From: Heterotrichella gracilis
Taxonomy: Eukaryota > Sar > Xanthophyceae > Tribonematales > Xanthonemataceae
Length of the DNA: 64,000 bases
Reading direction: 5' to 3'
NCBI GenBank assembly: GCA_032358255.1
Contig: JAULBX010002224.1
Location: 186,001-250,000, forward strand
The notes under the pieces were generated by a model, which made no database searches, had not been told where the DNA came from, and saw nothing but the letters and a program-made list of their open reading frames with translations. Shown here one piece after another: positions 1 to 64,000 of the stretch. Made by a program: the position numbers and the translations under genes. Positions within the stretch are counted from its first letter, which is position 1. Each line of letters starts with the position of its first letter.

Positions 1-170
1 GCATGCACGCCCTGTACTGTAGCAAGCCCACACACATGTTTCATCTTTTGCATGATGCCCTGCCGTTGCTGTCCCTGCGCTATAGCAGCATTGTGACTTG
101 TTCCAGCTTGATGGCACACCTTTTTGACGATGTACTACCAATGCTGACCCTCCGTGTGCCTCTCGTGCAG

Positions 171-1151
171 TCTGTGACATCAGCAGGACCTGCGGCAGCC
201 CCACCACTGCAAGCTGATCTCCCCCACTCCAATGGTAAGCCCCGGGTGCTCTGCCACAATATGCCAGCTACAACATCCTACCACATCATGCAGCCCTTAA
301 CAATGGTGTCGCATGTGCAGCACATGACGAGGAGCAGGACCGCGCGCATGACAAGGATGTGGAAGGCTCCCCTGCGTCGCAAACCTCCACAGACCTGTTG
401 GACGTTTTTTGCCATGGCATGACCAGCAGCGGGCCCCAGTCCGCCAATCAGCAGCTGCAAGTGGTGGTGGGCAATAAGCCCCGTGCAGCGCCCCGCCTGC
501 AGCTGGACATCCCACACTCCACCCCTCAATCCGCCGCCAGCCCCGCCACACCTGAGGACTGGCTGGACCACATCTCCCGCCAGTTTGTGAAGGACAGCAC
601 GCCGCTGGGTAGGGCACCCATAGCTTCTGTTCTGATGGTTGTGCATGGGTCATGCCGCAGGGCGCCATGTGCTGAGGAGTGCGCCACATCCGTGGCTTGA
701 GCAACCCTTGTCACTTGCTATACGCTAGCAGGGGTAGAGTACTTAAATAGTTCTTCATGTATCTTTCTACATATCCCTATTGTGGTTATTATAAAGGGGT
801 ACCACTGACGCCAGCCTTGCTTGATGCACAGCAGCATGGCCTGCCAATGGGCTTGTTACTGATGGAGGCTCAATGCACCATGTTGTTGTTGCAGGGCTTC
901 CCGGTGCACGCACCGCTGCATCCAGCATGGTGGTCAACCACCAGCCTGCAGATGTGCTGCATGCGTGGGAGTGGGCTGCTGGCCCTGAAATGGCGCAGGG
1001 CGAGGTGGCGCCCTCCCCCCAGCCAGAGCCGCTGTACGATGACAGCAGCGACATCCAAGCCAGGATTCAGGCCATGTGCGCCAAGCATGAGCTCAAGGCT
1101 GAAAAGAAGAAGAAGAAGAAGTCCAAGTGGAGGCGGCTCCTGGGCTTGTAG
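171..1151 (+). CDS. Unknown protein with lysine-rich C-terminus (3' part of gene)
   Basis: Three exons can be joined in phase: 171-234, 321-608 and 895-1151, ending at a TAG stop. The 5' end lies outside the window or before base 171. The encoded stretch (about 202 residues) is rich in Ala, Pro, Gln and acidic residues and ends in a short helical-looking segment (DIQARIQAMCAKHELKAE) followed by a run of six lysines and the tail SKWRRLLGL. I do not recognise a family. The basic tail could be a nuclear localisation or nucleic-acid contact region, but that is inference. All three junctions have good GT/AG sites and matching phase, which is the main support for it being a real gene. Confidence 0.55.
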
Positions 1152-1989
1152 GGCGGCGTGTGATTTTGCCAGCATGCGCAGGCCATGGCAATTAGAGCCT
1201 GCCGGTGTGTCTTTAGGAATTTATGAACTTTCTTTAGACGTTGAGTCTCAGGAGTTGATTGATCACCCCTTTTTTTTTTGCATATTGTGTGACTTTGACA
1301 TTGCCGAGAGGGAAGTGGGTGTTTGGCTTTGCGCATTGTAGGGGATTCCTAGGTCTCCAAACCTGAGGGGCCTCACTGAGGCTGCCTCAGTGTTGTGTTG
1401 TTGCCATATGGCGCAAGCCCTGCCATGCAAGGCTGCCTGCACCAAGTTGCCGCGGCTGCGGTTGAGTTGTTGGTACTTGGCAATAGACTAGGTTTGGGTA
1501 CTTTGCTGCTTTTCCTTTTCCTTCCCTAAGCACTACACGCCTCCCAGCATTTTGCCAGAACCAGGAGTTGTGCCCACAGGGCCTGTGTGTGTTGCTGGGA
1601 ATAACTGCAGTATTTACAGCCTCAAAAGTCAGAATTAAATGCCATTTCATTATTTTATTTGAGTGTTTGTCAAGCATGCTGCAAGTCCAGTACATGGTGC
1701 CAGCGGTGTAACTGATTAAAAGGTGCTCACAGGAAGATAATGAGGGCAGTTGCAGTCGCATGCTTGACTATCATACAGCCCTGGCCACAAGCACCCTGGG
1801 AGGGCCACTGCATAAATTCCCTTGAAGTTCCTTTCAAATTCTGACAAAACAATACACTGGGCCATGTTGCTGAAATAACACTGAAGTCACCAACACAGTT
1901 ATGTCAACTGCATAAGAATGGGGCATAGCAGCAAGTGGGGCTACGGTATTCTATAGTCTCCGCAAGTTGTTTCTCAACGACGGCCGTCG

Positions 1990-3417
1990 CTACAACACCC
2001 TGGGGCATTCCAGCCTGCGCAGCAGGTACTGGACCTCCACCTCCTTGGTCAGCGGCATCACCCACTCCTCGTACAGCGCAGCCACGGTGCTGGGGGACAC
2101 CTTGCACTGCGCCAGCACCTCGCCCTTGTTGGAGGGGTCAATGTCCTGGCCAAAGGTGGCTGCCTTTTGCTTCACGCGCTCCAAAACCTGCACCCACAAC
2201 CCTAGGTCAGCCCACAAGGTGTACTGCTACCCAAGTTGCTCAGCTATGCCAACCCTCAGGTACAGACAGAGTCCAAAAGTAGGCAAGGAAAACAGTGACT
2301 GCAGCATAGCTGTGGCTGTGTTTGCTAGCGCACCCGCAACTCCACAGCTCGATCTGTCAGCAGCTCCATTATGCCCTGAGAGTCCCCCTGCTTGATGAGC
2401 TCTGTGTACTTGTCAGGCTGCTGTTGGAACTTGGCCTCTGCCACAAACTTGCCATAGTGGATGCGTCGCGACAGCGCTTGCAAGCAAGACACGTCATCTA
2501 TGGCAGCGGAGCCATAGTTGGCGTCGTCGTCAGGCTGTGTGATGCCAGGGAGGAGGTGGTCCAGGTACATGCCCATGACCAGGGAGTTGAGGTTGATCTC
2601 CTTCGAGTATGGCGCCAGGACCTGCAGCAAACCATGGGTTCAGGTGCAAGGCTCAGCTGTGGAGGACGCGCTATTGCTATTGCTACTGACGAAGGCTTGT
2701 TGATCCTTTAGTACAGCAATTTAAAAACCAGTGTTGGTCCTTTGGTACCTGTGGATAGGTGATGGGTGGGAGGACCAGAGCTGGAACACTGTCTGGGTAG
2801 AAGGGGTGCTCGTCAGGGCTTGTGAACCTCCTCACTTTGCCATGTATTTGCTCAGTCTCTCTGAGCATGTACTCAAGCAGCGTCTGGCGCTTGCCATCGG
2901 TCTGGAAGGCTGGGATTGGGATGGCATCTGGGGTGTACACTGCGTCATTCTTTGCAAACTGGGCACGCTCAATCAGGCGGAAGATGATGGTGTCCTCCTG
3001 CCGTATCAGGTCTTGCCTGATGCCCGGCAGTGTGAACTTCATGCTGGTGTCCACGCCATCTGACTGCTGTTGCCCTGTTTGACTGGTGGCTGGGTCTGTA
3101 ACTGCAGCAGCTTGGGGCTGGACCAGGCGCTTTGCTCCTGCAGCCTGGCAAGGCAGCACAACATGTGTGTTACCGCCTGGGTCTGGAAGGTGGTTTTTTC
3201 ACCAAGCTTGGGCACAAGGCACAGTACTGAAGCTTTTTCAGAGCAGTGCGTACTGAGACCTAAGCAAAACATGTAGTACCTTGTAGACTGCTCTGTCTCT
3301 TATCCTTGGCCTGCTGACCCCTGATAGCTTGGTGCTGGAGGGTTGCAGCCCACAGATGATGGCCTTATGCTCACTGCCCTGCCAACGTGCTGTGCCAACG
3401 AAGCATGCGGCTGCCAT
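1990..3417 (-). CDS. Chorismate mutase, plastid-type (shikimate pathway)
   Basis: Converts chorismate to prephenate, the first committed step to phenylalanine and tyrosine, in the plastid. Four exons (3417-3280, 3144-2749, 2621-2334, 2187-1990) all join in phase 0 and give 339 residues, the usual size for plant/algal chorismate mutase with a transit peptide. The first exon (46 residues, starting MAAACFVGTARWQG) is basic and Ser/Thr-rich like a chloroplast transit peptide. Family landmarks are clear: LIRQEDTIIFRLIERAQF, then KVRRFTSPDEHPFYPD, then PLTKEVEVQYLLRRLE near the C-terminus. The helical AroQ-type eukaryotic enzyme is normally allosteric (tyrosine inhibits, tryptophan activates); regulation is not visible here. 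The gene is divergent from the acyl-CoA oxidase gene, sharing a 1 kb upstream region. The TGTAA complement at about 1613 may be its poly(A) signal. Confidence 0.93.
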
Positions 3418-4436
3418 GTCTGTACCACTGAAGGGCTTCCTTCTGTTGCATATGATAGTGGTGGGTTCCAACTTGCACTGGCTTTGCTCCCACCTAGCCT
3501 GACTGCGACCTAGCACAGTGTTGCTGTAGACCACGGCAAGGCGGAGTACGGTGCAAGTGATCCACGCTATAGAAGTACTGCAGCTTGAGAAAAAGGGTGT
3601 TGGGACCGGTGCCTCTCAGCTTGAAACCAACCAGTGCCCACTGCCCAGTGCATGCAGGACCAGGTGTGCTTGGCAGTAACTACTCCAGGAGAACGGCAAA
3701 ATGGGTATTGTCTTGATGTCAACAGCAAGACTTCTCAAGCTATGTAGCGTGCGGCATTCAAGGCACCAACACAACACATGCAGCAGCCTTCCAAACCCTC
3801 TTACTGGCGTGCACGCACGTGGGACAACTTTGCCAGGTGTCCAAACCAAGAAGAAACATGCGTTGCTGACGTGGCCTGTCGTGGTCTCGGATCGTTTCGG
3901 AGTATTTTTACGGCGTAGATTGAGCATTACAGCAAGAATGATACAACCAGATGCCCCATTCTCTGTAGTGATCCTGAGTAAAGGACCGAGGAGCTATAGC
4001 AAGTGCAACGAACTGGAAGACGCTGGCCCCAGACTTCGCAGAGCACTCCTTGAAGACAATTCCAGCCACGGTCTGAAAACCGAGGCGGCACCATCAGAGC
4101 AGGTTTCTGGAGCACACATACTGTTTAAGTTGCAAAGGTGAGAAGTTAAGTGCTTTTGGTTAGCTCAGCTTTCACATCGGCTCAGGGGTGGGTCTGAGGT
4201 CGTGCATAATGCATTTTGGTGAGTGTGCACCACCACCAACCAATAGTCTGAGGGCCCACCCCGTGTGGGTGGACCGTCAAAGCAACCTTCCAGCATATGA
4301 GATATGCTCAGCCTCACTCGGAACTCGAAGTTTTTCATACAACTGACTGCACTGGTTTCACTGCACGCTGCATATGGTTGCATTGTTGTCAGCGACTGAA
4401 TTGCTTTCTTTGCTCTGCAGCCACACTTGAGCAACA
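3418..4436. other. Divergent intergenic region between chorismate mutase and acyl-CoA oxidase
   Basis: About 1 kb without a supported gene. It separates the start codons of two divergently transcribed genes and so must hold both promoters and 5' untranslated regions. A pyrimidine tract ending in CTCTGCAG lies just before the oxidase start codon and may be the 3' end of a 5'UTR intron. An open frame on the plus strand at 3701-4141 shows no family likeness and no splice partners, and is not called. Confidence 0.5.
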
Positions 4437-7400
4437 ATGGAGCCCACCCAGCAGCGGCGTGTCAGCACCCTTATCAGCCACATCACCACACAGCCCTGCA
4501 GTGGCTTGGATGCAGCGGTTGCCCGGGAGCTGCAGCAACTCTGTGACCACGACAACTTTGAGGCACGGCAAAGGATGAAGGAGGCAACCAAAGACCCAGT
4601 CTTCATACCGTAAGTACCTCGATTGGACTATTTGAGGTTGCGGGGAGACAATTTAATGAGGATCCGTGTGGCCATAAGCCCGACTTTGGTTGGAATTGTT
4701 TCTGCAGGCGCTATGATATTGACTTGAGGGAGGAGCGTGAGTTGGCCCTTCGCCGCCTGCAAGTAATCGCAAGGACAGGCGCTTACTCTATCAAGGACTT
4801 CAGGTATAGGTTTTGCAAGGCCCTGCTGACTTGATTTGACCCTCACTCTACTGGACTCTCCAAATTCGGCACCCGCTGACACACACCCTTGCTGCCCCTC
4901 AGGACCAACCCGCTGCGCATCTTTGCAGCTCACGAGGTGACCGCGTTTGCTGACCCCTCCACAGCCACAAAAATGACGGTCCAGTACAACCTATTTGGAG
5001 GTGAGCTCGGTAGCCACTGGGCCAGCCAGCGTGCACTTGCCTGTGTCGATGTAAACCCATACCCTCCATTCTCTTCACTGTCACTTTCCGACACGTACCA
5101 ACAGCCTGTGTTGCTGTGGCTTCCTTCAGGCACAGTGCTCAAGCTGGGTACCCAGAGACACCACGACCTGCTGCTGACTGGGATCGACTCACTGGATGCT
5201 GTCGGCTGCTTTGCGTTCACTGAGCTGGGCTTTGGTAAGGCTCCCCCTGCCGTGCTGCAGCATGGCAATCCCTGATTCTCATTCCAACTGACGATTCGTG
5301 TTTGCTGTGGCAACACTCACTGCATGGCATGTGCCAATGCAAATATGGAAAAAAAATGAAAGCTTATGCTCTGCCTGGTTGGCGCATGCAGGCAACAATG
5401 CCATTGAGATGCAGACGACAGCAACTTTTGATGGGCGGACCGACGAGTTCATCGTCCACACGCCCAACACCCTGGCACAGAAATACTGGATCACCAACAG
5501 CGCGGTGCACGCCAAGTGGGCGGTGGTGTTTGCGCAGCTGCTCATTGGATCCACAAACCATGGTGTGCATGGCCTGCTGGTTCGCATCCGCCACGAGGTG
5601 AGAGTGGTTGAACTTGTGAGCGCAGGTGGCATACGCTGATGGACCCTGCTGGGGATGCGACGGTATGGCAAGTGGATGCAGGGCATATGACAGCAGAGTG
5701 CTGCCACATGGAGTGACATTGATGTGGACATTTGCGCTGCTACTTGGGAGCCTGCGCTGTATTAAGCAAACACCTAATAATAACTAATATAAGCGCAAAC
5801 CATAAATTGCAGAAAAAGCTCCCTCTGAAAGTGCGGGTGTGTTTAATTTCTAGTTCATTATCCATGTTAAGTTTTATATCGTATGATGAAGTGTTTAACC
5901 TTTTTTTTTTTTGTCATTATAAGCGATGCAGAGCCCTGTAAAGCATAACATGATGTGGGAAGACACCGAGTGGCCTTCTCATCACCCTGTAAGTAAACTT
6001 CTATAATACCACCTGGGCCATGCGTCTGCAGGACATGACGCCCTGCAGTGGGGTGCGCATCGAGGACATGGGGCACAAAATGGGGTGCAACGGTGTGGAC
6101 AATGGCAAGCTGTGGTTTGACCACGTGCGCGTGCCCAGGGCCAACCTACTGGATGCACTGTCATCGGTGGACGCAAACGGGCGATTCAGGTTGGTGGCCA
6201 ACTTGTTCAACTTATTGCATATGCTGCTGCTATCAAGGGCCATTGATGTGGTCGAGCATTGCCCTGCCTTGATGGCGGGCATGAGTAGCTGCAGCTGAGC
6301 TGTTAGGGGTAAGGGATTCAAGGTGTTGACCCAATAATTTAACTAGGATTTGTTCTTTCCACCTCGACCATGGTAACATTGCGGGTGGTATAGAGTTTTC
6401 CAGCACATCTGCACATGCACCTCAGGGCACACGTGTGACCATCACATGGCATGCATGTGCCAAGCACCAGGTACCTGAACCTTGCATGCATCTGCGCTCT
6501 GCGCCACCACCCACCTCCTCCTCATAAAGTAAAAGCATTTTTAAATAAAATAGTTTTGGTGGCCTACAATCTTCCTACATACCTTCAAGGAAGACAAAAT
6601 AAGTTGTTGCCCTGCTTCAGCTCCCAACTCGCCAAGCCACGTGAGCGCTTCCTGAAGATGGCTGACCAGCTGCTGAGCGGACGCATCTGCATCGCCTCCA
6701 TGATGCAGAGCGGGTCCAAGGTGGCGCTGACGGTAGCGCTCAGATACGCAGAGTCGAGGCTGTGTGTGGGGCCAAGGTGAGAAGCAAGTACTGGGGAGTA
6801 CCCCTGTTGAAGTGTTGTTAGTGTGGTATGAGTTCGGCTAGGAATCTCAAAACATAAAATTGGATCTGTGTGGCATGAGTAGGTGGTGTTCAACTTGCTG
6901 TTTCATAATTGATCATCATCCAAGGAGGGTTGTAGTTTGGAAACTGTATGTGTTGTTGGGTTGAGCATAAATAGCCTTCAACTCCAAAACTCACTTCAAT
7001 GAACAATGGAACCTTCAACCCTCGCCCTGCCCTTGGCATTTAACCCGCCCCCACCCGCCTTCCGCACAGGGGCGCCAGCGACACCCCCATCCTGCACTAC
7101 CAGCTGCAGCAGCGCGCGCTTCTGCCCCTGCTGGCCACCACCGTGTGTCTGAATATTGGGCTCAACTACGTGAAAGACAGGTGGGCTGCGGCCAGCGGCT
7201 TCAACCCCGCGCCCATCGACCCAGCCACCGCCAGGGAGGTGCTCATGCTCATCTGCTCCATCAAGCCGCTGTGCTCCTGGCACATTGAGGTGCGCGGAGG
7301 GTATTGAGGACAAGTTGTTGCTCGTGCTGGGCATGTGTTTGCAGGGCAACCCTCTGAAGGTAGCTCAATATCCGCTCGGTGGACTGTGCAATTAACTGGC

Positions 7401-8761
7401 AGTCTTACGATGGATTGCAAGAGCATACGTGACTGCCCATTTCCAATCTATTGACTTCCCATTGCCCTGCGCGCTTGGTTCTGGCGCTGGAGGAGCACGT
7501 TGATGTACAACATGGAATGGCTGAGCATATCTATGCTGGTAGATGGTACATTGTTTTTCCCACCACCCACCTGTGCCCCCCCCTTCCCTTACAGGACACC
7601 GCCACCACATGCCGCGAGCGCTGCGGCGGCCAGGGCTACCTGAGCTGCAACCGCTTTGGCGCCATTCTTGGCTTTGCGCACGCTGGAATGACAGCTGAGG
7701 GCGACAACCGCGTGCTCATGCAGAAGGTGGCAAAGGAGCTGCTGGCGGCAGCGGGGGCGGGGCAGGCGGGGGCGGCGCAGCGAGTGGCAGCGGGAAGGGC
7801 TTTCAAGTGGGGCGTGACGGGGGCGCAGCTGCAGGTGGGTGGCGGTGTTGGTTGACCTTGTATGCACCCATGGTGTGGCTGAAAGGCAGGCCATCGCGCG
7901 GCATGCGTCCCTTTATCAGCATGGCGGTGCAAAGATGGCGGCGAAAGGCAAATGCATAGCCATTGTAATGATGCTGCTCACACTTAATCCATGTCAAGGT
8001 GGAAGCGGCGGATTAGCTGCCACCCTATGTCATGAGCCCTCCTCAGTTTGCCCATACCTCTCTGCAGGACATGGATGTGCTCCTACGGCTGCTGGCGGCA
8101 CGTGAGGGAGTGCTGTTGGCGCAGCTGTCGTCGCGCATGGCGGCCGCGCGTGGGCCCGACGATGTGTTTGACACCTGGATGCTGCGCGAGAGTGACCTGG
8201 TGCAGGCCACAGCCACCGCCTACATTGAGCGGGAGGTGGTGGAGGCGTGCGTGAGGCAGCTGGGGCAGGTGGGTGGGAGGGGACAGGGAGGGGACATGCC
8301 ATGGGGTGCCTCTCCACATTATATTGTGCACGTTGGGTACAGCCTGTGCATTGTTTCCAGATTGACACCCTCTGCAAACGTCACCCACCGGCACATCTCC
8401 ACATGTCTCGCGTTCAGTAGCTGTGTGCACCTGCCGCCCTCTCACACACACACTTATTATTGCGCAGGTCAGCCCAGCGTTGGCGCGCGTGCTGCAGCCC
8501 GTTGTCCTGCTCCACACCCTACGCAGGCTCGAGACCGACCTGCCCTGGCTGATGGCCGAGGGCATGGTGGCAGTGGAGTGCGGCAAGGCCCTGCCGGAGC
8601 ATGTGCGCGAGCTGTGCCGCAAGGTTTCGCCTCACACCGACACCCTGGTGGCAGGGTTTGGCATCCCCGAGCACCTGGTGGCTGCGCCCATTGCTGCCAA
8701 CTGGGAGCGGTACAACGAGGCGGACAACAGGGGCGAGCTGCTGGGCCAGCACTGGCATTGA
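4437..8761 (+). CDS. Peroxisomal acyl-CoA oxidase
   Basis: FAD enzyme that oxidises acyl-CoA to trans-2-enoyl-CoA with release of hydrogen peroxide, the first step of peroxisomal beta-oxidation. Eleven exons join in phase: 4437-4609, 4708-4803, 4903-5000, 5130-5234, 5392-5597, 6032-6189, 6621-6776, 7070-7289, 7595-7834, 8068-8268, 8468-8761, giving 648 residues (family about 660-690). Landmarks: [13 protein letters not shown] near the N-terminus; the FAD/substrate segment [42 protein letters not shown]; and [10 protein letters not shown], the conserved region that carries the catalytic glutamate in the family. The C-terminus (GQHWH) has no SKL-type PTS1. Residues 8-16 (RVSTLISHI) fit a relaxed PTS2 of the form R-x-x5-H-I, so peroxisomal import through PEX7 is the inference. 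Confidence 0.95.
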
Positions 8762-9710
8762 AGGAGGTGGCACAAGGTGGTGATGGGCGCTGCGATGCAG
8801 TACTCAGCAGCGGCGTATGGGGTGCGCACTGCGTGGGGCAGGTGGCACGCAGGTAGCATGCAGGTAGCACGCAGCAGCCTGATGCTGGGCAGGGTTGCTG
8901 CAGTTTTTGACATAAATGCAGGCAGCAATTGGGCCGCCAGGCTTGGGTCTGTGCTTCAATGAAGCAGGCTGTTTTGGCAGTCTTGGGTGGTAGAATCAAT
9001 TCGCCGCTTGTGGAAATGATGCTGGAGCGCATCACTCCTACCCCTTTTTCCCACACTTGTGGATCGTGAAAGGTTTATAGTGATGGACGTTTCAGTACAC
9101 AGTTTTGGGGTTGCTTTGCATTGCAGCAAATACAGGGTGTCGACATAAACAACGTGCACATCATGTTTGGCAGATCTAGCTACCTTCACTCCGCACTATG
9201 ACATGCTTTTGTGCACCAAACGAACCAGGGCGTGAACATTCGACTTCAAAATGCTGTATGTGCATGCATTTCGATGGCCACAGGGCATTTTCTGCCCAAA
9301 CGATCAGCCCGCTGGCATCGCATTGCCTCGATTTGCAGCTGTCCTACGGACAGCAATTTCTAGGCCATCTCCTACGCCTCATTTGTAGTCCTCTGCAACT
9401 GGCATAGGTGTGCGCTTGACTGTTTTGCGGTTCCAGTCCATCTTGGGGGTGCCGCTCATACCCACCCACAGCTCGCGCTCGCCAGAGTGGGGCAATTTGC
9501 CTGCAGCAGAGGACAGCACGCGGTTGCAAGTTGTAACAGCAAAGTGGGAAAAATATGTACCAGCAGAGAATGCTCCGAGCCTCAGATAAGTAATGTGCTA
9601 ATGAAGTGCCAAATTTATTAACATGGATTATGCCCGGGCCGGCATTCAATCGTGACAAAAAGGTTATTTGACATCTGGTGTGACTCTGAAGGTGCGGGTC
9701 ATGTGAACAT
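8762..9710. other. Convergent intergenic region
   Basis: 3' flanks of the convergent acyl-CoA oxidase and TauD-like genes. I see no coding exon. A TGTAA at 9532 on the plus strand is a candidate poly(A) signal for the oxidase transcript. Confidence 0.5.
9532..9536 (+). terminator. Candidate TGTAA poly(A) signal (acyl-CoA oxidase)
   Basis: TGTAA is the usual chlorophyte polyadenylation signal. This is the first TGTAA I found downstream of the oxidase stop, about 770 bases away, which is long; a nearer non-canonical signal is possible. Confidence 0.3.
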
Positions 9711-12067
9711 CTAGTGAATGGTATCCTGAGACGTCCAATACAACAGGCACCCCCACCCTGTGCAACTTGCAGTGCAAATCATGACCCCGGAGGGTCCAAT
9801 GCCCACCCCTCGCGCACCGTGCATGATCAAGTGGTTGTCACAGATGAGCAGGTCCCCAGGCTCTGGCTTGAACACCGCTGCATTTGCCCACATAGCTGCG
9901 TGCACTGTGTTCCAATCAATTGGGCTGCCATCTGCAAATGTCTGCCAGATGCCGGCCTCCAGGTGGTGCTTCTCACCCCCATCCACGTAGTCGTTGTGGA
10001 AGTGCGCCCAGTTGATCTCGCCAGTCTCCTCGTGCTGGATGCAGCCTGTAGGACCACACTGGGAGCTGAGGAGACTGAGTATTGTGAACGTCATTACAAC
10101 AGTCACAAAGCCATGTACAGTACACCGCTGCCAGTATACCACTGACCTCATGCAGCGTGCCGCACCATTGTGCAAGCTGCTATGCAGGTCCCAAATGCCT
10201 AGATTGTTTACTAACCAATCTGCAATGCAGTTAGCACAGCATTGCTGGCTACGCCAAACAATCCACCCCCATCATGTTGAATGGCAAAACACGCACATCA
10301 GATCAATGTTCATAAATCATTATGCAATTACTGGAATGGCCATGCCATCATCAAGGTACCCATCCCACCCCATCCCACCCAGTTATTCCATGGCCACCCA
10401 CCTGGGATGTACTTGGTGGCTATGAGGCAGTCATCCTCGTCCCACGCAAACGTGTCAAAGTAGCCCTCTGCCTCCAGGAAGGCCAGTGCCTCATCCTTGT
10501 CCTCCTTGCTGGTGCGGTGCTACGGGGTGGCGGGGGGCGGGGGGTCAGGGCAGCTAATGCTGGAAGGGAGTGTAAGCAGGTCCACCCACCCGTGTATGCC
10601 CACATGTAGTAATATGCTCTCCCTGTGCATCCTGGATGCAGGTGGCCCAATACGCCTTATGTGCCCATGTATCGCAAGCGCGTGCACAGGTGCAAGGTAT
10701 GCCAGCCCCTCTGGGGTATAAAATTGTGGACATGTGCAAAGTACGAGAGGATGTATACATCAGCTCCTGTGCCTGTTCCCCACCTGCCACGTGACCTTCA
10801 TCAGGTCTGGCTTGTTGCTCTTCTCCACCCACTCGCGGCTGTAGAAAACCCACGAGCACGTGAGGCCGCCCTTTGCCTGCAGCTCCTCCAGGGCCTGATT
10901 ACAGTTGAAAACACAGCACTGGGTGGATAGGCAGGGGTTTGGTAGTCCTGAAATGTAAACCCTTTGCTAGGGTACATAGAGAGCCATAAAGGGTGATCGT
11001 TGGCAATGGTTGATTGCTTGCATGAAAGTTAGAGATATTGCAGTGGTATATATGCGCAATGGTAGAGGCTAAAATTTGTCCATGAAACTGTTCATTGCGC
11101 ACTCATGCCCTGCGCAATTGCCGTGCTGCTAAACCCTACCTTAGGGCCCAGGGACTGGGTCATCCCCCTGTTGCTGATCAGTACGGTCTCCCCACCCACG
11201 TCAGCTGGCTTCTTGAAGTAAAATATCTGGCGGTTGGTCAGGGATCCCGACACACCATCATTGTGGGGGTCGATGATGCCGGGTCCAGAGAAGGTTTGCA
11301 GGTAGATGCGGGTTCCTTCCAGTGAAGGGCGGGACACCCCGCGAAACCCAGACACAGGCCGGGTGGTCAGGCTGCAGAAAGAGCAATATTGTTTCATGAA
11401 TACTATAATGGTAGTGCTGGTATTCACTGGGATGGACTTGCAGCCTGCAGCAGGCAGACCGCCACTGCACTATGAATGTCCATGGCATGGTTGAGTGCTC
11501 TAAGATGGTGAGCAACGGTGGAGGTAATAATATATAAACGCAGTATCATGCACCATCAGTGTGTGCAGGATATTGGGTTGGTGTGCGCACTCTAGGCCTG
11601 TTGCCAGCACGAAGGTCTGCACGTCTGTGGCGTTGGTGATGGGCAAACCCCTGAACAGCACTGAGCCCTTCGCCAGCAGCTGGTCGTACAGAAAGCCACC
11701 AGCCTCCTTGCCCAGGCATTCTAGGGACGTCTCAGTCGATTCTGGGCTGTAACGGTACACCTGCAGCGGTAGGGCAGCCTTGGGTCGATCCTACCCCCGT
11801 GGTTCTTCCAACCAGGCATGCCGAGTTAAGTGTGCAGCCGCGAAAGGAGGAACTTGTGAGTGCCATGCACTAGGTTTGGCACAAATTGTTGGTCCTACTT
11901 TCGCTGGAAATCACGCAAGTGGGGCACGTCACCTTGGGGAATGAGGTGGGTGCGGGCAGGGTTGCCGGGCAACGGATCTGGTGGAGAAGGGTGGGGTCAG
12001 TCACTGTGTAAGGCCCCCATTTGGGTGTGTGGTCCTCGAGGTTGACGAGCTCTCCTGCTGGTGCCAT
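9711..12067 (-). CDS. TauD/TfdA-like Fe(II)/2-oxoglutarate dioxygenase
   Basis: Seven exons: 12067-12005, 11977-11933, 11760-11591, 11371-11140, 10894-10784, 10519-10402, 10045-9711; all phases match and give 357 residues, typical for this family (plant clavaminate-synthase-like proteins). Landmarks in order: SFPKVYRYSPES (family FPxV start), GSVLFRGLPITNATD, the metal-binding HxD in IIDPHNDG (His129, Asp131), then KPADVGGETVLIS, and the distal histidine plus 2OG arginine in LIMHGAR (about His322, Arg325). The facial triad is therefore complete. The substrate cannot be told; relatives act on taurine, amino acids and small carboxylates. An in-frame ATG at 12121 would add 18 residues; I chose the ATG at 12067 because homologous N-termini are short. 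The first two exons rest on phase and the FPxV match only. Divergent from the poly(A) polymerase gene. Confidence 0.85.
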
Positions 12068-12996
12068 TTGTTGTGCGCACACGACCTGCGAGACGCTATT
12101 CGTGCGGTCAGGCGTTGGCAACGGAGGTGAACGGCATGTCTAGCCATGCCGGTGTTTGAGACAAACGCTGCAGGTGACACCGACCCCACCTATGGTATTA
12201 CAACCCGTGTTGGAGGTGCTTCACCTGGTGGTGCAGCGAGTATCTGTGCTTCTCCGATGGCAACACGCGTCCTGGCGTCACTTCGAGGACACCCTGCACC
12301 AGTTCAGAGTTGATGCAGGCGAAGCAACCATCCAGTCTAAAGTTTGATGTTCACGAGGTACACTGCTGCTTGAAGCTGTATGCTATATGCATTGTATCGG
12401 TTCAAGTGTACTTGCAAGTGGGTAGAACAGTACTGGCTAGCTACTCCGAAACGACAGCGTGCTTTGTGGGCGTTGGCTCACCTGGTCGTTGGCCTGTAAT
12501 CTTTTAGTTGTCGATGGCAGGTTTGGAGATCATCGCATAATGACCTAGCATGTAAGGCTATGAAGGACGCTGACAACAATTTCATAGGCACTGCCAAAGG
12601 GTTGGACTTCCAAAAATCCCCGGAAAATGAATTGAATTTCGAAAATACAATGGCATTTTTTATTTTCCCTTTTGGTCTTGACAACATTTGATGCAAACTA
12701 GGCAATAAGCCTCTCACTGCACTACTCGTGGTGTCAATGTCTCTGTCTCTTCTCTGACACGCTGTTGTCGGTGTACCTCCTTGGATAATCTGAACCCAGC
12801 TGCTGATGCTCGTAGCTAGGACAGTCCGGCCAACCTAAGATTTCACGGGTGGTGGACTGCAGTTTTCTGCCACAGAAGTCTCACCCTCCGCTTTCCTGCG
12901 AGGTGGCTGGGGCCAAGGATGAAGTGGCTTACCGTGTAAAACACAAGTGTCCAGGTGGATGGCCCGTCCCATATAGTGCCCTCCATCCCTAGCCTT
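12068..12996. other. Divergent intergenic region between TauD-like and poly(A) polymerase genes
   Basis: About 0.93 kb between two divergent start codons. No coding exon is supported. It must contain the promoters of both genes. A CAG just before 12955 could be an acceptor, so an upstream non-coding or short coding exon for the polymerase is possible. Confidence 0.45.
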
Positions 12997-15900
12997 ATGG
13001 CACGGCCGTTCATTGAACCAATCAGCACCGCCGCACCGTCACCAATCGATGTCAGACACAGCGAGGAGCTTGAACAGTACCTCAAGTCCCAGAACCTGTA
13101 CGAAAGCCATGAGGAGGCGCTGCATCGAGAGGAGGTGCTGGGCAAGCTGGACAGGCTCGTGAAGGAGTGGATCAAGCTTGTCACTCAGCACTATGGATAC
13201 GGGGAGGCTTCTGTAGCGGAGGCCAATGCTCAGATTTACACCTTTGGGTCCTACAGACTTGGAGTCCATGGTCCTGGTAGGTCATGGACCCAACCACTAT
13301 CACCCTGCAATGCATGCATATGCTTGCTGCCCTAGCCCAACCTGGTACGCTGGCCTGAATATTGTGTGGCTACAGGTGCTGATATTGATACCTTGTGCGT
13401 TGGACCAAAGCACGCTACACGGGAGAGCGACTACTTTGGCACAGAGCCCCACTGCCTCCAGTACATGCTTTCGGTGAGAGCCTGCTGTGTTCAGCTTGAA
13501 CTATCTCCTCTTTCTCTACTTGTACACCAAAGGACTCCTTTGCTTGATCTGACATATGATCCTCATTGCAGCAACTATCAGAGGTGGAGGAGCTTCAAGC
13601 CGTACCTGATGCCTTTGTGCCCGTCATCAAGATGAAGGTATGGCAGCGACACCACAGGCCTAGGCCCACTGCACTATTTCCAGGACTGACACATATTATC
13701 AATTATTCCAGCAGTACCCTTCACCAACAGGATTAAAACTAACTGCCTTATCTTCCCGTTTTCAGTTCAGTGGCATCTCCATTGATCTGTTGTACGCGCG
13801 CCTGCCGCTGCCTGTGGTCCCAGAAGACCTGGACATATTGTCGGTCGCCACACTGCGCAACACAGACGAGCAGAGCGTGCGCTCCCTCAACGGGTGCCGA
13901 GTCACAGACACCGTCCTGCGGGAGGTCAACAGCGTGCAGCACTTCAGGACGGCGCTCAGGGCGCTCAAGCTGTGGGCCGAGCGGCGAGGCGTGTACTCCA
14001 ACGTGACAGGCTTCCTGGGAGGTGTCAACTGGGCCATCCTGGTGGCTTACATCTGTAAGCTGTACCCCAAGGCTGTGCCCAGCGTCATCATCTCCCGGTT
14101 CTTCAAGGTGAGGGCTTGGCTAGAAGCTGTGCAGTGTATGATAGTATCAGCAACTTATTGCTTGGCAAATGCCTTGCTTTGGGCTATCTCACAGTGATTG
14201 ACGCAATGAAAGTTGCCACACGCAGGACCACCACGTGGCGTTGAACAGTGCATGCCTCAGCATGCCCACAACTGACTCCCGTTCCCCACTTTACCCTCTA
14301 GGTTTGCTGCGCCTGGAAGTGGCCCACACCCATCATGCTCAAGCCCATTGAGCACGACTCCATGGGCCTGACGGTGTGGGACCCTCGCACCAACCCGCGC
14401 GATCGCAGCCACCTCATGCCCATCATCACGCCCACCTACCCTGCCATGAACTCCTCCTACAACGTGTCTGAGAGCACCCTCCAGATCATGATGGACGAGT
14501 TCAAGCGCAGCGACGAGGTGTGCCAGCACTTGCTGGTGTCAAACTCAGGGTCAGCGGACTGGGAGAAGCTGTTTGACAGGGCGCCATTCTTTGAATCGCA
14601 CAAAAACTTCTTGCAGGTGAGCGCTGAATGCTGCTTGGCTGCTGCCATGCCTCATCGATGTGCCATCTTCACCTTGCTGCTGCAGCATTTGGTTTTATGC
14701 TTGTGCAGTATCCCACCCTGTCACGTGTAACCTGTTCCCCTTGCCCCCATTGCGCCTGCAGATTGAGGTGATCGCCAGCAACGAGGTTGACTTCCGCAGC
14801 TGGGACGGGTGGGTGCACTCCCGCCTGCGCCAGCTGGTGAAGAGCGTGGAGCGGGTGGTGGGGGTGCGGCCGTGGCCCAAGGGCTTTGCCGCGCCTGGCG
14901 AGGGGCCGCAGCAGCGCGTGTTCTATTACATGGGCCTGAAGAAGAAGCAGTTCATGCAGCTGCAGAGCAACGGCCAACCGCTACCCGCGCAGCAGCAAGT
15001 CAACCTGAACATCCCTGTGGCGGAGTTCAAGCACCAGGTGAGGGGCGGTGGGGATGGGTGTGCTCGGGTACACAGGGTTGCACAGAGCTGGGCCATGAGA
15101 GTGGCTGGGTTTGGACAGGGGTTACTCCTGATGTACGGGGATGGGGATTTGGGGGCGGCTCGTGGAGACGTTGTGGGGGTTTGAATATGTGTTGGGTGGC
15201 ATACATGCCACAGAACCCAGTGACAGTCCAGTAAATGGACAATGCGCAGCAGCATGGATTGCAGCAACACTATGCATTTCATTGAACGGCAAGGCATGCC
15301 TATTGTATGAACCCATTCCAGGTCTGATACCAATCTGCCAGCACTCAACAGCCTGCAAGTTGATTTCCCGCCCTGCCCTGCCTCGTCACCTTCCCTTTTT
15401 ACCCCTGTAGGTCCTGTACTGGCCCCAGCGTAAGGAGGGGATGGACCTCATAGTGAAGCACCTCAAGCAGGCGGATGTGCCATCCTTTGTCATCATGAAA
15501 GGTGCAAATGGCGGGGGTTTGGGTGCAACTGCATGGGCAAGCTGAGGCTAATTGTGCTATGGGTTTCATCTCATAGATTGCCAGTCAGAATCAAGTTGCA
15601 TGGCTGCCTTTGCAGTGGCTTGGCAAATCCAAGCAGGCCCAGTCAGAATGCGACATTTCAGCATCGTTGGCTACAGAGGCAGTACCCAGTGCATCGCTGA
15701 TTGCTAGGCTGCATTTAACTTCCCACTCCGTATTACCCAATGTGCAACTGTCATCTGGTAGCTGCAGTACTCACTGCATTTTTGTGAAGGTGGAGCAATG
15801 TCAGTATCATACAGTCTGTCCGGTCTGTGTGGTACATCTGTCCCTGCCGCACAGCCAACCCTGATGTGTGGCGCGTGCATGTGCAGCCAGTGGCAAGGGG

Positions 15901-17614
15901 CCCCCTGAGCCTGTGCCAGAGAAGGCCCCTTGGGCAGCAGAGGACGCAGCACAATCGCCACCACCCGCAGGGGGCAGCAAGCGCGTGCTGGACGAAGGGG
16001 AGGAACCCTCTGCCAAGAAGGTGAAGGCTGAGCTCGATGAGGAGGTCCCAGGGGTGAAGGAGGAGGATGGCGTCAAGGGGATGGAAGGGGTGAAGGAGGA
16101 GGAGGGTAGCGTCAAGGGGATGGAGGGTGTGATCAAGGAGGAGGAGGGGGTGAAGGAGATGGAAGGGGTAAAGCAGGAGGGGGATGCTGAAGGGCCAGTT
16201 GGGGTGAGTGCGCGTCTGAAGCAGGGGGGGCATATGTGGTGTCATATCATATGTAGGTTTCTGGGGCTGGCAGCTGCAGCTTCAAGTGTTCTGGATCTTG
16301 TAAGTAGCGACAGCGATGTGCCTGGTAGCAATCACACCCACTGTCTCTGTTGCTCTGTAAAAGTTTGGCATGGGCGTGATCAGGCTTCTGAAGGCATGTA
16401 GCAACAGTGATGTCACCAGCAGTGGTGTTGATTGCGATGCCCCTGGTGTTGCTCCCAGGTGCAGCAGGACGACAGCGCAGCACAGCCATCCCCCGCTCGC
16501 ACCCCCTTGTCGCAGCTGACGTCAGAGCTAGACCTGGACCGATTACAGGAGCACCCAGAGGAGACTATCAAGGTGCGTGGGTCTGCAGGTCTGCAGGCCT
16601 GTGTGTGATAGTCATGTGGACTAGGTGACCCTGGCACTGGGCAGTGTCAGCGCAACAGCGCGCCACAATCCCTAGCACACAGCAGACGGACCACTGTACA
16701 ACATCAACCTCACATTTCTGGGGCCTTGTATGTACCCCTTCTTATGCCAGCGCAGCACTCCACAGCCCTGATCCACTGCATCTATTTCTATTTCATTGTC
16801 CAGGAGGGGCCGGGCTCCTCAGACCATCAGGACAGGCAGGCGGCCGAGGCGGAAGCAGGCATGGGCGGTGTTGGTGATGTGGCAGAGTGGCTGGGCACAG
16901 ATAACGGCATGCCTATGCAGGGATGGCAGGGAACGCCCTCAGACAGCAAGAGCATACAGGCCGACGGGGGCGCTGTTGTGCTGCAGCAGCTAGAGGTAGG
17001 GCTGGTGGTTGGTGCTGTGAGGTATCATTGTATGTGCGTGTGTAGGCTGCCAAGGCGCGGCGCGTGATGGTGGTGGCGGTGTGTGCTGCATGGCTATCAG
17101 GTGCGCGCTCGCGTGTCCATGCGCGTAGAGGGACCGGTGGGCACATGGCCATTGGCCTGTTGCTGGATCCATGAGGATTGCTGTTGTACCCCAAAACAGT
17201 GCCCTGCGGTGTGATCTTCGTGCATCTCCTTTGCAATCACTGTGAGCTACCCCCTGCCACGCACCTGTGGATGCATTTGTTGCCCCAAGTCGCCCAAGTG
17301 CTGCCATCCGCAGGCACTGCCACCACCTGTGCCCACTAATCCACCCTTGGCAAAGCGGCCAGGAGGGCTCAACATTAGGTAAGCGCCCATCAACCATGTG
17401 TAGGCGTGTTGCCTGCTACAGGCACTTCCTGTTTGGGTGTTTTCGGTGCCTTTATTGTAGCTGGGCTTTCCACGTGAAGTGTGTTGCATGAGGCAGTGCG
17501 TGTATCTGTCACTATCCTTCTCCCCTTGCCCTCCCCAGCTTCTCCGCACCCTCTTCTTGGATGCTCCGCAGGCTGAACAAGCCAGTGGCCCATGCGCAAG
17601 CGCCTGTCTCCTGA
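12997..17614 (+). CDS. Nuclear poly(A) polymerase
   Basis: Adds the poly(A) tail to cleaved pre-mRNA in the nucleus. Twelve exons: 12997-13276, 13376-13473, 13572-13637, 13766-14107, 14302-14616, 14762-15037, 15411-15501, 15887-16203, 16459-16572, 16804-16995, 17314-17378, 17539-17614; about 743 residues. The nucleotidyltransferase core is intact: [18 protein letters not shown] supplies GS and the catalytic pair Asp96 and Asp98, and [10 protein letters not shown] supplies Asp155. [17 protein letters not shown] marks the central domain, followed by the RNA-binding-like domain ([13 protein letters not shown]). The C-terminal third is unlike animal or plant tails: an acidic lysine-rich repeat block (exon at 15887-16203) and a Pro-rich end. 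Two acceptors (17538 and 17571) are in the same frame, differing by 11 residues. The start is the first in-frame ATG; the N-terminus is slightly short for the family. Confidence 0.94.
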
Positions 17615-19917
17615 CAGCTTGGCGCCGGGGCAGGAGGGGATCTTCCGATGCTGGCGGGTCACCCATCCAAGCAGCCACGAACCCCAAGTGGACGCAGGTA
17701 CCTGCACATGGCTCTGCTTTGCTGTGTTTTTGCGTGTGCGCCGTGCAGGTGGTGTGCTTGGGGCAGTCCTGGCATGGCGATTGCATTTGCAAAGATGGAT
17801 GACGTCGGTCGGAGTTGATCATCAGCTGGAAGTGTGGATTTTTATGCAGCTATTGTAGTGGGCGATTGTGGTGCAGCCAGGAACCTGTGCATTGTCGCTT
17901 GTTGGAACTTCAGGTGCCTGTCAACGTTGGCCTGTCAGATTGAGGCATGCACCTGTGCCGTGTGACGGGGTTGTGGTTTCCCCCCCCCCCTGTAATACAC
18001 CGCTGCAGTACACCTTCGTGGTGATTATCTTGTGTGCCCTCATGTTGGGTGCCCATTTTGCCACAAGTCCTGCTATACGTGCAAGCACTCGCTGCTCGTT
18101 GGATGCAAACAATTGCAGTGTGCAAGGACTGCAGTTGTGATTACCACGCATGATGTCACATAGCACTGATGGTCAAACAGTGATGATACTTCTACGTTTG
18201 CCTGATATCGTGAGGGCACTATTTCCTTTTTCCGAAGCTGAGTTTGGCCATTAGTGTTGCACTTTCATAACCATTTTGTGTCATACATAGAGCTGGCTGG
18301 TAGTTTTGCAGCAACTCGCACAAGCCACACAGTGCATCAGGTTACGCGCGTCAAGTTGGTTTCCTGGAAGCTTGTAGTGGAACTCCAGGCCCAGTGGCCG
18401 TCAGTGCACTCCAGCCTGGGGGCCAATGGCTGGCACGGCTTAGCATAAAAACCGGAGACTGTCACTGTCATGCTGGCATACATCGAGCCTGGCTGTGTAT
18501 GGTAATACCAAGCTGAATTGCTGTGGCATTCTTTTTGGATAGCGCAAACCTTAACGTTGTGAAGGTTTCATAGGCAGCGCACGTTTACCACCAATACAGG
18601 ATTATAGTCCCATGACCCTTCAGGAAAAACCGCACCGGTAGCTTCCTCTACGCTGGTAATTATGTCCGTCTGCTGCAGCCTCTTGTAAAAAATGGGTTTC
18701 GTTGATGAAGTTTGCGGTATTTATTTCCCTGGTTTAATGCCCAAGAGTACCGTAATAGGCGTTGTTTGAAGAGTTGCGGAGAACTCATTCGAGATGCATG
18801 CATGCATTGCATTACAGCAATACGCACGGCGATTCTGACGCCAGAGCGAGGCGCCCACTTCCTACAACACTGTAGTAATTCAGCTGTACGTGCCTTCTGG
18901 ACTTGGAACTTCACGGCGACAACAAAATACAAGCTTCTCATGGTGAGGCAGCCGACTCCCCGCCAGCAGTGGAGTGCCAGTTGTCCGTTCTTGAGGCGAG
19001 GTCGGTCGAGCTTCGCCACTTTCGAAGGCGATCGCTGCTGCTACCTGCGGCATAACGTTCCGAAGTAGCTTTCCTGCCCTTGCATCTTGGTTGCTACCAT
19101 ATATTTGATTGCTACTTCCCGCTGCCTGTTTATCTTGAAAGTCGCTGTGGCTCACATGTAGCAACATGCCAAGTGGATTTACCGGTCACGGTGAAGAATG
19201 TACGCCCTACGAGTACCAAGTAGTGGTAGTGTAGAATAAGCTTGTACAAGTAGCTAATAGGATCAAGGGGGCTGGTCGCGAGGGATTCGATACTCCACCA
19301 TGGCTAGCCACTGACACCCTGCTCATGTGTCCATGGCGAACAACACCTGTTCACGGCGCGGTGGACGGAAGTCGGGTGTTGTGAAACAATATCGAGCTCT
19401 TATTGTTGCAGCTAGGTCACCAGCTGGGCTAGCAACCAACCTGACCCACACCCTGTTACGCATGGTGACGCAATGGCCCCAGCCCTCTTTACACCCCCCA
19501 GACTGTCCCTCACGAACACTCGCATACCTGCAGGCACCCTCACAGCTTCAACCACCTGTAACCAGAAGAACTCAACGGCGTACGGCACGTTCTGAAGGAC
19601 CAACCCTCGCGCAAACATACTCACAAAAGCACCTTCACGAGGCTCCTGTGAAGCCATCACACCAGCTCTATCCTCACCCAGCACATAGCCATGGGTGCAC
19701 CTGCTTCTGCCAGCTGGCGACTGCTACAGGTGGCACTCACAGGTGAGGAACAAGGCATGCAAGAAGTTCTCCGGGATCCTCGCCACCCTTTGCCAAGGTT
19801 TCACCCTTGTACATAGCATGGTACACCGCACTAGCCTTCATCCTTGATAAACCCAACGCTGCATGTGCACACCGATGCCCATATATTGCGTCTAAATGCG
19901 CCAGCAATATCGGCTAC
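17615..19917. other. Gene-poor stretch of 2.3 kb
   Basis: Holds the 3' flank of the poly(A) polymerase gene, with a TGTAA at 17991, and the upstream region of the wall glycoprotein gene. Open frames at 18660-19068 and 19327-19746 lack family likeness and coherent splice sites. A missed first exon of the wall protein could lie here, because CAG at about 19990 is a usable acceptor. Confidence 0.4.
17991..17995 (+). terminator. Candidate TGTAA poly(A) signal (poly(A) polymerase)
   Basis: TGTAA lies 377 bases after the stop codon, right after a run of ten cytosines. Consistent with chlorophyte 3' ends; not proven. Confidence 0.4.
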
Positions 19918-22900
19918 ATGCGCAAGCATACGAGTCCTCCTTCCCTGCTTGTCCATACTTCCTTTAACACCAACCCCCACTTGCTCGCAGTGCTGATCGT
20001 CCTCACACCCCTGGCCTCCACCGTCACCACCGCAACCTGCAAAAATGCCAATGGGAAGCCTGTCCCCTGCCCACCGCGCCGGCCCCCTCCCAAGTCCAAA
20101 CCCTCGCCCAAAACCCCGGTGAATTGCAAGAACAAAGCTGGCCAATTGATCAAGTGCCCCCCGCCGCCCAAATCCCAGTCAACAATCCCCGGGAACTGCA
20201 AAAATGCTGCCGGCAAACCAGTAAAATGTCCACCCCCAAGGCCGCCATCCCCTAAGCCGCCGCCACCGCAGAAGAAGTCACCGCCACCCAAGCCTACACT
20301 CCCGGGTAACTGCAAGAATGCTGATGGCAAACCTGTGAAGTGTCCACCTCCCAAGCCGCCTTCCCCTAAGCCGCCAAAGAAATCACCACCGCCGCCCAAG
20401 CCCCAGCCTACCACAACAGGGAGTTGCAAAAATGCTAATGGCTTAAATGTGAGTTGTCCACCCCCAAGGCCACCACCTCCCAAACCTCCCGCGCCACCAC
20501 CACCATCACCGCCGTTGCCACCACCACCATCACCACCACCAGCTCCACCGCCACCGTCGCCACCTTCCCCACCACCACCTTCGCCACCTCCTTTGCCACC
20601 GCCACCACCTCCGTTCCCACCGCCACCACCGCCCCCATCCCCATCCCCTCCACCACCGCCATCACCATCCCCACCACCACCACCCACGCCGCCAACCGGG
20701 GGCTGCAAAAACTCCGATGGCAGAAATGTGGAGTGTCCACCCCCCCGGCCGCCACCACCCTCACCACCATCGCCATCACCCCCACCACCCAACAGCCCCC
20801 CACCAAGCCCTTCACCTCCCCCCCCTGCGCCACCGCCTCCCAGCCCCTCCCCTCCACCTCCATCCCCCCCATCACAGGTATTCTTCCCACCCACCCTTCT
20901 CTAAAGCACCCCATCAGCAACTCTCAGCAAAACCCTAACCCAACCCTGCCCTGCCCCGCAGCCTCCCTGCTCTAAATCCATCACAGACGCAAATGGGGCA
21001 GTGGTTTGGGATTATGGCTACACATCCATGCACAGCTGCCCAGCAAACATCGGGATCAGCAACCCCGTGTGCTACTGCAACGGCGGGGGGACATGCGATG
21101 CAGATGGGTGCACAAAGCTGTGCGACTCAGGCAACTATGCAAGGTGGGTGGCTGATAGGTTGCGGGGTGGCGTAATTGACGCAGGTTGCAGGCTGCAGTA
21201 TGCGGTGGTAACCCTGCATTGTGCTCACAATACCATGGCAAATTTTGTTTTTAAAAGAGCTAGAGCTCGTTATCAGGCTGCGCCATGCGTGCCTCATTCA
21301 GTGACAGGTCAGGCGCTGCGTCCTGCATGGATCCATCAGGGTGTGGAATTTATGCCTGTTCTAGGATGTGCGCAAGATGACATGCCACTCATGCAGTGCA
21401 CTCTACGGTATGAGGATGTGCCATGTGATGCTGTGCACACTACACATTTGCCAAGGTTTCACTGATCCCATGCAAATTCTAACATGTGTGCTATCACCAT
21501 GACTTCCTTTTCCCCATCTGCATGCAGGTGGTCTTTCACTCTTACCCAACCCATGAAGTACCAGGACGTGATGCTTCCCAAGGGGTCAGTCATAACCACA
21601 TCATTCAAGGGGGTGGTGTACTTCAACAAAACGTGCGCACCAACCCTAGAAAAAACCTGTGGACCCTTGATGAGCATTTTTAGTAGTCATTGCACACGAC
21701 AAGCACCAACTCTAGAGGCTTTTTTTATTGCCAGTAATTTCAAATGCAGCTGTGTTGTGTTGAGCTTTATGTAGCTGCCATATAAAGGCGCGGCTAGCCC
21801 AAACTGCCCAAAATTTATTCAATAAAATAGAATGCCTGATCCCCGATCCTCACATCAAACCATTCCACAACTGCTCAAAAACAGTCATAACATGGGTTGT
21901 ATTTCCAGGTCACGCCTGTCCACCTCACAGTTTCTCAATTCCAATATTACATGCATCACATATGGAATGCATTACATATATAATGTTGTATGCAGGTGCC
22001 TGGATGAGGCTGTGCACGGGGTGGGCACTGTGGAAGACCAGGACACAGCCCTGCTGGCCAATGGCTGCCCAAAGGCTGCGCCCATGTGGGGCAACACAGA
22101 GGTTGTGGCAAAATACGTGGCCCAGAACAAGAACTGCAGCAGGGTTGTCATCACCTGGGAGGAGGCATTTGAGTTCAACGGGGGGAATCGACTGGTCAGG
22201 TGAGGGTGGTGTAGGCATATGTGGCCCAGCATGTGAGGGCAAATGGCATGGGATTCATGTGGGTATGCCTTGTGTCTGGCTGTACACAGTGAGCACATGT
22301 GAGGCACACTATCATGCCTATGTGCTCGTGTTGGTATATGGGAGTACTGTGGCATGTGAGGGCCATGTGTTCAGCTGTTTAGGGTTTAGGGTTTAGGGTT
22401 CAGTGTGCCCACGTGGGTTCCACAGAGCTGCGGTCATTTCCACGCACCACAGGCACCATTGCTGCGCTCCTAACCCTGAACGTTCTGTGCGTGTGCAGCT
22501 ACCAGATGCAGTGGTTCGGTGCCACTGGCAAGATAGTTTTCCTCTACCCCCAGGTGGCCACCCCCTTGTATGGGCGGTACAATTTCACTGTCGGGGTGGG
22601 GGGTTGGGCGCCAACCACAGTGGACGATGTGGATTTTGCCCAGCTCACCACCCCTGCTTCTCAGTTCCTTACTGCCCCTGCGCTGCTGTATGGTGGGGCC
22701 GTGGGCCATACCGTGCTTGCCACCCCCTCGCCAACCAACGACCCCACCACAGGTAGGTGCCTGGATCTGGCTGGTCAACAGCCACATGCTCTGTCACCAA
22801 GGCACATTGCCACATGGAATCTGCATCGCATTGCAGACTTTTCCTATGATACCATGCACTCCAAAGTCTTCAGTTCATTCATCTGTTGCATGCTCTCCTC

Positions 22901-25451
22901 CTCCGCCGCTTTCCAGCTGAGGTATTCTGAGCTAGTTGCAGCCACACGCTGTGTTACTGACAGGGTACCCAGATGTGGCAATTGACAATAAAATCTTTAC
23001 AAAATCAGGAGGACTTTAATATATCATGTGATATATTAAAGTCCACCTGGACAGAATTATAAAAGCAAAGCAAATTTATGTATCTGCATGGCTTGCCCTG
23101 TGCAGGCTACCCCCGTCGTGCCATATCAGACTACTGGATGGGTCGTTGGATCAGCTTTGATTGGATCACAGCCACCAGCTCGTGGGGGGTGAAGGGGGGC
23201 CGACTCCCCAACGAGGCCGCATACTATGGTCCCCCTGGAAATGCGCCCCCGTCTGGCCCCCCTCTAAATACCGCAGATTGCAGCACCGCCCAGGCATCAT
23301 GGGACAGCGATTATGGCTCCCCAGGGTCAGTCTTCAGCACTGGGCAGGCCGATGAGTCAGCCTACATTGTGAACCTGCCATTCACCTTTTTCTATCAGGT
23401 GGGTTGGCATGCATGGTGCTGGATCATTTGAACAGCTGTGATACCGACATTGACAGTGCATTATATCCTGCGATTCTTTGCAAATGGAGAAGTGACTAAT
23501 ATGAATTGGGTGGGGACTCTTTATAGATGAGACGCAATTCCATTTTCCATTTTCTTGACTGGGTTGACTACACAGCAGGATGCACATGGTCCAATGTTTC
23601 AACCCATGGTGGTATCTGCAGATATATTTGGGATGTCGTTCCGCGTTGTGTGTTCCGCGTTCCCTGTTTTCACATTCCTTCTAATCCCCCTTTTTCTACC
23701 TACACTTTCCTTTTGTTTAAGTGTAAGGCAGCGTACCAATGTTGTCTTCTCGCATTACCTTTCGCATTACCTTTGGGAACCGACAGAAATGTGCACTTAG
23801 GATGTGGCACATGCTGGCAGACTGCTGACTGTCCCACTCTCCTACAGGGCCGGCCATACAACCAGCTGGTTCCAACCTCCAATGGCAACATCTACACAGA
23901 TGCTGACTGTGCAATTGCGGCATTCTCTGGCCAGGACACCGATGGGGCGACATACTTCTTTGATGGCAGCGGGTCCTACATCAGCGGCAGCGGGGGCACA
24001 GCCAGGTGGCTCAAGGGGTGCACAAAAATCAGCCCAGGCTACACCGGTGCAATGGTCAGTAAAGTATATGTCAAGGTGAGAGCCTGACTTTTCAAAAACT
24101 GGAATAGGATCCAAACGTTGACCATATGAGCACCACAGCCAGATTGGCAATCAGCATTACTTGGCAGCGCAAAGCAGTCTGCACGTCTTGGGACTATTTA
24201 CACACAATGGTTTGCCATGCACGCTTCATCCGAGGTCCTCATGGACAGATCAGCCGATGTGCGGGGTGTCTGTAGAGTGCAAGCCTTTTGGCTTGCACCT
24301 TGGGCAGTCCATGCTGGCATTGTACCTTGAACTTCCCTCTTCCTTCCTTCTCAAGGGTTACCTAACCTCGTGGCCCAGGGGGCAGCTTCTACTCTCGCCA
24401 AAAACTGCGGGCCATGGTAGTTAACAAAACTAACGCAATTTTTGCAACCCCCCTTCCTGTAGATCGTCCCCGGTGCTTCTCCCCCTTACGTGCTCATCAC
24501 CTGGGACACAGCTACGGCTGGAAGTTTCACATCCCAGCTCCAAGCCCAGATCCAAGCCGATGGAGTAGTCACGTTTAAGTATCATGTGCCCCCTCCTGGA
24601 GGGAGCTACCGGCCATGGGGCCTCGATAATGTACGGTTATTATTTACACTAATATCTGGCTGCTTGCAGCGTTTAGATAATTCTTTGTATGTGTGTGTAT
24701 GTATGTATGTATATGTATATTCTGGATAGTACATCTTGTGAAGATACGATGATCACGAGTCACTGCCATTTTTTTCTAAAGGCTCTACAAAGTTACAGCT
24801 CACCCCGTCAAGCTTGCAAATGTTGATGCTGAACATCAAAACGTGGCACAAACTTATATCACCAAATTCATTGCCCCACAAACGCCCAGCATGCATATAC
24901 CATTTGCTCAACCTGATCAGCCCCGCTATTCCTCCCCCTTGCAGTATTATGCTGGCAGCAACCCCTACAGCGACGTCATCATTGGGGTGGGCCCAGCCAC
25001 CTTGCCTGCTGACGTGGCAGCCCACCCCTACGCCAACACCAGCTTCCAATTTGGCAACACAGGGGTGCTGGTCAACCGCAATGCAGCCTTTCTGGCATAC
25101 CCCCAGCCGCCAAACTACTCCTCTCCACCCTGGTACCAGCTGGATAGCAGCAACTTTGGGGGCACATATGCCAACGCCTGTGGCTGCACGCCTTCCAATG
25201 ATGCGGCCTGCATTGCGGCATGCACCCAGGCAGTTGCAGCCTGGACAGTGACCTACAACCCTCCAGGCTGGTCCCTATATTATTTTCTGAGCTCGACAGA
25301 TAACTACTTCCAGCCTGTCTATGCCAACTGGTACAAGCTGTGGTATGGGAACGCGGGTGGTGGCAGTTTCCTGCAGTTCTCGTGGAGCGGCAGCGACGCA
25401 GCGCAGCAGGCCACCTCGCAGCTGAAAGTGTGCTGGAAAGGGCTGACGTGA
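19918..25451 (+). CDS. Secreted hydroxyproline-rich wall/extracellular-matrix glycoprotein
   Basis: Nine exons (to 20877, 20962-21143, 21528-21632, 21996-22199, 22499-22752, 23106-23398, 23848-24075, 24463-24630, 24945-25451) join in phase and give about 966 residues. A hydrophobic stretch (HLLAVLIVLTPLASTVTTA) near the start looks like a signal peptide. Then come six units of the form CKNxxGxxVxC, each followed by Pro-rich spacer with PPSPKPP, PPPSPP and similar motifs that are hydroxylated and glycosylated in algal and plant wall proteins. The C-terminal 600 residues are Cys-, Tyr- and Trp-containing and globular-looking; VLITWDTATAGSFTSQLQ and ADGVVTFKYHV resemble extracellular beta-sandwich strands (inference). 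I do not see a canonical pherophorin domain. The start codon is uncertain: an in-frame ATG also lies at 19807, and an upstream exon is possible. An exon-7 donor alternative at 24055 is in frame. Confidence 0.8.
20038..20736 (+). repeat. Six CKNxxGxxVxC units separated by proline-rich spacers
   Basis: Six copies of an 11-residue two-cysteine unit lie within one exon, with spacers lengthening from about 15 residues to about 80. The central two copies (NAAGKPVKC and NADGKPVKC) are also very similar at DNA level, pointing to recent tandem duplication. The long spacer is almost pure CCA/CCN codons and produces long spurious open frames on the other strand. Confidence 0.85.
22378..22398 (+). repeat. 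Interstitial telomere-type repeat, three TTTAGGG units
   Basis: Three perfect TTTAGGG units followed by a degenerate one, inside intron 4 of the wall-glycoprotein gene, on the plus strand. Confidence 0.85.
23011..23044. repeat. Perfect 16-base inverted repeat (palindrome)
   Basis: Arms of 16 bases beginning GGACTTTAAT and ending ATTAAAGTCC are perfectly complementary around a two-base centre. It lies in intron 5 of the wall-glycoprotein gene and is strongly A/T-rich. Confidence 0.85.
24686..24720. repeat. TGTA/TG microsatellite
   Basis: Short simple repeat of alternating TGTG, GTAT and ATAT units in intron 8 of the wall-glycoprotein gene. Confidence 0.75.
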
Positions 25452-26337
25452 TACCCTTGGGAAGAGGCGCCAATGGCGGTGGAATTTGCACTCACTTTGA
25501 GAGAGTGCATTCCAGTTCATACTACATACATGACAGCGCGCTGCATGGCTTGTTAGCACTGCTAATACGGTATTGCCCTGTCGTTCAGCATCTCAAGACC
25601 ATGCCATAAGTATTTTGCGTTGCATACAATTAATAAAAGAATAGCCACGGTATTACTGGTGTATTTTGCCCTGCAGATGGTCTGCCAGATGGTCTCCTGA
25701 AACTGTGCAAATCTGTGAGCCGAGTACATTCCCCTGACTTCTGGCAGTCACTGGGTTGTGGTTTCATCCCATATCCAACTGGCCATCTCGGTGGCCATCC
25801 TACTTATAAATAATGATGTGGTTTTCTGGTTTTCTTCACCAGTACACTTGACATTCGACTTCATGATTTCTGTTCTCGTGATGGCCCAGCAGGGGTTGAA
25901 ATTTATAGTGATAATTATAATTAACTCGACTGTGACTGTCACTGACAAGTAGTGATTCAATCACTGACGAGTAGTACCATGTGTGGGGGCGTTTGTTTTC
26001 TTTCTCTCTTTCTTATGACATTGTATGTTTCATAAGACACAATGGACAGGCCCCTACCTACCTTGAATGTTTGTTTTGACGCGCGCCCTTGAGAACTTTG
26101 TCATTAATAATATGCTTGACAGCCACATATTATGCTTGACAGCGGCTGAGAGTACCCCACTGCTGAGCCTGGCACTGTGCCCGGCCGATAACGTCACATG
26201 TAATGTCAAGAAAAATACAAGCCTTGAGGCCAAAGCAAAGATCCACAAGCTATCACATAGTCCCCTCCCCCCAACCCATGGTACGCCCTAAACCCTAAAC
26301 CCTAAAACCCTGTGTCAGTGACTAACCCCACAGCTCG
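25452..26337. other. Convergent intergenic region
   Basis: Between the wall glycoprotein (+) and the LRR-like fragment (-). No gene is supported. It contains AATAAA-like and TGTAA (about 26198) signals and a telomere-type repeat at 26286. Confidence 0.45.
26286..26306 (-). repeat. Interstitial telomere-type repeat, three CCCTAAA units
   Basis: Three perfect CCCTAAA units followed by AACCC. The orientation is opposite to the block at 22378, so the two blocks are inverted relative to each other around the 3' half of the wall-glycoprotein gene. Confidence 0.85.
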
Positions 26338-27149
26338 TCATGCTTTATTCCACCTCCTCCGCCTCCGCCATCTTTCCTCCCACTCCTCTTCCTCTTCTTC
26401 CTCCCCTCCCTCATCCCCCCTCCGCTCCCTGCCAAAACGACTGATCCCCCACCGCTCATACACCCCCCTCCGCTGCCGCTCCAGCCATGCCACCGCATTC
26501 GCCACCTCCGCGCGCCCCTCCTCACTACCCACTGGCACCGCCTTACCAACCCAGCACAAGTACGCGTCACCAAATGGAACACAGACCTTTCTGCCATCCT
26601 TGCACACCGCAATCTCAAACTGGCAAGGCCACCTGGTCAAACCTGAGCTCGTAGGTGGCAACTTTACCCTCGAGGGTCAAGCGGCCAAACCCTGCTGTGA
26701 CTGCCTCGGCACTACTCGATGAAGGTGCCCCACCCCCTTCTGCAACCCACTCCTTTGTGCCGCACCAGTCAACCACCTGCAGCGCTGGGTTGATGGGCGC
26801 ACAGAGAGTGTAGTCTGCAGGGCACTCCTCCTCCCCCAGGCACGTGAGCAGTGTGCGGTGGGGCATGGAGGGCAGCCGCAGCGCCACTTTCTGGTGGTGG
26901 GAGACTGTCAGCTGCTGCAGGAGCGGTAGCCTTCCCAGTAGTGCTGGCAGATCGCTGACCAGGCAGTCCTTGAAGTGCAGCGCTGTAAGCCGCGTCAGGG
27001 CCTGCACAGCTGGGCAGAAGTCGGAGGGCTGAAATGCTCCCAACCATGAGGCTCCATAGCGGATGGCCAGGGACTCGAGTGAGGTGGGCAGGCAATTGGG
27101 GGGGAAGGTGAGGCGCACATCCCCGCTGCGGTTGTGATAGCTATTCAGG
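26338..27149 (-). CDS. Leucine-rich-repeat-like protein, partial, boundaries uncertain
   Basis: A coding exon from about 27149 down to 26668 reads as irregular leucine-rich repeats (LPTSLESLAIRYG, VQALTRLTALHFKDC, LPALLGRLPLLQQLTVSHH). In the first frame it stops at 26615. A second frame, 26642-26338, continues with protein-like sequence (FEIAVCKDGRKVCVPFGDAY) and an acidic/arginine-rich end (GGEEEEEEEWEERWRRRRR). The two frames join if 26667-26643 is removed, a GT...AG stretch of only 25 bases; otherwise there is a frameshift or the protein simply stops at 26615. Possible upstream exons lie at 27200-27400 and 27735-27812 (the latter reads LARFGRLEELHSLAGLPW), but their phases do not connect to this exon, so the 5' end is unresolved. 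Function unknown. Confidence 0.45.
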
Positions 27150-27930
27150 CTGCTCATGCATGCATGCATTCGTGTTTTCCCCTCCCCGTCTCTGCCATGG
27201 TTCATCTTGTACTGGAGTTGATCAGCAGATGAACAATCAGACGGCGTTCTTTGGGTTCACAGAACACGTGGCTGATCAGCGCAAACGTATCCCGCCCCTG
27301 TCCATCTTGCACCATAGTCTGCCACAACACTGCAATGGAGGGTGGCGGTGCGATCCGCCCAGCTGGCATCAGCGAAGCCCTCGACTGCACCTTGCGCCGC
27401 CCTTCATTCAAGGCTTGACTTGTCCATTGTCGGCCACTGCTGGCTTACTGGGTAAATAGACAACCGTTACTTGCTGCCAACCATCAGTGGTTGCACGCAT
27501 GCATCTGATCCAAGCATTAACCACACTTTGCCTTGTTTGCAGATACACCTTTTGTCTCAACCTGGCAATAAAACAGTTCAAAACTCTAAACAAACTCAGC
27601 AGTGCCTACCCGCTTGCAGTATTCAGAGTGTGCCGTTGTGCAGCATCGTGTACAGTAAAGGGGAAGTTTAGGTACAAAATCTGTATGTGCACACGGTGGG
27701 GGGCCTCTGGGTAGCACCCAGCTTGACAACCCCAAGGCTTGCCACGGCAACCCTGCCAGGCTATGAAGCTCCTCCAAACGTCCAAACCTCGCCAGGAACA
27801 AACTAGCAACACCAACGGGCCTTGAAAAAAGTAAAGCGAACTAGTCCAACGCAACTAAAAAATACTAAAAAGCAACGGAAACTCATCTGCTACTCTACAC
27901 ATGGGCTTGATTGTTCTACCATTACCAGTC

Positions 27931-30900
27931 TCAACCCCCCCTCCGTGTGCGAGTGCTGCGCCGGTTGCCCCCCACACCAGCAGCCATGGCCAGCAGGCAC
28001 ACGTCGTCCCCACCCCCCTGTGCGCCGCACACCAAGGCAACCGCATCACGCTGCTGCAGCGGGGTGGTGGCCAGCAGGCGCCGCTTCTTGCCCCTGCACA
28101 GGAAGTCAGAGGGACCAGTCACACGCAGCCAGGCACCACGCAAACATGGCAGCATCCCTGGCACGACGAAGGGAATGTAGTATGCAGGGAACAGTGGACA
28201 TTGGCTTGATCTGAGAAGGACGGTAAGGGAAGCTGTTGGCATTTATCCTACACATGCAACTGTCCCAATGGTGGGCATGGTCGGTGCATGCTGCAGTGTG
28301 CAATGACCGTGGATATGCCATACTTTGGTTTGGCGGCGGTGGGCGGTGGGTCAGTGGGCATCTCCGGGGCAGAAGGCTCATCCTCTGGGATTGCAGCCAT
28401 AGTGGCCGCTACCTCCTGCAGACCCGCACATGACAAGGTGTCAATTTCCATCATGATCATTATGCAAGAGTGGACATGATGCCGATGCTGCATTTTGTGG
28501 GGCAACGCAGTGCACAGGATTGACGCGCATCAAATGCAACTGGAGCATTCCAAAGTGGACAAATGAGCTACAAGAGGTAAACATTACCCCCACGCAAATG
28601 CAATACAATTCAGCACATGTGCAAATGCTGACATAGGCCTGGAGGCAATGTGCTTACCTCATGGTTCGGAACTTCCTGTTCCATATCCTTGGCAGCACCT
28701 GTTTTGCGCCTGCCTGCCCGCTTGGCCTTCCCCGCTCTCTGGTTGCTCTTCCCCCCTGCTTGGCTGCTGACGGCTGCTGGGTCAACCTGTTTGCGTTTCC
28801 TGGCAGGCTTGGCTTGTTGCTCCTGCACATGGAGTGGATGCACTTGTCTAAAACATGCACAATCAAGTCGTGCAGGTAGATACACTGACAGATCCAACCA
28901 CTGATTATGCAGTAGGAAACACAGGTGCACGCAGCAGGTATTGGTTTGATACCACTGTCTCACCTCCATTGCTTGGCCCTGCTCACACCGCTCAACCACG
29001 CCATCCTCCCCACCAGCTTCCACAGCTGCAGCTGCTGGCCCACCCCCCTCTGCTTCTCCTCCCCCCCCCACCACACGCCCCCGCTCCCCCTGATCCACCT
29101 CCGCCGCATCCTCCTGCACCTGGCCGTCTGCAGCTTCAAGCCCAGGAGGCACGACCACAGATCGCCTGGACGCACCCCTGGTCCTGAGGGACCCCCCAGC
29201 CACATCGTGAAGCGCCGCTGCCAAGGGGGGACCTGCCACCGCCACTGGGGTGGCTGAGCTGGCCCGCCTGCCTCGCCTGCCCAGTCCCGCTGCCAAGCTT
29301 TCACCCAACGAGCCCCGAAGTCGGTACAAGCCCCCGCTGGGCACACCAGCACCATGGCCGCTACTGGGTGGCGCACACTCTGTCACATCAGCCGCATGCG
29401 TTGCAAGGGGGCTGGCCAGAAGTGCCTCACCAGCATCTGGCTGCACTGTGCTTGCCGCAACTGCAATTGCCGCTGCAGCCGCCACCTCTCCCGAGCTCCC
29501 CTCCGCATGGTGTGCTCCAACTGTTTCCACTGCCATGGGCCTGCGGGGTAGCGCCATGCTCCTGCGGGAGGCCCCCCGCATCCCCACCGTTCTACCCGCT
29601 GCCCTGCCATTGGCGGGTGCTGGCGCCACAGCCTCCTCACCACCCTCCCCTCCACTGCCCACTTCCTCTGCCACCGCCTCCAACACAGGTGCAGCAGACC
29701 TGGCAGGTGCTGATCCCATGCCCACTGCTGAATGCCGCCGGGAGGAGCGGATGGATGCCCGGGGTGCCTCTGCAGCTGTTTTTGCTGGCACGTCCTCGAC
29801 AAGGGTTGCTTCCGCACTGGGGCCCTGCTCGGGTGCACTGACCTCCTCAGAAACAGTCTCCAGCACTGTGAGCAGGGCCAAGCTGCTGCCTGCAGTGGGG
29901 CACAGTGCAATGGGGTAAATTTCCAACCTTGAAATGACATTTCTACTTTTCTGCAAAATTCCGGCTTAATTATTTACAAATTTTTAAAAAAAGAATAAAA
30001 AATTGAAAAACACAGGTTTTCAAACTTTACCATATTATGCGAGTGCCACGCTACAATGCTATTTCAAGGTCGTGCCCTGGCTAGTCCCTTGTCCTCCTTC
30101 TCATGCCCATGTTGGCAGCGTGTGCGCACAAATCCTCACACACTATTCTATGGGATGTGTACACCTTACCCATGGTGCGCCAAGGTATTGCCCTCATGCG
30201 CACGCACACCACCAGGCAGACACTGCATGGCCAGGACAAGGATTTTGCCTCAACCCACCTGCCATGGATTGCCTCTGCGCCATCCTGCCACTGACGGACT
30301 TCAGCCCACCGCTCTCTCCCCCCACCGCCGCCATCATGGACTGCCGCCGCGTGGATCGCCCAGACACACTGGCGCCCCCGCTTGCGCCGCCAGCCACCGC
30401 CCCCACCTGGCCCTGCGCCACACTGGAGCTGCGCCTGCCACGTGGCGCCCTCTGCTTTGCCTGCTGATCTACCCCAACTGTGGACTTATCCTCCTCCTCC
30501 TCCCCTTGCTCTGGAACCAGCGCCAGCCCCACTCTGGCTGAACCACCTATGGTGGACGCGCGCGTGCACCGGGTGCGCGTGGCCGCTGGCTTATCGCCAT
30601 GCTGCGCCTCCAGGGCTGCATCCGGCACCACCCCTCCCATTCGCGAGGACGACATGGTGGCCCGCCGGCGGGTGTTGGGTGCGCGGGGCGCCTGCACCTG
30701 GGTGTCACCTGATGGCGCGGCCATTGATGGCTGTCGCCTGGATGAGTGCGTCGGCAGCTTGGCCCCTGCTAGGCCCATGGCTGGAGCAGCCTGCGTGCCC
30801 TGGTGATGCTGTTGCAGCTCCTCTACATCAGATCCTGCCGCAGCTGGCATTGCCTGCTGTACTGACGCACTGTTGCTGCCCGAAGGCCCCTCTGGCGGCT

Positions 30901-33900
30901 GCCTGTTCACAGTGTTACTGGCGGACATGCCAATGGTCCTACCAGTCTCAGCCCTTTCCGCATCAACTGGGCTGCCTCCCATGGCACCAACCACAGCTGC
31001 TGGGGCACCTCCACCACGCCCTTCTGTCCCCTTCTCAATCCCTTGCTCAGGCGCATGCTGACCCTCTCTAGCTGGTGCACATGCCTCCTCCATCATCTCA
31101 ATCTCACCCAGTGCTGGCTCATCAACATCCATGGTATGTCCAACCAGCTCCTCACCAGGTGCAACAGCATGCACTTGGCCAGCTGCTATATCATCCGCTG
31201 CTGCCTGCCCCCCCAGTTCAAGCGGTGCACCATGCACATCCTTCTCAGCCTGTCCACCTAGCTCGCTGTCCTTTGTACCAGCTAGTCCCACACCAGGTGA
31301 TGCCCCACTCCCTTCCAGCTGTGCCGCACGAGCAGCCGCCCTGCGAGCCTTGAGCAGCGCGATTGCAATTGGTGTGCCCTTGAACAAGCCCCCGCCCTGG
31401 ACCTGCAGGGATTGTTGAAGTTGCTGTAAATGGCATAGCAGCTTACAGCACATTAGTTCATCACAGGTCCTATCAGTGTCAAATACACGAGTGCTTGGAT
31501 TGCAATCACTGTGGGTGGACACATTGCACCCAGACACTCAGATACCCGCCATGATTTGCAATTTTCCAAGGGTTGTTTGCAACACATCGCCATTGCACAT
31601 GCCCTGCGCCACCTCAACCGCATGGCCCTGCCAGCGTACCTTTGACCCACTCTCCATGGCGACACCTGGCTCCAGGCCAGCTCCCAGTGCGGCCGCCTCC
31701 AGTGCGCTCTCCAGCCTTTCCCTCAGCCTGCTGTTCTCCTTGCACTGATGGTCCAGTTGGTGCTGAAGCGTGTCAACCTCCAAGAACTGGTTGGCCTGGG
31801 TGAGCGAGAGCAAGGGCAGATGAGTACAAGCCAGGCCATGAGGTATCTTGGCAGTAATCAATCCTAAGCCTCACAATGCATTGACACCAAGTCCAAATCC
31901 CAATCCGGTACACTTGGAACACTAACGACATGCATTTCCGGTACACTTGGCCATACCGGAAATGGCCTGGGTGAGCGAGAGCAAAAGCAGAGGATATATT
32001 TAATTTAAGGAAACTTGACAGTAACCAGGACCATGTCTCACAATGCACTGACGTCAACTCACAATCTGGTACAGTTGTAATTCAAAGTTAGATGCCTGTC
32101 ATGGTATTTATGAACAAGTGCCACATTTGAATACTAGTAAGCTGCAAGCGCATGCAGCAGGCATTACCACCCGGCCTGGTACACAACTGCCACCAACATA
32201 CCTGTGCCTGCACCACCGCCGCCTCAATTTGCGCCCTCACCGCCGCCTCAGCATGCAGCCCGTCAGCCCCACCCTGGCGGGCTTCCAGGTCCTGCACCAG
32301 CGCATCTAGTCGCCCACGCAGCTCAGCCTGCAGGGATGAACAGAGGCCGTTCTAAGGGTTTTGCAAGGGCAAAGACAAGATGCTGTTGCCCTTCACTTGG
32401 CATCTTATATGCCGTGGCGGTATTGCCCAATGAGCCTTGCCTCACTAGCCACCAGCAGTGCATTGCAATGGTACAAATTTTGAGCCCAAAGTGGCCGCTG
32501 TGGAATAAAAAAATTTAGTGCCTGCCCTGCTCTCTGGCATGCGCGCTTGCCCTAGTGCTTCCCCCCCTGAGCCTTCCGCCTTCTCCCCTCCCTCCCCCCC
32601 ACACCACCCACCTGCAGCTGGTGCTTGCCCGGCTCCCCCTGCTGCAGCGCACTGGCCAGGCTGGCGGCCATCTCCAACTTGAGGGACACAATCTCCTGCT
32701 CGTGCTGGCGCTGGTGGCGGCAAAACACATGTCACTTATAAGGTGTTGAGTTCTGCCTCATGTGCAGGTCCAAAACAAGCAGGATTTGTTAATTGCATGC
32801 AGAAATCCCCCATGCATGTGGAGACAAAGCAAGCAGGGTGCATACACAGCAACTCCGGCGTAACCCAAAATACAACATTGTGGCCCCTACTCTCACCTGC
32901 ATTGTGTGCATCTTGTCTGCGTACATGCCCCTCCACTTGGCCTCTGTCTGCGCTTCCACCTCCTCAATCTCCTGCTGCTGACGCAACACCTGAACAAAAA
33001 ACATAATTAAATTACAGGTTGAAAGTGGCAAATTGGGCTCAAGTTTGACGCCCGTTAGCGCCTGTGGTACCCATTGGTATCCACTATGTGCAATGCCGTA
33101 TCGGTGCTTATTGCCACACCATTATACAACCCACCTGTGCCTGCAGCGTTTCGATGATTTCCTCCTCCCCGCTCAGCACCAGCGCCTCTGCCGCCGATGC
33201 ACACGCAATCTTGGACTGAAGTTCCTGGTTCTCCTTCTACAGCAGACGAAGGGAAAAGAAATGAAATCTGTGCAGCTGCACAAGGTACCGATGGCCTGCC
33301 GTTCCTTGGCTAGGAACTGTGGCCGATCAATGACATGTCAAATGGTTTACATTATACTTATTGGTAAATCACAGGATGTTTGGCATGCAGTTACACCGCT
33401 AAATGCTCAGCTGGACAACAATTTCACACACAAAGAGATGGATTTGCATGTGGCCCATGCACTGCTGTAAAATCGTAAGGTAATTGTCATTTGAAATTTG
33501 CAGAATGCGTACTTTGCCCCCCCCTGCTGCCCCACCTGTGCCTGCTGCAGTGCGTTGTGCACATGCATCAGCTCCTCATTGGTCATTGACAGCAGGTCCT
33601 GCAGGCGCCCCGCCTCCTCACGCGCAGCAGCCACCAGGCGGCGGTCCCCAACAGCCGAGGGAAAGGGGTGGGCGTCCTCTTCGTCCTGCGTGCGCAAGGC
33701 AGGTCGAGCCATTAACAAACCCTTGCGATGACCCCAAATCGACATTGGCATTGCTGATTAAGGTAAAACATTTTGCAGGGTCTTGTTGTGCACACAACTT
33801 TCCACTCCACTGGTGCAAAACCCCAAAGTGTAGAATGTGCATGGCTCACCTCTCCATCGTCACAAACTTCTTCTGGATCCACTGCTAGCGGCATGTGATG

Positions 33901-36900
33901 CCCTGGTGCAGCGGGCTGTGCAGGGACCGCCGCCCCATTGCCCCACTGTGCCAGGGCGTCCGCCAGCCGCCGCTGCACCAAATGCAAAATATCAGCTTGA
34001 GGTTAAACTTATTGGTTGCACAACCTGGGAACTCTTTCCCCTACCCAACGAACACTGCCCCTTATTCAGTGTTACCAACAGAACTATTTTCATCTTTGCC
34101 ACCCTGCCACTTAACATTGTAGGCACAAACTGCTAAATTTCATTGCAGGTACTCCCAGAACCATGCTTTTTTGTGTCATTTTTGTCCCTCGCACCTTGTA
34201 GCTGTCCTCCATCTGTCTGATCAGTTCCTGCATCTCCCTCGTCACTTCCTGGCGGATCTCGACCTCTTTGTATGCAGCAGCCTTGGTGGCGTCAGAGAGC
34301 TGAAATAAAACAAAAAATCATTTTTTTGTAAAATAATAAAAACATCACGCGGGGCGGGAGAAACGACGCGGTCATAAGCCTTACCAGATGGAGGGCTGCA
34401 TGGGGACGGGCAGGGCAGGGATTATGGATGGCACCAAGTTAGACATTGTTGCCCATGCACATGTATTTCAAAAGGCAAAATGATGCACAAGGAGAGCCCA
34501 CGCTGTTCAAACCACCACTAGAATCATTGGACAACTGTGCACTACTGATGTGCACCTCAGCTTGTTTGTGACAGCGTGTGCATGCCACTGGAAATTTGGC
34601 CGGTGCACATATGGCCACCATGCATGCCTACCACACCATTCTACCCATCTAAGCTCATGGTGGCAAAGCCACCGCAGTCCTATCATGCTATCTCATGCTG
34701 ACATATTCAGAGCAAATGCCTGCTTTGAACACTCTAATTTCCTCACCGCAGCCACCAGCTCAGCCACACGCTCCTCCAGCTCAGCAATCCTCTCATCCTT
34801 GCCCTCCCCGTCATTGTCACTATCATCAAACCCTGCGCCGCCACCCCTCATGCCGGTGTCTGACCGCGCGCGCTTCGCAGCACTGCCAAGTGGCGGGAGC
34901 CCTCCGGCCCGAGGGGCGCGGTGGCGCTTTCCGGGGCTGACTGGGCGTGTGACCAGTCTCAGGGGTGCCTCCAGGCGGGCGGTGGTGCTGATGCGGGAGG
35001 CGAGGGAGGCGTACTGGATGGGAGAAACGGGGAGGAATCAGCACCAGAATCAGGGGGACTAGAATTGTCCTATTCTAGTCCCCCTGCCAGAATGGCTGTG
35101 CAACATGGTGCGCGTACTGGAAGGATGTAAGGGGGGCAAGATGTGAATCGAGTGCCATGTCAAGGGCGTGGATTTGCTGCACTTCATACAGGCAATTCGA
35201 CAGCAATTGATGGAAATGCAGGCATTTTAAGCAGCTAATGACTACGCAACCCAGGCACGCAGGGATTCGAGTGGGTTCCAGGGGTCAAGAGCCCTACGTT
35301 CAGCACGTTCAATGTCTCGTCGTAGTCTGCCGCACATGGACTGACATTCACCGACATCAACACCTGGCCATAGCCATGGAGAACATTCCGGAGGAGGTAT
35401 GTGACCTGCAGCAAACATAGGCAACTTACATCATGCTCAGGAAGAACTTTGCGCCACCAGCGCCATGCGCAATCGCTGGCGACAACTCAACCCCTGCTTT
35501 GAATTGTACTGCATGCACCTGACAGTACAGACAGACAGGCGCCATGCACCATGTCCAGGCATGGCCTGTACGCCATCAGCGCAATTGCAACTATTGATGC
35601 CAACCCCACCCCTGCCATGAAACGTATTGCATCCACCTGAAAATGCGTGCACTCTTTTGTGGGAAACTATCAGTACACACCTTGCTCTCCCTGTACGGTA
35701 TCGGTTTCTGCTTCTGGTTGGGGTGCTCCTGGTTCCATCGTAGGGTAGCCAGACAGTTGCCTAGGGTGGATAGGGACCGGTTGATGTTTGCGCTCTCCCT
35801 GGGTGCCAATGGAAAAAATGTGAAAATTGGCTCAAGGACCTCACAAATTAACAACATGCTGGATCGATGCTGACTCTCTGAAATGCACAGACGCCCAGAT
35901 TCATGAATAAAACATACGCAATTGTCACATCTACGAGGCAGGAACTTTCTGCAACGAGCAGTTTGTTGCGTGCAGAAAGTATGTGTTGCAGTCACCCCCA
36001 GAGTCTATGGCCACAGGGGCATTCACTACTTACTGAAGGCGCTCGCCCCTGTTGCCAGTCCTGTTGGCGCGCTCTGATCCCGCAAGGTCCACAAACATGA
36101 TGCGCCCAATCTGTTCCCACACCTGCAGCCATGACAGTGGCATGATTCAGTAGACAGTGCTTATTGCATGAGATGATAGCTGCAAAGAGGCATACATTGC
36201 TCATTGCTCGGTAGTTTCACAAGAATGCAGGGGGCATGCTACCAGGCAATCAACCAGGCAATCACAGCATCCAGCATCAACACCTGTTGCTCACCTCTGC
36301 ATTCTTTTCGAGTGGCTGGTCAGCTGAGGCATATCTTCCCATCGAGCGCACTAAAGCAATCTGCAGATTAGGAATGCGGGTAATTTATGTCCATCTCCAC
36401 AAGAGCAGATGACATGACATGATATGTTATACCACCTGGGCATGCAATCCTCCCTATGCAGTTTGTCACATTGCAAAGCATGCCGCCAGGTTTTACAAAT
36501 GCATTTTACTGTGCTACCATGGTATCAGGGTAAAGACGCCTCTCACGATCCTCCCCACACAGTCTATTACATAGAAACCAACACAACCACAGCCACATGC
36601 CTTTCAATGACGCATGCAAGTGCTACTCCTTACTGTGAACACTGAGTGGCTCCGACTGGATGTGAAATTTAGCCCAGTGGAGGCCTTCTGCCGCTTTTCT
36701 GAACCACTCCTCAGCAGCTCCATTGCGGCAGCTACACTGTCTACTGCCACCTGCAGCGACATGAAATCGATTGCTTACTATACAAGACACGTCACAGGAC
36801 ATATAGGCTCTGCACGCGGATGAAAAGGGGCAGCTGTGGATGCTGTGCTCCTAAGGTATCACGCTAGGGACTGTGCCCTGCTGCCGCTCTAGCGCATTGT

Positions 36901-38865
36901 GAAGCAATCAGAATGCATCGTAACTCGAGGCAAACCAAATATTGCTCTACCTCTGGCTCTCCACTCTGCCCTGTGCTGCTAAAACACCCACACAATTCCT
37001 TGTACCCTGCTCCCTAAGCCCTAGGCATGGCCTCCCTTGCACCCCCATCCCCCCAGACCTCTGACAGCCCTGCCACAAACACATTCCCCTGTGCATCCTC
37101 CTTCAGCTTGAGAGCCTGGCGGCCTCCAATGCGCCGCGCATCAGCTGCATCAAGCAGGTCGTAGAAGCAGTCGTTGTGAATCTGCAGCAACGAGGGATTA
37201 CTAAACAACCTCCTTATTGCACAGTTGCTGCCATGGTACCCTCGATGGTAAATAATGGATAACAGTTACTGCAGTGTATCATTAATTTTCAGATGATCAC
37301 GTGTGTGTTGCATGCCATGGGCGATTCAACAGCGACATTGGGTGAATTACAGGCGCATGGCGCAGGCTGTAATGGCTTGTTTGGCCGCCATTGTTCGTCT
37401 GAAATAGCATCGATTATTGATGCATTTGATGCTGCGCAGCGTACCTCGGTGTAGGTCACCCGTACAGCAACATCCAGCTTCAACAACTCTATCTCCTGCA
37501 CGCAAAGTGCCCAAATATGAGACGGATGATGCACCTAATAAGTTGGTGCACCTCATTAGATGGTGTCCTATTAACTTGCACATGCATTGGTGGGTATGCT
37601 GACGATTGTCAATCCATCTAGAGCGCATGCTTGCAAATGATATATGAGCATGCTCTTACCTGGAACAGGTGCTGAAGGGCTTGTGGTAGCACCCCTGGAT
37701 CATTCTTGCTGCCCTGCAGCAACCAGTGAGTGTGACTTCGGAAGCATTACAGGCAATGGCACATCACTTGGTCATTTAGACTCGATATACAAGCCGTCCC
37801 CAAATCTTGCTTGCTCATGCAATATCACTAGTCACATCACGCGGTGGGAAAGGATGTGCACTTTTTGCTGTGTCCAGGCACTAAGGGTATGCTGCAAAAA
37901 AACACACTTGCATGATGCATTTGCATTACATACCTCGATCGTGTGTGTTTTCCCGGCTGCTGTGATGCCATATGCCATCATGACATAATCCTTCCTCTTT
38001 TTCCGCACCAGGTTGGCCACCTGTACGCGCAGCCATTTAGCATTGGCATTAGCTGGATGATGGACATTCTGTTGGCAGAGTCATGATGCAGTACGGTAGT
38101 GCATGGCGTCACCTACCATCTCCTTTGCCGTGGCTTCAAAATACTCTTCTTGAGTGGTCCCAGCAGGAAACACCCGGCTGAATTCAAACAGGGTCTGGCC
38201 CCGGTCTCCATTCCTGTACCTGCTTGGCAAAGTAAAGAAAGAATGTTTTGGACGGGGTGGGACAAGGTTAACATAACAGGAACAACACAGAGCTGGGTTA
38301 CGTACGATTGCGATGTCTCAGGAGGGACGATGGCCAAAACCTTCGAGCTGCTTGCATGGATACAATTGGCGTTGTCCCAAACTGGGGTGTCTTTGATCAC
38401 TGGTGGCCGAATGCGCACCACAACCTGAGAAAAAAACCATCATTTTTGTTCATTTGTTCTTTATTAATAAAAACATTAAAACATTGAACATGGCATGGCG
38501 CATTGGGCATGGCATGGCTGGCAAGGTGGCGTGTGTGCAGCGTGACCAACTACAGCAACGCTTTTAAACACAGCACCTGCATACGCTGAAGATCAAGGTG
38601 CTTTCCGGCAAGCGACCCCGCCACCGGGATGCCCCTGGTAATGGCCGGTTGCTTCCTTGCAGAGAACTCGGGTGTGGAGCTGAACATCAAATTCAGGTTC
38701 CTGGACAGGGCACTTGTCAGCACCCGTGATAGCTGTTGACTTGCAAAAGTAAAATGCAGTGGACTGGTAGCGTACTCACTTTGGTTTGAGTATTGAGTTC
38801 CTGATTTCAGGTTCTTCAGATAGGATAGGGTGTTGTACACCATCCTCGTTTTCCTTTGCGTCCAT
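27931..38865 (-). CDS. Kinesin-6-like motor protein with long basic/serine tail
   Basis: Twenty-seven exons join without a phase error to 1,710 residues. Exon starts and ends (5' to 3'): 38865-38780, 38739-38577, 38424-38306, 38219-38117, 38020-37934, 37713-37660, 37495-37445, 37181-37059, 36750-36634, 36360-36295, 36122-36034, 35798-35681, 35405-35298, 35013-34747, 34299-34195, 33972-33850, 33685-33536, then 33.2-31.6 kb exons, 31423-30259, 29889-28964, 28822-28658, 28415-28324, 28210-27931. Motor about residues 84-440: VVVRIRPP, P-loop GITAAGKT (175-182), switch I SSRSHS (293-298), switch II DLAGSE (335-340), NINRSLSTLGNCLATLRWNQ. The last of these and GITAAGKTHTIEG resemble kinesin-6 (MKLP/KIF20). 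A bipartite NLS-like stretch (GKRHR...AAKRARSD) follows, then coiled coil (about 490-835), then an 875-residue low-complexity tail with repeated RRxS motifs and an unrecognised C-terminal domain. ATPase, microtubule-based; a role in cytokinesis is inference from the family. Confidence 0.93.
31793..32062. repeat. Degenerate tandem duplication (about 171-base period) including a splice acceptor
   Basis: GGCCTGGGTGAGCGAGAGCA occurs at 31793 and again at 31964, and in both copies it is followed at similar distance by CTCACAATGCA(T/C)TGAC and a GGTACA(C/G)TTG box. The first copy overlaps the 3' splice site of a kinesin coiled-coil exon; the second lies upstream of it in the same intron. Confidence 0.8.
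31933..31964. repeat. Short inverted repeat in kinesin intron
   Basis: Arms CATTTCCGGTA and TACCGGAAATG are perfectly complementary, with a 10-base loop. It sits at the join of the two tandem copies described at 31793-32062. Confidence 0.8.
35051..35086. repeat. Perfect 15-base hairpin in kinesin intron 13
   Basis: Arms CAGGGGGACTAGAAT and ATTCTAGTCCCCCTG around a 6-base loop. Located in the intron between the last motor exon and the first neck exon. Confidence 0.85.
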
Positions 38866-39859
38866 AGTGCTGGAAGTAGCCTGTTCTGTTGCCTGCGATG
38901 CTGTCTGTTGTCAAGTCATGTGGGGCTCACGCTGCTGATAAATAAAGGTGAACCAAAGTACTGGGCATGCTGCCCAGTAGGCGCAGTTGTCCTATTCATC
39001 CAAGCAGCGTGTGGCATACCGTGGTAAAAACGAGTGGCAGCAAGCAGCAGTGCTAACATGAGTCCTGGCACAGGGTTATGAGACAGAGTGCAGAAGGCTA
39101 CACACACTTTATGTTGTTATTCGTCCAAGAATCAGTGGCAGTTGCCCAGTAGTGCAGCAATAAGGTTTGCTTCGTCACCATTGTGCAACTCTAGCAACCC
39201 CACCTTGGCACTCCTCTGCTTGCCCCTGCGCCACTTATTTGCACCCCCGCCCAGGCTTGGCTAGCTCATGTCACCAGGGTTGGTTGTAGGGTGGGGCAAG
39301 GACGGGGTAGAAGATATTGACTGCTGGTTACGTTCTCAGTGGCCGATAAGCCCACTGAAACAGACTTGTACAACCAACTTAGCAGCTGCGAACCGAGGCA
39401 ACCTGACAAGGCCTTGTAAGGCCGCGCGTCTTTGTCAACGGAATGTTGCACGGTACCATCCGCATACGTGCATGGGTCACAAATGAGGGTTGCGGGCGCC
39501 GTGCCAATCCATGCACAAGTGCAACTGCTTCAAGTGACCCACTTTGCTTGCGACGGTGGCAACCTCTCCTGTGTTTAACTTGCATCGTTGACCGGCCAAG
39601 CAAGGGGTTGCGGATTCGAATCGAAACGAGGGTGAAATTGTCAAGGGGTACCAGATTCAGAAAACAGAAAACCAGATGGCAAAACGAGGCCTTGCTCCAC
39701 AAAGAGACGTGGGTGCGGCTGACCCTAACTGACTTTGCTGCCTGTTTGCGTATGAGAAGTGCTGCGCGTGTGACTGCCTTCCTACCCAAGTTGCAGTAGT
39801 TCTGCAGCACACCGTTGCCTGTCGGTCTACCGCAGCCCTCCTGCTGCCAGCCAGACGCC
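38866..39859. other. Divergent intergenic region between kinesin and RPS16
   Basis: About 1 kb between the start codons of two divergent genes. No coding exon is supported; several open frames on both strands here lack family likeness. It must contain both promoters. Confidence 0.45.
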
Positions 39860-40793
39860 ATGGCGTCCTTGGCCACACCTTTCGTCGGGAACAGCAAAAG
39901 CCTGGCGTTCCGGACAAATGTCGGCTCTGCACAAGTGCTGAAAGCACAAAGGGTAAGCCTACTGGCGTTATACTTGCGAGACGTTCACTGGCCCCGACAC
40001 AGGTGCCTATGTGCTGGAACACTGTGGCTGGCAACCCCCTAATGTTGCTGTGCCTTTGCAGTCCTGCCCCACCGCAGCACCCAGCAGGCAATTGCTCACT
40101 GTAGAAAACCGTGTTGCGGTAAGTACGGTTGCTTTCTTGCAGCAAATGGTAACTAAGTACTCGTCCCGTGCACCTGCTGTCAGAACTGGAGTACTGCTTT
40201 GTTGCTGTAACCCACCCATCTGCTTTTGTTGTCAATAGATTCGCTTCACGAGAATCGGCAGGAAGAAGCTGCCTTTCTACAGACTTATTGCCATTGACTC
40301 CCGGGCAAAGCGGTCAGGGAAGCCCTTGGAGGTAATTGGGCAGTTGTTGAACCCTGGACTAGGATGCAATGGGTCATGGGAGCGGTGTCGGTGCAGGGTT
40401 TATGCACTGCTTTACAGTGACAGCGTTGCAGCACTGCATTGTTCGCACGCCTCTCCAGATTTGGGCCTTTGCTTGGCGGTCAACTGTGTGACAGCACTGG
40501 GGCATATGGATAGCAGCCAGTCCGCTCAGCATGACAGCATGCATGGGTAGAGGAATGCATACACCATACTAGTACTATCCAGGCCTGTACAATCTCACTT
40601 CTTGCACTATGTGGGTTGTTGTCAATTGCATCTGAGTTTTGTGTGGTCGTTGCTGCAGTTTTTGGGTTGGTATGACCCACTCAAGAAGGAGACCAACCTC
40701 AAGGCCCCAGAAATCAAGAAGTGGCTGGCTGTTGGCGCGCAACCATCGGAAACGGTTGCTAACCTATTGAAGAAGGCCATGATCATCGACTAA
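39860..40793 (+). CDS. RPS16: Plastid 30S ribosomal protein bS16, nuclear-encoded
   Basis: Structural protein of the small subunit of the chloroplast ribosome. Four exons (39860-39952, 40062-40118, 40239-40331, 40659-40793), all phase 0, give 125 residues: a transit peptide of roughly 45-50 residues ([20 protein letters not shown], Ser/Ala/Arg-rich with no acidic residues) and a bS16 domain. The domain is unmistakable: [20 protein letters not shown], then [20 protein letters not shown], then [16 protein letters not shown] mitochondrial destination is possible, since some plant S16 proteins are dual-targeted, but the presequence looks plastid-like. A TGTAA at 41000 is a likely poly(A) signal. 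Confidence 0.93.
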
Positions 40794-42223
40794 GCTATCC
40801 CAGCCTTGTAGATACTGAGGGACGCGTAGCGTCACGGTGGACTGGGTTTCAGCCCAGCGGGTGCATTTTTGTTCCTTCTTTACTACGTATCTTGCTGACC
40901 TGTACAGTAAGCATGCCTCCCTGGTTGTGCCTTTGACAGCAACAAAACTTGGTATGTTCGCCTGATACACATCGACAACTGTGTTGTGTGCACGGCTCTT
41001 GTAACTACGCAATTGACAGCAACCCAATTATCCTTTTCAGGTTGTGTTGGCAAAATGCACGTGCACTTTGCACTGACTGGTGTTGTTACCTGACTTCCTC
41101 CTTGAGCAACGCCGTCTGAGTTGTGACAAAAGCCTGGACGTTGTTTTGGGTGCTTGTGGGCACCAAGGCAATATATACACTACCTATGGGGCAATCACCC
41201 GCATCGTTCCAAATGGTGCGACAGGCATCCCTGAGAATTGCAAAAACTGCTGCCGGCCAGAATCTGTATAACCCTACATGGTCTCTGCAGTGCAAGTTAT
41301 ACATCCAGCTTGAAAGTTGGGCTTTTGATGATAGAAAAGCTATATGATAGAAATTTTCCATAAAGAAACTTCATTTTTTTCAAACCCTTATTCAGGGTTT
41401 TCCTACATGCATCCGACCTTGGAAACGTCGAATACACAGCGCTAGTAGACCTGCTGTGCTTGGTTCAAGCAACAGATCACGATAATTGGGTGTGCATCAC
41501 CTTTGGTGGTGAGACAGGAGCTGCTGTTATTTCTGACAGATCGCACGCTCAGATCTGGGTTGCAATTGGGAACTCCGCATACTGCCGGCACAGGCTGGGA
41601 AGCTGACGCAACCGAAGAGTACTACACGAGGCTCGATTGTGCCTGGGTATGTTCACGGCACCTTCCGTTGTGCCAAGACCGCTTTGCATGCTGTCATTGA
41701 AAGCGGGTGCATGTGCTGAACAGGAGCTTACACAATACCCAGTTGTGGGCTCTCGCTGGGGTGGCTTTTAACAAAACTTTGGTAAATGGCATCTATATTT
41801 ATGCACTGTCCCTCAAATTCACTTGTATGAGCATACATTGAGCGCGACGTGCACAACTTTACATTTTCTGGGCATATATCAGTGGTGTTGCCTACTGGGT
41901 ATGCGAGACTGGGTATTCTATTATCTTTGGCTGGTAAGAGGTCAGAGGAACAATAACGGTGCTGGGTTTGCTACTGTATTCCATTTGCAGAGGTTGACTA
42001 GTGCTTGATTGACTTGTCTTGGCAATTGGAACAGTGTCCAATGGCAAGCTGGTCCTACTTGGCCTTCTTTGGCTAAGCAAAGGAAAGCTATACTAGACAA
42101 CAAACGAACTGCCTTATCATGCTGCAGGCATACAGTGACTCACCCTGGCAGTTGGCAACTGAGTTCAAAATCTGGCACGGTCATCTTGTAGTCTAGCATC
42201 TATCTAGACCGAGGTGGTTCAAT
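40794..42223. other. Intergenic region, 1.4 kb
   Basis: 3' flank of RPS16 and upstream region of the coiled-coil gene. No open frame here has family likeness or coherent splice sites. A TGTAA at 41000-41004 is noted. Confidence 0.45.
41000..41004 (+). terminator. Candidate TGTAA poly(A) signal (RPS16)
   Basis: TGTAA 207 bases after the RPS16 stop, a normal distance for chlorophyte transcripts. Confidence 0.5.
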
Positions 42224-45200
42224 ATGGAGGAAGAACCGCGGCCAGACGTGGCAGGTGCGCCAAGCTTGTTAATTTGCGAATTAGCCCATGGGCTCCACCT
42301 GCGTTATGCGTCCTGGATTGAATACTCCAGATTGCGTTGACAATGTGGCGGGCGGCATGCACCCTAGTGAAGGGAACAGTTCACAAGGATTAGTCGGGAC
42401 CAGAAACTTCTATGTGCCTGTCCAGATGACCTGGATGCTTCTAACCCTGAAAAAAATGCTGATGACACCATGCAAGCTGGTGATAGCAGTCAACCTGAGC
42501 TGACAGCTGAGGAGGTACCGCCACCAGCTGAGGAGGTACAACCACCAGCTGTTTACGATGGAAACACAGCTGTCAATGACGATGGGTCTGTCAACGCAGA
42601 GGGCCATGCAAATGGTCAGGAGTGGCCTGAATACAAGGCGCCCGCAGAGGTGGCCCCTTCAGGTACTAGTCAGTGACTGCTCATGCAAGCGCATGCTCGT
42701 GCACCATATGCAATGCAATGTGACAGCAGCCATGCAAATTATTCCATGGACATCACCAGGTGTGGTTTGGCTGCAGATCACGTACACATTCCAGCACAGC
42801 CATTGGCAACCTCAGATGACAGGACTGAGGACCTTTCAGTTGACCATGATGAGCAACCTGATGCTGAGGAGCCGGCTGTTGTGTATGACGAGGTTTTGTC
42901 TGACAGTGGTGACAATGAAACAGAAAATGCTGCGCCCACAAGTCAAGGCACTGGAGAAGGTGATCTTGGGGAAATTGATGAATCAGACACCAATGCCAAG
43001 GCGCAGGAGGCAGAGGATATTGCAGAAATGTACACACGCCACACTGACTCCACTGAGCCCATTGAGGATTCAGCACCATATGATGAAACACCAGAATTGG
43101 CAGGAGTGTCCTCAACCTCCTCACATGCCATGGATATGGATAATAGTCAAGATCATACAACACAAGATCAAACAGCAGAATGGCAGCAAGAGAACCAGCA
43201 GAATGTTGTACAAAGTCAGCCTGATAATCAGCGGCATCAAAGCTCAGATATCGGTGAGCTGTCAATTGATCACACATGGTCATTTATAAGCACCGGAATG
43301 TTACAACCGCATCAGGCAGAGCCCATGCTGCGCAGTTGGCTCTGAAACATGAGCCTCAAGTCTGCCCATCCAGGTTTATCTTGTGCACCCTGTGACAGCA
43401 CAAAGGTCTTGCATGTACGCTGACAGGTGCATGATTGTGCAGAGATGGACGAAGTTGGTGATCTGTCTTTGACACTGCATGCCATGAGGGCACCTCCCGA
43501 AGTCATAACTCACTTTGAAGCAGAGCGGGCAAGGCAGGAAGAAATGCTCAAGGTGGAGATCCGGGCACGCCAGGAGCTTGAAGACATGCTGCTGCGGATT
43601 GAAAAGCATTTCAAGGTACACATGCTGAGAACATCATCCATTTGTATATCATTGATGCTCGGCCAACGCGGGCATCATGGCGCAGGCAACTCTATATTGC
43701 CACTTCCATGCATTCATCGGCACGCTGCACACAGTGCAGCTTGCCTCCCCAGGAAGTTTGGTATTTAAAGTTTATTTGCCAGAATTCCTGGAGTGAATAT
43801 CATGGCAAATGGGTTTGCTTTGTTGCGGCCACATGCTTACACCAATGGACTGTGCACCTTCCAGGCTGAGCAAGCTGCGAGACAGAGTGCAGAGGACCTC
43901 TTTGCCAAGGCGCTTCAAGAACAAGCAGGGTTGAAGGCTCAACTAGAAGCAGAACGCTCTAAGCGCACTGATGAGTGGCAACAGATTGAGAAGGACCGGG
44001 CAGAATTGGATGCAGTGCGGTCAGAACTAGAAGCGGAGGTCAGCAATGCTCAGCACGCACTGAAAGGTGATATTTTGGCAACCATCAGGACATCCATGAA
44101 TTATGCAAGGAACTGAAATAACATACATTTGGCATTGTGAATGAATGCAAAGGCAAGCGAATGACAGTCTTGGCAAAATAAATAGTACAATTTACCGTGT
44201 GCAGGCTCTGAGCACTACAGGTTGATGAGTGGGGAGCTGGTGGCAAAAGAGACAGTTGACGCTGAGCACCAGGCAACCATACACCACCTGAAAGAGGAGC
44301 TGGAGCAGGTCAAGTGAGTTGTTGCCAAAATCGAGTTGAATTCGGACATGGATACTGCAATAAAAAGCGATTTGCACTGAATAGCAACACAAAAATCCCA
44401 CCACAATTAACATGAGGTGAATATTTCACCTTGACGCTAGCTTAAATTTGGCATGAAAAATCACATTTACAAGGGCGCTGCATTTTCAGGCAAGAACTGG
44501 TCAGTCGCACATACGTCATGACAAAAGAAATGGAAAAATGGAGACGCCATGCTGAGACGACCGCAAAATCTGTGCTTGATGCCAAGAATGAAGTCCTGGA
44601 CAGGAAACGGGAGTTGGATTCAACCAAGGACAAAATGGATGCCTTGATTGATAAATTATACCTGAGCAGAGAAAAGGTGCAGTCTCACTGATGCTTTCAT
44701 GTCATATCAAGTGAATTTTACTGCTTGAATTAATCACTCAATACCTGACGTGTGTGCTGCATCCACAACCATAACGTTAGGGTTGTTAACATTGTCTGCT
44801 TTGCATAAATTGGTGTACTGGAACATGCATCTTGTTCACCCTTGCAAGTGAATTCAATTGCCCTGTGCGATGTCATCTCCAACAGTCCTATTGTATTGCG
44901 CAGAACTTGGAGCTGCATGGTGCAATTAATCACACACTGAAGCATCAGAATGAGCAGAACATTAAGCGAGACACTGCGCTAAATATTAGCCATGACACCG
45001 TCAAGCTGCCAGCAGTAGATTCGCGGAGCAGGGATCCATCACCCAATGCCAAATCAAGAACCAGTCCACAGCGCCAGGCACCAGGTCCACGCGCTGGAGC
45101 AGGAAAGACAGCAGGTATCACAGCAGGTATCTTACCGATTATGAGGGCTTTGAGGCTGGGAGTGCATTCAAGTTGCTTATCCGTGCCCAGTTACAATCTG

Positions 45201-46310
45201 TGTGGGAGGTATAATGGCAGTGTATGTCATGTTTGTCAGACACTACAAGCATATAGCATGATATGATATTTGCATGTGTTTCTCAGATACCAAAAAGCAA
45301 ATGCATCTAATTCCACAGCAGTCCACTGCGGTAAGAGCTTACCATTTGTGACAACATTGCAATCTGTCAATGCATATGCCCAGCTGTGTCCAGGCCCCAC
45401 AAAGGGCTAAATCTACGCATCCTTGTCAGTTTGGCTGGCAAATGGCAGGCATCAATCTGCACACACCTTCACGGTCACCATCATAAGGATTTTTCACCAC
45501 GTCATGTGACTGTGTGCAGGCGGTGGCCATGCATCCCCTCCTGGTCCAGCAGGTGCAACCATAAAGGCGGCGCGCAGGCCAGAACAGCCACCCACAGAAA
45601 TCAAGAATGTGCGCTCACCCGATGCGGCCCACCAAAACAGCAAGATTGCCGCCGATGATGATAGCTCAGGATGGAACAGCTCAACGAGCAGGCAGCGGTC
45701 AGGTGTGATAACCTTGTGTTGCTGCAACAATGGCGTGTAATTGCAGCACATGCAACATGACAATTGGTGCAAATGTATCCAGATTAAATGCTAGGCTGCA
45801 TGCTGCCAACCTTGTAGACAGGACTGAAATAGGCTGTGATACATCCCTGATTGTGGGCTGAATATTCCATATGTGTTTGTAGACAGTAAAAGCACCCGTG
45901 CTGGGCCAAGCGGGATGCGGGGGTCAATCAAGGACATTCCTTCCTCACCAGAGGTCAAAAGCCGAGGACTTCCACCACTGAACTTGCCAGGTATGCCACT
46001 TTTTTGAACGATAATTGCTGGGATGGCACCCAGCCATGCATTTTTAGGATTGTGGCTCCCTGTGCATATTGACACTCAAATATAGAGGTTTAATTCTGCA
46101 CAACCTGAACCCAGTACTGTACACTTTGCAGGAGGTAATGCATTGGGTTCTTCAAAGGCACCCAAGCACAAACCAAACACAGATGTGCAGACTGGCATGC
46201 CTTCCAAAGGTGATGCTTCACAGCGTGGCGGGCAGGCCCGACCAGCTGCAGAAGGCAGACCAAAGAAACCAGCGAGGGCAAGTACAAGAGAGATGCGGCA
46301 GCCAAGGTAG
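42224..46310 (+). CDS. Acidic coiled-coil protein of unknown function
   Basis: Eleven exons (42224-42254, 42426-42662, 42777-43253, 43443-43615, 43865-44066, 44205-44313, 44490-44676, 44904-45114, 45520-45702, 45883-45990, 46132-46310) join in phase to 698 residues. Residues 1-250 are strongly acidic, disordered-looking and Asn/Gln/Ser-rich, with a repeat AEEVPPPAEEVQPP. About residues 265-490 are heptad-like coiled coil (ARQEEMLKVEIRARQELEDM, EQAGLKAQLEAERSKRTDEW, LDRKRELDSTKDKMDALIDK). The rest is a basic Ser/Pro tail with SP sites (RDPSPNAKS, NVRSPDAAH, IPSSPEVKS). I do not recognise a family. The layout (acidic head, rod, basic tail) is seen in cytoskeletal and scaffold proteins, but function is not assignable. 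A skipped 44-base exon at 45287-45330 and twin donors at 45114/45126 suggest alternative splicing. Confidence 0.8.
45287..45330 (+). other. Candidate cassette (poison) exon, 44 bases
   Basis: Flanked by TTTCTCAG and GTAAGA, both good splice sites, within the intron between exons 8 and 9 of the coiled-coil gene. The skipped form keeps the long C-terminal frame; the included form shifts the phase and reaches TAA about 45 bases into the next exon. Confidence 0.4.
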
Positions 46311-48203
46311 TTGCAGCTGCCTGTTCTGCAAGCCTGCAGCAGATGTACAGGGACTGCTGGTATAACAAAACTGTTAGCCAACTACCATCCTGGGGCCGCT
46401 TTGTCAGCTCTCAACTTGAATGATGCTCCACCACATACAACACGGACTATCAGCTGATGGCACCTCCCAGCACGCAAACACAAACCTTGCCTCTGCCAGA
46501 TTAGGTGTACTCTATTGTCACACGGGTACTTTATTCCAATGCGGTATCTGCCAAAACTCTGGCATTGCAGCACATTATTTCTCTAACGGGTTGATTTCTT
46601 CATGCAATTCAGCATGTCTGTGTTTGTGGTTTGATTGAATCAAATATGGCCAGTGTCAGTGCTATCACCGTGAGCCAAACCATGTTCCCCCGGCTGCCGC
46701 TACCGCCTTTCTGAGGGATGCACGTTGGTAGTTCTGTCTGATTTTCGAGGGTGCATACATGTCTAGGATGTCTATCAGTGCCAACAACACATGCTTTTGG
46801 TTGGCATTGATTTCTTACTTGTCCCCAAGACGTGGGGTCAGGGTTAAACCCTAACTTAGGGTTCAGGGTGGGAAACGGTTCAACACACCCTGCAATTGTT
46901 AATCCTTCACGCAGTTCATTAGCTCCCCCCATGTGCTGCAACCCTCGCTGCATCATGCAAGGTGCATGCACCCATCATGGCATAGCATGATGTCCCTTGC
47001 AAATGGGCAATGGCAGGGGCAAAATTTAACGTTTTAATTAATGCCGAGCCAATGCCCAAAGTGGAATCAACTGCCAGAGCACTTCTCAGCCCGGCTTAGC
47101 AATGGATACTACACACCTGTGAAATGTGGGGAACGGATTGAGATCTGCTTCTGAAAGGGGAGAGGGGACCCGCCTTCCCCCTTTCCCCCATATACCATCA
47201 CTTGGAAGGATGGAAACGCAGGAGGCAATCGGGTCCGCACATTGCCTCGTCTGCAGAAGGGCTGGTGTTGGCATAGGCCATGTGCTTGCGTAGTTGCTAG
47301 CTTTTAATCCCTTAGGTTTGCCGTTGATTTCCTGGGAAGCTTGTGTGGAAATGCAACCTTTTTTCAAATTAATGTTTACGTTGTATAGTAGAAGACCGGG
47401 TCTCAATGAACTATTTTTTTTGTTCCTGGGCGGGTGATAGAAGCGTGCAGTCTGCTTGCAGTGTTTAAAACTGTGTTAGCTATCGAACTTCCAACTACCT
47501 TCAACACGGGCGCATCCTCTACAAACTGCCCCTCCAAGTCACAACCTTTCTGTAGGCTAGTACTGTTACAAGTAAGCTTAGTAGCTAGCATGCAGTACAC
47601 AAACGCCCATTCTGGAAGCTGAGCGCAACTTTCTTGGTTTCGAAGCCATTGAGAATATGGCTAGGCTGTGTTGAAGCACTTTTTCAACATGCATGCATAT
47701 GCACACCCTTCAAGCACCAGATGCGCTCAGTGTTGAAACACTACTCAGATGTTGACGTGGCAGATATGGGATCGGACTTTTGACCCTTGAACTGTTCCTT
47801 GGAGCAGCACAACCTTCCTACACGCTAGGTGCAGACCCAGGACAACTGCAAGAAAGGACTCACCCGTACTCTGAACACGCAATGCCAGGTAACCCCCTGC
47901 AAAGCTTGCACACGAGTGGCCTGAGCTGTAGGCCTTCCCTGCATGTTTCCTATCACAGGAGTCATATACCTCCTCTCCAGCTCACCTTGTGTAGGGAGGT
48001 ACCGTGCTGTGGGCTAGGTAGACCGCCATCACTTTGCAGCCAGTTCAGTTGTGCTTGCTCAGCTATATTGGTGTTGGTGGTAGGCTGTGAGTGCACTTAT
48101 CATCTCAGGAGCCGCTTGCAGTTGGCTGAACCACGTGCACGTTGAACCATGTAGGGGTTGCAAGGAGTCGTTAAGACTTGGACTAAGCTGTGCTACTGAT
48201 CCC
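46311..48203. other. Intergenic region, 1.9 kb
   Basis: No coding exon is supported. It contains a degenerate telomere-type block at 46840-46868 with the plant telo-box core AAACCCTAA. The 3' flank of the coiled-coil gene and the upstream region of the FkbM-like gene meet here. Confidence 0.45.
46840..46868. repeat. Degenerate telomere-type block with telo-box core
   Basis: AGGGTTAAACCCTAACTTAG followed by GGTTCAGGG: back-to-back degenerate telomere units in both orientations. Confidence 0.5.
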
Positions 48204-50445
48204 ATGGGGGTGAACCCCGCCTGCCGACGTGCAGTTGTGGTGGTGGCACTTGTGGTACTATTCCAGGTGCGCGTGTTGAACTACAAGCCCCAATGACCAA
48301 CCTCATATCCCGCCGCACCAGCTCTTTAGCGGCGCACCTTATTGAGGTCCGCCCAGCCTAGCAACATGCCCCACACCCAAGTCAACGCCTGCTTCCAATT
48401 TAATGATAACAAAAAAGCACCATTTGGTACACCAGAGTGTGCATGGCATGGATGCGTGGGTGAAAACTCACTTGCTTTTAATGTACTGACGCCCTTGACA
48501 GCTACACACCGCTTGCTGGAAGGCGCATCCAACATATGCATGGTTACAGGCCATCTCTCTGGTCTTACTCTTCAGCCCCCGCCGGCCATCCACCGGCGTG
48601 CACATGCTCCGCAAGGGCGGTGTGAGCCGCACCCGCACGCATACAGCCACCCGGCACAGGCTGAAGGTTGTTAAGATAGACAATCGGCCAAACTACAACC
48701 GCACACACCCGCAGCCCGATTTGGTGATGCAGGTGGGTGTGGGAATGCAAGGCGTAGCGCGGGGTCGTAGTAGTGTGTTGATGTGGCTGTTTTGAGGGAT
48801 TTGGGAGGCAGGTGGGTGAGAAGGGCAGGGGGTGGGCGAGCCAGCGTTTCATGCATGGGTGGTTGTTCCAGGATATTGCTAGAGTTTTTAAAGTGCCAGC
48901 AAAAGCAAGTAATGTTGGTGTCAAAACCCACCAAATGGATATGGGGTGCAGGTGTCGCTGCTTTACCAACCAACATGGTCATGACCTGGTGCCAGCAATC
49001 ATGATCACATGGAACAATCTCGAACGGGCAAGAGTGACAACAGGGTAATCACATTTGCCTCTTGGCCTGTACAGGTGCCAGGATGGGTACGAGTTGGGGA
49101 GGGATGGGTGCGATATGACCATCCTCGGCAGGCGCCGCATACCATCCCCTCACCAGATCTGCATTTCTACGCCCCGGGCCAAGAGGTGCGCAGTGTCCAT
49201 GTACCATATTCCTCGCCACACACCATGATAATTCATATATGCATACACTGGTAATGACTTCCTGCATACAGACAGGCTGCTGGGTTGAAAAGTGAAGCTT
49301 AGCTGTGCGGAATGCTGCCAAAAGCAGGTATCCTTTGCATATTGCTGGTATGCATAGGATTGCAATGCCTAACTTGATGAACAGCCCAAACTTTGGGCCA
49401 AAGCCCGCCATTTGCAAGCACTTGCACACACCACTCGCAAGCGTGCACCTATACCCATCGCACTGAATTGCATGCACATTTCTGAAATGCGTGATAACCG
49501 TCATGTCTGTCCCGGAAATGGTTTCCCCTGCTTCCCATGCCATTTTCCCTTTGCCTGACTTTCCTTCCACATGCTCCCCTTCACTCCAGGATCAGTATGC
49601 ATATGAGCACTTCTTCCACCGCCAAATGCATGGGTTCGTGGTGGCGGTCGGTGCAGCAAGTGGCGCGCGATCGCCCGCTCGTTTCTTTGGGGACCAGCTG
49701 GGCTGGCGGGGATTGTTAACGGAGCCAGTGCCCCTGGATTTCCGAGCTCTGAGCAGCAGCCAGCCGGGGATGCTGTGTGTCCAAACGGGGATTTGCAATG
49801 GCTTTCAGCAGGTGCATCTGCTGCCCAAGTCCGCAAAGTCACCAGGTAGAATTGGATGGATATGAATCATGCTGGTGTGCATCCATGATGTGCAATCCTG
49901 CTTCAGGCTGGGGCGGCCAGGAGCTTTGATGGACATGCATCATTATGCTGCTCTGCAATGCCACCTGGCAGCACAGATCACACATGCATGCATATGCACA
50001 TGAATGCCATTGCCACCAGGCATGTTTGAAATATGTCATCCCTGCAGCACTCTGCCAACGTGGCTGTTTCATGTGTCTGCCAGGTGGCGTGTTGGAATTT
50101 GCGAGTGACAAGGAGGTGGCAAGGGCTTTGTGGGGTGTCAGAGCAGAAACCCTCCCTGGCATTCCATGCGTCCCCCTTGCTTACCTCCTGGAGATCTTTG
50201 GCATTTGCAAGGTGGATTTACTGGTAGTGTCCAGCAGTGGGGCATCGGTGGATGCGCTCCGATCCATCGACTACGACTATGTTCAGATTGATGTGATTGT
50301 GCTTGCCATTGATTGGGCCAATGAGGGCATGGAGGAGGATGCCAAGTCGCTCCTAGTGGGCCAGCAGGGCTACCTCCTGCACCGGAAGTCATCCAGCAGT
50401 ATGTGGTTCACGCGCAAGGGCTTCAACCCGCGGGCCGCAAGGTAA
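48204..50445 (+). CDS. FkbM-type methyltransferase-like protein, probably membrane-anchored
   Basis: Three 3' exons are firm (49075-49185, 49590-49845, 50084-50445). They encode YAPGQEDQYAYEHFFHRQ, the motif-I region HGFVVAVGAASGARS, LGWRGLLTEPVPLDF, and IPCVPLAYLLEIFGICKVDL followed by IDYDYVQIDVIVLAIDW, which is the FkbM pattern (EP motif, then C/V-P-L-x-x-LL...IDLL-x-x-D...VxIDVI). An exon ending at 48732 (PNYNRTHPQPDLVMQ) joins in phase 0. The proposed first exon, 48204-48266 (MGVNPACRRAVVVVALVVLF), is a good signal anchor, but how it connects to the next exon is unresolved. Members usually O-methylate sugars or other small molecules using SAM. Here motif I lacks the usual acidic residue (AVGAASG instead of DVGANxG), so catalytic activity is uncertain. 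A Golgi or secretory location is inference. Confidence 0.65.
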
Positions 50446-52073
50446 TGGAGCCTAGCCAGCTGCAGCACACCCTGCGTTTCCCACGTGAACAGTAAATGGC
50501 ACCTGTGGGTGTTTCCTTTCTTCCTTCCTAGAAGGTGCGCTGAGCGCAAATCTTTCACAGCTGCAATGTCATTTGCAAAAGCAGTATTTGTCAGATACTG
50601 CTTGCCTCTTCTTTCTTCTGTCTGGAGCTCACAGTTTTAGTTGAAAAACTCCGCAAAGGTAATTACTCCGCAAAGCATCTCAGTTATGAACACGTTGCAG
50701 CCATAATGTGTCAATGCATTGACATCACAAGGACCTGGGTGGCCTGCAATTGGCACCAATATGGCTGCTAGGATGATTGGCAAGTCTCAGACTCAGTATG
50801 AACTTTCAACATTTTGTCAGACTGTCTGGCAGTGAGTCAGACCCTAATAATTATTCCAAGCGTTACAGCTGCAGCCTGAGTTCCCTAACTGTCTGACCCT
50901 TGGCGTACGTACAATTGTCACTCAGGCTACTCACGCATGCGAGTCTACATGTACTATATTTATATGTGCCCCATTAGCACATATTATGCTGCATGAACCG
51001 CCGGATATACAAAAACAAATGTCAGCTGATGGAACTACATCCAGGCTGCTACAGTCCCCACATGGGACCAACACTCACTGCACACCAACTTGAAGGAGTG
51101 GCCAAACACCCGTTCCTGAGCAGCTGTTGTAGACACTACAAAAACAGGTTGTGCTGCCTGGCAGCACCTGATTTGCAAAATCACAAAAGTCTTGACTGGA
51201 TAGAGCAATCGTAGTGGTATACACATCTGGCACCAAAACAATTGCGGTAACATAGGTTCAAATACAATGCCATCACTGCTGGTCAGACCGGGTCTATGCG
51301 TCAAACATCTATCATATCAATTCAACAGTGCAATAGATTGCCCATGGCCTTCTGGGGTCTTGTCCAATGGGCAAACACTTGCAGCTGCCAAAGGCATTGG
51401 AAAATGGTTCCTAGTACAGCGGTGCAGGCTACTGCTCACAGTTGCCCCTCCCAAAAAACAATGTCAGGTGACAATGGCGGTGCCAAGGCTGAAATGAACC
51501 CTTATCAAGTAAAGAAGTTTCAACAGTGTTCAACCATGCCAGAAGGCTGTGATAAATGGACAACTGACTTGGACAACAAATTGTGAATTAAACAGCAACA
51601 TATTTCCATCACAATTGCAACAAATGCTCCCCGTGGTGGGTGACAGTGCACAGAGGGTACACTGCACCCCGCATGCAAGTAAGCAGGGCAAAAATGGCGG
51701 ACAACTTTGCACTGAATAAAATGCAATCTCAACTCTGTAGCTTGTCACGATCTAAAAAAGTGTGCACAAGCTAAACAAGGGCAAAATGTAGCTTTGCAGG
51801 CTGCTCACTATAATCCTACCACTGGTTAGCACTTTGGCACTGGAATACATTAGGAGCAAGCAACGTGCGTTGGCAACTCTGGACATGGCTCAGGCGCATG
51901 TCAATCCCCTGGAATAAATAACAGAAACTACACTACATGGCTGTGGTGGTGTTCAACACTCGGCAATTTTCAATTATTCCCAAACAAGTGCGGACCAGCA
52001 GCGCAAGGTTCGAGCCGAACCAACGCTGATAAACTTATTGAACAGGCACTTACGCAAACCGTGCTTGATCTCA
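50446..52073. other. Convergent intergenic region, 1.6 kb
   Basis: Between the FkbM-like gene (+) and the protein kinase gene (-). I see no coding exon, transfer RNA or mobile element; open frames are short and without likeness. Confidence 0.5.
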
Positions 52074-55000
52074 TCACCAGTGGCCTTCCGCAAGAGTCCA
52101 GGACCCCCCTAGCGGCAGGGACGCATCCACCCCGTCCACAAAGCTGCCACCTGGCACACTCAGCGGCGTCTGCGACAGGCGCTGCGAGCTCCTGCGGGAC
52201 ATGCGCCCCCCGCTGTCCCCGGGACTCGGGGCAAGCAGCGCGCTGTGTGGGGACCCAGTCCCCCCCCTGCACAAGCTGCCATCCTGGCTGGCGGGGATGG
52301 CGATCGCCCGGCTCAGGGACCGCTGCATGCCGTCGCTGCCTTCCCGGATCGACACTGGCCGGCTGGCGCTGCGCTGCAGGTCGAGGCTGCCGGACGCCGC
52401 GGCGCGGCTCAGGGACCGCTGCACGCCGTCTGCGATCCCAGAATTGAAGCTGCTGGTCCCCTGCAGCCCATCATCCAGTGCGATGATACGGCTGGCCGCG
52501 CGCTGCAGCCCTCCATCCAGGGCAAAGATGCGGCTGGCGGCCCGCTGCATGACCTCCCCCATGTTGCGGCTGGGCTGCGACACCATCATTGAGGGGGTGT
52601 CGATGCTGTCCGCCATGCCGGCGCGCGGCGTGGGCGACCGCTGCATGCCCATCTCGGGAGTCCCGGGGATGGCGACCGGGGTTCGCCCACAGGGCTGGGA
52701 TTCCGCGGGGGCGGGGGGGGCGTCCTGCGTGGGGATGTCCAAGGGGCGGGCAGCAGAGTCAGGGGAGGGAACCCGCCTGCTGCCCACCCGCGACATGCTG
52801 AGCAAGCCGCCCTCATCCAGGCGTTGCGATGATGAGCGGCTGTTGGCACGCAGGATGCCGGCAAAGGGACTGGGGTCGATGGGCTCTTCCTCCTGAGGGG
52901 CGGGTGGCGGCACATATGCGTACACCGCGCGCTTGGAGGCAAAGGGGCTCTTGCTGGGCTGCGTTGGGGGGGCGGCAACTGCCGGCGTGGGGGAGCCGGC
53001 TGTCGGCGGCAGCAGTGACGCGGCCGCGGCCACAGGCGCCGGTTTGGCAAAGGCGCCCTTGATGCCCGGGCTCCTGAGGGCTTCAAAGGGGCTCGCGCGG
53101 GTGAAGCTGCCGACTGTGGCTGGGGAGGAGGACATGACGGTGGTGGGCAGGCTGGTGGTGGTGTTGACAAGCTCGAGCGAGCTTGCTGGGCTTGAGTCAG
53201 AGATGAGTGGCGCGGAGACCGGCTCATCCGATGGAGGGGGCTGCCTGGCCAGCCCAGCGTGCGTGGGGCGAGCGGGTGCGCCTTGTGGCAGGGCGTTCCA
53301 GTTGGCGAAGGGGGGCGGCTGCTGCGCGCTGGCGCCGGGCGCAATGAGGCCTGGCGGGGGCGGGGGCTGCTGCCCGGCTGCCCGCAGCTGCGTGGGGCGC
53401 TGGCCACCCAGCGGGAGCGAGCGGAACCCTCCCGAAGGGTACCGCATGAGCGCCACGTTGCGGCGGCGGGCAGCGGAGGATCCGATGCGCGACATGGACG
53501 CGGGGGCGGGGGCCTCCCGCCGGTACGCCGTCAGGTGCACGCGCAGGGTGTCCAGGATGTCCTCGTACGCAGGGCGGTCAGCTGGGTTGTGAGCCCAGCA
53601 GGCGTTCATGAGCTGCCGGTAGGGCTCCGGGCAGGTCTCCGGGACTGGTGGGCGCTTGTGGTCATATGTGAGCGCGATGTACAGCTGGCAGGGGGACAGG
53701 CTTGAGAAGGCCGCCTGGCTGCAGTACAGCTCCCACACTGCAAGGGGGGGACAGGGGTGTGGGTGAGAGTACTGTTGTGGGGAGGGAAGGGGCGTGGGGT
53801 GGGTACAAAGGGAAAGCAGGGATGTGTGGAGAAATGGGGAAGGTGGGAGGGGAGGTGGCGGGCAGTGGAAATGGGTGGACAGTGATGATTCTGTGTAAGT
53901 GATGATGTAAATTATATGCATAGATGCTAGATGGATCAGCCTCAAAGCATGTAAGCCAGTTCATTTTGAATTTATCATGTGCTGCAACTTGTGAGTGGTG
54001 CTATGACACCACATGTCGTAATGAATAATAGATACACTGTTCACCATGGACCACTTGACTGACCCCTGGCCTGTCAACAACCAGCTCAACACACACAGCC
54101 TGGCAATGCACTATCCACGATCCACACCAGCCGCCACACGCTACACATAAAAAAACACAGCCCCAGCCCCACCGCACACGTACTTATGATGCCAAAGGAG
54201 TACACGTCGGTCGCCTTTGACAGCTTGCCCTCAGACAGCAGCTCCGGCGGCATGTGGGTGAGGGTGCCATAGGTCTGCGTCAGGATCTCGGTCTTGTCCC
54301 TCTCCATCATGCGCGCCAGCCCAAAGTCACACAGCTTGCAGGCAAACCCTCTGGGGTTTTGCAGGGTCGAGCGCAGCAGCACGTTGTCTGGCTTGAGGTC
54401 CCCGTGCAGGATGCCCTCGGAGTGGAGGTACTCCATGCCTTGGGCGATGTCGATGAGGGTGCGGTAGATGGTGTGCTGCAGGGGGAGGGGCAAGGAGGGG
54501 GTCAGATGGCGTTTGGCGGAGGGTGGCGATGCGGGGAATGCTGGGGTTGTGGCAAGGGTGCAGCACACAGCATCATGCCTCAGCATGTGGCAAGAGTTTA
54601 TTGCACAGTTGTATTGTCGGCAGGCAGTTTATACTGAAGAGCAGCGGTGTGACTGTGGCAGTGACAGGCAGCAATGTAGAAAAACCGGCAAAGCGTACCA
54701 TGCATGGCTGGGGCTGCGTGTCCTCCGTCATGAACCGCCCCGCCTGCATGGCATCGGTCAGCGACCCCCTGTCGCAGTACTCCATCACCATCCAGGTGGC
54801 CAGGCGGGCGCCACCTGGCGCCGAGCTGGGCGCGCCAAACCCCATCATGTTGCTGGCCAGCAGGCTGTTTGACGACCCCGGTGACACCATCCCCAGGCTG
54901 TTTGGCTGGCCCAGCGACCCGTTTGAGCGCAGGCCCAGGGAGAGGGTGCCAGGTGGCGTGCGCAGGCCGAGCGAGCTGGTGGAGCCCGAGGGGGCGACCA

Positions 55001-56925
55001 GGGACGCGGTGGAGGGGAGGGCGAGGCTGCTGCTGGAGCTTGTGTCGAGGGTGTGGTGGAAGGGCATCAACCCTTGGCGGAGCTCAGCGCTGCTTGACAG
55101 CAGCCCGCGTGGCGCCGCCCCTGTGGTGGGGGAGGAAGCCACCTCCACCTTCTCAAACACCATACGAGGGCTGGCTGGTCTGGGCAGGCTGGGGGCGGGT
55201 GCGGCCCCAGGCGCTGCAGGCCCCGTGCTGCTGTCGGCAGGGGGGGTGGCGCCCAGGGGTGGCGAGGAGGTCTCCTCTTGCATGGTGGCCAGGCAGCTGG
55301 TGCTGGTAGAGAGCTCGCGGGAGATCCTCTTGCGCTGCCCGATCCCCAGGGGTGGGGGCGAGGCGGCGTCCAAGAGGTCATCAGCCTGCACGGTTGCCAA
55401 CACTTCTCAGAACCTAAACCAACAGCCACTGCACCCACCACTCCTGACTACACCCACCACTCCTGTATTTCCTCCCAGGGTTTAGGGTAAACCCTCAACC
55501 CTCAACAGGGATGCGGGTTCAAGACAACTCTCCACAGTGGCTATGCACCACTGCTATTGGCTGTGCAGAATCCTAGCAAGTTCTGTGCGCTTCCTTTGCT
55601 TACCTGCAGCTCATCGAGGTTGCGCGAGATGCTGAGGCTGGATGCCAGGCTGCCCGAGGGGCTTGCGTGCGGGTACAGGCAGACCTTGAAGGTGGCCACG
55701 ATGTTGGGGTGCGACAGGGAGGTGGACAGCGCGGTCTCGTAGAACACGGTGGCGGGGTCCACCTGCTTGTCTGTGGGGTGCTCGATGACCTTGACGGCCA
55801 CTAGGGCCCCTTTCCACCGAGCTGCACACAGGGAGGGGTACCTTCAGGGGTGGCAGGGGATAGGGGCAGGGGGTTTCCACCAGTGAGGTGTGGGGAGGTG
55901 TTGAGCGCTGGGGACCCTGCTGCAGTGCACTTGGAGAGGTACAGGAAACAGTATCCGAGAGAGGAATGAGGGGGGGCTGGTATGGAAGCAGCCACTGAAA
56001 AGGCGAGGGACTGCCCCTTGGGCGTGCGAGCCAACAGGTCCCCCATGGGAGGCAGCACAAACATGGAGCAGGGGCCACTTTGTTGCAAAGAGGACAGAGC
56101 CTTACCTCTGTACACCTTGCCGTAGGCTCCCTTGCCCACAAGGTCTGCAAGCTCCACGCCCTTGAGCGGGCCGTACTTTATCTTTATGAGGTCAGTGGCA
56201 AACGACGCCTCCTCCGCGGTGATGGAGGAGGCTTCGTCCTCCGGTCCAGCATCGTCCTGCATAGCTGAGTCGTACTTTATGAAGCTGCCTCTGCTGCGGC
56301 TTGCGGCAAACTCACCCAAGCCCGGCCAGTCCCGCGGAGACAGCGCCTCGCGGTTGCGCGGCGGTAGGAGGGACTGGCTGGGACTTTGCATCCCGCGCGG
56401 ACGAGCAGCAAGTAGACCACCGTTTGCAGTGTCATAGCTGGCCACCACAACCGCTGGCGGTGCTTGATCTGGAGCTTTGGTAGTGTCCTCTGAGTGCGGC
56501 GGCTGCCTTGTCACAAGCGCCACTTTGGGCGCCACATGCGCAAATGCCAGCAGCGGGCTCAAGCACACGCCGAGCAGAACACCCTGTAGGGTGTAGTAGT
56601 AGGGCGCCAGGTGTTGCCACCACTGGGAGAGCAGTCCGAGTAGCGCTGCAGGGATGGGGCAGACAGGTCGTGAGTAAGCCCACATGGGTAGGTGACAAAG
56701 CGGCACACAGGCATGGGCATCGCCAGGCATCCCTTGCCAAGCACAGCGCGCAAGTGCAACCCTCGCGGCGGTGCCATGCACGCAAAACGCAGCAAACCAC
56801 CGCCACGAACGTGACTCGCAACAAGCGGCGACCCCGCAAGCCTCACCAAAGCTCATCACGAGGAGTAGCACGAGGACGGTTGTATGCAGCAAGGGACGGG
56901 AACTCATCCTTTGGACGGTTGACAT
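52074..56925 (-). CDS. Membrane-anchored protein kinase (TKL-like) with large catalytic-domain insert
   Basis: Six exons (56925-56847, 56645-56106, 55821-55604, 55385-54699, 54475-54184, 53737-52074) in matching phase give 1,159 residues. Two hydrophobic segments lie near the N-terminus (about residues 11-33 and 45-63), so the protein is probably anchored with the kinase in the cytosol. Kinase landmarks: glycine loop VGKGAYGKVYRA, Lys217 in VAVKVIEH, hinge WMVMEYCDRGSL (from 477), catalytic loop HGDLKPDN (532-539, a non-RD type common in algal kinases), DFG (558-560), TLTHMPPELL, DVYSFGIIMWELY, NPADRP. About 220 Ser/Pro/Gly-rich residues separate the SHPNIVATFK strand from the hinge. The 460-residue tail is disordered and holds seven QR[SA]xSR-type repeats. 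Serine/threonine specificity and target are inference. The C-terminal exon could have a donor just before its stop. Confidence 0.9.
52278..52550 (-). repeat. Tandem 14-17-residue QRSxSR repeats in kinase tail
   Basis: Six consecutive units start MQRAASRI, LQRAASRI, LQGTSSFN, VQRSLSRA, LQRSASRP and MQRSLSRA, each ending in (A/S)xDG or similar; a diverged further unit (MQRSPTPRA) lies upstream. Each intact unit carries an R-x-x-S site. Confidence 0.85.
55478..55505. repeat. Degenerate telomere-type block
   Basis: GGGTTTAGGGTAAACCCTCA followed by ACCCTCAAC, in the kinase intron between exons 3 and 4: units in both orientations, back to back. Confidence 0.55.
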
Positions 56926-58477
56926 ATCGGCGATGCGAGGGAAAACAAGGTGCTGCACTGTTCCAACGTGTGTTCAAACTCGCAAACTTGACCTTTGACG
57001 GCTAAACTAACCAACAGGCAGTCGCAACAATCCTCTATGTACGTGTGGGTACCAGTCCTCCTGCCTAGAATATCCAACATAACTTGGTAGGGGCGCAGCA
57101 CAGGTTAGTCAGGTGTGGAAACCGTGCTTTTGTAGGCAGGGAAACGAGGCCTCCAGACAGATAGTCGGGTAATTTACGGAGTACCACTGATATAGTGTTG
57201 CAGGTTGTAGCAACAAGTCGCTGAAGCGCTTGCTTTGCACAGCGAAACGACTATATGCTTGCGGAAAATGGGCACGATGCCCCTACTACTACCCGCAAAA
57301 TTATTGGCCCGGGACACCAACGTCAGCCAAGTGCTCCACCTCCAACTACTCACTCACCTTCCATTAAAGAGCAGAGACTGGGTTTCCCTGTCCGCTGGCT
57401 GTACGTGCACAGTGCCAGAAGCACCGCGAGCACAACCACTCCAGCCCAGAGCCCCCTATTGCCGCGCGGGCAACACTTGCACGCCGAAACCATCGCACAA
57501 GGCTGAACGGATCTGCTACCCAACGCCCATAAGAGAAGCTTTGAGGCGGACCATCGGGGGCTATGGGCTGCTAAGAGCGTCGATGTAGAAGGCCAGTTCC
57601 CGGGCAGTGCACAGTGCAAGGCCAAACGGGCTCAGGCCCTGGGGGGTTGCCCTTGGCAGGGTCACAGCAGATACCTTGCGCACCCCACGTTGGCACACCA
57701 AAGTGACAGGAACAACGAACAACCTTGGCTTGGTTTAGCAGCACACCGTAGCACAGATGATGATAACAGGGCCAGCCACCCAGTGGGTGAGAGGGACCGC
57801 CCCTCTATCGTCACTGACTGGTACGATGAGGGGCCTGCAGGCTGCAGTACACACCAGGCGAAACCGGTCCGCGAGCTTCCAGCGTGGCAAGACGAGTGCC
57901 ACGGGGATCACGCCCAATGAATGACGCTCCTCGTTACAAAACCCACCATCCCCTTGTCTCCCCGCCAACTGACCGCGCTGGCACCGCGGCATTTCGCCAA
58001 AAATAGGCCCCTTACGCAACTTTGGGTCTCTTCGCCTGACATGGTGCTCATTCTGACGTCATTGGGGCGTCTCCACTGCCCTCTCTTGGATGCATGACAA
58101 GATTGCATCAAATAACCTGAACTTTTAGGGCAAAAAGCAGCAAACTTCATGGCCAAAGCTCCAATATCCACCATCTATCAATTTGTAATATCTCCTAGGA
58201 TTGTGAAGTTGCCTAAACCCAGTACAGCCCTGCTGCCTATTCACTGGGCGTAGTCCAGCTGCGTAATTAGCTTAGGTGTTCCAGTCAGTCTCCTCTGTTG
58301 TATTTTGCTAACACGTCAGGACATGGCAGTATCTTAGTTGTACAGTAAAAGTCAACCAACCACCTTCACTTGCTGCAACCAGTCTGCAACTAGTCCAATA
58401 GCCACAGAAATTTCCATGTGGTCAATCTGTACTCAAACGCCCGCATGGGGCTTCTCCAGGTCTGTTCCTCCAGAGCG
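56926..58477. other. Intergenic region, 1.55 kb
   Basis: Upstream region of the kinase gene and 3' flank of the HAD/methyltransferase gene, both on the minus strand. Open frames at 57235-57625 on either strand have no likeness; one contains a hydrophobic run (AGVVVLAVLLALC), but no splice-consistent gene can be built. Confidence 0.45.
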
Positions 58478-61400
58478 CTATTGGCCAGCAGCTGGGGATG
58501 TGGCCACCAGCCGTAGCCGCGCAGGTGCAGCCACCGCCGCCACCTCCTCCACGCTCTGAACAGTGAACCCTGCCACTGCCAGCTGCGACACAACCTCCTC
58601 CTTCGCCTCGCTGCTGGCAATAGGGGCCTCCACACACAACCTGCGTGCGAGGCACATCCAGAGGGTTAATGTTGGTTGGCCCCCCTAGAGAAACCAGTTC
58701 AGCTGCCCCCCCATGGATGCTTTTTTGTTGCGGTGCTCCACTACCAACTGGTCCAGCCAATAGTATGTACCCACGCCACTGTTGTACTACACCAGGGTAT
58801 TGGCACTGGAAATTCCGCTCGGAACAAGGCCTTAGCTGCCATTGCACGTGGCTGTGCAGCAGCAACGCTCATGCAGCAGCAGTGCCCCAGTCTTGCTGTT
58901 GGCGCAACAAAACACTGGAACAAGCAGCCACATGTTTCCACCAGATGGTGGCATGAGATATGGCAACCGCACCGCCCCTCACCTGCCACCTGGCTTCAGG
59001 ATCTGGCGGTACTCATCCAAGCTCCTCGCGCTGTACCAGCTAGCCTCTAGGGGTCCCACGTCGGGAGAGCCATAGTACACAATTGCTTCAAAGTTGTGTG
59101 AACCCACCGCCGGGAGCAGTGTGCCCTCGCCACAAGGGGTGTTCAGAAATGTCACACATTTTAGCCCCCGGGTTTGCGGCACCACCACATCCTTGTCCGC
59201 AGCAACCACCTGCATGGAGGGAGGACAACGCGCATGAGCGCTGCATGGTGCATGGTGCAATGCTGCAGTGCAGCTCTGGCGGCACCGCGCATGACTGGCG
59301 GCTAATGGGGTGACAACAACTACCCAATCATTGCTGGCCATCCACCCATTCTGACTGTAATCTTTGACCCTCAATGCACCACCAAGCCCTTGCTCAAACT
59401 ACATCTGGGACGGCCATCAGACAGCCAAGACCTGACGCCCTATAGGCTTCATCACGGCATGCCCTTAAGACCTCGGCCTAGCAAATCACGGACGTACCAC
59501 AAGACCCTGGCTGGCCATCAGCTTGGTCAGCCCTCCCGGTCCACACTGCAGGTGCAACACCCTGTCCCCTGCCTGTGCGGCCTGCTGGGGTCGGTCATTG
59601 AAGAAGAGGGTCAGCTGTGGGAAGGAGCAGCGCGCACCCACAATGGCACCTGTGGCATGGGCAGTGAGGTCATTCGTGCAAAACCATTGCAATTTTGGTC
59701 GCGGATGTATGAGCATCCACAAGCAAGCAAGCCATCATTGAAGGCTACATGCAACCATTGCATTCGTCTCACAAACCCACTTCCTGCCTTCCACACCATG
59801 GAAGGACCACAGATGATTAATGAGTGACCGACCACAGTTCACAGCTGCCCCCATCTTAATTCTCAATTGAAATTGCTAACAACCTCACCTGAGCCAAAGA
59901 GCGCATCCAAAAAGTCCAGCCCGGGCGGCGCCGCCCCCGCCATGCCATCCTCCTCTTCATCGCTGGACGAGGTGCTGCTGGCAGCTGAGTACGCCGACCA
60001 GCCTGGCGCCACATCGCCCGCTGCCAGCCTGGCATTGAGCTGGGTGAGTGTGGCCACGCTGAATGTGGGCACCGCACCCACAGGCGCTGCGCCGCCCACC
60101 AGGTGGCAGGCCACCTCGTTGCCACCACCTGCGCAGGGAGCACAAGTGGTTATAAAAAGATATATTATATATTCAGCATAGAGATTAATCATGGATTCAT
60201 TTCATGGACATGATTGCCATAATTTATGGACATAACTGCCATCCATGAATTATGTCCCCCCCTATGCCAGACGACCCCCACATTCCCGGCGCACCCACCA
60301 GCAATGAAGCACGTGGCTGTCCCGGCAGCGTTCCCGCACTCCACATCCTCAATGCTGTCCCCCACCATGACCAGCGCGGCAGGCGGCACCCCCCATTCCT
60401 GCGCCACGTGGCGCAGCAGCCGCGGGTCTGGCTTGACGTAGTGAAACTCACGCGTGAGTATGAGCGAGAACAGGTCCCTCCACTGTGGGCCAATGAGGTC
60501 AAAGAAGGCGTCCACGCTGGCGGTGGTGTTGCGGGTGACCAGGGCGATGCGCACCTGGCGCGGGACAACGTAATCACTTCCTTGAATAAAGGTAAGTCGC
60601 ATAGTAAATTACATGGTATTTTATCATAAGAAAACGTATTGCAATGGAGCGTGCCTGTTCACGGGCAGGGGTGCGTAGTACTTTGTAAATTGTTGGCACA
60701 AGTCACTCATGAAAAACGTTTTGTAAGTAACGTAATATTGAAGCCCCCCACATAACCCAACCCGCAGGCCCCGCCAGTGTCCCCACCCACCCACCACCCA
60801 CCTGCCTCTCCTTGAGCCACGTCAGCAGCTCCAGCAGGCCCTCCTGGGCCACCAGCTGTGTCCTTGCAGTGGCCTCAAGCTCAAGGATGACAGCCATGGC
60901 TGCGGCGATGTCCTCCCGCTCCTCCCACGACTCCATGACAGTGAAGAGGTCGCCCGCGGGGATCCCCACGCGCTGCCGCATATCCTGGAAGTCTATGTTG
61001 GAGACAGTGAGAGTGCCGTCCATGTCGAAAACCACCTGGGGATGGTTTTGCAAGGGGGGGTCAAGGAGAAACAAGAAGGAGAGGCGGATGGGCTGGTGCA
61101 GAGGGACAAGGATAATACCTATTCTAGCCACGACCCTCAGATCGCGCACGATCAACAATTGGTATAAACAGTGCCAGGACCAGAGTGCTGGGCGTCGCAC
61201 ATGCAAGACTGACTGCTAAGCTGGCTGCATTGCTGGAATGCATGTAGCTAACTAAGTACCTAGCTAGTTCCCCCTGAGGGCGGTGGAAAAAAGGCCTCCT
61301 GAGCTCTCCATGGGGCTTTGCATTGTGCCCACTGCCCAGTGCACCCACTTGACAGGCAGCAGCTTGCGTGAAGCAGCTGAACTGGTTTAAATTTTGCAGG

Positions 61401-61695
61401 CAGTGGGTTCACAGGCGTTTTGTCGTACCCCTTCATATGGCACCCCTGTGCTGTTTTCCCCGCTGGTGAGGGTATCTGTCACCCCTGCCACGCCTGCAGC
61501 AACTGGGTGCAAGCCACGAGGTCTGCAGTGCAAGGTGCAGCTTGGGTGCTGCAGCTTGCTTCCTGATCTGAGCGTGTTGCTGCCTTTGAACGGCACCCTG
61601 CACCCCCTTGGGCTGGGCGTGGTGTGTAGGGGAGCGCAATGCGTGCCAAAGGCACTGCACTGCTGCAAGTGCTGCGATCGAGCAACTGTCTGCAT
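58478..61695 (-). CDS. HAD-superfamily phosphatase fused to a methyltransferase-like domain, predicted plastid
   Basis: Seven exons (61695-61429, 61035-60802, 60554-60299, 60128-59889, 59649-59498, 59209-58983, 58640-58478) join without phase error to 512 residues. Residues 1-89 look like a plastid transit peptide: basic, Ser/Thr-rich, few acidic residues. About residues 90-285 form a complete HAD phosphatase: motif I VVFDMDGTL, motif II IALVTRNT, motif III lysine in HYVKPDPRLL, motif IV MVGDSIEDVECGNAAG. An acidic Ser-rich linker (SSTSSSDEEEDGMAG) follows. The C-terminal 190 residues have a class I SAM-methyltransferase outline: DRVLHLQCGPGGLTKLM (motif I, degenerate), VVAADKD, FEAIVYYGSP, LKPGGRLCVEA. 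That domain also resembles the methyltransferase-like N-domain of anamorsin/Dre2, without its cysteine clusters. Substrates are unknown. Exons 5-7 share a frame with the HAD exons through exact phase matches, which supports a true fusion. Confidence 0.85.
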
Positions 61696-63261
61696 CACAG
61701 AGTATTCTTAAGCTTGACAGGACGTAGAGTAGCTGGTTAGGCTGCTGTGGCTTGGTGTTGTTGCTTCAGTACAAGAAGTGAGCACAATGCACTGCCTCAA
61801 TGTTGAATGTTGAGAGAGGAGAATAAATAGAGTGATCTGAAGAGATATGGAGATGCCCAAAAGCAACGGGAACAACTGTTGATAAATACTTTAGCTACAA
61901 GTTCTATAAGTTCGAATAATTTGCAACCTGGTGAACCGTATATGCATGCATGCGATTGGGACACACTTGGTTCCCCGCAGCCTGTGGCACGAGCAGTAGA
62001 CTTTAGCAGCGAAGTCACGTCGTTAGCAGTGCCTGAATTTCTTCTCAGTGTACACTGTGAACTATTCAAAGTTGCAAAAAGCTGCAATATATTCCCTGAG
62101 TGGCAGCCTGCTCAGGTCACCTGAGCCTCAGGCTGAGGCCCTCGGTATGTCAAAACCCTAACACCCTACATAAATACTATATTTCTCCGAGATATGGGCC
62201 ATGGGTGCATGGTACATGGTGAGCTGCAAAAATTGTTGTAGCTGAGCTGGGTGAGGATGAACTGGAAGGCGCAACCCAGTATCACACTTGGAGGTTAGCT
62301 TCCTGCATAGTATGTGTCTCTGGTTCCTTTGCAGTTGAGCCTTTTGCGACCATGCATCACCTGGCTGGCGTTCAGTCAAACGCTAAGCGCTCCACCTGTG
62401 GTGCCCTGGTGTTAGTCTTTCAAGACCTCAGCAGACAGATACTGAGGGTACTGTTGGTGGATAAACAGTACCCTCAGTATCTGTCTGCTGAGGTCTTGAA
62501 AGACTGAGCTTGAGAGCTCCTGATTAATCAAGTTACAAGGCAGCAGTAGCCGGTGCCAATCTCAATGCAGTGCACACGAAGCCTTGCTGACGCCGGCTAC
62601 GGTATACCTTGATCCTTGTAGTGTAGGAGCAAAATAGAGCCTGCAGTTGCAGATCAGACATGTTGCACAACACCAGGCCTGGCAATTTCCAGACAACAAA
62701 ACAAGCTGCCCTCATAAATAATAAAATGTCAGGGAACAAACCAAGACGGCCCTACCAATTGTATAGGATACCAACTTATAACCATAATTTAATCAAAATT
62801 GGATTTTATCAAGTGCGGCGAGTCTGCCGCAGTGCCGCTTGTTATTACTTCTCAAAATCACCCAGTGAAAAAAAATCCCAATTTTCATGCATTTTTTGCA
62901 ACCCCGTATTCGATTGCGCTTGTTGCGGAAACAACACAGCAATGGATCACCTGGTATATTTAGCCCGTTGTGTGGTACAATCATGCACACGAGCCCAGCT
63001 AGGTTGCCGGACTGCCATACTTGAAATCAAAACAATTCGTGCGCATCAACCACTTCCCCATACCAAATCGCATTGAAGGTGTTCAGCAAAGATGGATGTA
63101 CACATAGCGTGCTGCAGGTGCATTTAGGTATCTCGTGGCAAGAGCTGCACTCAGCATCAGGCTGCCCATGTGGTTCTTGGAGGTGACGGTCGAGGACTGG
63201 GGTCATGAGCGTCCCTTGGGGATTTGGTAGGCTTGCTTCCATTACCTCTGCCCACTATAGC
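61696..63261. other. Intergenic region with long perfect hairpin
   Basis: Upstream region of the HAD/methyltransferase gene (-) and 3' flank of the right-edge gene (-). No coding exon is supported. The notable content is the inverted repeat at 62414-62505 and a degenerate telomere-type motif (AAAACCCTAACACCC) at about 62150. Confidence 0.45.
62414..62505. repeat. Perfect 42-base inverted repeat with 8-base loop
   Basis: Left arm 62414-62455 begins AGTCTTTCAAGACCTCAG; right arm 62464-62505 is its exact reverse complement; the loop is GGTGGATA. I found no mismatch in 42 pairs. I see no flanking target-site duplication and no ORF. A small-RNA precursor or a foldback element are the two main readings. 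Confidence 0.9.
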
Positions 63262-63800
63262 TTAGCTGTAGTACGTCGGTAGAGGGGTGGCCATCGCTGC
63301 AAGACATATGGCAAGTAGTCAGATATCAGCAGCAGGACTGCTGTGAGGCTCTTGCCTGTTCCCCCTCGCAATGTCCCCCAAAAGGAAGTGCTGTGCAATT
63401 GCTGCATGGCAATAGTGCACGGCTCCGAGTACATATGGTACGAATGAAGTGCAATCTGGTTTCTGCACTGGTTGCACCGCCGATTAAGCACACAGAAACC
63501 CTCCATGAACCCACACCGATTGGCCAACGCACAGCGCGTACATGCAGCACAGATGCTCAGCGTACCGTCTGGCTTCCGAGAAGTCCCAAAGATGCGCTTG
63601 CGAAGCGATGTCTTTTTCGAGGATTTAGCCTGCTGCGCCACTGACTCAGTCAACCCCACACCACTCATGGATGGAAGCAAGCTGGCAATCCCCGTGGCTT
63701 TGGTGGCGGCTGGCAGGGGAGCGTAGAACTGGAAGAACTCATCCCACTTCTTATCCAGGGTGACCAGTGCCTCTGAGACTGGCACAGCAGTGAGGGTACC
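63262..63800 (-). CDS. Unknown protein, 3' part, right edge of window
   Basis: An exon from 63800 to 63566 follows a pyrimidine-rich acceptor (CTTCCAG) and encodes protein-like sequence (LDKKWDEFFQFYAPLPAATK, then SSKKTSLRKRIFGTSRKPDG). A donor GTACGC follows, and a short last exon 63296-63262 (MATPLPTYYS, stop TAA) joins in matching phase. Without that intron the frame runs on to 63255. The upstream exons are not resolved in the remaining 200 bases. I do not recognise a family; the basic patch is notable. Moderate to low confidence. Confidence 0.4.
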
Positions 63801-64000
63801 CTGGAAGCACATCGAGAAGGTGTAAGTGGGTGCCCAAGCGCAATTGCCCACCGAGCACAAAGGGTTGGTAGCAAATGGCAATACCCGCTGCATACTATAG
63901 CCCTACTGCTCGGCACAGCAGAGCACCTGCTGACACTCGTGACTTAGGGAATTCACCTACTGCCCCATGGCAGCTGCGTGTGGTGATCCCTACTGTCTGT

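Follow-up and report, generated by a model that had tools for sequence, protein, structure and literature searches.

A predicted algal HAD phosphatase with a C-terminal methyltransferase-like domain and a probable organelle-targeting sequence

The locus and its gene model

The window analyzed here, a 64-kb stretch of DNA that forms part of contig C24 in an assembly of 68.5 Mb and 903 contigs, carries on its minus strand, between positions 61695 and 58478, a chain of seven exons that reads as one continuous frame of 513 codons (512 residues and the stop). All six introns are of the GT...AG type with a CAG acceptor, the phases agree across the whole chain, and an in-frame TAA lies five codons upstream of the ATG; the single in-phase exon chain proposed in the initial annotation is thus confirmed. 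The features of the gene, hereinafter the fusion gene, are as follows:

Exon 1, 61429..61695, minus strand: residues 1-89, beginning with the start codon and likely to target an organelle (plastid), with an open frame and a GT donor
Exon 2, 60802..61035, minus strand: HAD motif I (DMDGTLT) and cap, residues 90-167
Exon 3, 60299..60554, minus strand: HAD motifs II (T174), III (K208), and IV (D233, D237)
Exon 4, 59889..60128, minus strand: end of the HAD part (to about residue 287), then an acidic Ser-rich linker (to residue 332)
Intron 4, 59650..59888, minus strand: between the HAD part with its linker and the methyltransferase-like domain
Exon 5, 59498..59649, minus strand: start of the methyltransferase-like domain, with motif I VLHLQCGPGG (residues 363-372)
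Exon 6, 58983..59209, minus strand: D388, the acidic residue of beta-2, and onward to include the LKPGG turn
Exon 7, 58478..58640, minus strand: remainder of the domain, closed by the stop codon; coding score 0.57

The reading of the N-terminus as a transit peptide is taken solely from the composition of residues 1-70, which include zero D or E, a feature by which plastid and mitochondrial targeting cannot be separated. Among the exons scored, the coding signal is lowest in exon 1 (codon score -0.11, no frame preference; exons 2 and 3, being codon training data, were left unscored), as can occur in targeting sequences. We consider the N-terminus to be probably an organelle-targeting sequence, with the plastid favored over the mitochondrion; of the plastid transit peptide predicted initially, the organelle-type composition stands.

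The chlorophyll a/b-binding (LHC) family accounts for 27 matches in the assembly among the matches listed, three of them on C24, which marks the host as a photosynthetic eukaryote. The RuBisCO large subunit has no match in the assembly at E 1e-10, as expected if the plastid genome lies outside it. An Rfam scan of the 64-kb window gave no match. A perfect inverted repeat with two 42-base arms and an 8-base spacer occupies 62414-62505 of the window, some 700 bases ahead of the start codon; it reads as either a strong hairpin or a short relict of a mobile element. Downstream of the fusion gene, in GC-rich surroundings, a minus-strand open frame (52077-53960) encodes the C-terminal part of a protein kinase domain, scoring 30.5 bits with PF07714 (cut-off 23.1).

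The HAD part and its relatives

Residues 88-258 match the HAD model PF00702 (73.3 bits; cut-off 26.4) and exceed the NCBIfam cut-off of TIGR01509 (51.2 against 29.4). The catalytic residues are complete in the spliced protein, namely D93 and D95 (DMDGT), T174 (LVTRN), K208 (YVKPDP), and D233 and D237 (GDSIED), so the initial claim that all four HAD motifs are intact is borne out; with these motifs and its scores above curated cut-offs, this part falls in the HAD hydrolase superfamily, subfamily IA type. HAD superfamily enzymes carry out Mg-dependent hydrolysis of phosphate esters via an aspartyl-phosphate, and we infer that the HAD part is a phosphatase of small phosphate esters acting through a phosphoaspartate. 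Its closest solved structure is PDB 2ybd (E 1.1e-18), and its family signature is DMDGTLTxxxIDFxxM.

A second HAD gene, on contig C835 (L013:2100-4600, minus strand), is 38% identical to the HAD part of the fusion protein, with which its catalytic motifs line up, and its frame is closed by a stop shortly past the HAD part. Its apparent intron includes a run of N. A GLDFLDALFG-like string elsewhere on C835 (L013:8420-8515, plus strand) was judged a chance match (E 0.40). The HAD part of the fusion protein presumably resembles Arabidopsis At2g33255, and the gene on C835, rather than the fusion gene, is probably the counterpart of At2g33255. That plant HAD protein is described as having 245 residues, an expected chloroplast location, and no activity on the phosphate esters tested, with a caution from the authors regarding folding (PMC3607736). 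At this length it has no room for a second domain, unlike the fusion protein.

Both algal HAD sequences were used to search the genome_contigs collection, which gave at least 591 stretches, and the best 80 of at least 456 relatives were taken; the same two-sequence query found one relative in viral_contigs, at 20% identity, and a single HAD sequence found none there. These relatives belong with a HAD family represented by PDB 2ybd, 3m9l, and 3r09 and occurring in Pseudomonas, Lentisphaerota, and Kiritimatiellota, which shares the catalytic motifs of the fusion protein and is about 40% identical to it in the nearest bacterial rows. The fusion protein differs from this family in its C-terminal extension: in all 81 fetched relatives (the best 80 of at least 456, plus the one from viral_contigs) the frame closes with a stop, in the 80 that are readable it does so 182-200 residues past the match start and near the equivalent of residue 287, with a C-terminal extension in none, and in the remaining one, L028, the frame is broken and closes after 102 residues. 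The order of a HAD followed by a methyltransferase was met in none of the 81, in keeping with the initial view that the two-domain order is unusual. The term single-domain refers here to the C-terminal side, and open frames of more than 100 residues (up to 364) lie upstream of the HAD start in 8 of the 81 loci. Phage records with a match number seven, all of them inside the HAD part or at its C-terminal edge. In two Lentisphaerota loci (L014 and L016) a gene that we named endonuclease III-like by eye from its translation lies directly 3' of the HAD gene.

In a tree of 79 bacterial and two algal HAD rows, from which L028 with its broken frame and the viral-collection hit L094 were left out, the two algal sequences are sisters with weak support (69/62) and long branches, and the pair stands beside PVC-type bacteria (88/84 and 88/86, on a branch that is not starred). 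This position suggests that the algal HADs derive from a PVC-bacterium-like gene that was later duplicated. A cyanobacterial origin was rejected, as one of 292 cyanobacterial genomes had a match at E<=1e-15, and that one was the center of the draw, picked for having the family.

The C-terminal domain resembles class I methyltransferases

The region following the linker (residues 333-512; 180 residues), hereinafter the C-domain, scores below the cut-off with every curated model listed. Searched alone against Pfam it gave Anamorsin_N at 24 bits (cut-off 27.1), Methyltransf_11 at 16.6 (21.2), and Methyltransf_23 at 15.9 (27), and all 11 NCBIfam models listed likewise fall below theirs; among the latter, CpaM matches 36 residues around motif I (E 2.4e-7), and a model for demethylmenaquinone methyltransferase matches at E 1.1e-4. 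In profile-profile comparison with hhalign, a profile built from five bacterial methyltransferases aligned with the C-domain at a probability of 96.6% and a score of 65.2, against 26.5 for the best of 60 shuffles, and the similarity extends over the Rossmann-like core of class I methyltransferases. Against the same profile the HAD domain reached 1.2% and the N-domain of the genome's own Dre2 0.8%. Four of the five rows had been picked by likeness to the C-domain (L095-L097 by tblastn, L104 by the LHLQC pattern), and the one row not so picked, L011, which entered via the Anamorsin_N model, scored 27.9 when used alone (probability 21.5%; shuffle maximum 16.9, n=60) and 28.5 together with L104 (shuffle maximum 24.9). 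Judged from these profiles, the resemblance of the C-domain to class I methyltransferases is real, and the SAM-methyltransferase-like fold first noticed after the HAD part is upheld.

Like UbiE, CpaM-like, and other class I SAM-dependent methyltransferases, the C-domain matches the profile from motif I through LKPGG; it differs from them in having H at the acidic residue of motif I and Q at its first glycine, a short C-terminus, and sub-cut-off curated scores. The stretch containing L011 (G000:C331:408696-411833) belongs to the same assembly as the fusion gene, is 36% GC, and holds three tightly packed intronless frames, one of which resembles UbiE by eye; the stretch has the look of DNA from a contaminating or co-cultured bacterium.

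A resemblance to the anamorsin N-domain, raised in the initial annotation, proved not to be specific. The N-terminal domain of Dre2/anamorsin is a short methyltransferase-like fold and the C-domain shares with it a weak Anamorsin_N score, but this model also fires in prokaryotic controls (8 of 14 genomes, in one of them over the cut-off), and it is the C-domain rather than the Dre2 N-domain that matches the bacterial methyltransferase profile. The iron-sulfur CIAPIN1 domain of Dre2/anamorsin is missing from the Pfam hits of the fusion protein, and the genome, whose one CIAPIN1 match is on contig C264, has a separate Dre2 that gives no meaningful BLASTP match (best E 2.7). Moreover, the C-domain retains a glycine-rich loop, whereas yeast Dre2 is described as being without one (PMC3440578).

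The C-domain is the only copy in the genome at the sensitivity of the search used. No direct relatives were found in viral_contigs (46 pattern matches) or genome_contigs (193 pattern matches), and PHROGs gave no match to it. Among eight bacterial genomes with a HAD relative, two had a C-domain match at E<=0.1 (best 0.006). As for a cyanobacterial origin of the C-domain, which we rejected, one of 292 genomes had a match at E<=1e-3, with the look of a generic methyltransferase.

Motif I and the possible role of the C-domain

The five-row alignment places the two glycines G369 and G371 of motif I, the acidic residue D388 following beta-2 (an invariant column), and the LKPGG turn among the positions retained in the C-domain. 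Motif I itself, VLHLQCGPGG, departs from the acidic plus GxGxG form, with H365 at the acidic position and Q367 at the first glycine. A search of 150 Pseudomonadota genomes for LHLQCxxG gave 34 places, spread over 32 of the genomes, and the reversed control pattern gave 13. Of the 34 places 30 were read; L104 is clearly a methyltransferase, and none of the other 29 is one by eye, some being LHFQC or FHLQC. The LHLQC variant of motif I is thus real but rare. The bacterial protein L104, with the motif I LHLQCHFG, scores above four Pfam methyltransferase cut-offs and above no NCBIfam cut-off. It shares LHLQC with the C-domain at motif I, but the two are not close relatives, their BLASTP match being insignificant (best E 0.036) and away from motif I. 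Given that L104 scores above Pfam methyltransferase cut-offs, the variant alone does not establish a loss of function in the C-domain. Thus, of the initial proposal of a degenerate SAM sensor based on LQCGPGG, the absence of the acidic residue stands, and the argument drawn from it is weak in view of L104 and of the retained D388 and LKPGG.

Of the roles that the C-domain may have, a regulatory or docking one seems the likeliest and that of an active transferase comes next. For the whole protein, we hold it about an even call that this is an organelle-targeted, probably plastid, HAD phosphatase with an acidic linker and a C-terminal methyltransferase-fold module that is regulatory or docking rather than catalytic. 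The first alternative is a true bifunctional enzyme, in which the C-domain, with its variant motif I, would itself catalyze SAM-dependent transfer, either on the metabolite of the phosphatase or on a partner. The positions retained in the C-domain and the presence of LHLQC in L104 fit such an enzyme, as does the link between loss of the acidic residue and altered SAM chemistry in nicotianamine synthases that is drawn in a survey of SAM-binding proteins; but the same survey describes the acidic residue of motif I as near-omnipresent (PMC1282579), and here both it and the first glycine are replaced. L104, whose own activity is putative, passes no NCBIfam cut-off, and at 180 residues the C-domain is short, seemingly too short for a large substrate-binding insert. 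Nor do bacteria show a conserved HAD/methyltransferase neighbor pair: at 80 HAD loci, taken with flanks of up to 3000 bases, 1931 reading frames reach 100 residues or more, and one of these (L042) gave a weak methyltransferase-profile match (E 0.00068). On balance a bifunctional enzyme is a possible reading that we hold with doubt, and the regulatory or docking module remains the preferred one.

One gene or two

In the second alternative the locus would comprise two neighboring genes: the HAD gene would stop at 59863, inside intron 4, and a methyltransferase-like gene would begin in the same intron from an ATG near 59716. This reading draws on the frame of exon 4, which stays open for about 26 bases of intron 4 before meeting a stop, on the in-frame ATG upstream of exon 5, and on the bacterial HAD relatives and the second HAD gene, which stop at the end of the HAD domain as two genes would predict. 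Against it, the phases agree across intron 4, and codon usage separates the two sides of the question: the 45-codon linker has a mean log2 codon score of 0.38 (99% limit for size-matched intron pieces -0.02) and exon 5 scores 0.23 (limit 0.01), while the 22 codons that the alternative start would add in intron 4 score -0.51, the same as the intron mean, on a scale built from a small training set of eight coding segments that include HAD exons 2-3 of the fusion gene, with the same six introns of this gene as background and null. Since the linker is exon-like and the would-be new N-terminus intron-like, one gene is favored. The two putative genes would moreover be separated by no more than 239 bases, a stretch in which each of the three frames is stopped and the sense strand lacks both TGTAA and AATAAA; the lack of these signals is a weak sign, because TGTAA is present in intron 2 and occurs nowhere within 500 bases 3' of the gene's stop (the first within 1500 bases being at 57938). 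For the fusion as known from genomic DNA of one assembly, we thus judge two separate genes to be unlikely. The least likely reading, and a very improbable one, is that the C-domain has decayed or been misread and is without function. Its sub-threshold curated scores and the lack of a close relative for a test of selection might hint at this; against it, the frame is open over three exons with coding-like codons and the fold-defining positions are retained.

Proposed function and origin

Under the preferred reading of a phosphatase with a regulatory or docking C-terminal module, the product of a nuclear gene would enter an organelle, probably the plastid, where the HAD part would hydrolyze a small phosphate ester; the C-terminal module may bind SAM/SAH or a partner protein and thereby tune or place the phosphatase, rather than methylate the same metabolite. 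As regards its history, the boundary between the domains lies near the exon 4/5 junction, suggesting that the C-domain was probably acquired at an intron, and the simplest course would be a gain of this kind by one copy of the duplicated PVC-bacterium-like HAD gene. Both domains are of known kinds and their combination is provisionally new: no description of a HAD-methyltransferase fusion was found in the literature searched, which covered few subscription papers.

Tentatively, and at a rather low likelihood, the fusion protein might be a plastid phosphatase gated by or coupled to SAM/SAH via the fused methyltransferase-fold module, or else might combine phosphatase and transferase activities, the latter with a variant motif I. 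For the substrate of the plant-type HAD, the fused second domain may offer a clue to the pathway or to its control. Were the SAM/SAH-gated reading true, the protein would tie plastid phosphate metabolism directly, at the molecular level, to methyl status.
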